A model generated the notes under the pieces. The model saw only the letters and a program-made list of their open reading frames with translations, had not been told where the DNA came from and ran no database searches. From NCBI GenBank assembly GCA_944389155.1, contig CALXLI010000032.1, positions 1-40,069 of the forward strand: DNA of 40,069 nt, given 5' to 3'. Origin of the DNA: an uncultured Spirochaetaceae bacterium. GTDB lineage: Bacteria; Spirochaetota; Spirochaetia; Sphaerochaetales; Sphaerochaetaceae. Positions 1-40,069 of the stretch are shown here, piece after piece; positions within the stretch are counted from its first letter, which is position 1, and each line of letters starts with the position of its first letter. The position numbers were made by a program, and so were the translations under genes.

Positions 1-275
1 TTGCTGCTGAGGAGCTGACCGGTAACAAGGATACTTTCATTGATATAAGGACAATTGCAGAGCCTGATACGAACTTTGCTCTTCTGGTTCCTGCTGACAC
101 AGTCCTCGAAGTGCATACCGCCTGGGGTGATATCCTTTATACGAATGCATCGGATGCACCTCACGGAGAAGGGGATTATCTTGTATGCCGCAACGTAGAT
201 GGCCAGCCAGATCTTAGCGATGTATGGGTAGTCAACGGAGCTGTTTTCCCTTCTACATATGATATGCCGGAGTGA
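1..275 (+). CDS. 3' end of an unrecognised protein gene (partial)
   Basis: The window opens inside a reading frame whose first whole codon is at base 3 and whose TGA stop is at 273-275. About 90 C-terminal residues are visible, ending in VFPSTYDMPE. The fragment is acidic, has no transmembrane segment, and contains a tryptophan-rich soluble stretch (HTAWGDILY, SDVWVVNG). I do not recognise the family. The codon choice resembles that of the clear genes in the window, so I think the frame is real. A long inverted repeat follows 12 bases after the stop and probably marks the end of the transcript. The start and most of the protein lie outside the window. Confidence 0.6.
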   Translation, partial: AAEELTGNKDTFIDIRTIAEPDTNFALLVPADTVLEVHTAWGDILYTNASDAPHGEGDYLVCRNVDGQPDLSDVWVVNGAVFPSTYDMPE

Positions 276-286
276 ATATAGCTGAC

Positions 287-339
287 GTTTGTCATAAGGA
301 GGGCTGCAACAGCCTGTCTGTACGCAGCCCATGACAAAC
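287..339 (+). terminator. Long two-part hairpin after the first gene
   Basis: GTTTGTCAT (287-295) is the exact reverse complement of ATGACAAAC (331-339). GGGCTGC (301-307) is the exact reverse complement of GCAGCCC (324-330). The two stems are nested, with a five-base bulge (AAGGA) on the left side only. The position just after a stop codon suggests a transcript 3' end. There is no run of T after the stem, so a classical intrinsic terminator is not certain; an mRNA-stabilising 3' structure is also possible. Confidence 0.55.
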
Positions 340-409
340 AAACTTGGGGAAGGATTTTAAAATCATCATATAATTAATCAATGCATCAGCGTTGGCTTAT
401 TGCTAAGTA

Positions 410-667
410 TTGCAATGCAAGAAGGCATATCCTAAAGGCTTGAATTCTTTCCACGATGATCTTGACCACCTCTGCGCTGATCTTTTCGTCTTCAGCAATT
501 ATGTAGCCAGAAAGATCTAGAAGATCCCGACACTGACAACGTTCCTGAAATTCTGCGATGCCCTTGATGTTTCTCCTGATGTGATCATTGCCGATAGCCT
601 TTCTATATCATCAGACAGGGAAGAGGCAAAGGAAACAGTACTTCGCATCATAGAGAAATGGATGTGA
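410..667 (+). pseudogene. Decayed XRE-family helix-turn-helix regulator
   Basis: One frame stays open from about 407 to 517, meets TAG at 518-520, and continues open to TGA at 665-667. After the TAG it reads KIPTLTTFLKFCDALDVSPD, which is the classic second half of an XRE/Cro helix-turn-helix domain. Just before the stop it reads SNYVARKI, which fits the recognition-helix end, where the family normally has Glu. A Glu codon changed to TAG would explain the stop. The N-terminal part (DDLDHLCADL) matches the family poorly and may hold further small changes. No good ATG or ribosome binding site is visible. I call it a broken regulator, with a short intact remnant as the alternative. Confidence 0.6.
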
Positions 668-826
668 GGCAGAAATCCTGTTCATTCGGGAGGATCTGCT
701 TTACTGGGGCTGTAAATTCGGTTTTTGCTGCGAAACGCTGCAATCTGTGCCCCTAAGACTGGCATCATTTTTGAGCCTTTGATTTTCAGTTCTTTGTATT
801 TCTTTGAATTGCAAACATATAAACAT

Positions 827-854
827 TTGACATATTTCAGATATCGTATAGTAT
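827..854 (+). promoter_or_regulatory. Possible promoter
   Basis: TTGACA (827-832) is followed 16 bases later by TAGTAT (849-854). The -35 is perfect, but the -10 matches only four of six bases. It would drive the doubtful small ORF at 888 or a short untranslated RNA ending near the terminator at 1180-1206. Confidence 0.3.
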
Positions 855-887
855 GTTGGGTAAATACGGTGTGCGACTTTCGGAATC

Positions 888-1169
888 TTGAACTGGCTTG
901 ATTTCCTCTTGAAGCCTCATGTGTATTTAGAATATCCGCAATGCGGATTGGAGGCGAATGTTTTGAGGAAATTGCTGTTGGTCATAATCATTCTGTCAAT
1001 TGCTGCATCCATACCGATTCTGAGCAAGATAATTCTTTCTTCTGCATCTTTAAGGGTAACCCTTACTATCCCACCGCCTGCGCTTACTGCAGAGACGCCA
1101 GCCGGACAGTATAATGGCTATAGCGTAACGAAGACAGACAGCAGCATAATTGTCAGGTCAAGCCTCTGA
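888..1169 (+). CDS. Doubtful small ORF with one hydrophobic segment
   Basis: This is a 93-codon frame with a TTG start and a TGA stop at 1167-1169. It contains one strongly hydrophobic stretch (LLLVIIILSIAASIPIL, about residues 29-45) followed by a polar tail. No Shine-Dalgarno sequence precedes the TTG, and I recognise no family. A weak promoter lies 34-61 bases upstream, which gives it slight support. The opposite strand also has an open stretch of about 70 codons here without an ATG, so the openness may be chance or the remains of a lost gene. Confidence 0.2.
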   Translation: MNWLDFLLKPHVYLEYPQCGLEANVLRKLLLVIIILSIAASIPILSKIILSSASLRVTLTIPPPALTAETPAGQYNGYSVTKTDSSIIVRSSL

Positions 1170-1179
1170 TCTTTGCTTG

Positions 1180-1206
1180 AAAAATGGGAGCCCGTGAGAG
1201 CTCCCT
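1180..1206 (-). terminator. Intrinsic terminator of the 5'-nucleotidase gene
   Basis: GGGAGC (1186-1191) pairs with GCTCCC (1200-1205) around an eight-base loop. On the minus strand the stem is followed by ATTTTT. It lies just past the stop codon of the minus-strand nucleotidase gene and is a standard Rho-independent terminator. Confidence 0.8.
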
Positions 1207-1213
1207 ATTGACG

Positions 1214-2815
1214 TCAGAGTACTGTGATCCTTCCAAATGGAGCTGCGTATTCTTCACCTATGGTTCCACCAAGATATGTGGTGATGTAATCCATCAGTGC
1301 TTCATCAAGAGGTATTCCTGTATCGAATTTCTCTTCAGCTGAAGCGAATGCATAGTATGTATCTCCGCCAGCTGCCATGAAGTCATTGGTTATGACCGCA
1401 TACTCGCTGTTTATATCGAATGGCTGGCCATTGATGCTGTTGATCGTGACTCTGTTGATGCTCTTTGGACCATAATATGTGGATCCTGGATACGTCTCAT
1501 CATTGCTGTCATAGCTTTTTGATGTATCGATGGTGAATTCGATTCCGGAAACCTGCGGGAATCCACCTACAGCTGTTGGGGTGCAGTATGTCGATGCTTC
1601 AAGCGCTTCAAGCAGCTCTGTGCCTGTGACATAGACGACTGTTATCGTATTGCCGAAAGGAAGGACTGTATTCACATCTTTCTTCGTTATGCTTCCTTTG
1701 CCGATTGAGGCTCTTATGCCACCTCCGTTGACAATAGCGATTGCATGGCTGTCGTCCAATCTTATGCTGCCTTCATCCTTCAGCACTTCCCACTTTATCG
1801 CATCTGCGATAAGGGATCCGAGATTTGTCTCTTCTGTTCTGTTTCCTGGATCTCTTTCTCCGTTAAGATCTACAAGGGATTCTGCAAAGACTACGTTGTA
1901 TTCTCCGTTTACCCTGTCCATTATCTCCTGGGCATAACCTGAGACGCTGGGGTCGTTCGGGATGTCATAGACTGTATTTCCATCCTCTTCATGGCTTACC
2001 GGAAGAAGATAGTTGTCTTCTATGGTCTTTGTCTCGTTGTCGATTATTATCACGCCGATATTCTCGAATGCAGTTCCTGTAGACTGGATCGGCTCTCCGT
2101 TCTCACCTTCTGTCATGACAGTGTGGGAATGCCCATCGATGATGAAGTCAAGGCCTGTAGTATTTGCATAGAGATCTGTAGATCGGTTTGGAGCTGATTC
2201 TGCATCGACTCCAAGATGCGCAAGTGCGATTACCAGGTCGGCACCTTCTGATTTTGCTTTGTCGATATTCTCCTGGGCAGTTGCATACAGCTCATCGCCT
2301 GCAGCGAACTTCAGACCTTTGATAAGAGCTGGATTTGCCTTTGTCTGTGCTTCTGGCGTCTCGAATCCAATGAAAGCGATTGCCATGTCACCTTCTTCTA
2401 CAATTGTGTAGGCGGGGTAGATCGTGTTTCCGCTCTCATCAAAGACATTGGAGCATATTATCTGGAAATCTGCATTGCTGAGGTTCTCCTTAAGCTGGGC
2501 ATAGCCATAATCGAACTCATGGTTTCCAAGCGTTGCGATGTCGTAACCTGCTGCATTCATCATGGTGACTGCATCCATGCCTTTCGTTGTGCTGACATAT
2601 GCAGTTCCCTGGCTGAAGTCTCCTGCATCTACGAGGATCACATCAGCTCCTTCGCTCTCAAGCTCTCCTTTAAGATGTGCGATGTTTGCATAGCAAGCAA
2701 TGGTTCCATGTACATCATTGGAGTGCAGTATCACGGTCTTGCCTTCGTAGCCAGCTGCGAAAGCAGATGTGATAGCCATCAGAGCAATAAGAACGATAAC
2801 AAATAGTTTTTTCAT
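1214..2815 (-). CDS. Secreted 5'-nucleotidase / UshA-type metallophosphatase
   Basis: This family hydrolyses nucleotides or other phosphoesters outside the cytoplasm, to salvage nucleosides and phosphate. The 533-residue protein has a clear signal peptide (MKKLFVIVLIALMAITSAFA, cleavage near residue 20). The two-metal calcineurin-like domain shows SNDVHG (32-37), DAGD (63-66), GNHE (97-100), ALAHLG (about 197-202) and DGHSH (227-231). The C-terminal 5'-nucleotidase domain shows NLGSLIADA and NGGGIR, which bind the substrate base and phosphate. The length is normal for the family. The start has a strong AGGAGGTG sequence five bases upstream. That sequence can be masked by an upstream ACCTCC (see 2821-2869), so translation may be controlled. 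The gene stands alone with its own terminator. The exact substrate cannot be read from sequence. Confidence 0.93.
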   Translation of the reverse strand: MKKLFVIVLIALMAITSAFAAGYEGKTVILHSNDVHGTIACYANIAHLKGELESEGADVILVDAGDFSQGTAYVSTTKGMDAVTMMNAAGYDIATLGNHEFDYGYAQLKENLSNADFQIICSNVFDESGNTIYPAYTIVEEGDMAIAFIGFETPEAQTKANPALIKGLKFAAGDELYATAQENIDKAKSEGADLVIALAHLGVDAESAPNRSTDLYANTTGLDFIIDGHSHTVMTEGENGEPIQSTGTAFENIGVIIIDNETKTIEDNYLLPVSHEEDGNTVYDIPNDPSVSGYAQEIMDRVNGEYNVVFAESLVDLNGERDPGNRTEETNLGSLIADAIKWEVLKDEGSIRLDDSHAIAIVNGGGIRASIGKGSITKKDVNTVLPFGNTITVVYVTGTELLEALEASTYCTPTAVGGFPQVSGIEFTIDTSKSYDSNDETYPGSTYYGPKSINRVTINSINGQPFDINSEYAVITNDFMAAGGDTYYAFASAEEKFDTGIPLDEALMDYITTYLGGTIGEEYAAPFGRITVL

Positions 2816-2820
2816 GCTTC

Positions 2821-2869
2821 ACCTCCTGTTGGTGATCATTAACATTGTTTGTTTCAATGTTGTGGAGGT
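2821..2869 (-). promoter_or_regulatory. 5' UTR hairpin that can mask the nucleotidase ribosome binding site
   Basis: On the minus strand, ACCTCC (2869-2864) is the exact complement of the Shine-Dalgarno GGAGGT (2826-2821). Between them AACATTG (2861-2855) pairs exactly with CAATGTT (2847-2841) around the loop AAACAAA. The two stems are nested and are separated by an uneven internal loop (2 bases on one side, 14 on the other). Whether the structure responds to temperature, a ligand or a protein cannot be told. Confidence 0.5.
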
Positions 2870-3000
2870 CAAGATAGCGCAGTGTTAAATATCATGCATG
2901 ATTCCGTTGCCTGGAATGATACTTGGCGATTGAAATGGATTTTCGGCCTGCAGCATGGGACGGTTTTGAGTTCATTGGGTGATTGCAGGAAAAACAGAAG

Positions 3001-3073
3001 AGCCCCCGACCGGATTTGAACCGGTGACCTCAACCTTACCATGGTTGCGCTCTACCGACTGAGCTACAAGGGC
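3001..3073 (-). tRNA. tRNA-Thr (anticodon GGU)
   Basis: Read on the minus strand, the acceptor arm GCCCTTG (from 3073) pairs with CGGGGGC, using two G-U pairs. The D arm has GTAGCTCAGTCGGTAGAGC, the anticodon arm is CAACC-ATGGTAA-GGTTG, and the T arm is CACCGG-TTCAAAT-CCGGT-like. The loop gives anticodon GGU for ACC/ACU threonine codons. U73 fits tRNA-Thr. CCA is not encoded. A TTTTT run follows about ten bases after the 3' end and may end transcription. Confidence 0.95.
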
Positions 3074-3156
3074 AATGTTCTCAACAGGTGTTAAGCTATC
3101 AGGTTTGTTTAATAATTACAATAGCTAATCTGTGATATGATTCTATAGAGGATTTT

Positions 3157-4638
3157 ATGCTTGATATTCATTCATTTGCAACAGAAGATTCAATATCTCT
3201 CTGGTGGGAGAAACCTGAGGAGCATATTGATTGCTATGATCTTGAGCTCAATGGTGCTTTTGCTGGAACAGCATCCAAAACGCATTTTGAGTTCACTGGT
3301 CTTGAACCTGACACAGATTATTCTGTTTCCATAAGGTATTCAGATGAGTGTGAGAGTGCGTCGTATAGAACGGGAAAGATGAGAGTGCGTATAGACGTAA
3401 CCCTTCCTCCCTATAACGCGGCAGGTGATGGAAAGACATTGAATACCGAAGCTCTTCAGAAGGCTTTGGATGATGCATCTTCAGATAACTGCATCTACAT
3501 TCCGAGAGGTGTATTCATGACAGGTGCCCTGCGTGTGCATAGCAATACAGAGCTTTATATAGATGAAGGGGCTGTATTGCAGGGGACAAGTGAATCAAAG
3601 GATTATCTTCCACGCATACCGTCACGCTTTGAAGGCATTGAGGCAGAGTGCTATAGCTCAGTTCTGAATATAGGATATATGGATCATGAAGCACCTGCCG
3701 ATTCAGCTGAGAACATCCTTATCCGAGGTGGTGGGACAATTGCCTCTGGCGGACATGTGCTTGCCGAGCGCATAATCCAGGAAGAGACGGTGAGGCTTGC
3801 TGATTACCTAAAGGCCCTTGGCAGCAAGATAGAAGAGTGCGAGAAACCGGAAACCATACCAGGGCGTGTAAGGCCACGCCTGGTGAATATAAGCAATGCC
3901 CAAGATATCCATATAAGCAACATCACGCTGCGCGATGGAGCATCATGGAATGTGCATATGATATATTCCAGGAATATAACAGCAGATCATTGCCGTTTCA
4001 TATCGGAGAAGGTGTGGAATGGCGATGGCTGGGATCCTGATTCATCAGAGCATTGCACGCTGTACGCTTCTGAGTTCTGGACCGGTGACGATTCAGTGGC
4101 AATCAAATCAGGGAAGAATCCCGAAGGGAATATCATAGCGAGGCCGGCAAGGGCTATACGTGTCTTTGACTGCATAAGCCATTCAGGTCATGGGATAATG
4201 ATCGGAAGCGAGATGTCGGGAGGCATTGAGGATGTTGCATTCTGGGATAATGATATCTCTTCATCATCGAATGGCTTTGAGATGAAAGGCACATGGAAGC
4301 GCGGTGGATATGTCAGGAATATAAGGATAAGGGATTCTGCTGCCCCGTGCGTTACCATACACGCTGTTCCTTACAACAATGATGGAGAGCCTGCTCCCGA
4401 TAAACCGCTCTTTTCTGATATGAGCTTTGAGAACCTGCACCTCAGCGGTATAAGGACAGATAATATCACTGGCGAGAGATCTTCCGGCCCTGTCATTGAT
4501 ATCGATGGCTTTGATAATGACACCCATACTGTGAAGAACATCGTATTCAGTGGAATAAGAATCCCTGAGTCATGCCCAGGGATCATGAAGATCAGAAACG
4601 TGGAAGATGTGGTTGTGAAAGGCCTTCTAACTGAATAG
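3157..4638 (+). CDS. Glycoside hydrolase family 28 protein (polygalacturonase-like), cytoplasmic
   Basis: GH28 enzymes hydrolyse galacturonan chains or release terminal sugars from pectin fragments. Residues 1-75 look like a fibronectin type III-like domain (LEPDTDYSVSIRY), and residues about 80-490 form the right-handed beta-helix. The family motifs are present: NGDGWDP (288-294, canonical NTDGiDP), GDDSVAI (310-316), GHG with H345, and a K-R-G-G segment in place of the usual RIK. There is no signal peptide, so it probably acts inside the cell on imported oligogalacturonides, like exo-acting members. A -10 TATGAT lies at 3136-3141 and a short AGAGGA precedes the ATG. Its last 12 bases overlap the end of the convergent xylulokinase gene. 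The KdgF-like cupin at 7828 suits the same pathway. The exact glycosidic bond cut is not known. Confidence 0.88.
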   Translation: MLDIHSFATEDSISLWWEKPEEHIDCYDLELNGAFAGTASKTHFEFTGLEPDTDYSVSIRYSDECESASYRTGKMRVRIDVTLPPYNAAGDGKTLNTEALQKALDDASSDNCIYIPRGVFMTGALRVHSNTELYIDEGAVLQGTSESKDYLPRIPSRFEGIEAECYSSVLNIGYMDHEAPADSAENILIRGGGTIASGGHVLAERIIQEETVRLADYLKALGSKIEECEKPETIPGRVRPRLVNISNAQDIHISNITLRDGASWNVHMIYSRNITADHCRFISEKVWNGDGWDPDSSEHCTLYASEFWTGDDSVAIKSGKNPEGNIIARPARAIRVFDCISHSGHGIMIGSEMSGGIEDVAFWDNDISSSSNGFEMKGTWKRGGYVRNIRIRDSAAPCVTIHAVPYNNDGEPAPDKPLFSDMSFENLHLSGIRTDNITGERSSGPVIDIDGFDNDTHTVKNIVFSGIRIPESCPGIMKIRNVEDVVVKGLLTE

Positions 4639-6096
4639 GGGAGTCAGTGCCTCTACATAACCAAGCCAGGCGCTGTAGAGCTTCTGGTACTCTTCATGTT
4701 TCCTCCTGTCAGGAGAAGCCGAAAGGGACGGCGAGAATCCTAGGTGGTTTCCCACTGTCTCTTCTATGCTTGTTCCTTCTGTAAGCCACAGAGCCTGCAG
4801 AGCCGCTCCGAATGCTGCTGCTTCTGCTACCGCCGCAACTCTTACATCGCAGCCTGTCATGTCTGAGACAAGCTGTCGCCAGAATCCGCTTTTCGCACCT
4901 CCTCCTGTAAGAGTGATCAGTGATACTTCAATGCCGTTCTCCCTGAATGCATCGAGGCCGAGAAGGAATTCGTAGGTAACACCTTCAAGCGCAGCACGCG
5001 CTATATTCCCCTTCGTTACGTTTGACATGGTCATGCCCGTAAGCACTCCCTTTCCGTTCGGAAGATCAGGGATACGTTCGCCATTGAAGAACGGAAGCAT
5101 GAAAAGGCCATCTGCACCTGTTCCCGATCCTTCTGCTATCCTGTCGAATTCCTTTACATCCAAACCCATCATTCCTCTCATGGTCTCGGATGCTACTGTG
5201 CAGTTCATCGTGCAGAGAAGGGGAAGCCATGTTCCATGCGATGAGCAGAATGAGGCCAGCCTGTTCTTCCTGTCGTGAAAAGGTTTCGACGAGGATGCAA
5301 AGAGCGTTCCGGAAGTGCCAAGGCTCATCGTGACAATGCCATCTTCTACAGCTCCTGTCCCGATTGCGCTCATCATGTTATCGCCACCGCCAGAAGCTAC
5401 TGCTATGGAATCCGGAAGCCCAAGCTCTGCAGCGCTCTCCTTTGTTATCCTGCCGATAATAGAAGGTGAAGGGGCAATCTGTGGAAGCTTTTGGATAAGG
5501 TCAGAAGAGATTGCAGAGGCTGCGTCTTTGTCCCACTCTCCCGTGAATATGTTCATCAGGCCAGTCCCGGATGCATCTCCTCTTTCCATCACAGCCTTTC
5601 CTGTAAGGTAGAAGTTGATATAATCATGCGGCAGCATGACACGCCAGAGCCTTTCATATAGCTCTGGATGCGTATTCCTGAAATGGAGGATCTTGCTTGC
5701 TGTATATCCGGGCAGTATCGGATTGCCAAGCTTTCCTGCAATCGCATCACGGCCTCCAAGTGCGTTCTCTATCTCTTTGCACTCTGCCGCTGTCGATGTA
5801 TCGCACCAAAGCTTGACAGGGGAGAGCACTGTGCCATCTTCAGCAACCGGGACGAAGCCATGCTGCTGGCCAGAAACGGCAAGCGCTTCTATCTTTGCCT
5901 TTATATCAGCCGGTATCTCAGAGAATGCCTCTCTCAGCGCATCAATCCACCAAAAGGCTTCCTGTTCCCTTACTCCTCCATCTTCTGTGATAAGCGAAAG
6001 CGGACGGGATGCAGTGGCTTCTATCTTCTTTGTCCTGCTGTTATAGACAACTATCTTTATGCTCTGTGTTCCAGCGTCTATTCCTGCCGTATACAT
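4627..6096 (-). CDS. xylB: Xylulokinase (FGGY family carbohydrate kinase)
   Basis: This kinase phosphorylates D-xylulose or a related ketopentose with ATP, feeding the pentose phosphate pathway. It has an N-terminal ATPase lobe start (AGIDAGTQSIK), the XylB hallmark SGQQHGFV, the sugar-binding segment WCDTST, and the C-terminal ATP-binding motifs SLGTSGT and TGGGAKSGFWRQLVSDM. At 489 residues it has the normal length. I start at ATG 6096, which has AGGTG about seven bases upstream, rather than the in-frame GTG at 6117. The gene begins eight bases after the stop of the isomerase gene, so the two form an operon (isomerase then kinase). Its 3' end overlaps the GH28 gene by 12 bases. The natural sugar could be xylulose, ribulose or another ketose, depending on what the isomerase makes. 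Confidence 0.9.
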   Translation of the reverse strand: MYTAGIDAGTQSIKIVVYNSRTKKIEATASRPLSLITEDGGVREQEAFWWIDALREAFSEIPADIKAKIEALAVSGQQHGFVPVAEDGTVLSPVKLWCDTSTAAECKEIENALGGRDAIAGKLGNPILPGYTASKILHFRNTHPELYERLWRVMLPHDYINFYLTGKAVMERGDASGTGLMNIFTGEWDKDAASAISSDLIQKLPQIAPSPSIIGRITKESAAELGLPDSIAVASGGGDNMMSAIGTGAVEDGIVTMSLGTSGTLFASSSKPFHDRKNRLASFCSSHGTWLPLLCTMNCTVASETMRGMMGLDVKEFDRIAEGSGTGADGLFMLPFFNGERIPDLPNGKGVLTGMTMSNVTKGNIARAALEGVTYEFLLGLDAFRENGIEVSLITLTGGGAKSGFWRQLVSDMTGCDVRVAAVAEAAAFGAALQALWLTEGTSIEETVGNHLGFSPSLSASPDRRKHEEYQKLYSAWLGYVEALTPLFS

Positions 6097-6104
6097 GCTG
6101 CACC

Positions 6105-7586
6105 TCAGAATGGACACTCATCGCTGTAGAGCATGGACTTAGGCTGGTTGAATGAAATATCCTTCACTCCCAGGAATGAGAATACAGCATGCAGTGCTCT
6201 TCCAGCAGCGCCAAATGCGACAGCTCCATGGTGAGGATAATGCTTTGCAATAAGCACATGCCTATAGAATCTGCCCATTTCAGGGATTGCGAATACTCCT
6301 ATGCCTCCAAAGCTTCTTGTAGCGACAGGCAGTACCTCTCCCTCTGCTATGTAAGCCTGAAGAGCAGTGTCTGCTGTGCTCTGCAGACGGAAGAATGTGA
6401 TCTTCCCTGGAGCTATATCACCTTCAAGCGTTCCCCTTGTGAAGTCCGGCTCTCCGCCATTTTCCAGAAGCCTGTTCTGTATCATCTGATACTTCACCTT
6501 TCCATTTGACAGCCTGCAAAGCGGGGTATTGCCGCAGTGGAATCCCATGAATGTATCCTTGAGGGTATATGGGTATTTCCCTTTGATCTCGCTTTCGTAC
6601 ATATTACGTGGAACCGTATTGTTTATATCAAGAAGGGTGACACTCTCTCCTGTTACACATGTCCCAATGTACTCTGATAGAGCTCCGTAGATATCGACCT
6701 CGCATGCAACAGGAATGCCTTTTGAAGCCAATCTGCTGTTTACATAGCAAGGTTCGAATCCAAACTCTTCAGGGAATGCAGGCCAGCATTTGTCTGCAAA
6801 CACGCAGTATTCTCTTGCTTCTTTATGGTTTTCAGCCCAATCGAGGAGGGTAAGCTCGAACTGTGCCATGCGCTCAAGAAGCTCTGGATATGTGTTGCCG
6901 CCATCTCCAAGCTCTTCCTGCATCTCCTTCACTATTTCCCCGATCCTGCTGTCTCCTTTATGCTTTCTATATGAGACAAGGAGGTCCAGCTCACTGTTCT
7001 CCTCAATCTCCACTCCGATATCATACAGGGCCTTTATCGGGGCATTGCATGCAAAGAAATCCTGTGGGCGAGGGCCGAATGTGATTATCTTCAGCTTTGA
7101 TACTCCGATGAGCGCACGTGCAACAGGGATGAATTCCCCGATCATTGCCGCGATATCATCTGCATCTCCTACGGGATACTCCGGGATATAGGCCTTGATT
7201 TTCCTCAGGCCAAGATTGTATGAGCAGTTGAGCATGCCGCAATATGCGTCCCCTCTGCCTCCCATTAGATTGTCACCGCTCTCCTCAGCAGCGGCTGCAT
7301 ACATCACAGGACCTGCAAAACGCTCTGCGATTATTGTCTCAGGAGTCTCAGGACCGAAGTTTCCAAGGAAGACAACAAGTGCATTGCAGCCGTTGTCCTC
7401 AGCTTCTTTCAGTGCTTTCAGAGCATCTTTCTCGCTCTCGACTATAGTCGGCACCTCATAGATTGTGATTCCCCTGTCCTTGCAGGCGCTGACAACCTTT
7501 TCCCTTCTTCCTTTTGATATCGATAGCACGAAGCAGTCCCTGCTGACTGCGATGATTCCAAGTTTTACGTCCGGTATGTTCTTCAT
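6105..7586 (-). CDS. L-fucose/L-arabinose isomerase-like sugar isomerase
   Basis: The protein (493 residues) belongs to the L-fucose isomerase-like fold, which interconverts aldoses and ketoses with a divalent metal. Likely metal ligands are the Glu in ACEVDIYG, the Asp in LLDINN and the His in FHCGNT, matching the Glu/Asp/His set of fucose isomerase. It is encoded directly upstream of a xylulokinase, not a fuculokinase, so its substrate is probably a pentose (xylose or arabinose) and not fucose; this is inference from context. I start at ATG 7586; a TTG three codons earlier is possible. There is no Shine-Dalgarno sequence, and a perfect TATAAT box lies only eight bases before the ATG, so the mRNA may be leaderless. 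The gene is divergent from the small peptide gene at 7630. Confidence 0.82.
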   Translation of the reverse strand: MKNIPDVKLGIIAVSRDCFVLSISKGRREKVVSACKDRGITIYEVPTIVESEKDALKALKEAEDNGCNALVVFLGNFGPETPETIIAERFAGPVMYAAAAEESGDNLMGGRGDAYCGMLNCSYNLGLRKIKAYIPEYPVGDADDIAAMIGEFIPVARALIGVSKLKIITFGPRPQDFFACNAPIKALYDIGVEIEENSELDLLVSYRKHKGDSRIGEIVKEMQEELGDGGNTYPELLERMAQFELTLLDWAENHKEAREYCVFADKCWPAFPEEFGFEPCYVNSRLASKGIPVACEVDIYGALSEYIGTCVTGESVTLLDINNTVPRNMYESEIKGKYPYTLKDTFMGFHCGNTPLCRLSNGKVKYQMIQNRLLENGGEPDFTRGTLEGDIAPGKITFFRLQSTADTALQAYIAEGEVLPVATRSFGGIGVFAIPEMGRFYRHVLIAKHYPHHGAVAFGAAGRALHAVFSFLGVKDISFNQPKSMLYSDECPF

Positions 7587-7594
7587 AATAAGCA

Positions 7595-7600
7595 ATTATA
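7595..7600 (-). promoter_or_regulatory. -10 box immediately upstream of the isomerase start
   Basis: The minus strand reads TATAAT followed by eight bases (TGCTTATT) and then ATG. Transcription would normally begin about seven bases after the box, at or next to the start codon. No good -35 is seen 16-18 bases upstream. Confidence 0.5.
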
Positions 7601-7629
7601 GCAGTAAAGATAGCTGAGTGGAGAAGAAT

Positions 7630-7785
7630 ATGGAGTATAATCGCATTATGAAGAAGATTGGCTATGTGATGATCGTGATAGGTGCAGTCATTATATCTTA
7701 TATGCTCGGCTTTGCCCTGCAGCCTGAGAATATCGGTGTGATCGGATGGGCAGATGGCCCTACAGAGATTGTGATAAGCGATTGA
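7630..7785 (+). CDS. Small membrane peptide resembling short OadB-like proteins
   Basis: This is a 51-residue frame from ATG 7630 to TGA 7783-7785. GGAG lies six bases before the ATG. The peptide has a basic N-terminus (MEYNRIMKKIG), one transmembrane helix (about YVMIVIGAVIISYMLGFAL) and the tail GVIGWADGPTEIVIS. The tail resembles the GIIGGADGPTAIF motif found in the beta subunit of sodium-pumping decarboxylases and in short stand-alone peptides annotated after it. It is far too short to be the pump itself. Its start lies 43 bases from the divergent isomerase start. The function is unknown. Confidence 0.65.
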   Translation: MEYNRIMKKIGYVMIVIGAVIISYMLGFALQPENIGVIGWADGPTEIVISD

Positions 7786-7810
7786 GATAGCTTTGATTCT
7801 CGTCTATTAT
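7782..7810 (+). promoter_or_regulatory. Promoter of the KdgF-like cupin gene
   Basis: TTGAGA (7782-7787) and TATTAT (7805-7810) are separated by exactly 17 bases; each matches the consensus at five of six positions. The start codon is at 7828, with GGAGG between. The -35 overlaps the stop codon of the small peptide gene. Confidence 0.65.
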
Positions 7811-7827
7811 TTCCTTGGAGGAATTTC

Positions 7828-8166
7828 ATGGCTGAAATACAGAATGCTTTTTATGGAAAGGATTATCCCGCCCTCCCTGCTGGGGAAGGGGTAACAAGGA
7901 AGATACTTGCACATTCTGAGAATATCATGGTGTGTGAGATGCACTTCGAGACAGGTGCTGTAGGTGCTCCTCATAGCCATCCGCATGAGCAGGTCTCCTA
8001 TATCATCTCTGGCCGTTTCGAGTTCACGATCGGCGGCAAGAAGATAATCGTTGGACCTGGCGATACAACCTATAAGGAACCGAATGTGGTTCATGGCGCT
8101 GTATGTCTTGAGAAGGGCGTCATGCTCGATATCTTCACACCAGAGAGGAAGGATTTCCTGAAGTGA
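7828..8166 (+). CDS. kdgF: Cupin protein, probable KdgF (unsaturated uronate metabolism)
   Basis: KdgF-type cupins linearise 4,5-unsaturated uronates that come from pectin or alginate breakdown. The 112-residue protein is a single cupin domain. It has the metal-binding segment HSHPHEQ (49-55), the second-motif His in VVHGAVCLEKG (H89), and the family ending LDIFTPERKDFL. No signal peptide is present, so it is cytoplasmic. GGAGG precedes the ATG at a good distance. It has its own promoter and a strong terminator (8172-8197), so it is a single-gene unit. A GH28 pectin hydrolase 3 kb away and a glycerate kinase operon next door fit a uronate role. The family assignment is by resemblance; a general cupin isomerase is the alternative. 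Confidence 0.8.
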   Translation: MAEIQNAFYGKDYPALPAGEGVTRKILAHSENIMVCEMHFETGAVGAPHSHPHEQVSYIISGRFEFTIGGKKIIVGPGDTTYKEPNVVHGAVCLEKGVMLDIFTPERKDFLK

Positions 8167-8171
8167 TGCGT

Positions 8172-8197
8172 ACAGGTACGGCTTTGACCGTACCTGT
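8172..8197 (+). terminator. Intrinsic terminator between kdgF and the glycerate kinase gene
   Basis: ACAGGTACGG (8172-8181) and CCGTACCTGT (8188-8197) form a perfect ten-pair stem with a six-base loop, followed by TGTTTTCC. It sits between two convergent genes. It is best for the plus strand, with only a weak T-rich tail on the minus strand. Confidence 0.8.
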
Positions 8198-8209
8198 TGT
8201 TTTCCAGGC

Positions 8210-9349
8210 CTATTCAGCTAAGGCTGTGCTTTTCATGAATCTCAGGATATTATCAATCGTGAGCTTCATATCGCTTTTCGCCCGTAGCCTTGCATCCTTG
8301 TATGGAACTGCGACACGGTTTATCGAGAATATCCCTGAAACGCCTTCATCATATGCAGCATCGATATCATCCCCGATATCACCGACTATGGCTATCACGG
8401 GAATCTTCATCTTCCTTGCTTTTCTCGCAACACCTATGACCACCTTGCCACGGAGAGATTGCGTGTCTATCTTGCCTTCCCCCGTGAAGATGATATCAGC
8501 GTCCTTTGCCAGCTTCTCGAATCCCGTTATATCAAGCACAGAATCTATACCCATCTGCATTTCAGCGGAGAAGAACGCTTTCATCCCTCCGCCCATGCCG
8601 CCGGCAGCACCGCTTCCCGGTATGGATTGCGGGTTGATCCCCAGCTCCTTTTCCATGAGCGATGCAAGCTTCTGCATTTTCCTGTCAAGATCAGCAACCA
8701 TTTCAGCATCCGCTCCCTTCTGCGGTCCGAATACTGCTGCCGCTCCTGTCGGGCCATAGAACGGGTTGTCGATATCGCACATGGCAGTGATTGGAAGGGC
8801 CTTTACGCAGCTTTCCATCGTTGATGTGTCTATATGCGCAATCCTGTCTAGTGTGCCTCCTACAGGAACAAAGCGGTTTCCATCCTCGTCTAGGAATGTT
8901 GCACCGCAGGCTGCTGCCGCTCCGCATCCGGCATCATTGGTAGCGCTTCCTCCAAGTCCGATCACAAGTCTTCTTGCACCATGCCGTGCAGCGTCAAGGA
9001 TCAGCTCTCCGACCCCGTAGGTGGTTGTCCTTGATGGATCTTTCCTGTCTCCAACTTGCGGAAGGCCCGCTGATGCTGCCATCTCTATGACCGCTGTCCC
9101 ATCAGGAAGCATGCCATAGAAGCTGTCTATTTCATCGTTCCAAGGTCCTCTTGTCCTTATCGCTATCTTCTCTCCTCCCAGTGCGGTGAGGAAGGAATCC
9201 ACGCTTCCTTCCCCTCCATCCGCTACCGGTATTGAGATAACCGTGCATTCTGGATAGTAGTGCAGGATCCTCTCCTTCATGATGGAAATGATCTCTGCAC
9301 TTGTCATTGTCCCTTTGAACGAATCAGGTATCAATACTGCTTTGTTCAT
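8210..9349 (-). CDS. Glycerate kinase (GlxK/GarK family)
   Basis: This kinase phosphorylates D-glycerate to 2-phosphoglycerate, the last step by which aldarates, glyoxylate or uronate products enter glycolysis. The 379-residue protein starts MNKAVLIPDSFKG and shows VADGGEGS, GLGGSATNDAGCG, GPTGAAAVFGPQKGA and TGEGKIDTQS, all typical of the family. I start at ATG 9349, whose ATGA overlaps the stop of the permease gene by four bases; a longer frame upstream reads through the permease gene and is not real. The gene is the last of a four-gene operon with an MBL-fold hydrolase, a CdaR regulator and a GntP permease. That is the classical setting for inducible glycerate or aldarate use. Confidence 0.94.
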   Translation of the reverse strand: MNKAVLIPDSFKGTMTSAEIISIMKERILHYYPECTVISIPVADGGEGSVDSFLTALGGEKIAIRTRGPWNDEIDSFYGMLPDGTAVIEMAASAGLPQVGDRKDPSRTTTYGVGELILDAARHGARRLVIGLGGSATNDAGCGAAAACGATFLDEDGNRFVPVGGTLDRIAHIDTSTMESCVKALPITAMCDIDNPFYGPTGAAAVFGPQKGADAEMVADLDRKMQKLASLMEKELGINPQSIPGSGAAGGMGGGMKAFFSAEMQMGIDSVLDITGFEKLAKDADIIFTGEGKIDTQSLRGKVVIGVARKARKMKIPVIAIVGDIGDDIDAAYDEGVSGIFSINRVAVPYKDARLRAKSDMKLTIDNILRFMKSTALAE

Positions 9350-10683
9350 ACTACGAACAGGGAGATGATATAGATGATTATTATCAGCGTTATACCCATC
9401 ACTGCAGTCATGCCCGTCTGGCATCTGTAAGCCTGCTCTGTCTTCATGTCAGAGAACTGTGAGACAACCCAGAAATATGAGTCATTGGCATGTGATGCAA
9501 CCATTGAGCCAGCTCCAATTGCCATTACGACAAGCACCCTTGCAAGCGGGGATGTGAAGCCCATAGTCTCCATGAGAGGAGCCATCATGCCGGCTGTTGT
9601 GATCATCGCTACGGTTGATGCTCCCATTGCGAGCTTGAGGATCATTGCGATTGCGAATGGGATGATCACTCCAAGGCCTGACTGGAGAAGCCCCTGTGTC
9701 GCATCTGCGATAGGAAGGAGCGCAAGGATAGCTGCAAATGATCCGCCGGCACCTGTTATGGCCAGTATTGATGCAGAATCGGTCACTCCCTGGGACACCC
9801 ATTCAAGAGCATTTTTCTTCTCTGATCCAGGAATCAGCGTCATTGCAAGGAATACACCCAGGATAAGGGCTACGACAGGGTTTCCTATGAACATGATTGC
9901 TTTGTATATGAAGCCTGTTCCGAAAGGCTTTGCAGGGAAGTCCGCGATGCTTGCAATAGCGATGAGGATTATCGGAAGAAGGATAGGCGCAAAGCTCTGC
10001 AGCGTTCCTGGAAGCTTGCCATATTTCTTCTGAAGATCCTCGAAGGAATATTCGCTGTTTGCAGGGATATCTATCTTGCTGGAAATCTTTGAAGCATACA
10101 GGAGAACAACGATGAGCCCTGGTATAGAAAGAAGGAGCCCTACGATTATCGTCAGGCCAAGATCTGCTCCTAGCGTTCCTGCCATTGCGATAGGACCAGG
10201 TGTAGGCGGAACGAGGCAGTGTGTTGCATAAAGACCGCCGGAAAGGGCTGTTGCCATTACTGCAAGCGATTTGCCGCTCTGTTCGGCAAGAGCTCTGCTG
10301 ATAGGTGAGAGTATTACGAATCCGGAATCGCAGAATACAGGGATTCCAGTTATGTATCCCATACATCCGATTGCGAGTACGCTTCGCTGCTTTCCTACGA
10401 TCTTCAATATGAAGTTAGCCATAGTAAGGGCTGCGCCTGTTTTCTCAAGGATAGTTCCTATGATGGTTCCGCATAGAATGACTATGCCTATGCTTGTCAT
10501 GATGTTTCCGAATCCGGATTTCACTGTATTCACGACAGTCACAGGGTCGATTCCCCATACAAGACCGACCAGCAGTGCGATTACAACCATTACGACGAAT
10601 GGATGTAGCTTGAGTTTTGAGATTGCCAGGACCATAAGTATTACGGATATGACAATCAGAGCGAATAGAAAGAAAGTTTCCAT
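9346..10683 (-). CDS. GntP family permease (gluconate/glycerate-type)
   Basis: GntP proteins are inner-membrane proton symporters for gluconate and other sugar acids. The 445-residue protein has about 12 hydrophobic segments and the family features IPVFCDSGFVIL, LVPPTPGPIA and the SHANDSYFWVVSQFSDM segment near the C-terminus. I start at ATG 10683, which follows GGAGGGTGGGCAAA; an upstream extension to 10716 has no ribosome binding site. The stop overlaps the glycerate kinase start by four bases, and the CdaR gene ends 16 bases upstream. Coupling to glycerate kinase makes glycerate or an aldarate the likely substrate; gluconate is less likely because no gluconate kinase is present. Confidence 0.92.
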   Translation of the reverse strand: METFFLFALIVISVILMVLAISKLKLHPFVVMVVIALLVGLVWGIDPVTVVNTVKSGFGNIMTSIGIVILCGTIIGTILEKTGAALTMANFILKIVGKQRSVLAIGCMGYITGIPVFCDSGFVILSPISRALAEQSGKSLAVMATALSGGLYATHCLVPPTPGPIAMAGTLGADLGLTIIVGLLLSIPGLIVVLLYASKISSKIDIPANSEYSFEDLQKKYGKLPGTLQSFAPILLPIILIAIASIADFPAKPFGTGFIYKAIMFIGNPVVALILGVFLAMTLIPGSEKKNALEWVSQGVTDSASILAITGAGGSFAAILALLPIADATQGLLQSGLGVIIPFAIAMILKLAMGASTVAMITTAGMMAPLMETMGFTSPLARVLVVMAIGAGSMVASHANDSYFWVVSQFSDMKTEQAYRCQTGMTAVMGITLIIIIYIISLFVV

Positions 10684-10699
10684 TTTGCCCACCCTCCGA

Positions 10700-11842
10700 T
10701 TAACCAAGTTTATCAAGTGAAGACGTAGTCTTCAGCTTTCCAGAAAGATGAATGTTGATAAGGCCCATGAGGTATAGCTTCTCAGCAAGCAGATAGTCTT
10801 GTATTCCCGCAGCCTCCATAGCTTTCCTCACACGTCCCTGAAGTGTATTCTTGTGTATGCCGAGTTCGGCAGACGCCTTCGCTACGCTCATTCCGTTGCC
10901 GTAGTAGCACATCACAGCCTCCATGCATTTATCCAGCTCGTTTTCCGTAAGTGAACGGCGCATCTCTGATATGAACGAAGCTGCGATGTCACGGTTTGCA
11001 TATTCCGTGCTATACATCATGTACTCAAGTCTCATGCGTGGTTGCGTAAGATCAACTATGCGCGCATCCATGTGCTTCTCTATCCATAGGGCATCGCTCG
11101 ATGCCTTGCCTATGGATGCATAATCTGCAGCAGGCATGGGCATTATCATCCTGCATCCTGCAAGTTCCTTTTTCCCTTCAAGTTGCCTTATATCAATCTC
11201 TGAGCTGCAGATCAGGGAAAGGAAACCGGCCTCCAGACTCCAGAAATCCTTCTTTGGATCTATCATCCCGCTTGAAAGGAGGTAGGAGAGGATATCCTCA
11301 AGAGATGATTGTCCTCCCTTTTCATCCTTCGATATCCTTATGATTCTGACAGGAAAGGAGAATGAGACATCCAGCATCTCCATTACGTTCTCTATCGTAT
11401 TGATGCTGGCATTTTCCGCAATCAGCAATCCCGATAGCTTTGATCTTAGGGAAAGATCCACAAGCTTTGCTTCCATGTTCCCTTCAAGCTCAAAATACTT
11501 ATCAGCGTATATCTTCAGCAGCTGTGCCATATCCCTGACCTGTTCAGGAATGCCATACATTCCGATTACGCCGATCATCCTGCCATGGAATGTCAATGGC
11601 ATATTGTAGCCAACCTTTGTCCCTGGATAATTTGGAAGAAGTTCCTCTGTGATTGCCAGATCATGTCCTGACATCACTACATGCCTTGCTCCTGTATGAA
11701 GGGTGCCTATCCTGTTTTTCTCGGTAGAGGCTATGATGATCCCTTCAAGGTCCATGATGTTTATTGTTCTTCCGCCAAGAAGCTTTGAAACAGCCTCAAC
11801 AAGATCTTGGCAGAATGATGTTAGTTCGGAAATCTTGATCAT
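10700..11842 (-). CDS. cdaR: CdaR-family sugar-diacid regulator
   Basis: CdaR activates genes for galactarate, glucarate and glycerate use. The 380-residue protein has an N-terminal diacid-recognition domain (about 1-135, with LVEAVSKLLGGRTINIMD and GYNMPLTFHGRMIGVIGM), a middle region, and a C-terminal PucR-type helix-turn-helix (about 310-365, with GMSVAKASAELGIHKNTLQGRVRK). It starts only four bases after the MBL-fold gene, with no obvious Shine-Dalgarno sequence, so translation is probably coupled. It precedes the GntP permease by 16 bases, so the regulator is in the operon it most likely controls. Its sensing ligand is probably glycerate or a diacid; that is inferred from the family. Confidence 0.9.
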   Translation of the reverse strand: MIKISELTSFCQDLVEAVSKLLGGRTINIMDLEGIIIASTEKNRIGTLHTGARHVVMSGHDLAITEELLPNYPGTKVGYNMPLTFHGRMIGVIGMYGIPEQVRDMAQLLKIYADKYFELEGNMEAKLVDLSLRSKLSGLLIAENASINTIENVMEMLDVSFSFPVRIIRISKDEKGGQSSLEDILSYLLSSGMIDPKKDFWSLEAGFLSLICSSEIDIRQLEGKKELAGCRMIMPMPAADYASIGKASSDALWIEKHMDARIVDLTQPRMRLEYMMYSTEYANRDIAASFISEMRRSLTENELDKCMEAVMCYYGNGMSVAKASAELGIHKNTLQGRVRKAMEAAGIQDYLLAEKLYLMGLINIHLSGKLKTTSSLDKLG

Positions 11843-11846
11843 GGCA

Positions 11847-12677
11847 TCAACAGATTATGGCTGTATCCCCTACGGAAAGGCCCGATGCGATATCTCCCAG
11901 TTCGTTCATTGCCATTTCCTCTGCGTGGAGTCCAGCACAGTGGCACATGCCGATGAACTTTGCCCCTGCAGCCCTCAGGCCATCTATTGATCTCTGTATG
12001 CGTTCATCGTCCGCTTCCATGAGATGCGTTCCTCCGAAGACTGCATATATTTCCGTTCCAGTGGATCTGCGTATCTCATCAATCATGTTCATTATCCCTG
12101 GATGCGAACATCCGACAATCACCGCAAGTCCTTTTTCCGTTTTTACGGAAATCGCTATCTCATCTGAGAAGTCGTCATTGATGAAGCCCTCTGCTGTTTC
12201 CTTTACAAAACGCTTTGGTATGGTCTCTTCCCTGTGTATACGGGGGAATCCCTGATATAAAGTCACTCCTGGGAATATTTCCATCTTGCCTTCAACGGTA
12301 TGGACGTGGAAGCCGTTTGTACGTGCAAATGATTCATCCCAGCCCGCAGAGAGATCTGTGTATCTTACACCCTCCTTAGCGTACTTTCTTTCAAAGAATC
12401 CCTTGCCGACATACAGTCCAGAGGCTTTGTATCCAGCTTCTGCATAATCCCGGAATCCTGCCGCATGATCGTAATGGCTATGGCTCAGCACGACAGCATC
12501 GAGAGCATCCAGCTCGATGCCGAGCTTATGGGCATTGTATATGAAATGATCTCCTGATCCGCAGTCGAAAAGTATTCTGTGGGTACCATCATTCAGTAGA
12601 AGACTGAGCCCATGCTCGTTTATTAGCGCTTTATTCTCAGATGGGGTATTCTCCATCAATGCAGTGATCCTAAGCAA
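11847..12677 (-). CDS. MBL-fold metallohydrolase (dihydropterin-hydrolase-like, COG1237 type)
   Basis: This 276-residue protein is a metallo-beta-lactamase-fold hydrolase. The metal motif SHSHYDHAAGF (65-75) is intact. Further ligands are likely in VGCSHPGI and FGGTHL, and the pattern matches the group named after 7,8-dihydropterin-6-yl-methyl phosphate synthase. I accept TTG 12677 as the start because AGGAGG lies eight bases upstream, while the nearby ATG at 12688 hits a stop after three codons. There is no signal peptide. It is the first gene of the CdaR-GntP-glycerate kinase operon. A lactone or thioester hydrolase that prepares a sugar acid would fit the context, but this is speculation. 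Confidence 0.85.
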   Translation of the reverse strand: MLRITALMENTPSENKALINEHGLSLLLNDGTHRILFDCGSGDHFIYNAHKLGIELDALDAVVLSHSHYDHAAGFRDYAEAGYKASGLYVGKGFFERKYAKEGVRYTDLSAGWDESFARTNGFHVHTVEGKMEIFPGVTLYQGFPRIHREETIPKRFVKETAEGFINDDFSDEIAISVKTEKGLAVIVGCSHPGIMNMIDEIRRSTGTEIYAVFGGTHLMEADDERIQRSIDGLRAAGAKFIGMCHCAGLHAEEMAMNELGDIASGLSVGDTAIIC

Positions 12678-12747
12678 GATCCATGCCTCCTTCTATGTTC
12701 CTAATACTATTTTAGAATTGCAGAATCCAAATACAACAGCGTGTTTA

Positions 12748-12761
12748 TGTTATGGATAACA
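12748..12761. promoter_or_regulatory. Palindrome upstream of the MBL-cdaR-gntP operon
   Basis: TGTTAT (12748-12753) and ATAACA (12756-12761) are exact inverted copies separated by GG. It lies 71 bases upstream of the MBL-fold start and 96 bases upstream of the divergent TPR-like gene. It could be an operator for CdaR or another dimeric regulator; the assignment is not supported by more than position. Confidence 0.3.
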
Positions 12762-12819
12762 ATAAGCATGCCAATAAGAGGCGGAACAGCTGTTATCAAG
12801 CACCTTCGTCCTGGCCTTT

Positions 12820-12848
12820 TTGCAGTATGTGATGTGACCTGCTAGAAT
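12820..12848 (+). promoter_or_regulatory. Promoter of the TPR-like membrane protein gene
   Basis: TAGAAT (12843-12848) lies eight bases before the ATG at 12857, and TTGCAG (12820-12825) lies 17 bases upstream of it. The -10 matches five of six bases; the -35 is weak. The start codon has no Shine-Dalgarno sequence, so the mRNA could be leaderless. Confidence 0.5.
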
Positions 12849-12856
12849 CTTCAGCT

Positions 12857-13615
12857 ATGATACGTTGTTTCCGTAAAAGCATTATCGCAATGGCTGTCGT
12901 TGCCGCAATCGCTATTGCCTTGGAATCCTATGTGCTGTTCATAAAGGATTTCATCCTTGTCTGGACCAGACCTCTTGCAGCTTTGACCATCGCTGTGCTA
13001 GGGGTGCTTGCTGCGAGGATTGCAGGTAACCTGACTGCGTCTGCGGAGAATACCAAGATACTTGGATATCTCTTCCATGATATGGATCCTGATAGGTTCA
13101 TAAAAGCCTATGGGGATGTTGCCTCCAAGACAGCGAAGGGATCGTTCGATAGCTTTTCCTGTCATGCATACCTGGCCGATGGCTACTCTGCCTCTGGCAA
13201 TCCAGACAAGGCTGTCACTGTACTGGATAAGGCATATGATGAGGTGAAGGATAAGGATAAGATCATGCCTTTCTACCATATGAACCGCCTTCGATACCTT
13301 CTTGCTTCAGGAAGATACGATGAAGGCGATGAAGAGTATTCCTTTCTGATGGATTCCGTAGAGGGCAGGAGCCCTGCAATGAGAGCCAATATAGAGAAGA
13401 ATGCCCTTCCGCTGAAGGAGTTCCTGGATTCATATCTACGCAACAGCACAGATTGCTCATCCCTGGTGGATGCTATGGGATACAGCAGGATACTTACCTT
13501 GAGGCTTGAGTCTGCTGTCCTTGTCCAGGTACTCAGCATGAGGAAAGGGCGTCGAGATAAAGAGGCGGATAATCTGCTCAGAAGCTATCCTCGTTATAAG
13601 GTGGCCTCAATGTAG
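12857..13615 (+). CDS. Membrane protein with a TPR-like soluble domain, function unknown
   Basis: The 252-residue protein begins with two hydrophobic segments (about residues 8-29 and 36-57), then a helical soluble domain. The segment SFSCHAYLADGYSASGNPDKAVTVLDKAYDEV looks like one or two tetratricopeptide-type helix pairs, followed by NRLRYLLASGRYDEGDEEYSFLM. Such domains usually hold other proteins. I do not recognise a named family. There is no Shine-Dalgarno sequence, and a -10 box is eight bases before the ATG. It ends seven bases before the convergent gene at 13623, with no clear terminator between. Confidence 0.7.
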   Translation: MIRCFRKSIIAMAVVAAIAIALESYVLFIKDFILVWTRPLAALTIAVLGVLAARIAGNLTASAENTKILGYLFHDMDPDRFIKAYGDVASKTAKGSFDSFSCHAYLADGYSASGNPDKAVTVLDKAYDEVKDKDKIMPFYHMNRLRYLLASGRYDEGDEEYSFLMDSVEGRSPAMRANIEKNALPLKEFLDSYLRNSTDCSSLVDAMGYSRILTLRLESAVLVQVLSMRKGRRDKEADNLLRSYPRYKVASM

Positions 13616-13622
13616 TCTTTTC

Positions 13623-14195
13623 TTAGTCAAGTATGTACATTATCGTAGGTAATGCAGCAATTGATGCAGGAAATCTCAGGGAAAGCCCTACGTATCCGTA
13701 TGCATCTAGACTGAATGCTTTGTCTGATGAGTCATCGAATACAAGGAACTGTGGATAAAGAGATGTTCCAGCTACGATACCTACAACCCTTGCTTCTCCG
13801 AAGAAATATGAGAATGATGCATCGATTCCAAGGCCTATTCCTATCGAAGGCTCATCTATCCCGCTGTCAACGGCTATTGCCGGACCTGCAAGCAGATTGA
13901 ATGACGCTGAATCCTTTATGCGGATTTCAAGCCCCAGTCCCCCGATGAAGCCTGTTGCGAATGTAAATTCATTCCCGTGGTTGAGCCCGAATGAGAAATC
14001 TCCATGCGCACCGCCGCCGATACCGACCATGCTGTTTATCGATGCATAGTATGAATAGCCAGCATTCATGCCGAAAAGCGCTGTATTGTCCTTTGCCGAA
14101 TAGCCTCCTGTCATGCCAAGCGTAGCGATATCGCTATCAGCAAAGACCGGAATGGCCAGCAGCAGGATTGCAAGTATAGGCAATAGTCTCTTCAT
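13623..14195 (-). CDS. Small secreted or outer-membrane protein, function unknown
   Basis: The 190-residue protein has a signal peptide (MKRLLPILAILLLAIPVFA, cleavage near residue 19). The rest is rich in Gly, Ala, Ser and aromatic residues with alternating hydrophobic stretches (GYSYYASINSMVGIGGGAHG, GYVGLSLRFP), which suggests a small beta-barrel of the type common in spirochaete outer membranes. I recognise no named family. A TAGAAT box lies only six bases before the ATG and no Shine-Dalgarno sequence is seen. The gene is downstream of lrgAB on the same strand, but 43 bases separate it from lrgB and it has its own -10 box. Confidence 0.7.
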   Translation of the reverse strand: MKRLLPILAILLLAIPVFADSDIATLGMTGGYSAKDNTALFGMNAGYSYYASINSMVGIGGGAHGDFSFGLNHGNEFTFATGFIGGLGLEIRIKDSASFNLLAGPAIAVDSGIDEPSIGIGLGIDASFSYFFGEARVVGIVAGTSLYPQFLVFDDSSDKAFSLDAYGYVGLSLRFPASIAALPTIMYILD

Positions 14196-14201
14196 ATATT
14201 C

Positions 14202-14207
14202 ATTCTA
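14202..14207 (-). promoter_or_regulatory. -10 box immediately upstream of the small secreted protein
   Basis: The minus strand reads TAGAAT, six bases (GAATAT), then ATG. No convincing -35 is present. It fits the leaderless pattern seen at several genes in this window. Confidence 0.4.
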
Positions 14208-14238
14208 CGCAATTTGCAGATAATTGGCAGGGTGGATG

Positions 14239-14925
14239 CTATGCAAGGAAGATAATCGCTATGATTGCTGTGATTATTCCTGAAAAAGAGAGGGCTATAC
14301 TGCTTATCGCTCCTATATCCTCTCCAAGTTCCAATGCTTTCGATGTTCCGACAACGTGGCTTGCAGTTCCTATTGCAACGCCCTGTGCAACTCTGCTTTT
14401 CACCCGAAACAGCTTTATCATGAATGGGGCAAGTATATTTCCTGCGACACCTGTGAAGAGCAGGGCTGTAACCGTTATCGATCTTATCCCGCCCAGTGTC
14501 TGCGAGATCGCAATCGCTATCGGTGTCGTCACGCTTTTGGGAATGAGCGATGAAGTGAGCACGCTGTCTGCTGTCATGAACCTTGCCAGGAGAAGTATCG
14601 TCAGGATGGATGCTGCGCTTCCTGCAATCGTCCCTGCGGCAATCGATGCGATATGGTCTATTACAAGTTTCCTTTCCCTGTATATTGAATAGGCAAGCAG
14701 CGCAGTTACAGGGCCTAGGAACATGTTGATGAACGTTCCTCCTGCATTGTATGCAGAAAGCGGGATATTGAAGAGCAGCAGAATTGCGATTATAAGGATC
14801 TCCGCAATCAGAAGAGGGTTGAATATGGCCTTCTTTGTCTTCTTGTTGAGAAATACGCCCAGAGCGTAGCTGAGAAGCGTGATTGAGATTCCAAAGAGCG
14901 GATTTTCTGTAATGAGCTCCTTCAT
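14239..14925 (-). CDS. lrgB: LrgB/CidB family membrane protein
   Basis: LrgB works with LrgA in the inner membrane. The pair was first linked to control of murein hydrolases and cell lysis, and homologues have been shown to move pyruvate or glycolate. The 228-residue protein is almost all hydrophobic and has the family signatures ENPLFGISITLLSYALG at the start, PKSVTTPIAI in the middle and GTASHVVGTSKALELGE near the end. Its start overlaps the lrgA stop by four bases, so the two are translationally coupled. No regulator of the LytSR type is next to it. Confidence 0.93.
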   Translation of the reverse strand: MKELITENPLFGISITLLSYALGVFLNKKTKKAIFNPLLIAEILIIAILLLFNIPLSAYNAGGTFINMFLGPVTALLAYSIYRERKLVIDHIASIAAGTIAGSAASILTILLLARFMTADSVLTSSLIPKSVTTPIAIAISQTLGGIRSITVTALLFTGVAGNILAPFMIKLFRVKSRVAQGVAIGTASHVVGTSKALELGEDIGAISSIALSFSGIITAIIAIIFLA

Positions 14926-15281
14926 GCTTTTCCCCTTGTAAGTATTCGTTCTGTTATCTCAACAGCTTTGGCTGCGGCAAGGAATGTCACGAAGAGAGAT
15001 AGCAGAGATATCACGACAATGGCAATCCAGCTTGATTTCAGCGTTTCAAGGTTTTCAACTACCTCAACACCTGCGGGGACGAAAAAGAGAGCCATGTAGC
15101 GAGAGAAGAACGAAGCGCTTTCCTGCATCCATTCCTCTTTTATGGCTTTTGACCAGAGAAGGATGAGCAGGAGGAGCATTGCGATAAGCGTGCCGGGAAA
15201 GGGAAATGGCAGTACTGATGATATGGCTTCACCTATAAGCGTGAGCACGAAAAGAAGCGAGAGCTGCAGAATTATCCTCAT
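14922..15281 (-). CDS. lrgA: LrgA/CidA family holin-like protein
   Basis: The 119-residue protein has four hydrophobic segments and the family signature FPFPGTLIAMLLLLILL, followed by FFVPAGVEVVENLE. LrgA-type proteins are small, holin-like partners of LrgB. The gene overlaps lrgB by four bases. The start ATG at 15281 has no Shine-Dalgarno sequence. A good promoter (ATGACA, 17 bases, TATCAT) ends eight bases before the ATG, which points to a leaderless mRNA. It is divergent from the MATE gene at 15363, with 81 bases between the start codons. Confidence 0.92.
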   Translation of the reverse strand: MRIILQLSLLFVLTLIGEAISSVLPFPFPGTLIAMLLLLILLWSKAIKEEWMQESASFFSRYMALFFVPAGVEVVENLETLKSSWIAIVVISLLSLFVTFLAAAKAVEITERILTRGKA

Positions 15282-15289
15282 GGTGCGGA

Positions 15290-15318
15290 ATGATAGCTTC
15301 TATGCCCGACTTTGTCAT
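15290..15318 (-). promoter_or_regulatory. Promoter of lrgAB
   Basis: On the minus strand ATGACA (15318-15313) and TATCAT (15295-15290) are separated by exactly 17 bases, each five of six to consensus. Only eight bases (TCCGCACC) lie between the -10 and the ATG. This is the best-supported of the leaderless-type promoters here because the -35 is also good. Confidence 0.65.
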
Positions 15319-15350
15319 CAGATGATATCGCAATACAAGGCCTAAGATGA

Positions 15351-15356
15351 TACAAT
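15351..15356 (+). promoter_or_regulatory. -10 box immediately upstream of the MATE gene
   Basis: TACAAT is followed by six bases (TGCCCC) and ATG at 15363. No Shine-Dalgarno sequence is present and the -35 region is poor. Confidence 0.4.
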
Positions 15357-15362
15357 TGCCCC

Positions 15363-16700
15363 ATGCCTACGATGGATATGACAACGGGAAGCATCTTCAG
15401 GAAGCTTGTTTCCTATTCAATACCGCTTGTTCTCGGTAATTTGTTCCAGCTTGCCTATAATGCTGTCGATTCGATGATAGCAGGACGCTTCATCGGTACT
15501 GATGCCCTTGCAGCTACGGGAATGGCAGCTCCTGTCATGAATATCCTGATACTGGGTATTTCCGGTATATGCATGGGGGCTGGTGTCCTTATGAGCTCTT
15601 TCTTTGGCGCAAAGGATACAGACAAGCTCAAGAGCGAGCTTTCAACGCTTCTTGTATTCGGCACGTTGTTTTCTGTAGCGGTTGCCGTGCTCGGCATCGT
15701 ATTCACCTATCCATTGCTGCGGGCTATGAACGTACCATCCTCCATTATGGATATCACAGCGCTTTATATCCGCATCGTATTCATAGGGGCACCATTCACA
15801 TATTTCTATAATGCGCTTTCCCAGGCGCTCAAGAGCGTAGGGGATTCAAAGACTCCGCTGAAGTTCCTTATGGCATCATCTGTGCTCAACTGTGTCTCTG
15901 ATCTGTTCTTCATAGGATATCTTGGCTTTGGCATCATGTGCTCAGCTGTCACGACGACAGTTGCCCAGATGGTTTCGGCGCTGCTTTGCTTTATCTACAT
16001 CTATCGCCGTGTTCCGATGCTCAGCCTGAAGCCGAAAGAGATAAGGATGGACAGGTCTCTTCTGAAGACAACTCTTTCATATGGCTCTGTCACAGCGCTC
16101 CAGCAGGCATGCCAGCCGATAGGGAAGCTTTTGATACAGAGCGCGGTGAATACGCTTGGTGTTGCTACGATTGCTGCATATAATGCCGTGACGCGCATCG
16201 ATGATTTCGCATTCACGCCTGAGCAGCAGATAAGCCATGGCATGACAACCTTCATTGCCCAGAACAATGGGGCAGGAAATACAAAACGGATGCTTCAGGG
16301 ATTCAGGCGAGGCCTTGTGCTTGAAACCATCTACTTTTTCATAATAGGTTCTGCCGTATTCTTCTTCAGTGAGGAGATCATGAATCTTTTCATAAGCGGA
16401 GAAGGTGCAGCCGCTGTCATAAAAGAAGGCCAGCTCTATCTTTCAACGATGGCCTTCCTGTACATATTCCCTGCATATACAAATGGAATCCAGGGATTCT
16501 TCAGGGGGATTGGGAATATGAGCGTAACGCTTATATCAACATTCATACAGGCATCGATGAGAGTAGTCTTCACATTCATCCTCGTTCCGCATCTTGGCAT
16601 ACATGCAATCGCGTATGCCTGTGCGATAGGATGGGCGCTGATGCTTCTTTTCGAAGTTCCGTATTACTTCTATTACAAGCATAGGTTCCTGTCAGCCTGA
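15363..16700 (+). CDS. MATE family multidrug/sodium antiporter
   Basis: MATE exporters move cationic drugs or metabolites out of the cell with sodium or proton influx. The 445-residue protein has the expected 12 membrane segments in two halves. It begins MTTGSIFRKLVSYSIPLVLGNLFQLAYNAVD, with the family's VLGNLFQ..YN..D pattern, and the second half has ALQQACQPIGKLLIQSAVN. The substrate cannot be told. The ATG follows a -10 box by six bases and has no Shine-Dalgarno sequence. The last 28 bases overlap the end of the convergent amylosucrase gene. Confidence 0.92.
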   Translation: MPTMDMTTGSIFRKLVSYSIPLVLGNLFQLAYNAVDSMIAGRFIGTDALAATGMAAPVMNILILGISGICMGAGVLMSSFFGAKDTDKLKSELSTLLVFGTLFSVAVAVLGIVFTYPLLRAMNVPSSIMDITALYIRIVFIGAPFTYFYNALSQALKSVGDSKTPLKFLMASSVLNCVSDLFFIGYLGFGIMCSAVTTTVAQMVSALLCFIYIYRRVPMLSLKPKEIRMDRSLLKTTLSYGSVTALQQACQPIGKLLIQSAVNTLGVATIAAYNAVTRIDDFAFTPEQQISHGMTTFIAQNNGAGNTKRMLQGFRRGLVLETIYFFIIGSAVFFFSEEIMNLFISGEGAAAVIKEGQLYLSTMAFLYIFPAYTNGIQGFFRGIGNMSVTLISTFIQASMRVVFTFILVPHLGIHAIAYACAIGWALMLLFEVPYYFYYKHRFLSA

Positions 16701-18517
16701 AGATAGTTGGCAAGGAACATCACCTGATAGCCATCCAGATCTATGCTTCTCCCAGGTTCTGCTGTGATTCCAGTCAGCATGTCTCTGTATAGTCCTGTGA
16801 AGTACTCAAAACGCGCACTCTGCTTCTCATGCGAGTAGTTGAAGACCGAAAGAAGTACTTTTTCCCCTTGCCTGCGTCTGATTGCAAAGACCTTGTCGTT
16901 ATGGCTGTCCCATGTAAAGACCTCCGCATCAGGTGAAAACAGGGTAGAGGACGAACGGATGCCTTCAAGCTCCTTGATTATCGAGAAGAGCCTGTTCTCT
17001 ATTGTTCCTGCTGTTTTCTTTCTCTTCTCCTTTTCCCAGTCGAATGCAGGGCGGTGAAGATACCTTGAATCTTCTTTCCTGTCAGGATCGTTCATGTATC
17101 CTCTGTCATTGAGCATGCCGATTTCATCTCCGCTGTTGATCAGAGGAAGCCCTTTCATTGCGAAGACTGTACTGTATATCAACCTGAATCGCTTGACAGC
17201 ATCATCAATCTCTTCTTCTGTTTCTGCACTTTCAAGGCCTACAAGGGATGCTGTTGTTCCGACTGTACGGGCATCCTTTGTTTTCTCATCATAGTTATAA
17301 AGACCGCCTCTGGCATATGATGAGGGGAAATCACCAGCCCAGAATCTGTATTGATATATCTTGTGCAGCAGCGGATCTATGCCAAGCTCCCTTTCCTTGT
17401 TCTCGTCGAATCCCCAGCCTATATCATCATGGCATCGTACATAGTTCACGAAAGCAGAGTGCTCAGGAAGAGATAGCAGATCCTCTGTCTGGCATTTGAG
17501 GAGCCTCGTATCCTCTGAGGCCAGCGCTCCCCATATATTCACCATCGAAGAGACGCCATAGAGAAGATGGCACTCGGGTTTCTCCTTTGTCCCGAAGTAT
17601 GCTGCAAGCTCTTTAGGCTCCATTACGACCTCTCCCTTCAGGATTGCAGCAGGCGCGACAGCTTCAAGGATCAGCCTTATCATCCTTACGATCGTATGGA
17701 CCTTAGGCAGGTTCCTGCAGCTTGTCCCGATTTCCTTCCAGATATATGGGACAGCATCCAGCCTGAATACCTCAACACCTCTATTTGCCCATATGACCAT
17801 CGCTGATGCTATCGCATTGAAAACAGCAGGATTCTGATAGTTAAGATCCCATTGCTTCGGATAGAATGTAGATAGTACCCATCGTCCCATCTCTTCTGAA
17901 TATACGAAGTTCCCCGGTGCAGTCTCTGGGAATACCTCCGGCATCGTCTTCTCGAATTCATCGGGAATCGTCCTGTCGGGAAATGTCATATACATGTCCT
18001 GTGCCCACTTTTCCCCGCTCTTCGCTTTCATTGCCCATTCGTGCTCATCTGATGTATGGTTCATCACGAAGTCCATGCAGAGGCTTATGCCGTTTTTGCG
18101 GAGTGTGTCTGCAAGGGAGATTATATCCTCAACTGTTCCAAGCCTTTCGTCAGGCGTGAGGAAATCGCTTACAGCAAATCCTCCATCGTTGTCTTTCTGT
18201 GGAGTCCTTAGAAATGGCATCAGATGAAGATATGTCACACCAAGCTCTTTCAGGTAGCTGACCTTGTCTGCAATTCCATTGAATGTTCCTGCAAATAGAT
18301 TTGTGTACATGGTCTCCGCAACCATGGATTCTGAGAGATACCATCTGCGGTTTGCCAGTCTTTTCTCATCCAGCGCTTTGAGCTCTTCCTTCCTTTCGGA
18401 ATCTGCACGTTCCATGAAGTCCTCAAGTGAATTGAGCATATCCCTGTTTCCATATAGTTCCATGTAAAGCCATTCAAGCTCATCTTTGACTGCATTGAAA
18501 CGCTGAGAGTATGACAT
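16673..18517 (-). CDS. Amylosucrase-family enzyme (GH13 subfamily 4), cytoplasmic
   Basis: Amylosucrase moves the glucosyl unit of sucrose onto an alpha-1,4-glucan and releases fructose; close relatives simply hydrolyse sucrose. The 614-residue protein is close to the usual amylosucrase length and follows it along its length: LHLMPFLRTP, DFVMNHTSDEHEWA, FPETAPGNF and QWDLNYQNP. The GH13 catalytic residues are D254 in VFRLDAVP (nucleophile), E296 in ILKGEVVM (acid/base) and D364 in VRCHDDIGW. There is no signal peptide, so it acts on imported sucrose. GGAGG lies five bases before the ATG. A LacI-type operator lies between its -10 region and the start codon. The LacI gene is divergent, and the importer and fructokinase lie further downstream of that. 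Transfer and hydrolysis cannot be told apart from sequence. Confidence 0.87.
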   Translation of the reverse strand: MSYSQRFNAVKDELEWLYMELYGNRDMLNSLEDFMERADSERKEELKALDEKRLANRRWYLSESMVAETMYTNLFAGTFNGIADKVSYLKELGVTYLHLMPFLRTPQKDNDGGFAVSDFLTPDERLGTVEDIISLADTLRKNGISLCMDFVMNHTSDEHEWAMKAKSGEKWAQDMYMTFPDRTIPDEFEKTMPEVFPETAPGNFVYSEEMGRWVLSTFYPKQWDLNYQNPAVFNAIASAMVIWANRGVEVFRLDAVPYIWKEIGTSCRNLPKVHTIVRMIRLILEAVAPAAILKGEVVMEPKELAAYFGTKEKPECHLLYGVSSMVNIWGALASEDTRLLKCQTEDLLSLPEHSAFVNYVRCHDDIGWGFDENKERELGIDPLLHKIYQYRFWAGDFPSSYARGGLYNYDEKTKDARTVGTTASLVGLESAETEEEIDDAVKRFRLIYSTVFAMKGLPLINSGDEIGMLNDRGYMNDPDRKEDSRYLHRPAFDWEKEKRKKTAGTIENRLFSIIKELEGIRSSSTLFSPDAEVFTWDSHNDKVFAIRRRQGEKVLLSVFNYSHEKQSARFEYFTGLYRDMLTGITAEPGRSIDLDGYQVMFLANYLQADRNLCL

Positions 18518-18530
18518 GACAACCTCCGTA

Positions 18531-18545
18531 TGTTAAACGCTTATT
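18531..18545 (-). promoter_or_regulatory. LacI-type operator in front of the amylosucrase gene
   Basis: The plus strand reads TGTTAAACGCTTATT. The core AAACG and the flank TGTT are shared with the site at 20414-20429. On the minus strand it lies directly downstream of a TATAAT/TATTAT -10 region (about 18543-18552), so a bound repressor would block transcription. The divergent LacI gene starts 65 bases away. Confidence 0.5.
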
Positions 18546-18609
18546 ATAATATGGCTCAAAGAAACGCCATGCAAGGAAAATATTGTGTTATCATCATATT
18601 GGAGGGTGT

Positions 18610-19590
18610 ATGGCAACAATAAAGGATGTAGCTGCTGAAGCTGGGCTCAGCGTTGGAACCGTATCAAGGATACTGAACAATAGAGGATATATAAGTCCGA
18701 AGGCCAGGGAGAAAGTCGAAAGCGCGATGCGGAAGCTGAAGTATCAGCCAAATGAGATAGCCCGCTCTTTGAGCCAGAGCAATTCCTCGATGGTCGGCAT
18801 AATAATACCGATGCTTTTCAATCCATATTTTCCGACACTGCTCAAGTATCTTGAAGATGAGCTTGAAGCCCGTGGGATGCAGCCGCTTCTTTTCGTCTCG
18901 GATGGTGATGAGGAAAAGGAAATACGGTTTCTTGACAAGTGCAAGAAGAACCGTGTTTCAGGGATAATCCTTTGTTCAGGCAACTTCAAGGCTGTACGCC
19001 TTGTTGATTACAGTGTTCCTGTGGTATCGATCGAAAGAATGGGACTTGATGGCGCAATTTCTGTTGTGTGTGACAATTATAATGGTGGTAAGCTTGCTGC
19101 TGGGCATCTTATTGAAAAAGGGTGTAAGCATCTTGTGATGATAGCCGGCGATCAGGATGAGGCTATGCCTGCAGATGGAAGAGTCTCAGGCTTTGAGGAA
19201 AAAGCAAGGGAGAACAGGATTGAGGCCAAGGTTTATCATGCAACGAAGGAGATGTTCCATCTTCAGGATTATCATACATTGGTCGAGAATGTATTTGATG
19301 GGAACAGCTCCATGGATGGGCTTTTCTGTTCCAGTGATGTGATTGCTGCAACCGCTATACAGATAGCCTCAAAGCATGGAATCCGCGTGCCTGAGGATCT
19401 TAAGGTGATTGGCTTTGACGATACTTGGTATTCTGCTTCGATAACTCCTACTCTTACGACAATCAGGCAGCCTGTGAAGGAAATGGCTATGATTGCAATA
19501 TCATCGCTTGAAGCTGCAATGAAAGCGGGAACTTTCCCATCCTCTACGATCAAGCTGGATGTGTCATTGGTTGTAAGGGAAAGCACATGA
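18610..19590 (+). CDS. LacI family transcriptional regulator of the sucrose-type locus
   Basis: The 326-residue protein has a LacI helix-turn-helix and hinge (ATIKDVAAEAGLSVGTVSRI, then YQPNEIARSLSQ) followed by a periplasmic-binding-protein-like ligand domain (MVGIIIPMLFNPYFPTLLK, GFDDTWYSASITPTLTTIRQP). Such proteins repress sugar genes until a sugar binds. I start at ATG 18610, which follows GGAGGGTGT, not at an upstream in-frame codon at 18583. It lies between the divergent amylosucrase gene and the phosphoesterase and importer genes. Likely operators with a TGTTAAACG-type half-site lie at 18531, 20414 and 20494, so it probably controls both the enzyme and the importer. The inducer is inferred to be sucrose or a product of it. 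Confidence 0.92.
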   Translation: MATIKDVAAEAGLSVGTVSRILNNRGYISPKAREKVESAMRKLKYQPNEIARSLSQSNSSMVGIIIPMLFNPYFPTLLKYLEDELEARGMQPLLFVSDGDEEKEIRFLDKCKKNRVSGIILCSGNFKAVRLVDYSVPVVSIERMGLDGAISVVCDNYNGGKLAAGHLIEKGCKHLVMIAGDQDEAMPADGRVSGFEEKARENRIEAKVYHATKEMFHLQDYHTLVENVFDGNSSMDGLFCSSDVIAATAIQIASKHGIRVPEDLKVIGFDDTWYSASITPTLTTIRQPVKEMAMIAISSLEAAMKAGTFPSSTIKLDVSLVVREST

Positions 19591-19594
19591 TATG

Positions 19595-19624
19595 TTGACC
19601 GTTTGTCATATCTTGAGATAATAC
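19595..19624 (+). promoter_or_regulatory. Promoter of the phosphoesterase gene
   Basis: TTGACC (19595-19600) is followed after 17-18 bases by ATAATA/TAATAC (19618-19624). It lies just past the LacI stop codon. The bases TTGACCGTTTGTC around the -35 resemble the LacI-type half-sites, so the repressor might also act here; this part is uncertain. Confidence 0.5.
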
Positions 19625-19637
19625 AGATGGAGGCTAT

Positions 19638-20396
19638 ATGCGCATTCTTGTATTTTCAGATATACACAGCAACAGGCAGGCATTAGAGGCGGTCATGCAA
19701 AAAGAGACGGCCTTTGATGCGCTGGTATTTGCAGGCGATGTTGTTGATTACGGTACTGATCCAGTCTTCACCGTGGATTTCTTCCGTTCATTCAAAGGCT
19801 GTCATCATGTTGTGCGTGGCAATCATGACGATCATCTGATAAATGTCTACAGAACGGGTGAATGGATGCGGGCAAAAGGAAAGGATTTCAAGTGGATACA
19901 CCATAATTGCCGGCTGCTTTCCAATGAACAGGTGGATTTCCTGGATTCTCTTCCTTTGCATGTGTCTTTCAGTGCAGATGGCTATGGGTATCTGGTCCAG
20001 CATCAGTATGATGAGAAGTATGGAATCATCGAATCTCCTTATGCCTTTGATAATTACTGGAATGAGCATTGGCACGGGGACGGGGATATATCACTTGGCA
20101 GACGTATGATTTTCGGCCATTCGCACAGGCAATGCGTACATGTTCTTCAAGGGGACAGGTTATGGCTTAATCCAGGAAGCGCATCATATAGGCGCCCTGA
20201 TGATCCTGACAAGAATGCCCAATATATGATAATCGACAACGGCAATATTGAATTCAGAAGCTGTCCATACGATAGGAGCATTCAGAGAGCGGAAGCCGAG
20301 AAATACAGGGTAAGCGGTGAGATGATGGATACGGAAATCCAGGATTTCATGTTCTTTTTCGGTGATGCTAAGACTTCCAGGGACCCTCTGTTTTAA
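19638..20396 (+). CDS. Metallophosphoesterase (calcineurin-like)
   Basis: The 252-residue protein has the full two-metal motif set: FSDIHSN (6-12), FAGDVVDYG (36-44), GNHDDH (about 61-66), a later His in VQHQYD, and GHSHRQCVH. Such YfcE-like or diadenosine-tetraphosphatase-like enzymes cleave phosphodiesters or phosphomonoesters in the cytoplasm. GGAGG lies just before the ATG. It sits between the LacI gene and the sugar importer, each with its own promoter, so its link to sugar use is only by position. A role as a sugar-phosphate phosphatase would fit but is unproven. Confidence 0.85.
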   Translation: MRILVFSDIHSNRQALEAVMQKETAFDALVFAGDVVDYGTDPVFTVDFFRSFKGCHHVVRGNHDDHLINVYRTGEWMRAKGKDFKWIHHNCRLLSNEQVDFLDSLPLHVSFSADGYGYLVQHQYDEKYGIIESPYAFDNYWNEHWHGDGDISLGRRMIFGHSHRQCVHVLQGDRLWLNPGSASYRRPDDPDKNAQYMIIDNGNIEFRSCPYDRSIQRAEAEKYRVSGEMMDTEIQDFMFFFGDAKTSRDPLF

Positions 20397-20413
20397 GGAT
20401 TGCGTTATTGTTC

Positions 20414-20429
20414 TGTTAAACGTTTGTTA
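20414..20429. promoter_or_regulatory. Upstream LacI-type operator of the importer
   Basis: TGTTAAACGTTTGTTA has the perfect core palindrome AAACGTTT with the central CG typical of LacI-family operators. It lies 16 bases upstream of the -35 box of the importer promoter. Confidence 0.55.
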
Positions 20430-20445
20430 TTTATGAAAATTCTTG

Positions 20446-20473
20446 TTGACAAGCAAATAAGCGGGTTTATACT
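20446..20473 (+). promoter_or_regulatory. Strong promoter of the sugar importer operon
   Basis: TTGACA (20446-20451) is a perfect -35, and TATACT (20468-20473) matches five of six -10 bases, with a 16-base spacer. The predicted start is near 20480, upstream of the second operator and of the AGGAGG at 20513-20518. Confidence 0.75.
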
Positions 20474-20493
20474 GGATTTGGTTTTGAAAATAT

Positions 20494-20510
20494 ATCAACC
20501 GTTTAACATT
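20494..20510. promoter_or_regulatory. Downstream LacI-type operator of the importer
   Basis: ATCAACCGTTTAACATT contains the half-site CGTTTAACA, which is the reverse complement of TGTTAAACG at 20414. It lies just after the predicted transcription start and before the ribosome binding site. The CG centres of the two sites are 79 bases apart, which would allow looping by a tetrameric repressor. Confidence 0.5.
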
Positions 20511-20523
20511 TCAGGAGGTTTCC

Positions 20524-21804
20524 ATGAAGAAAGTAGTGTTGCTTGCATTCTGTACGCTTTTCGCACTATCTGCTGTGTTCGCCAGCGGATCGGCAGAGAG
20601 CGCTGCATCTGAAGGCCCCGTGACTATCAAGGTATGGGTAAGCAGTGGTTCTGAAGATGCCAAATATCAGGAAGTGCTTGACAGGATAGAGGCTGAGACA
20701 GGGATTGCCATAACAGATGAGTATTATCCAAAGGATGAGCTTGATCAGAAGCTTCAGGTTTCTCCTCTTGTCGGTGATACTCCGGACCTTATCATCGCAG
20801 ATTATCTTATGATTCCTTCATATTATACATCCGGGCTCATCCAGCCGCTTGATGAGTATATGCCGGAGGAGCTCTATGCAGACCTGATTCCATCGGTAAA
20901 GAATGAGACGAACTATGATGGTCATATTGTATCTGTTGCGCAGTTTGATGCTGGAATGGCTCTTTGGGCAAATAAGTCAATGCTTGAGAACGCAGGTGTA
21001 AGGATTCCTGAGAGCTGGGAAGACGCTTGGACAAAGGAGGAGTTTGAGGATGCTCTTGAGAAGCTTCAGGAAAGCGGCGTCCCTTATCCACTATATATCA
21101 GGCAGAATAAGCCATCATCTCTCTATTTCCAGTACATGCCATTCCTTGCATCAATGGGTGGATCATATCTTGATGAGAGCACAATGCTGACATCTGGCGC
21201 TCTTGATAGCGAAGAGACCGTTGCTGCGTTTGAGTATCTGCAGTGGATGGTTGACCAGGATTACATCAGCAGGACATGTGACTATGAGAATGGATTCTAT
21301 GAGAGAAAGGAAAGCGCTCTTGCCCTCCTTGGTCATTGGAAGTATGCAGATCATGTGAACTTCCTCGGTGATGATGCAATCCTTGTCCCATGCCCAGATC
21401 TTGGAGGTGGTGTATTCACATGCTCTGGTTCTACTGTATGGGCAATGACAACTGCAGCTGCAGATAACGGCAAGGCAGAAGAAGCTTGGACAATCCTTGA
21501 GATGGCTTTGGATGCAGAGAATATCCTGACAGTTACTGATTTCAACGGAGCTATTCCTTCACGTGTTTCCGTGATGGATCAGGTTGAGAACCTTCAGGAA
21601 GGTGGAAGGCTTTATCTATACAGAAAGCAGCTTGAGGATGGCATTTCAGTACTTCGCCCGCTTACACCTGCCCATATGACAATCTACAATGCAATGCAGT
21701 CGGTATACAGCGATGTTATCGGAGGCGCTGATCCTTATACAGCACTCCACAATGCATCCCAGGAAATTGATGAGGTAATCATCGACAACGGCTGGAATAA
21801 CTGA
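20524..21804 (+). CDS. ABC sugar importer, extracellular solute-binding protein
   Basis: Family 1 solute-binding proteins capture sugars in the periplasm and deliver them to the membrane permeases. The 426-residue protein has a signal peptide (MKKVVLLAFCTLFALSAVFA) followed by SGSAES, with no Cys at the cleavage point, so it is probably released, not lipid-anchored. The body shows IKVWVSSGSEDAKYQEVLDR and DTPDLIIADY, typical of the MalE/UgpB fold. AGGAGG lies five bases before the ATG. It is the first gene of the importer operon (binding protein, two permeases). No ATPase gene is here, so a shared MsmK/UgpC-like ATPase elsewhere is expected. Sucrose or a related disaccharide is the inferred substrate. 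Confidence 0.92.
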   Translation: MKKVVLLAFCTLFALSAVFASGSAESAASEGPVTIKVWVSSGSEDAKYQEVLDRIEAETGIAITDEYYPKDELDQKLQVSPLVGDTPDLIIADYLMIPSYYTSGLIQPLDEYMPEELYADLIPSVKNETNYDGHIVSVAQFDAGMALWANKSMLENAGVRIPESWEDAWTKEEFEDALEKLQESGVPYPLYIRQNKPSSLYFQYMPFLASMGGSYLDESTMLTSGALDSEETVAAFEYLQWMVDQDYISRTCDYENGFYERKESALALLGHWKYADHVNFLGDDAILVPCPDLGGGVFTCSGSTVWAMTTAAADNGKAEEAWTILEMALDAENILTVTDFNGAIPSRVSVMDQVENLQEGGRLYLYRKQLEDGISVLRPLTPAHMTIYNAMQSVYSDVIGGADPYTALHNASQEIDEVIIDNGWNN

Positions 21805-21818
21805 TTCCATGACACAGT

Positions 21819-21852
21819 GCCGCAAGGAGATTCCCTGCGGCCTTATTCTTTT
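21819..21852 (+). terminator. Leaky terminator between binding protein and permeases
   Basis: GCCGCA (21819-21824) pairs with TGCGGC (21836-21841), extended by GG/CC inside, and is followed by the T-rich CTTATTCTTTT. Such a site after a binding-protein gene commonly makes the binding protein more abundant than the permeases. Confidence 0.65.
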
Positions 21853-21867
21853 GAAAAGGAGAAGCCT

Positions 21868-22752
21868 ATGAAGAGCGGTTTACGGCGCGATCAGGCCAGG
21901 ACTGCCTGGATTTTCTCAGCACCGGCTCTTATATTGATTTCACTGTTCATACTTCTGCCATTCCTGATGTCTCTTGTTTACTCATTTACAGACAAGATGC
22001 TTGTGATGCGTCCGGGGCGGAGTGTTGAATTCACTGGATTTGATAACTATGCGAAGGTCTTTACGAACAGTACGACACGGCAGTCGTTCATAAATACAGG
22101 GGTTTATGCTGTTATGGTAGTTCCTGCTGTTGTTGTGCTCGGAACAGTGCTTGCCGTATTCGTCAACAGGCCGATCAGGAGCGTAAAAGTCTTCCGTGCA
22201 ATATATTTCAGTCCGCAGATTGTGACAATGACTGTTGTCGCTGTTGTATGGTCTTTCATCTTCTCTCCCGGTTCTGATGGCATCATGAACTCTATATTGG
22301 GGCTGTTCGGGATTGAATCGAAGACATGGCTTCAGGATCCTGATCTGGCTCTCGGCTGTCTCGCCGTCATGTATATATGGCAGACACTTGGGCTGGAGAT
22401 GCTGATTATCCTTGGTGGGCTGCAGTATATTCCTGGAGAACTATACGAGGCATGCATGCTTGATGGATGCGGGGTTGTAAAACGTTTTTGGTATGTTACA
22501 GTACCGCTTCTGCGCAATACCATGGTATATGTTCTTGTATCTGTCACCATAAATACCCTCAAGCTGTTCACGCAGGTATATGTCCTTACCAACGGTGGCC
22601 CTAGCAACTCAACAGTTTCGGTTGTCTATCAGCTGTATAAGGTGGGATTCCTTAATAATCAGCAGGGCTATTCATCCGCTATTGCAGTAGTGTTCTTCCT
22701 TATAGTGCTTGGTATTTCGCTTCTGCAGAACTATCTGATGAGGGATAAATGA
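21868..22752 (+). CDS. ABC sugar importer permease (MalF/UgpA type)
   Basis: The 294-residue protein has six predicted membrane segments and the cytoplasmic EAA loop that touches the ATPase (YEACMLDGCGVVKRFWYVTVPLL). It starts with the usual QARTAWIFSAPALILISLFILLP-like first segment of this family. I start at ATG 21868, which has AAAGGAG six bases upstream; an upstream GTG at 21817 lies inside the terminator hairpin and is not a likely start. It is followed after one base by the second permease. The two form the membrane channel. Confidence 0.93.
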   Translation: MKSGLRRDQARTAWIFSAPALILISLFILLPFLMSLVYSFTDKMLVMRPGRSVEFTGFDNYAKVFTNSTTRQSFINTGVYAVMVVPAVVVLGTVLAVFVNRPIRSVKVFRAIYFSPQIVTMTVVAVVWSFIFSPGSDGIMNSILGLFGIESKTWLQDPDLALGCLAVMYIWQTLGLEMLIILGGLQYIPGELYEACMLDGCGVVKRFWYVTVPLLRNTMVYVLVSVTINTLKLFTQVYVLTNGGPSNSTVSVVYQLYKVGFLNNQQGYSSAIAVVFFLIVLGISLLQNYLMRDK

Positions 22753-22753
22753 T

Positions 22754-23605
22754 ATGCAGGCAATGTCTGAAACAAAAACAAGAGCTATAAAGCTTGTGAG
22801 CATGGTTCTCTATGTGCTTATTGCATGCCTTTTCGTCCTTCCGATACTCTACATGTTCGTGTCATCGTTCAAGACGGATACCCAGATCGTGAGCGATATG
22901 TCCACGATAAAGGCATTCCTGCCAACAGGGCATCTAAGCCTTTCCAACTATGCGACGATAATGGTGGAAGGCCAGTTCTGGAGATTCTTCAAGAATTCTG
23001 CCATGATTGCCATCCTCAACGTTGGCATAGAGATCGTGGTCAATTCGATGATAGGCTATGCGCTTGGCATGCTCGCATTCAAGGGTAAGGGACTTATTAT
23101 CTCTCTCGTCATTGCATTGGCTGTCGTTCCGACTGAATCTGTGATAATCAACAAGTTCATCGTCGTGAATTCCATGGGGCTTATGAATACAATCTGGGGC
23201 TTGGCTATCCCATCCGCTGGCTATCCGATGTTCATATTCCTTTTCTATAATCACTTCAAAGGTATGCCAATGGAGCTTGTTGAGGCTGCAGTCGTTGATG
23301 GTGAGAAGTATTCCGGTGTCTTCTGGAAGATAATGATGCCTCTTTCAAAGCCTATAATAGCAACAGTTGCCATAATGGGTTTCATAAGGATCTGGGGAGA
23401 TGTGCTCTGGCCGACATTGGTTACCCGCGATGAGACATGGAGAACGCTTCCGCTTGCACTGAGAGCCTTGTCATCTGATGTGTATGTTTTCTGGGGACAG
23501 ATATTCGCTTTCTCATCACTTATGACGCTTCCTGTGCTGGTCCTTTTCCTGCTTTTCCAGAAGCAGTTCATCCAATCTCTTACAATGACAGGAATAAAAG
23601 GATAA
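22754..23605 (+). CDS. ABC sugar importer permease (MalG/UgpE type)
   Basis: The 283-residue protein is the partner permease, with six membrane segments and the EAA loop VEAAVVDGEKYSGVFWKIMMPLSKP. The N-terminus has the family's LYVLIACLFVLPILYMFVSS segment followed by a long periplasmic loop. GAGGG lies nine bases before the ATG, inside the end of the first permease gene, so translation is coupled. The stop overlaps the first bases of a hairpin (23600-23633) that probably ends the operon. Confidence 0.93.
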   Translation: MQAMSETKTRAIKLVSMVLYVLIACLFVLPILYMFVSSFKTDTQIVSDMSTIKAFLPTGHLSLSNYATIMVEGQFWRFFKNSAMIAILNVGIEIVVNSMIGYALGMLAFKGKGLIISLVIALAVVPTESVIINKFIVVNSMGLMNTIWGLAIPSAGYPMFIFLFYNHFKGMPMELVEAAVVDGEKYSGVFWKIMMPLSKPIIATVAIMGFIRIWGDVLWPTLVTRDETWRTLPLALRALSSDVYVFWGQIFAFSSLMTLPVLVLFLLFQKQFIQSLTMTGIKG

Positions 23606-23633
23606 GATGGGGCTTCTTGCCCCTTCGTTATCC
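23600..23633 (+). terminator. Hairpin at the end of the importer operon
   Basis: GGGGC (23609-23613) pairs with GCCCC (23619-23623) around TTCTT, and GGATAA (23600-23605) pairs with TTATCC (23628-23633) outside it. The T-rich tail is weak. The outer left arm overlaps the stop codon of the second permease gene. Confidence 0.6.
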
Positions 23634-23669
23634 AATATTCCTGTTTGTATATAATAATCCCAATTAAGA

Positions 23670-23690
23670 ATATTATATCCATCATAATAT
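23670..23690. promoter_or_regulatory. AT-rich palindrome upstream of the fructokinase gene
   Basis: ATATTAT (23670-23676) and ATAATAT (23684-23690) are exact inverted copies with a seven-base spacer. It lies about 50 bases before the fructokinase ATG and could be an operator. It does not match the LacI-type half-sites found nearby, and in such AT-rich DNA it could be chance. Confidence 0.25.
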
Positions 23691-23738
23691 GATATTTGAA
23701 AAGATGACGATTGGGACTATCCTATAAAAGAGGTAAAT

Positions 23739-24617
23739 ATGAAAGCGCTTTGCTTTGGTGAGATACTTTGGGATGTGAATGGCAGTGAACGGACGCTTGG
23801 CGGTGCTCCGCTGAACGTTGCAGGGCATATAAGAAGGCTGGGTGGAAATAGCTATATGGCAAGTGCGGTAGGGCGTGATGAACTTGGATCCCTCACGCTC
23901 TCCGCTATCGATTCCCTCGGTGTTGATAGACGCCTTGTGCATCTCTCTGATAACCCTACAGGTATTGCTGAGGTGACGCTGTCGGATGGTATTCCCTCGT
24001 ATGCTTTCAACGATCCTGCGGCCTGGGATGATATAAATATGACAGAGGATGATATGTCATTCCTCGCATCACAGAGCTTTGATGCTGTCGTGTATGGGAC
24101 GCTTGCTGCACGGCATAGCTATTCGCGCATGGCTTTGTTTGCCATCCTCGATTCAATTGATTCAAGGGAATTCTTCTTTGATGTGAATATCCGTCTTTCG
24201 TTCTATAGCGATGAACTGATCATGGAAGGGCTGAAGAGGGCGACTATACTCAAGATGAATGATGAGGAGGTCCCGGCAGTCGCCTCTGCGCTTGGGTGCG
24301 GAAAGGAACGTGTTATCGATCGCCTTTTCCAGATGCCTCGCCTGGGTAAGGTCATCGTTACATGCGGAAAGGAAGGTGCTTATTGCTATGAGAGAGATGG
24401 ATTCTGTGTTCATGCAGATGCGGGATCTGCCGAGGTTGTCAGCACGGTAGGCGCGGGGGACAGTCTTTCTGCGGCATTCCTTTTCTTTTCATCCCTTGGA
24501 TACGATGCATCACAGTCGCTAGAAAGAGCTGCGAAGGTTGCTGAATTTGTCGTTACAGAACCCGGTGCTATTCCGGAATATCCAGAGAATCTGAAGAAAA
24601 AACTCGGTGTCTGTTGA
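23739..24617 (+). CDS. PfkB family kinase, probable fructokinase
   Basis: Fructokinase makes fructose-6-phosphate from fructose and ATP. The 292-residue protein has the PfkB N-terminal signature GGAPLNVAGHIRRLGG (21-36), with FGEILWDV just before, and the C-terminal signature with the catalytic Asp and anion hole in VGAGDSLSAAF (237-247). Other PfkB sugar kinases cannot be excluded, but the cluster with an amylosucrase-family enzyme, which releases fructose, supports this call. A TATAAA box lies ten bases before the ATG, with GAGGT in between, so its leader is either very short or starts further upstream. It follows the importer operon after a hairpin and is probably a separate unit. Confidence 0.88.
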   Translation: MKALCFGEILWDVNGSERTLGGAPLNVAGHIRRLGGNSYMASAVGRDELGSLTLSAIDSLGVDRRLVHLSDNPTGIAEVTLSDGIPSYAFNDPAAWDDINMTEDDMSFLASQSFDAVVYGTLAARHSYSRMALFAILDSIDSREFFFDVNIRLSFYSDELIMEGLKRATILKMNDEEVPAVASALGCGKERVIDRLFQMPRLGKVIVTCGKEGAYCYERDGFCVHADAGSAEVVSTVGAGDSLSAAFLFFSSLGYDASQSLERAAKVAEFVVTEPGAIPEYPENLKKKLGVC

Positions 24618-24668
24618 TATCCACATATGAAAACTGATAGAATCCCGATTTGGTACTTCCGTATTGGC

Positions 24669-24698
24669 TTGACAAGTATTGGCGTTGTTATATATCAT
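24669..24698 (+). promoter_or_regulatory. Promoter of the rpmG-tRNA-secE-nusG unit
   Basis: TTGACA (24669-24674) is perfect and TATCAT (24693-24698) matches five of six, with 18 bases between; TATATC at a 16-base spacing is an alternative. The rpmG ATG is at 24762. Confidence 0.7.
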
Positions 24699-24761
24699 AC
24701 GCTTCTGCGGGCCGCATGACGGCTGTTTAGGAAATAAAGACCACGGGTCAGGAGAATAGAG

Positions 24762-24941
24762 ATGGCTAGTTCAAAGAAGAAAGGTCCAGTAGAGAAGATT
24801 GCTCTTCAGTGCACAGAGTGCAAGCAGAAGAACTATACAACTGAGAAGAATCGTCGCAATACGCCAAATAAGCTTGAGCTTATGAAGTATTGTCCATTCG
24901 AGCACAAGCACACTCTGCATCGCGAGACCAAGATAAAGTAA
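24762..24941 (+). CDS. rpmG: 50S ribosomal protein L33
   Basis: This 59-residue protein of the large ribosomal subunit is recognised by [20 protein letters not shown] and the end [20 protein letters not shown] lies 7-8 bases upstream of the ATG. L33 often has a zinc ribbon of four Cys. Here C17, C20 and C44 are present, but the fourth position is E47, followed by H48, so zinc binding would be incomplete or use Glu/His. It is the first gene of the unit and is followed by tRNA-Trp, secE and nusG, a common bacterial order. Confidence 0.96.
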
Positions 24942-24963
24942 TTCACGTATTCGGGGTGCGAGC

Positions 24964-25037
24964 AGGTCAGTAGCTCCAACGGCTAGAGCACTGGTCTCCA
25001 AAACCGGGTGTTGTAGGTTCGAATCCTACCTGGCCTG
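24964..25037 (+). tRNA. tRNA-Trp (anticodon CCA)
   Basis: The acceptor AGGTCAG (24964-24970) pairs with CTGGCCT (25030-25036), with G73 as discriminator. The D stem is GCTC/GAGC, the anticodon arm is CTGGT-CTCCAAA-ACCGG with anticodon CCA, and the T arm is GTAGG-TTCGAAT-CCTAC. CCA is not encoded. It lies between rpmG and secE, where tRNA-Trp is found in many bacteria. Confidence 0.96.
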
Positions 25038-25066
25038 CTGGCATCCCGAAATAATGAGGGAAAGCA

Positions 25067-25246
25067 ATGAATAAGATCGCAAGATATTTCAAGGAGTGCT
25101 GGCTTGAGATGAAGAAGGTATCCTGGCCTAACAGACAGGAGGTCCTTCATTCCACATGGATCGTAATCATCTCCACAATCATCTTTGCAGTAGTGCTTGG
25201 TGTTGTTGATATCGTCCTTGGCCTCTGCCTTGATCTTATATTCTAG
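25067..25246 (+). CDS. secE: Preprotein translocase subunit SecE
   Basis: SecE is the clamp of the SecYEG protein-conducting channel in the inner membrane. The 59-residue protein has the short amphipathic helix with the family motif EMKKVSWPNRQEV, followed by one transmembrane helix (about WIVIISTIIFAVVLGVVDIVL). This is the single-helix form. A GAGGG sequence lies about nine bases before the ATG. It is followed eight bases later by nusG. Confidence 0.95.
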   Translation: MNKIARYFKECWLEMKKVSWPNRQEVLHSTWIVIISTIIFAVVLGVVDIVLGLCLDLIF

Positions 25247-25254
25247 GAGAGAAG

Positions 25255-25827
25255 ATGGCTAAAGGCTGGTACGTAGTTCATACCTATACAGGATACGAGC
25301 AGAAGATCGAGAGAACGATAAACAAGCTCAGAAGCATCGATGGCGAATTCGCTGCATATTGCACAGGCGTCAACGTGCCGATGGAGAAGGTCGTTGTCAT
25401 AAACGACAAGGGCGAGAAGAAGGAAGAGATGAAGAAGGTCCTTCCTGGATACATCCTCGTCGAGCTTGATCTGCCTGAGAATACCTGGAGGACGATAACT
25501 GCGAAGATTGCGAGGATTACAGGGGTCACAGGCTTCCTTACAGCTGACAAGACAGGAAAGAATCCTCCAAAGCCGCTTAGCCAGCGTGAACATAGCGACA
25601 TCCTGCGTCGAACAGGCGAAATGCCGGAAGAGAAGGTGTTCCGTCCAAAGCAGGACTTTGAGAAAGGCGAGGAGGTCAAGGTCATATCCGGCCCATTCGC
25701 ATCTTTCAATGGAACGATTGATGAGATTGACCTTACGAAAGGCAGGCTTCGCCTTTCTGTTCAGATCTTCGGTCGTTCAACACCTGTCGAGGTTGATTTC
25801 TCACAGGTTGAGAAGGTCCTGGTATAA
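25255..25827 (+). CDS. nusG: Transcription elongation/antitermination factor NusG
   Basis: NusG binds RNA polymerase, reduces or promotes pausing, and links it to Rho or the ribosome. The 190-residue protein has the NGN domain (WYVVHTYTGYEQKIER at the start, LPGYILVELDLPENTWRTI in the middle) and a C-terminal KOW domain (FEKGEEVKVISGPFASFNGTIDEID). AGGAG lies directly upstream of the ATG. Its stop codon is in the loop of a terminator hairpin (25815-25846), so the nusG transcript is partly separated from rplK. Confidence 0.96.
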   Translation: MAKGWYVVHTYTGYEQKIERTINKLRSIDGEFAAYCTGVNVPMEKVVVINDKGEKKEEMKKVLPGYILVELDLPENTWRTITAKIARITGVTGFLTADKTGKNPPKPLSQREHSDILRRTGEMPEEKVFRPKQDFEKGEEVKVISGPFASFNGTIDEIDLTKGRLRLSVQIFGRSTPVEVDFSQVEKVLV

Positions 25828-25846
25828 TCCAGGGCCATCGGTTTTT
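25815..25846 (+). terminator. Terminator overlapping the nusG stop codon
   Basis: GGTCCTGG (25815-25822) pairs with CCAGGGCC (25829-25836) around the loop TATAAT, which contains the TAA stop. Five T (25842-25846) follow after five bases. It probably attenuates read-through from secE-nusG into the L11 operon. Confidence 0.65.
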
Positions 25847-25865
25847 AACAATATAGCTTGAAAGT

Positions 25866-25959
25866 CTCCCTTGATTCATCAAGGTGGGAGCTCTTCGTTG
25901 AAGAGCGTTAATACCAGCGCAGAGTCCGTATTTTCGGTCAGCTCAGACCAGACTCAGCG
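25866..25959 (+). promoter_or_regulatory. Structured leader of the rplK operon
   Basis: Three hairpins lie between nusG and rplK. CCTTG pairs with CAAGG inside CTC/GAG arms (about 25866-25890). GCTCTTC (25890-25896) pairs with GAAGAGC (25900-25906). CGCaGAGTC (25918-25926) pairs with GACTCaGCG (25951-25959), enclosing GGTC/GACC. The last one ends four bases before the rplK Shine-Dalgarno sequence. L1 is known to repress its own operon by binding such a leader; that this is the L1 site is inference. I see no clear promoter in this stretch. Confidence 0.5.
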
Positions 25960-25974
25960 TTAAGGAGAAGAAAA

Positions 25975-26406
25975 ATGGCAAAGAAGAAGGTTACTGCGGT
26001 AATCAAGCTGCAGTGCCCTGCCCAGAAGGCCACACCGGCACCACCGATCGGACCGGCTCTTGGACCTCATGGAGTAAGTGCACCTCAGTTCGTCCAGCAG
26101 TTCAATGACAAGACAAAGAACTACGAACCTGGACTCATCCTTCCTGTTATCATCACGGTTTATCAGGACAAGAGTTTCTCATTCATCCTGAAGACCCCTC
26201 CGGCAGCGGTCCTCATCAAGAAGGCCCTTGGCATCCAGACAGCATCCGGCACTCCAAACAAGACAAAGGTCGGAAAGCTCACAGATGCACAGCTTACGGA
26301 AATCGCCCAGACAAAGCTTGAGGATCTTAACGCTAACGATATCGAGGCTGCTAAGAGAATCATTGCAGGCACAGCCCGTTCAATGGGTGTAGAGGTGGAG
26401 AAGTAA
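25975..26406 (+). CDS. rplK: 50S ribosomal protein L11
   Basis: L11 forms the GTPase-associated centre of the ribosome with 23S rRNA and the L10-L12 stalk. The 143-residue protein has the N-terminal [25 protein letters not shown]-type region (here [20 protein letters not shown]) with the flexible proline-rich linker, and the rRNA-binding C-terminal domain ending [14 protein letters not shown]. The length is normal. The ATG follows AAGGAG. It is the first gene of the rplKAJL-rpoBC cluster and is followed by rplA after one base. Confidence 0.97.
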
Positions 26407-26407
26407 G

Positions 26408-27103
26408 ATGAAAAGAGGAAAGAAATATCAGGAAGCTGTAAAGAAGTTTGACAGAAACAAGCAGTATTCCCTTGCAGAAGCTGCTCAGATCGTTAAGGAC
26501 TGTGCATATGCTTCCTTTACCGAGACTGTAGAAGTTGCTGTTTCCCTTTCACTTAAGAAGAGCCAGTCAGTCAGAGATACAGTTGTTCTTCCAAACCAGT
26601 TCATGGCTCAGAAGAAGATCCTTGTATTCGCTAAGGGTGACAAGGCTGAAGAGGCAAAGGCAGCAGGTGCTGCATATGTAGGTGATACAGACCTCATCGA
26701 TAAGATCAGAGGCGGCTGGATGGATTTCGACATCGCAGTTGCAACTCCTGACATGATGAAGGATGTAGGTAGGCTTGGACCTATCCTCGGCAGAAGAGGT
26801 CTTATGCCTAACCCGAAGACACATACAGTCACGAATGATATCAAGGAAGCTTTGGCTGAGCTCAACAAGGGTCGTGTAGAGTTCCGTTCTGACAAGACAG
26901 GCGTTGTCCATCTTGCAGTTGGCAAGGTTGATATGGATGCTGCCAAGATTGCAGAGAACGCTCAGGCAACTATTGCTGAGATCATCAGAAAGAAGCCTTC
27001 AGACGCAAAGGGTGATTTCATCCTCTCTGTTTCTCTTTCTTCGACAATGGGCCCTGGTGTTCATGTCAACACCAAGGACGTAACAGAGTCTGCAGCTGTA
27101 TAA
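26408..27103 (+). CDS. rplA: 50S ribosomal protein L1
   Basis: L1 builds the mobile L1 stalk that helps release the spent tRNA, and it often represses the rplKA mRNA. The 231-residue protein has the family signature region FDIAVATPDMMKDVGRLGPILGRRGLMPNPKTHTV and the ending SSTMGPGVHVN. It follows rplK by one base, so translation is coupled, and precedes rplJ by 12 bases. Confidence 0.97.
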   Translation: MKRGKKYQEAVKKFDRNKQYSLAEAAQIVKDCAYASFTETVEVAVSLSLKKSQSVRDTVVLPNQFMAQKKILVFAKGDKAEEAKAAGAAYVGDTDLIDKIRGGWMDFDIAVATPDMMKDVGRLGPILGRRGLMPNPKTHTVTNDIKEALAELNKGRVEFRSDKTGVVHLAVGKVDMDAAKIAENAQATIAEIIRKKPSDAKGDFILSVSLSSTMGPGVHVNTKDVTESAAV

Positions 27104-27115
27104 GGAGGAGTTAGC

Positions 27116-27643
27116 ATGGAAAACTACAAGACACGCATAACACCTGCAAAGGAAGATGCAGTAAAGGCCCTCAAGGACGAGTTTGCTGGATACGATAGCT
27201 TCATTTTCACAGATTACAGAGGCATGACAGTTCAGCAGATCACTGATCTTAGGAAGGCTCTCAGGAAGCAGGAAGCTGCTTACCGTGTTGTCAAGAACCG
27301 CTATGCAAAGATTGCTATGAAGGGACTTGATAAGAACGGTGTTGATGATCAGATGGTAGGTCCTACAGCTGTAGCTCTTGTAAAGGGTGACAGCGCAAAC
27401 ACTGTAGCAAAGGCTCTCTTCCAGCTTGGAAAGGATGGCGTAACGCTTACAGTCAAGGGCGCTCTTATCGGCGATGAGCTGATGACAGCTGATCAGGTAG
27501 AGGCACTTTCGAAGCTCCCTACAAAGCTCGAACTCATCTCTTCCCTCATGGGAACGATGAAGGCACCTGTACAGAAGCTTGCCGCTACTCTTCTCGCATA
27601 TGTCGAGTCGAAGGGTGGAGCTCCTGCGGAAGAATCCAACTGA
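27116..27643 (+). CDS. rplJ: 50S ribosomal protein L10
   Basis: L10 is the base of the L7/L12 stalk that recruits translation factors. The 175-residue protein shows FIFTDYRGMTVQQITDLRKALR and the C-terminal helix that carries the L12 dimers. A strong AAGGAGGAG lies before the ATG. It is only 12 bases from rplA, so no long L10 leader is present in front of it. The structured space follows the gene instead, before rplL. Confidence 0.97.
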   Translation: MENYKTRITPAKEDAVKALKDEFAGYDSFIFTDYRGMTVQQITDLRKALRKQEAAYRVVKNRYAKIAMKGLDKNGVDDQMVGPTAVALVKGDSANTVAKALFQLGKDGVTLTVKGALIGDELMTADQVEALSKLPTKLELISSLMGTMKAPVQKLAATLLAYVESKGGAPAEESN

Positions 27644-27645
27644 AT

Positions 27646-27680
27646 ACGGTCTTAGTCTTCAGAGTAACCTGCTAGACCGT
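27646..27680 (+). promoter_or_regulatory. Hairpin between rplJ and rplL
   Basis: ACGGTCT (27646-27652) and AGACCGT (27674-27680) are exact inverted copies with a 21-base loop. No T run follows. It lies three bases after the rplJ stop and 29 bases before the rplL ATG; it may protect the mRNA or tune the high L12 output. Confidence 0.4.
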
Positions 27681-27709
27681 TGGCAATAAATTTATAAGGA
27701 GAAGGTAAT

Positions 27710-28084
27710 ATGGCTACAAAGGAAGAAATCATTGAGTCAATCGCATCAATGAGCGTGATGGACGTTGCAGATCTCATCAAGATGATGGAAGAGAAGTTCG
27801 GCGTTGTTGCAGCTGCTGCTGTTGCTGCTGGTCCTGCTGCTGCAGGCGAGGCTGCTCCTGCAGAGGAAGAGCAGACAGAGTTCACAGTTGTTCTCAAGAG
27901 TGTTGACGCTGCTAAGAAGATCGCTTGTATCAAGGAAGTCAGAGCTGTTACAGGTCTTGGCCTCAAGGAAGCAAAGGATCTTTGCGAGAACGGCGGTACA
28001 CTCAAGGAGGGCGTAAGCAAGGAGGAGGCTGCTTCCATGAAGGAGAAGCTTACTGCTGCTGGCTGTGAAATCGAGGTAAAGTAA
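27710..28084 (+). CDS. rplL: 50S ribosomal protein L7/L12
   Basis: L12 is the multi-copy stalk protein that binds EF-Tu and EF-G. The 124-residue protein has the N-terminal dimer domain ([18 protein letters not shown]), an alanine-rich hinge ([20 protein letters not shown]) and the factor-binding C-terminal domain ([23 protein letters not shown]). A strong AAGGAGAAGG sequence lies before the ATG. Confidence 0.97.
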
Positions 28085-28106
28085 CAGCGTCTTAACCTTT
28101 ATTTGA

Positions 28107-28155
28107 CCTGGGTCCCAGGGCCCAGGCTATGCCATCGGAGTCCCCGATGGCATAG
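28107..28155 (+). promoter_or_regulatory. Two hairpins between rplL and rpoB (attenuator or processing site)
   Basis: CCTGGG (28107-28112) pairs with CCCAGG (28121-28126). CTATGCCATCGG (28127-28138) then pairs with CCGATGGCATAG (28144-28155), a perfect 12-pair stem with a five-base loop. No T run follows, so a processing or pausing site is as likely as a terminator. In other bacteria this position holds the rplL-rpoB attenuator that lowers polymerase subunit output relative to L12. Confidence 0.55.
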
Positions 28156-28209
28156 GTGTCTATAGATAAAAAGAGAAAAATAGGTACTTCGGTGCTTTAT
28201 GGAGGTACA

Positions 28210-31200
28210 ATGATGGCCAGCAAAGGCAAAGCCATTAAGAGAATTGACATCGGTTCTGAGTTGCCGGAAGTATGCGAACTTCCTAATCTTATCGGTATTC
28301 AGACTGAGTCATTCAGGAATTTCCTGCAGCTCGATAAGCTTGAGAAGGGCATCAGTCCCGACCCTAACCTTGGACTAGAGAAGGTTTTCCGTTCAACATT
28401 CCCGATCGTTTCCCCGAATGAGGATATGAGAGTTGAGTATTACGGCTATACCGTTGATATGGAGAATATCAAATACTCGGAGTCTGAGTGCAAGAAGAAG
28501 GGCAGGACATACGGTGTTCCTGTAAAGGCCCGTGTTGCGCTTGAAACAGTCAAGAATGGCGAAATCAAGGAGAAGGAGATATTCTTCGGCGATTTCCCTT
28601 TGATGACGGATCGTGGTACCTTCATCATCAACGGTGCTGAGCGTGTAATCGTTTCTCAGATTGTCCGCTCTCCAGGCGTTGTATTCAAGGAAGGCAAGAA
28701 GAACGACGCTTCTTCCCTTTCATATTCCGGAACTCTCTATCCATATTCCGGAACAAAGCTTGAGTTTACCCTTACAAGGAAGAATGAGAAGACAGATTCC
28801 AAGAAGAATGAGGGAACTCTTGCAGCAGAGAAGAAGAAGGTAAACAACATAATCCATGTGAATTTCGGCAAGAAGCCTTTTCTTGTGACCTTCTTCCTTC
28901 GTGTGCTTGGCCTTGAGACAAGGGAGGAAATCGTTTCCTCTTTCTATAAGGCTAAGGATATTGTCATCGATGATGTCCTTTCAGAAAATGTTGTCTTCTA
29001 CTCTTACAAGGATATCTATGATGAGAACGGTGAAATCCGTTTCCTTGCAGGTGAGGAGCTTGGAAATATAGAGCTTCAGGAACTCAGGGACAGAGGCATT
29101 GAGAAGATTGCGGTTGTCGATACCAATGCGCGCGATCTCGATTCCCCGTCACTGGCTGTGCTCAAGACCCTCAGACGCGAGAGGATATTCTGCCCAAGCT
29201 ATCGTCATGAAAGTTCTGAAGAGTTCCAGAATGAGTATATCGGCGCAATTGTCGAAGCTTGCAAGAACTCGCTTCCTCAGAATCTCAAGACATTCCCGGA
29301 TCCTAAGCGTGTGATGAGCTATTTCCAGGATTTCTTCCTCCATGGCAGAGGCTTCCAGCTTTCTGATATCGGCCGTTATAAGCTTAATAAGAAGTTCTAT
29401 GGGATGGAGCAGGAGAAGTACCTTAATGAGACTGCTCTTACAATAGATGATGTCATCAACACAGTTTCATTCCTCATCGATTTCTGCAATGGCGTTATCA
29501 AGGAAGATGATATCGATGCGCTCGGAAACAGAAGGGTACGTACTGTCGGGGAACTTCTTGAGAATAACATAACCGATGCATTCAACCGCATGGCAAAGGC
29601 TGCACGCGAGAAGATGAATACATCTGAGGACTCTGTAAAGCCGCAGGAGGTTATCTCAATCAAGCCTATCGTGGGGGCTATAAAGGAGTTCTTCGGTTCT
29701 TCGCAGCTTTCGCAGTTCATGGATCAGGTGAACCCACTTGCAGAGCTTACCCACAAGAGACGTGTATCAGCTCTTGGTCCTAAGGGTGGTCTTTCAAGGT
29801 CCTCTGCACGTGCTATCTATGAAGTGCGTGACGTACATTACACCCATTATGGCAGAATATGCCCTATCGAGACACCTGAAGGTTCGAATATCGGTCTTAT
29901 CCTGTCGCTCGCCAACTATGCCCGCATCAACGAGCATGGATTCATCGAGACACCGTATAGAAGGGTAAGGAACGGAATCGTCACGAACGAGGTTGAGTAT
30001 CTTGATGCAAACGATGAAGAGAAGTACTACATCGCCCAGGGCAACGCTAAGATAGATGCAGAGGGACATTTCCTGGAGAAAGAGGTATCTGTCCGTCACT
30101 ATGGAGACTACGGTGTTGCATCCCCTGAGGAGATTTCCTGGATGGATGTATCGCCTCGTCAGGTAGTATCTGTAGCTACATCTCTCATTCCATTCCTTGA
30201 GCATGACGATGCTAACCGTGCTCTCATGGGATCAAACATGCAGCGTCAGGCTGTACCTCTTGTGTTCCCAGAAGCTCCAAGAGTTGGAACAGGCATGGAG
30301 CAGAGGACAGCATATGACTCAGGTGTGCTTATCAAGGCAAAGAGAGCTGGCGTTGTGGAATACGCTTCATCGACAGAGATCAGAGTCCGCCCTGACAATC
30401 CTGAGATAAAGGGTGAGATCGATAAGTACGAGGTCCATAAGTTCGAGAGGACAAACCAGGATTCCTGCCTCAATCAGAAGCCTATCGTGAATGTGGGTGA
30501 CCATGTTGATGAGGGTGATGTCCTTGCAGATGGCCCTGCAACGCAGAATGGCGAGCTTGCCCTTGGCCGCAATATCCTTGTTGGATTCGTTCCTTGGAAT
30601 GGCTACAACTACGAGGATGCTGTACTTATCTCTGAGCGTGTCGTAAGAGAGGATATCTACACATCCATACATATCAAGGAATTCTCCATCGATATAAGAG
30701 AGACAAAGCTTGGTCCGGAGAAGCTTACAAGGGATATACCTAACACAAGCGACAAGCTTCTGGAGCATCTTGACAGCGAGGGTATTGTCTGCATCGGAAC
30801 ATACGTCCGTCCTGGTGATATCCTGGTTGGAAAGGTAACACCTAAGAGCGAGTCTGATACAACCCCTGAAGTGAAGCTTCTCAATTCGATCTTCGGCGAG
30901 AAGGCCAAGGAAGTAAGGGATTCCTCTCTCAAAGTCCCTCATGGAACAGAAGGTACTGTCATTGATATACAGCGCCTGAAGAAGAGCGACAAGGATGAGC
31001 TTCAGCCAGGTGTAGAGCAGACTGTAAAGGTTCTCATTGCAACCAAGAGAAAGCTCAAGCAGGGTGATAAGATGGCAGGTAGGCATGGAAACAAGGGTGT
31101 TGTATCCAGAGTCCTTCCGGAAGAGGATATGCCATACATGGAAGATGGCACTCCGCTTGATGTATGTCTCAACCCGCTTGGTGTTCCATCCCGAATGAAT

Positions 31201-31812
31201 ATCGGGCAGCTTATGGAGACTCAGCTTGGATGGGCCGCTGTCAAGAATGACAAGTGGTATAAGACTCCGGTCTTCCAGTCTGCATCAATGGAGCAGATAG
31301 AGCATGAGATGGAGGAGGCTGGGCTTCCAAAGAACAGCAAGACAAAGCTTTACGATGGACGTACCGGTATTCCATTCGTCAATGATGTATTCTGCGGCTA
31401 CATCTATTACCTTAAGCTCCATCACCTTGTTGATGATAAGATGCATGCCCGTTCTACAGGCCCATACTCGCTTGTGACGCAGCAGCCTCTTGGCGGTAAG
31501 GCAATGTTCGGAGGCCAGAGACTTGGAGAAATGGAGGTCTGGGCATTCGAGGCATATGGAGCTGCAAATACGCTTCAGGAGCTTCTTACCATCAAGTCCG
31601 ATGATATGAAGGGACGCGTCCAGATCTATGAGTCTATCGTCAAAGGTGAGCCTACAGAGACTGTATCGATGCCAGAGGCATTCAACGTCCTTGTGCAGGA
31701 GATAAGAGGCCTTGCCCTTGATATCTCAGTCTACGACGAGAATGGAAAGCAGGTTCCGCTGACCGAGAGGGACGAGGAGCTTATCGCAAAGAAAGAGAAG
31801 GGAACTCTCTAA
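28210..31812 (+). CDS. rpoB: RNA polymerase beta subunit
   Basis: RpoB forms one pincer of the polymerase and most of the rifampicin pocket. The 1200-residue protein shows GTFIINGAERVIVSQIVRSPG, the rifampicin region SSQLSQFMDQVNPLAELTHKRR, IETPEGSNIGLI, and the C-terminal GGQRLGEMEVWAFEAYGAA. I start at ATG 28210 (or the adjacent ATG 28213), which follows GGAGG; an in-frame GTG at 28156 lies just after a hairpin and lacks a ribosome binding site. Directly after the rifampicin region the protein reads GPKGGLSRSSARAIYEVRD where most bacteria have GPGGLTRERAGFEVRD, an apparent three-residue expansion. The position equal to E. coli S531 is Ser, and the one equal to N518 is Val. rpoC follows after seven bases. 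Confidence 0.97.
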   Translation: MMASKGKAIKRIDIGSELPEVCELPNLIGIQTESFRNFLQLDKLEKGISPDPNLGLEKVFRSTFPIVSPNEDMRVEYYGYTVDMENIKYSESECKKKGRTYGVPVKARVALETVKNGEIKEKEIFFGDFPLMTDRGTFIINGAERVIVSQIVRSPGVVFKEGKKNDASSLSYSGTLYPYSGTKLEFTLTRKNEKTDSKKNEGTLAAEKKKVNNIIHVNFGKKPFLVTFFLRVLGLETREEIVSSFYKAKDIVIDDVLSENVVFYSYKDIYDENGEIRFLAGEELGNIELQELRDRGIEKIAVVDTNARDLDSPSLAVLKTLRRERIFCPSYRHESSEEFQNEYIGAIVEACKNSLPQNLKTFPDPKRVMSYFQDFFLHGRGFQLSDIGRYKLNKKFYGMEQEKYLNETALTIDDVINTVSFLIDFCNGVIKEDDIDALGNRRVRTVGELLENNITDAFNRMAKAAREKMNTSEDSVKPQEVISIKPIVGAIKEFFGSSQLSQFMDQVNPLAELTHKRRVSALGPKGGLSRSSARAIYEVRDVHYTHYGRICPIETPEGSNIGLILSLANYARINEHGFIETPYRRVRNGIVTNEVEYLDANDEEKYYIAQGNAKIDAEGHFLEKEVSVRHYGDYGVASPEEISWMDVSPRQVVSVATSLIPFLEHDDANRALMGSNMQRQAVPLVFPEAPRVGTGMEQRTAYDSGVLIKAKRAGVVEYASSTEIRVRPDNPEIKGEIDKYEVHKFERTNQDSCLNQKPIVNVGDHVDEGDVLADGPATQNGELALGRNILVGFVPWNGYNYEDAVLISERVVREDIYTSIHIKEFSIDIRETKLGPEKLTRDIPNTSDKLLEHLDSEGIVCIGTYVRPGDILVGKVTPKSESDTTPEVKLLNSIFGEKAKEVRDSSLKVPHGTEGTVIDIQRLKKSDKDELQPGVEQTVKVLIATKRKLKQGDKMAGRHGNKGVVSRVLPEEDMPYMEDGTPLDVCLNPLGVPSRMNIGQLMETQLGWAAVKNDKWYKTPVFQSASMEQIEHEMEEAGLPKNSKTKLYDGRTGIPFVNDVFCGYIYYLKLHHLVDDKMHARSTGPYSLVTQQPLGGKAMFGGQRLGEMEVWAFEAYGAANTLQELLTIKSDDMKGRVQIYESIVKGEPTETVSMPEAFNVLVQEIRGLALDISVYDENGKQVPLTERDEELIAKKEKGTL

Positions 31813-31819
31813 GGAGACG

Positions 31820-34800
31820 ATGATGAAGGAAATACAGGATTTCAGCTCTATAAGGATAAAGCTTGCTTCCCCTGAGCAGATTCTTGCATGGTCTTATGGT
31901 GAGGTGAAGAAGCCTGAGACCATCAACTACCGCTCTCTCCGTCCGGAGAGGGATGGACTGTTCTGCGAACGCATCTTCGGCACGACCAAGGCATGGGAGT
32001 GCTGGTGCGGGAAGTTCAAGTCAAATAGATACAAAGGCGTCGTCTGCGACCGCTGTGGCGTTGAGGTCACGGATACGAAGGTCCGCCGTGAGCGTATTGG
32101 ACATATTACGCTTGCTGCTCCTGTCGCTCATATCTGGTTCTATCGCTCGACACCTTCCATCATGAGCTATCTTCTTGATATCAAGAGATCTGAACTGATG
32201 GAGATTCTCTCCTATGAAAAGTATGTAGTCACAGATGCAGGCCAGGATACCGATCTGAGGAAGTATCAGGTGCTCGATGAGGATGAGTACTATGCTGCTC
32301 TTGACAAGTACGGCGATACATTCAAGGCTGGAATGGGTGCAGAGGCCATCTATGATCTTCTGAGAGGACTTGATCTTGAGGCTCTTTCCGAGGAGCTTAG
32401 AGCGCAGCTTGCACAGAAGGAAGAAGCTAACAACAAGATAGATAACAAGCTTCTTTCCCGTATCCGCTATTGTGAGGAGTTCCTCTCTTCAGGAAACCGC
32501 CCTGAGTGGATGATCCTCAAGGTGATTCCTGTGATTCCGCCAGATCTGCGCCCTATGGTGCAGCTTGATGGTGGACGCTTCGCCACAACTGACCTCAACG
32601 AGCTTTACAGACGTGTCATCAACAGGAATAACCGTCTTGACAGGCTCATAAAGATACAGGCTCCTGATATCATCATCCGCAATGAGAAGAGAATGCTCCA
32701 GGAAGCTGTTGATTCTCTCTTTGACAACTCAAAGACAGCTAATCCTACAAAGGGAAGCAGCAAGAGGGATCTCAAGTCGCTTTCTGATGTCCTTAAGGGA
32801 AAGCAGGGAAGATTCCGTCAGAACCTTCTTGGAAAGCGTGTTGACTATTCAGGCCGTTCCGTTATCGTTGTCGGCCCTGAGCTCAGGATGCATCAGTGCG
32901 GCGTTCCTTCGAAGATGGCTCTTGAGCTTTTCAAGCCATTCATAATGCGCCGTTTGGTCCAGAATGATGTCGCACAGAACATAAAGAGAGCAAAGATGCT
33001 TGTAGAGCAGGAAGCTCCAGAGGTCTGGGGAGTCCTTGATGAGGTTGTCAAGGAGCATCCTGTAATGCTTAACAGAGCTCCTACGCTTCATCGTCTTGGT
33101 ATCCAGGCATTTGAGCCGGTGCTTGTTGAAGGAAAGGCCCTTAAGCTCCATCCTCTTGTCTGTCATGCATTCAACGCAGACTTCGATGGAGACCAGATGG
33201 CTATTCACGTGCCATTGACCCAGGCTGCCCAGCTTGAGTGCTGGACGCTGATGCTTTCCACGACAAACCTCCTTGACCCTGCAAACGGAAAGCCTATCGC
33301 ATTCCCGTCCCAGGATATGGTTCTCGGTATCTTCTATCTCACGAAGGAGAGAACTGATCTCGATCCGAACAGGAAGATAAAGCACTTTGAGTCGATTGCT
33401 GAGATAGAGGCTGCTATCGATGCCGGTTCTGTCAGCTATAACGAGAGTGTTTATTATCGCTTGAAGAAGGGACTTGAGGTCATATACGAGGATGGCAGAA
33501 GGGAAGTTGCGGATGGAAGGAAGTGGATTCTCACAACACCTGGAAGGATCATCTTCAACTCTGCTATTCCAGAGGGACTTCCGTACCAGAACTACTGCCT
33601 TGGCGATAAGCAGCTGAGAAAGGTCATCGGAGAGACAATCAAGAACAACAAGCCATCTGTCGCTGTTGATCTTCTTGATTCCGTGAAGGATCTCGGATTC
33701 AAGTATGCAACTCTCTTCGGGGCAACGATCGGACTTTCGGACATGGTCGTGCCTGAGAAGAAGAAAGAGCTCATCGATGAAGCTAATGAAAGACAGTCAG
33801 TCGTCTTCAAGCAGTTCCACGATGGCCAGATTACACAGGAAGAGAGATACAACAGGGTCATTGAAGTCTGGACTGAGACCAACGAAGAGCTTACGGATAT
33901 GCTCATGGATGAGCTCAAGAAGAGCCAGCATGGGTTCAACCCTCTCTATCTCATGGTTGATTCAGGTGCTAGAGGATCGAAGAACCAGATCAGGCAGCTT
34001 GGCGGTATGAGAGGATTGATGGCTAAGCCTAATGGAAAGATCATTGAGCTTCCGATCAAGTCGAACTTCAAGGAAGGATTGTCCATCATGGAATTCTTCA
34101 TCTCATCCAACGGCGCTAGAAAGGGTCTTACGGATACAGCTTTGAAGACTGCTAAGGCAGGATATCTTACACGTAAGCTTGTTGATGTTGCCCAGGATGT
34201 CGTAGTGAGCGAGGAAGATTGCCATACAATCAATGGAATATGGACATCTGCAGTCAAGGACGGCGATACTGTCGTTGAGTCACTTGCATCCCGCATCGCT
34301 GGATCATGCCCTGTCGAGGATGTTCTCCACCCATTCCTCAAAGATGAGGATGGAAAGCCTGTCGTGCTTGCGAAGGCCAATGAGGAGATATCAGACGAGA
34401 CAGCTGAGGAGATTGAGAAGGCTGGCGTTGAGAGCGTTCTTCTGCGCACAGTCCTTACATGTGAGGCTGAGCATGGAGTATGCCGCAAGTGCTATGGCAG
34501 GAACCTTGCAACGAACCGCTCTGTTGAGATCGGCGAGGCTGTCGGTATCATCGCTGCACAGTCAATCGGTCAGCCTGGCACGCAGCTTACGATGCGTACA
34601 TTCCACGTTGGAGGAACAGCTTCTACTTCTACAAAGGAGAATAAGCTTTCATTCAGCTATCCTGTCATCATCCGCGGCTTGAAGGGCCTTGTGATAACAG
34701 ACAGCGAGGGCAAGAAGCTATTCCCAAGGAAAGGCCATATAACGGTATCTAAGGTCCTTGAGGAAATCACAGGGCTTTATGATGAGCTATTGGTAGAGGA

Positions 34801-36238
34801 CGGAAAGCCTGTTGCTAAGGGATATCCTATCTACAAGCGTGGCGGTACTGAGGTAATGGCAAAGGAGAACGGAAGGCTCTATCGCCTGCATTCAACGAAT
34901 ACGATTGATATGGGTGAGCGCGTCTTTGTCGTTGCATCCCCTGCAGAGTATCCTGTACCGGCTGGTTCAGAGCTTTCTGTGTATGAAGGAGAGGTCGTGC
35001 CTGCTGATGAGGCTATCATCACATTCGACCCATTCAGCGAGCCTATCATCGCAGAGTCTTCCGGTGTGGTTGAGGAGATGAATGACTTCGTTGAGGATAA
35101 GTCCTACAGGCGTGTCTTCAATGAGGCAGGAGATGCTGATATGGTTGTCGTGCCATCTGCACAGCTTGGTGCATTCCGCCCAGCAGTCCTCGTACGCACG
35201 GATTCTGGAGAGTACAATAGCTATCAGATACCTGGCGGTGCTTACATGGTTGTCAAGGAGAAGGGCCAGAGAATCGAAGCTGGTGATATCCTCGCAAAGG
35301 TCTCTAAGGACAGCACGACAACGAAGGATATCGCTGGAGGTCTTCCTCAGGTTGACTCTCTCTTCGAGGCTCGTCATGGAAAGGTTGCATCTTCCAATAA
35401 GATCAACCCGATTATCCTTGCACGTGTTACAGGCACGGTTGAGAGCATACAGGCATCCTCAAATGCAAACAGCGGTTCAACTACTGTTACGATCCGTGAT
35501 GCATTCGGTGCTCTTCATCCTCACAAGGTGTACACGAAGGACGCGCTTCTTCTTGTAAGGGAAGGTGATGAGGTCAAGGCTGGTGAGCCGCTTTGCGATG
35601 AACCTGTGACATCAAGGGAGGTCCTTGATGTACTTGGCGAGAATGCTGTTCTCTCATTCCTTGTAAACGAGATCCAGAAGGTCTATAGGATGCAGGGCGT
35701 TGAGATCAACGAGAAGCATCTTGGCATCATCATCCGTCAGATGCTCCGCAAGGTGGAGATCCTCAGAGCAGGAGACACGCAGTTCGTCAAGATGCAGAAG
35801 GTTGACAAGAATCTCTTCGATCGTGTCAACGAAGAGGCTAAGAGAGAGGGTAGGACTCCTGCAATTGCCCGTCCTGTGCTTCAGGGTGTGTCAGATGCAG
35901 CGCTCTCTGTTGATTCCTTCATCTCGGCAGCTTCCTTCCTGTCTACGACACGTGTCTTGACTAATGCAGCTATTGCTGGTAAAAAGGATGAGCTCAGAGG
36001 TCTTAAGGAGAACGTCATAATCGGTCATCTCATTCCTGCCGGTACCGGTATGAAGAGATACAGGAATGTGCGCCTTGAGGAAGATGAGAAGCTTCTCGAA
36101 CTCCAGAAAGAGGTCGATAAGGCAAGGGCAGAAAGAAAGTCCGCAGAGCCTATCGAGGATCTGGATATCGAGGATCTAGGTGATATGAAGACAGTGGGAG
36201 CTTCTGTCGATATAGACGAAGGCCTGGAAGACGAGTGA
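31820..36238 (+). CDS. rpoC: RNA polymerase beta' subunit
   Basis: RpoC holds the catalytic Mg and the second pincer. The 1472-residue protein has the N-terminal zinc ribbon (CWCGKFKSNRYKGVVCDRCG), the clamp and switch region (RQNLLGKRVDYSGRSVIVVGPEL), the catalytic NADFDGDQMAIHVP, the bridge helix and trigger loop region (GARGSKNQIRQLGGMRGLMA, then TQLTMRTFHVGGTAS), and the second zinc site (CEAEHGVCRKCYGR). A GGAGACG sequence precedes two adjacent ATG codons at 31820 and 31823; either may be the start. The C-terminus ends in an acidic tail. A small hairpin overlaps its stop codon. Confidence 0.97.
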   Translation: MMKEIQDFSSIRIKLASPEQILAWSYGEVKKPETINYRSLRPERDGLFCERIFGTTKAWECWCGKFKSNRYKGVVCDRCGVEVTDTKVRRERIGHITLAAPVAHIWFYRSTPSIMSYLLDIKRSELMEILSYEKYVVTDAGQDTDLRKYQVLDEDEYYAALDKYGDTFKAGMGAEAIYDLLRGLDLEALSEELRAQLAQKEEANNKIDNKLLSRIRYCEEFLSSGNRPEWMILKVIPVIPPDLRPMVQLDGGRFATTDLNELYRRVINRNNRLDRLIKIQAPDIIIRNEKRMLQEAVDSLFDNSKTANPTKGSSKRDLKSLSDVLKGKQGRFRQNLLGKRVDYSGRSVIVVGPELRMHQCGVPSKMALELFKPFIMRRLVQNDVAQNIKRAKMLVEQEAPEVWGVLDEVVKEHPVMLNRAPTLHRLGIQAFEPVLVEGKALKLHPLVCHAFNADFDGDQMAIHVPLTQAAQLECWTLMLSTTNLLDPANGKPIAFPSQDMVLGIFYLTKERTDLDPNRKIKHFESIAEIEAAIDAGSVSYNESVYYRLKKGLEVIYEDGRREVADGRKWILTTPGRIIFNSAIPEGLPYQNYCLGDKQLRKVIGETIKNNKPSVAVDLLDSVKDLGFKYATLFGATIGLSDMVVPEKKKELIDEANERQSVVFKQFHDGQITQEERYNRVIEVWTETNEELTDMLMDELKKSQHGFNPLYLMVDSGARGSKNQIRQLGGMRGLMAKPNGKIIELPIKSNFKEGLSIMEFFISSNGARKGLTDTALKTAKAGYLTRKLVDVAQDVVVSEEDCHTINGIWTSAVKDGDTVVESLASRIAGSCPVEDVLHPFLKDEDGKPVVLAKANEEISDETAEEIEKAGVESVLLRTVLTCEAEHGVCRKCYGRNLATNRSVEIGEAVGIIAAQSIGQPGTQLTMRTFHVGGTASTSTKENKLSFSYPVIIRGLKGLVITDSEGKKLFPRKGHITVSKVLEEITGLYDELLVEDGKPVAKGYPIYKRGGTEVMAKENGRLYRLHSTNTIDMGERVFVVASPAEYPVPAGSELSVYEGEVVPADEAIITFDPFSEPIIAESSGVVEEMNDFVEDKSYRRVFNEAGDADMVVVPSAQLGAFRPAVLVRTDSGEYNSYQIPGGAYMVVKEKGQRIEAGDILAKVSKDSTTTKDIAGGLPQVDSLFEARHGKVASSNKINPIILARVTGTVESIQASSNANSGSTTVTIRDAFGALHPHKVYTKDALLLVREGDEVKAGEPLCDEPVTSREVLDVLGENAVLSFLVNEIQKVYRMQGVEINEKHLGIIIRQMLRKVEILRAGDTQFVKMQKVDKNLFDRVNEEAKREGRTPAIARPVLQGVSDAALSVDSFISAASFLSTTRVLTNAAIAGKKDELRGLKENVIIGHLIPAGTGMKRYRNVRLEEDEKLLELQKEVDKARAERKSAEPIEDLDIEDLGDMKTVGASVDIDEGLEDE

Positions 36239-36253
36239 GTGCCTGTTGGCACT
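36238..36253 (+). promoter_or_regulatory. Small hairpin after rpoC and the rpoC-rpsL spacer
   Basis: AGTGCC (36238-36243) pairs with GGCACT (36248-36253) around TGTT, beginning on the last base of the rpoC stop. No T run follows, so read-through to rpsL is likely. The rest of the 135-base spacer up to rpsL (36374) is GC-rich with possible short stems, but I see no clear promoter in it. Confidence 0.4.
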
Positions 36254-36373
36254 TGCCCGTGGCTTTTGCCCGGCAAGCTCATGCTGACCGCTGTTGGAAA
36301 TAGATGTGCTGCTTGTGCGGCATAGGCCCCCGGTGTGAGACGGCGGGTCATAAATTAAGGAGCGTATCGTAAG

Positions 36374-36748
36374 ATGCCTACTATAAATCAGCTTATCAGA
36401 AAGGGTAGAAAGAGCTCTAAGAGCAAGACAAAGTCTCCAGCTCTTCAGGGATGCCCACAGAAGAGAGGAGTTTGCACAAGGGTAATGACTGTTACCCCTA
36501 AGAAGCCTAACTCAGCTCTCAGAAAGGTTGCTCGTGTGCGCCTTTCAAATGGAATTGAAGTAACCGCATACATTCCTGGTATCGGTCATAATCTTCAGGA
36601 GCACTCAGTTGTCCTCATCAGAGGTGGAAGAGTCAAGGACCTTCCAGGCGTAAGGTACCACATCATCCGCGGAACCAAGGATACACTCGGCGTTGCCGAT
36701 AGGAAGAGGTCCCGCTCTAAGTACGGCGCCAAGAAGCCAAAGGCTTGA
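36374..36748 (+). CDS. rpsL: 30S ribosomal protein S12
   Basis: S12 lies at the decoding centre. The 124-residue protein begins [14 protein letters not shown] and has [17 protein letters not shown] and [11 protein letters not shown]. The Lys residues whose change gives streptomycin resistance are the wild-type ones in both segments. It heads the str-type pair rpsL-rpsG, 15 bases apart. The AAGGAG before its ATG lies a little far away (10-15 bases). Confidence 0.97.
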
Positions 36749-36763
36749 TAGGGAGGCGAGATT

Positions 36764-37234
36764 ATGTCAAGAGATAGAAAAGCCCCTAAGAGGACCGTAT
36801 CACCGGATGCGATCTACCACAGCACGGTTGTCGAGAAGTTCATCTGCCGCATGATGGTCGATGGCAAGAAGAGCATTTCCACAAGGATCCTCTACACTGC
36901 TATGAAGAACATCGCTGAGAAGAGCGGACAGGATGCACTTGAGGTATTCACAAAGGCTGTTGACAATGTAAAGCCTCTCGTTGAGGTTAAGTCAAGGCGT
37001 GTAGGTGGAGCTACTTATCAGGTACCTGTAGAGATCAGGGAAGAGAGAAGGGAAGCTCTTGCAATGCGCTGGATCATCGCTGCAGCTCGTTCAAGGAACG
37101 GAAAGTGCATGAGCGACAAGCTTGCCGATGAGCTTCTGGATGCATTCAACTCAACTGGTGCTGCATTCAAGAAGAAGGAAGATACACACAGGATGGCAGA
37201 TGCAAACAAGGCATTCAGCCACTTCCGCTTCTAA
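36764..37234 (+). CDS. rpsG: 30S ribosomal protein S7
   Basis: S7 starts assembly of the 30S head and touches the exit-site tRNA. The 156-residue protein shows [20 protein letters not shown], the family signature [28 protein letters not shown], and the ending [29 protein letters not shown] precedes the ATG. A perfect terminator follows at 37253-37279, so the str operon ends here without fusA or tuf. Confidence 0.97.
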
Positions 37235-37252
37235 TCCTTCAGATAGAAGATG

Positions 37253-37279
37253 GCCTCTGCTTCGGCGGAGGCTTTTTTT
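37253..37279 (+). terminator. Intrinsic terminator of the rpsL-rpsG end
   Basis: GCCTCTGC (37253-37260) pairs with GCGGAGGC (37265-37272) around the stable tetraloop TTCG, followed by seven T (37273-37279). This is the strongest terminator in the window and closes the long ribosomal/RNA polymerase transcript. Confidence 0.92.
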
Positions 37280-37283
37280 ATGC

Positions 37284-37289
37284 TAGAAT
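37284..37289 (+). promoter_or_regulatory. -10 box immediately upstream of the hypothetical gene at 37296
   Basis: TAGAAT lies six bases before ATG 37296, only four bases after the T run of the rpsG terminator. No Shine-Dalgarno sequence is seen, and the -35 region would fall inside the terminator hairpin. Confidence 0.4.
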
Positions 37290-37295
37290 GCTTTC

Positions 37296-37631
37296 ATGAT
37301 TCCAGATTACGATGATTATTATTCCCTTACCGGCTACGCCAGACGCTTTGTGAAGAATACTGTACGGGAGATAGATGGATGGCTGTCCCAGAAATCCACG
37401 ATAGCAGCTATCGCTGATTGGGAAAGAAGGAATGGCAACGAGCACTTCAGACATGAGCAGATTCCATTTCTCTTTGAGAAGATAGAGAAGGATGAGGTCA
37501 TAACAGTAGAGGACCTTATAGCGCTTACTGCCTGCCAAGGTATAGCCATGGACGGAGAGGAGGTCATTGCTGATATAGATATCTTCAATGATTTTGTAGC
37601 ATTCCTTACCGCCCGTGGCATCAATGTCTAG
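37296..37631 (+). CDS. Small hypothetical protein
   Basis: The 111-residue soluble protein is acidic and helical (MIPDYDDYYSLTGYARRFVK, IADWERRNGNEHFRHEQIPFLFEKIE, VEDLIALTACQGIAMDGEEV). No signal peptide, membrane segment or metal motif is seen, and I recognise no family. The ATG has a -10 box six bases upstream and no Shine-Dalgarno sequence. The last four bases overlap the end of the convergent TSCPD gene. Codon use is like its neighbours, so I think it is expressed. Confidence 0.6.
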   Translation: MIPDYDDYYSLTGYARRFVKNTVREIDGWLSQKSTIAAIADWERRNGNEHFRHEQIPFLFEKIEKDEVITVEDLIALTACQGIAMDGEEVIADIDIFNDFVAFLTARGINV

Positions 37632-37882
37632 GAGTTCAGAGCCTCTCTGATCGCCTTTGAAAGCTGATCAGGGCAGCTTGTGCTTTTGAAGCCGCATTTC
37701 GTACCCTCTATGCGAGAAGCTACATCTTCGGCTTTCATCCCCTCGCAGAGGCTGCTGATTCCCTTCAGGTTTCCATTGCATCCACCCTGGAATGTAAGGT
37801 TATGGATGCATCCGTCATCATCGATATCGAACTCAATGAGTCTTGAGCATGTGCCGTGTGTCTTATATGTCTCGTGTTTCAT
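37628..37882 (-). CDS. TSCPD domain protein (TIGR03905 type)
   Basis: The 84-residue protein has the conserved features of a small family named after its TSCPD ending: HGTCSRLIEFDI at the start, FQGGCNGNLKGISSL in the middle and STSCPDQLSKAI at the end. The domain also occurs at the C-terminus of some ribonucleotide reductases, where its Cys residues may bind metal. The stand-alone function is unknown. I start at ATG 37882, which begins MKHETYKTHG; a longer frame to 37918 has no support. TATTAT lies ten bases upstream and no Shine-Dalgarno sequence is seen. It is divergent from the GNAT gene, with 36 bases between starts. Confidence 0.87.
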   Translation of the reverse strand: MKHETYKTHGTCSRLIEFDIDDDGCIHNLTFQGGCNGNLKGISSLCEGMKAEDVASRIEGTKCGFKSTSCPDQLSKAIREALNS

Positions 37883-37892
37883 CGCACGAATG

Positions 37893-37898
37893 ATAATA
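37893..37898. promoter_or_regulatory. Possible shared -10 region between the TSCPD and GNAT genes
   Basis: The block GATAATAT reads TATTAT on the minus strand, ten bases before the TSCPD ATG, and TAATAT on the plus strand, about 20 bases before the GNAT start. A near-symmetric -10 could serve both directions. No strong -35 is seen on either side. Confidence 0.35.
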
Positions 37899-37918
37899 TC
37901 TGTAAAAAGGAGAGGCAA

Positions 37919-38359
37919 GTGGAACTGATCGGATATAGTGCAGAGTGGGATGGCAGGATAGCAGGGCTTTTCCGCTCTTCAATCCTTTCGTCATGCTGCG
38001 TGGATTATACGGAAGGGGAGATGCTGGCATGGATTTCCTCATCATATAAGCCTTCTTTCAGTGATAAATGGAAGGAGACGTATACAATCCTTGCTGTCGA
38101 GGGTGACGTCCTTCTGGGCTTTGGCAATGCGGATGGAAGCTATATAGATTGCCTGTACGTCTCTCCGCATTTCCAGAAGAAGGGTATCGGAAGGATGATC
38201 CTTTCCGCCCTTGAGAGGAATTCAGCTCCGCCTTTCTCCGTTTATTCATCACTGACAGCCCTTCCGTTCTTCTCAGGGTGCGGATATCGCATGATAAAGG
38301 AGAATATCGTGGAAAGAGACGGTGAAATGCTAAGGAATTATCTCATGGAGAAGTCCTGA
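37919..38359 (+). CDS. GNAT family N-acetyltransferase
   Basis: The 146-residue protein has the GNAT fold: the acetyl-CoA loop QKKGIGRMIL follows the beta-strand YIDCLYVSP, and the end has the usual SSLTALPFFSGCGYRMIKE. Such enzymes acetylate small molecules or protein N-termini; the substrate is unknown. I start at GTG 37919, which has AAAGGAGAGG four bases upstream, and not at the earlier in-frame codon at 37856, which lies inside the TSCPD gene. Confidence 0.87.
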   Translation: MELIGYSAEWDGRIAGLFRSSILSSCCVDYTEGEMLAWISSSYKPSFSDKWKETYTILAVEGDVLLGFGNADGSYIDCLYVSPHFQKKGIGRMILSALERNSAPPFSVYSSLTALPFFSGCGYRMIKENIVERDGEMLRNYLMEKS

Positions 38360-38475
38360 GCATATCCTTGGTGGGGGAGTGCTTGCAGCAATACGCTATA
38401 TGCAGTGGAAAATGCATTATCCCAGCTATTGCCGTTATCACATAACTTCTTTCTGTGTTTTAGTTTAGAAAGCTG
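38360..38475. other. Spacer after the GNAT gene
   Basis: This is the first part of a 393-base stretch without a protein gene. I see no convincing ORF, terminator or repeat in these 116 bases. The rest of the stretch holds a strong promoter, a structured RNA and the tuf ribosome binding site. Confidence 0.5.
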
Positions 38476-38504
38476 TTGACAAAGCTTAATACTTTCTTTA
38501 TATT
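38476..38504 (+). promoter_or_regulatory. Strong promoter upstream of the structured RNA and tuf
   Basis: TTGACA (38476-38481) is perfect, TATATT (38499-38504) matches five of six, and the spacer is exactly 17 bases. The predicted start is near 38511. GGTCA (38505-38509) and TGACC (38517-38521) form an inverted repeat across the start site and could bind a regulator. The tuf ATG is about 240 bases downstream. Confidence 0.85.
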
Positions 38505-38510
38505 GGTCAA

Positions 38511-38711
38511 GGTGTCTGACCATGCCCTTATGAGGGCCGTCAGCAACAGAGCCAAACCGATTGCTTCAAGCGATAAGGTGGTTCCGGAAGATAGGTCTTT
38601 ATACTACATGACTCTATTGTCGTCGGACTAGACTCCGCCGACCTCTGGAAACCTCTTGATACCGAAGCGATCAGATTTTGTCTCGAATCATATAAAGGCA
38701 TGGGCCTTTAT
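38511..38711 (+). ncRNA. Structured RNA before tuf: 6S-like RNA or tuf leader
   Basis: About 200 bases can form four nested stems. P1: CCATGCCCTTAT (38520-38531) with ATAAAGGCATGG (38692-38703), 11 of 12 paired. P2: GATTGCTTC (38559-38567) with GAAGCGATC (38664-38672), nine pairs including one G-U. P3: GGTTCCGG (38580-38587) with CTGGAAACC (38645-38653), one bulge. P4: GTCGTCGGA (38619-38627) with TCCGCCGAC (38634-38642), eight of nine. Between P1 and P2 is a large open region (27 and 19 bases). A closing stem, a central bubble and a long arm, about 190-200 nt in all, is the known shape of 6S RNA. The 3' arm of P1 also pairs with GCCTTTAT (38704-38711) as a terminator-like hairpin, so an attenuating tuf leader is the alternative. 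Pairings were found by eye. Confidence 0.5.
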
Positions 38712-38725
38712 TAGATATCTTTGTT

Positions 38726-38747
38726 TTGCGGCAGTGCCGCAAGGAGG
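38726..38747 (+). promoter_or_regulatory. Palindrome touching the tuf Shine-Dalgarno sequence
   Basis: TTGCGGCA (38726-38733) and TGCCGCAA (38735-38742) are exact inverted copies around one base; as RNA it would fold with six pairs and a five-base loop. Its right edge overlaps the first base of AGGAGG (38742-38747). It could keep the ribosome site open or limit it. Confidence 0.5.
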
Positions 38748-38752
38748 AACTG

Positions 38753-39943
38753 ATGGCTAAGGAAAAGTTTGAGAGAACGAAGCCACATGTAAACGTAGGT
38801 ACGATTGGTCACGTCGACCACGGCAAGACCACCCTTACCGCAGCAATCACAATGCATTGTGCTAAGCTGTTCGGTGACAAGGCCCTTGCTTATGACGCAA
38901 TCGACAATGCCCCAGAAGAGAAGGCACGTGGAATCACCATCAACACAAGACATGTTGAGTATCAGTCAAAGAACAGGCACTATGCACACGTTGACTGCCC
39001 GGGACACGCTGACTACATCAAGAACATGATCACTGGTGCTGCACAGATGGATGGAGCTATCATCGTAGTAGCTGCAACAGATGGCGCTATGGCACAGACA
39101 AGAGAGCACCTTCTTCTTGCTCGTCAGGTTGGTGTACCAGCAATCATCGTATTCATCAACAAGTGCGATCAGGTTGACGATCCAGAGCTCATTGACCTCG
39201 TTGAGGAGGAGATGAGAGATCTTCTTACAGAGTATGGCTTCGATGGAGCTAACGCACCTGTAATCAGAGGATCTGCATACCTTGCTATGACACAGCCGGA
39301 CAACCCAGAGGCAACAAAGTGCATCGACGAGCTTCTTGACGCTATGGATAGCTATATCCCACTTCCGGAGAGAGCAGTTGATCAGCCGTTCCTTATGCCA
39401 ATTGAGGATATCTTCTCAATTTCTGGCCGTGGTACAGTTGTAACAGGTAGAGTAGAACGCGGTGTAATCCACGTGAACGACCCTGTTCAGATCGTAGGTA
39501 TCAAGCCGACACAGAACACAGTTGTTACTGGCGTTGAGATGTTCAACAAGATCCTTGATGAGGGTCAGGCTGGAGATAACATCGGAGCACTTCTCCGTGG
39601 TATCGACAAGAAGGAAGTTGTCCGCGGACAGGTTCTTGCAAAGCCAAATTCAATCACACCTCACCAGAAGTTCGTTGGAACTGTATACGTACTTTCCAAG
39701 GAAGAGGGTGGTAGACACTCCCCGTTCTTCGATGGATACAGACCGCAGTTCTACTTCAGAACAACTGATATCACAGGTACTGTTCACCTCCCAGAGGGCA
39801 AGGAAATGGTAATGCCTGGCGATCACACAACAATCAATGTTGAGCTGATTCACCCGGTAGCTATGGACAAGGGTCTCCGCTTCGCTATCCGCGAAGGTGG
39901 TAGAACAGTTGCATCCGGTCAGGTAACCGAGATTACAGAGTAA
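38753..39943 (+). CDS. tuf: Translation elongation factor Tu
   Basis: EF-Tu brings aminoacyl-tRNA to the ribosome as a GTP complex. The 396-residue protein has the P-loop GHVDHGKT (19-26), switch I RGITIN, the G3 motif DCPGHADY, the G4 motif NKCD, and the domain 2 and 3 segments [16 protein letters not shown] and [17 protein letters not shown] start at ATG 38753, which has AGGAGG five bases upstream. It is placed before rpsJ, separated from it by a strong hairpin, and it is probably transcribed from the promoter at 38476 through a structured leader. Confidence 0.98.
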
Positions 39944-39949
39944 TACCTA

Positions 39950-39976
39950 GTCTGCCGGGGAAAACCCCCGGCGGAC
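39950..39976 (+). terminator. Strong hairpin between tuf and rpsJ
   Basis: GTCTGCCGGGG (39950-39960) pairs with CCCCGGCGGAC (39966-39976), an 11-pair stem with one G-U and a five-base AAAAC loop. GATTGATTTTTGG follows, so the T run starts late. It is either a partial terminator that makes EF-Tu more abundant than S10 or a stabilising 3' end. Confidence 0.7.
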
Positions 39977-40001
39977 GATTGATTTTTGGAGATTTTTGAA
40001 A

Positions 40002-40069
40002 ATGGCAAATGAAAGAATCCTGGTTAAGCTGAGGGGATTTGACGTAGAGCTTGTGGAGCAGAGCTCCAG
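40002..40069 (+). CDS. rpsJ: 30S ribosomal protein S10, start only
   Basis: The 22 visible residues (MANERILVKLRGFDVELVEQ and two more) match the start of S10, a 30S protein and NusE transcription factor. GGAG lies ten bases before the ATG, inside the near-direct repeat GGAGATTTTTGGAGATTTTT-like region (39981-40000). The gene runs out of the window. It normally opens the S10 ribosomal operon. Confidence 0.9.
   Translation, partial: MANERILVKLRGFDVELVEQSS

Follow-up and report, generated by a model that had tools for sequence, protein, structure and literature searches.

The window, that is, the whole stretch of 40,069 nucleotides analysed here, carries the gene for elongation factor EF-Tu, tuf, which is followed directly by rpsJ both here and wherever the loci of relatives reach that far. 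Ahead of tuf lies a leader of about 240 nt that runs from a strong promoter to the start codon at 38753 (Table 1). A sequence-only reading of the region had proposed this promoter; the claim was borne out, as the element matches 11 of the 12 consensus bases, recurs in relatives and stands about 40-50 nt ahead of the leader RNA in nearly all of them. The RNA start expected from it is at about 38511. EF-Tu is among the most abundant bacterial proteins, and to our knowledge the way in which its level is set is poorly known outside a few model species. A conserved tuf leader outside the Rfam families is a concrete, testable element for how that level is set, and it means that in a group of Spirochaetia tuf, which opens the S10 operon, is preceded by a conserved leader of its own.

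Table 1. Features of the tuf leader and its surroundings, in coordinates of the window
Feature	Position	Strand	Basis
Sigma-70-type promoter TTGACA-17-TATATT	38476..38504	+	11/12 consensus bases; present in relatives
P0, 5' hairpin starting at the expected RNA start	38511..38547	+	Fold prediction and relatives
Conserved RNA core	38549..38694	+	Match of covariance model R2; window's own match E 1e-15
GAGCCAAAC strand, nearly invariant; 5' arm of P1	38549..38557	+	Alignments A5/A6
P2, local hairpin, 38560-38565 / 38569-38574	38560..38574	+	Covariation
P3 5' arm GGUUCCGGA, partner 38644-38653	38580..38588	+	Alignments; invariant
P4, variable hairpin, U-rich 5' side conserved	38590..38618	+	Fold prediction, alignments
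P5 hairpin, 38619-38627 / 38634-38642	38619..38642	+	Covariation
Nearly invariant CCUCUGGAAACC, containing the P3 3' arm	38642..38653	+	Alignments
P1 3' arm UUUUGUCUC (family consensus GUUUGUCUC)	38676..38684	+	Modest tree-based support
P6 hairpin AUAAAGGC-AUGG-GCCUUUAU	38692..38711	+	Conserved; no U-run behind
P7 hairpin UUGCGGC...GCCGCAA, adjoining the Shine-Dalgarno sequence	38726..38742	+	65/74 leaders
Shine-Dalgarno sequence AAGGAGG of tuf	38741..38747	+	Sequence; invariant in alignment A1
tuf (EF-Tu)	38753..39943	+	tblastn matches in relatives
Terminator-like hairpin with U-rich tail, tuf-rpsJ gap	39950..39987	+	Same arrangement in relatives

The leader is predicted to fold far more stably than expected from its composition: the stretch 38511-38725 reaches -70.9 kcal/mol, whereas shuffles average -54.2 (z -3.9), and none of 200 shuffles was as stable. 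Its parts differ in how they are conserved. The P0 hairpin is kept while its sequence varies (mean z -2.75 in 53 relatives, 91% of them below -1), the P3 consensus, GGUUCCRGA with UCUGGAA(A)CC, is almost invariant, and the arms of P6 (38692-38699/38704-38711) are paired in 168 of 176 cells among 22 tuf leaders of the genus.

An important aspect of this leader is its distribution. A DNA search found it in most genomes of the window's genus, always upstream of tuf. A first covariance model, built from sequences of the genus, matched 93 of 395 Spirochaetia genomes, and a second, built from alignment A5, matched 113 of the 395, with essentially a single copy per genome, the only exception among the 113 being a weak antisense echo in G316. 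A5 had been meant to hold the window's own family only; its members are genomes of that family together with named Sphaerochaetales-like records taken in without a record-by-record check of their family. In a phylum-wide draw of 296 genomes matches fell only inside the class Spirochaetia, and the sampled genomes of two families gave no match. Among 60 distant loci inspected, 59 have tuf directly downstream, at a gap of about 15-180 nt; this was the case for 39 of the 40 loci of the first round and for all 20 of the second, 19 of which belong to seven families distinct from that of the window. One locus, L215, has no tuf nearby and was set aside as a false positive, and outliers of a genome pattern scan (Cephaloticoccus, Akkermansiaceae and Nonomuraea) were taken as chance, about 3 being expected by our estimate. 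Judged from these alignments and matches, the element is kept upstream of tuf in at least eight spirochaete families, at a fixed position on the same strand before one gene, across genera.

What kind of RNA is this? The sequence-only reading had left two identities side by side, 6S RNA or a new leader controlling EF-Tu, and had suggested that Rfam models could tell them apart. No family matched: with the 4227 models of Rfam 15 there was no gathering-score match in the whole window, and the window together with six relatives drawn from several families returned only sub-threshold chance matches. Neither did we find a description of the element in the literature. The leader does resemble 6S RNA (RF00013) in being about 200 nt long (6S has a size near 180-200 nt), in the long-rod look of its predicted fold and in having its own promoter. 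Unlike 6S RNA, it has no model match and no conserved closing stem, and it runs into the tuf ribosome-binding site. No RF00013 match was obtained in the window or in its own assembly, even at E 10. Moreover, five genomes (G040, G214, G347, G136 and G226) have 6S RNA elsewhere and this leader at tuf, for instance on contigs C38 and C29, respectively, in G040 and at 842001 and 3186825 in G214; because sister genomes thus hold the two RNAs at separate loci, a 6S identity is excluded, and we regard it as hardly conceivable that the leader is 6S RNA placed upstream of tuf. The other half of the proposal, a new leader, is the one that stood, given the missing Rfam family, the synteny with tuf and the covariation described below. 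On balance we lean, with some reserve, towards seeing the element as the 5' leader of tuf mRNA and as a new cis-acting structured RNA family, present in much of Spirochaetia, that would regulate EF-Tu synthesis. Its position and its conservation suggest that it is probably a control element for EF-Tu.

Compensatory change in the alignments supports P2 and P5, and more modestly P1. Double changes occur in 12 of 29 pairs and fill 75 cells, where shuffles give 23, and 90% of cells are paired in register as opposed to 34-50% when the arms are slid. P2 shows double changes in five of its six pairs and P5 in five of seven. The tree-based null consisted of 300 simulations with independent evolution of each column along the tree; none of them reached the covariation seen in P2 or that seen in P5. 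For P1, whose replacements include GGG/CCC and GGA/UCC, only 4 of 300 simulations reached the observed level of double changes, while its share of paired cells does not stand out from the null (reached by 75 of 300), in an alignment that had been fitted to P1. P3 and the alternative hairpin described below are nearly invariant, too much so for covariation to speak for or against them. As for the covariation that the sequence-only reading had proposed to test, the local P2 hairpin and P5 exceed the tree-based null, whereas a strict R-scape-like single-pair test on 37 sequences found no significant pair among 12,720, its best pair (E 0.11) being one that extends P5.

The four nested stems of the sequence-only reading, which we scored on the 22 tuf leaders of the genus, fared unevenly. 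Its innermost stem, 38619-27/38634-42, is our P5 and was upheld: 167 of 196 cells are paired, including an internal U-C, with compensatory changes. The next stem outwards, our P3, holds as a helix, with its register shifted to 38580-38588/38644-38653. Its second stem is 97.7% paired over six inner base pairs within the genus, but shows no double change and does not extend beyond the genus; it competes with the local hairpin 38560-65/38569-74, which is the widely conserved helix. A genus-wide long-range helix, GAUUGC with GCGAUC, was rejected as the main helix, as it is not kept in other families, unlike the local P2. The outermost stem did not survive. Proposed as a closing stem, which in 6S RNA would surround a central bubble, it is paired in only 175 of 256 cells, and its 5' arm is variable and falls within another hairpin at the 5' end. 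The same reading had supposed that this stem and a terminator-like hairpin exclude each other; that idea fails because the stem is unsupported and the hairpin at 38692-38711, with no U-run behind it, is not flagged as terminator-like.

A different competition is possible. The GAGCCAAAC strand has two possible partners, namely 38676-38684 in P1 or, alternatively, 38577-38584 in an extended hairpin. In the alternative, GAGCC and ACC pair with GGUUC and GGU of the P3 5' arm, which lengthens P2 into a single hairpin. About 98% of cells preserve this pairing across eight families (92-100% per pair in 96 sequences), in columns that hardly vary. One family has a G-C to A-U change, and the double changes of the pairing were reached by 21 of 300 tree-based simulations. 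Energy estimates place the two folds within a median of 0.4 kcal/mol of each other, and the two cannot coexist fully. From this we infer that the RNA may switch between them. In one state GAGCCAAAC would pair with GUUUGUCUC as P1, and P3 could then form fully; in the other GAGCCAAAC would pair with GGUGGUUC, in the P3 5' arm, and P2 would be lengthened into one long hairpin. A bound factor would select one of the two folds, and the choice would affect either early transcription or how ribosomes load at the P7/Shine-Dalgarno region. A bistable switch of this kind, class-wide, in which GAGCCAAAC alternates between two partners so that EF-Tu synthesis follows a cue, be it EF-Tu itself, a ribosomal protein or a small molecule, is a tentative reading that we find possible rather than probable. 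If true, it would be a previously unrecognised class of regulatory RNA dedicated to an elongation factor.

Two competing pairings, together with junctions and a compact, highly conserved core, are also what one would look for in a riboswitch that controls tuf through a small molecule. The element is, however, found before a single gene only, and no metabolic gene carries it in any of the 113 genomes, so we give this explanation little weight.

How would a change of fold be read out? Predicted accessibility of the Shine-Dalgarno sequence hardly differs between the two folds (0.14 and 0.17 with either enforced). An apparent difference, seen when bases upstream of the promoter-derived start were included, vanished once folding began at the expected RNA start. 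CCUCU within CCUCUGGAAACC is complementary to the Shine-Dalgarno sequence, and RNAalifold suggested that it might sequester it; folding pairs the two rarely (median 0.005), and we keep this only as a possibility. The complementarity is lost in four distant members, which have CCGCU (L193, L221) or CCACU (L312, L313). As for termination, P6 was rejected as an intrinsic terminator, since it is not flagged as terminator-like and no U-run follows it in the window or in relatives, and nowhere in the leader is a G+C-rich hairpin directly followed by a U-run. The folding results thus give no support to translational sequestration, and the missing U-run behind P6 gives none to intrinsic termination.

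The same folding results, which give no clear on/off difference, fit another explanation: a static structured 5' UTR, without switching or ligand, that would shield the abundant tuf mRNA from decay and leave its ribosome-binding site open. It would also account for the P0 hairpin lying where the RNA is expected to begin and for P7, which in 65 of 74 leaders (4.4 expected) adjoins the Shine-Dalgarno sequence. The near-invariance of P3 and GAGCCAAAC across families, however, goes beyond what stabilisation by a hairpin would require and points to recognition, and we hold a purely static UTR to be rather unlikely. It is the main rival to control by a ligand that is itself a product of the operon.

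Such an operon product (L4, another ribosomal protein or EF-Tu itself) is the likeliest candidate for the factor, because tuf heads the S10 operon, and since rpsJ follows tuf, any control by the leader may extend to the S10 operon. There is a precedent in Escherichia coli, where L4 binds a long, structured leader and so regulates the S10 operon (PMC10931766). By analogy, L4, whose gene rplD lies beyond the window and is presumed to belong to the same operon, might bind the spirochaete leader and reduce expression of both tuf and the S10 operon. That precedent and the place of tuf as the first gene before rpsJ speak for this version. On the other hand, we saw no convincing match to domain I of 23S rRNA in a comparison by eye with one relative's 23S rRNA, which is not a formal test, and the best rRNA resemblance lies elsewhere, at CAAACCGACACAGGUGG, and is weaker in family f25. 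Autogenous control by L4 in particular seems to us rather unlikely. The two leaders are alike in being long, structured 5' leaders before a ribosomal-protein operon with rpsJ, for which control at two levels is conceivable; they differ in that tuf comes first here and no intrinsic terminator is recognisable, and the likeness drawn here is one of general layout. Another relevant comparison is the rpsL leader of the str operon (Naville and Gautheret 2010, PMC2965389). It too is the leader of an operon that can include tuf, and alternative structures have been proposed for it. It stands before rpsL, however, and works through a premature terminator, whereas the present element directly precedes tuf and has no terminator with a U-run.

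Several smaller observations accompany these results. In a relative's 23S rRNA (L292, about 2058-2075), the conserved segment CAAACCGACACAGGUGG resembles the leader motif CCAAACC...AAGGUGG, which is the best conserved portion of the leader. For CAAACC.A...AGGUGG, 10 of 3000 shuffled 23S sequences matched as well, several motifs having been tried first; rRNA mimicry by the leader, from which family f25 differs, is only a lead at the level of sequence likeness. Weak model matches on the antisense strand of the same element were seen at seven loci (L185, L229, L198, L220, L196, L192 and L243); the core appears partly palindromic, and we treat these matches as an echo. Diverged leaders in family f11 (L305, L307-L310) and family f6 (L311) retain GCCAAACC-hairpin-AGGUGGU and seem to be without CCUCUGG and P5; they are possibly a minimal element. 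Downstream of tuf, the strong hairpin at 39950-39987 lies close to the rpsJ ribosome-binding site, and in the tuf-rpsJ gap of relatives the GUCUUGCC...GGCAAGAC hairpin is kept, followed by UUUUUUGGAGGA. It could be a partial terminator by which expression of the S10 operon is lowered below that of tuf.
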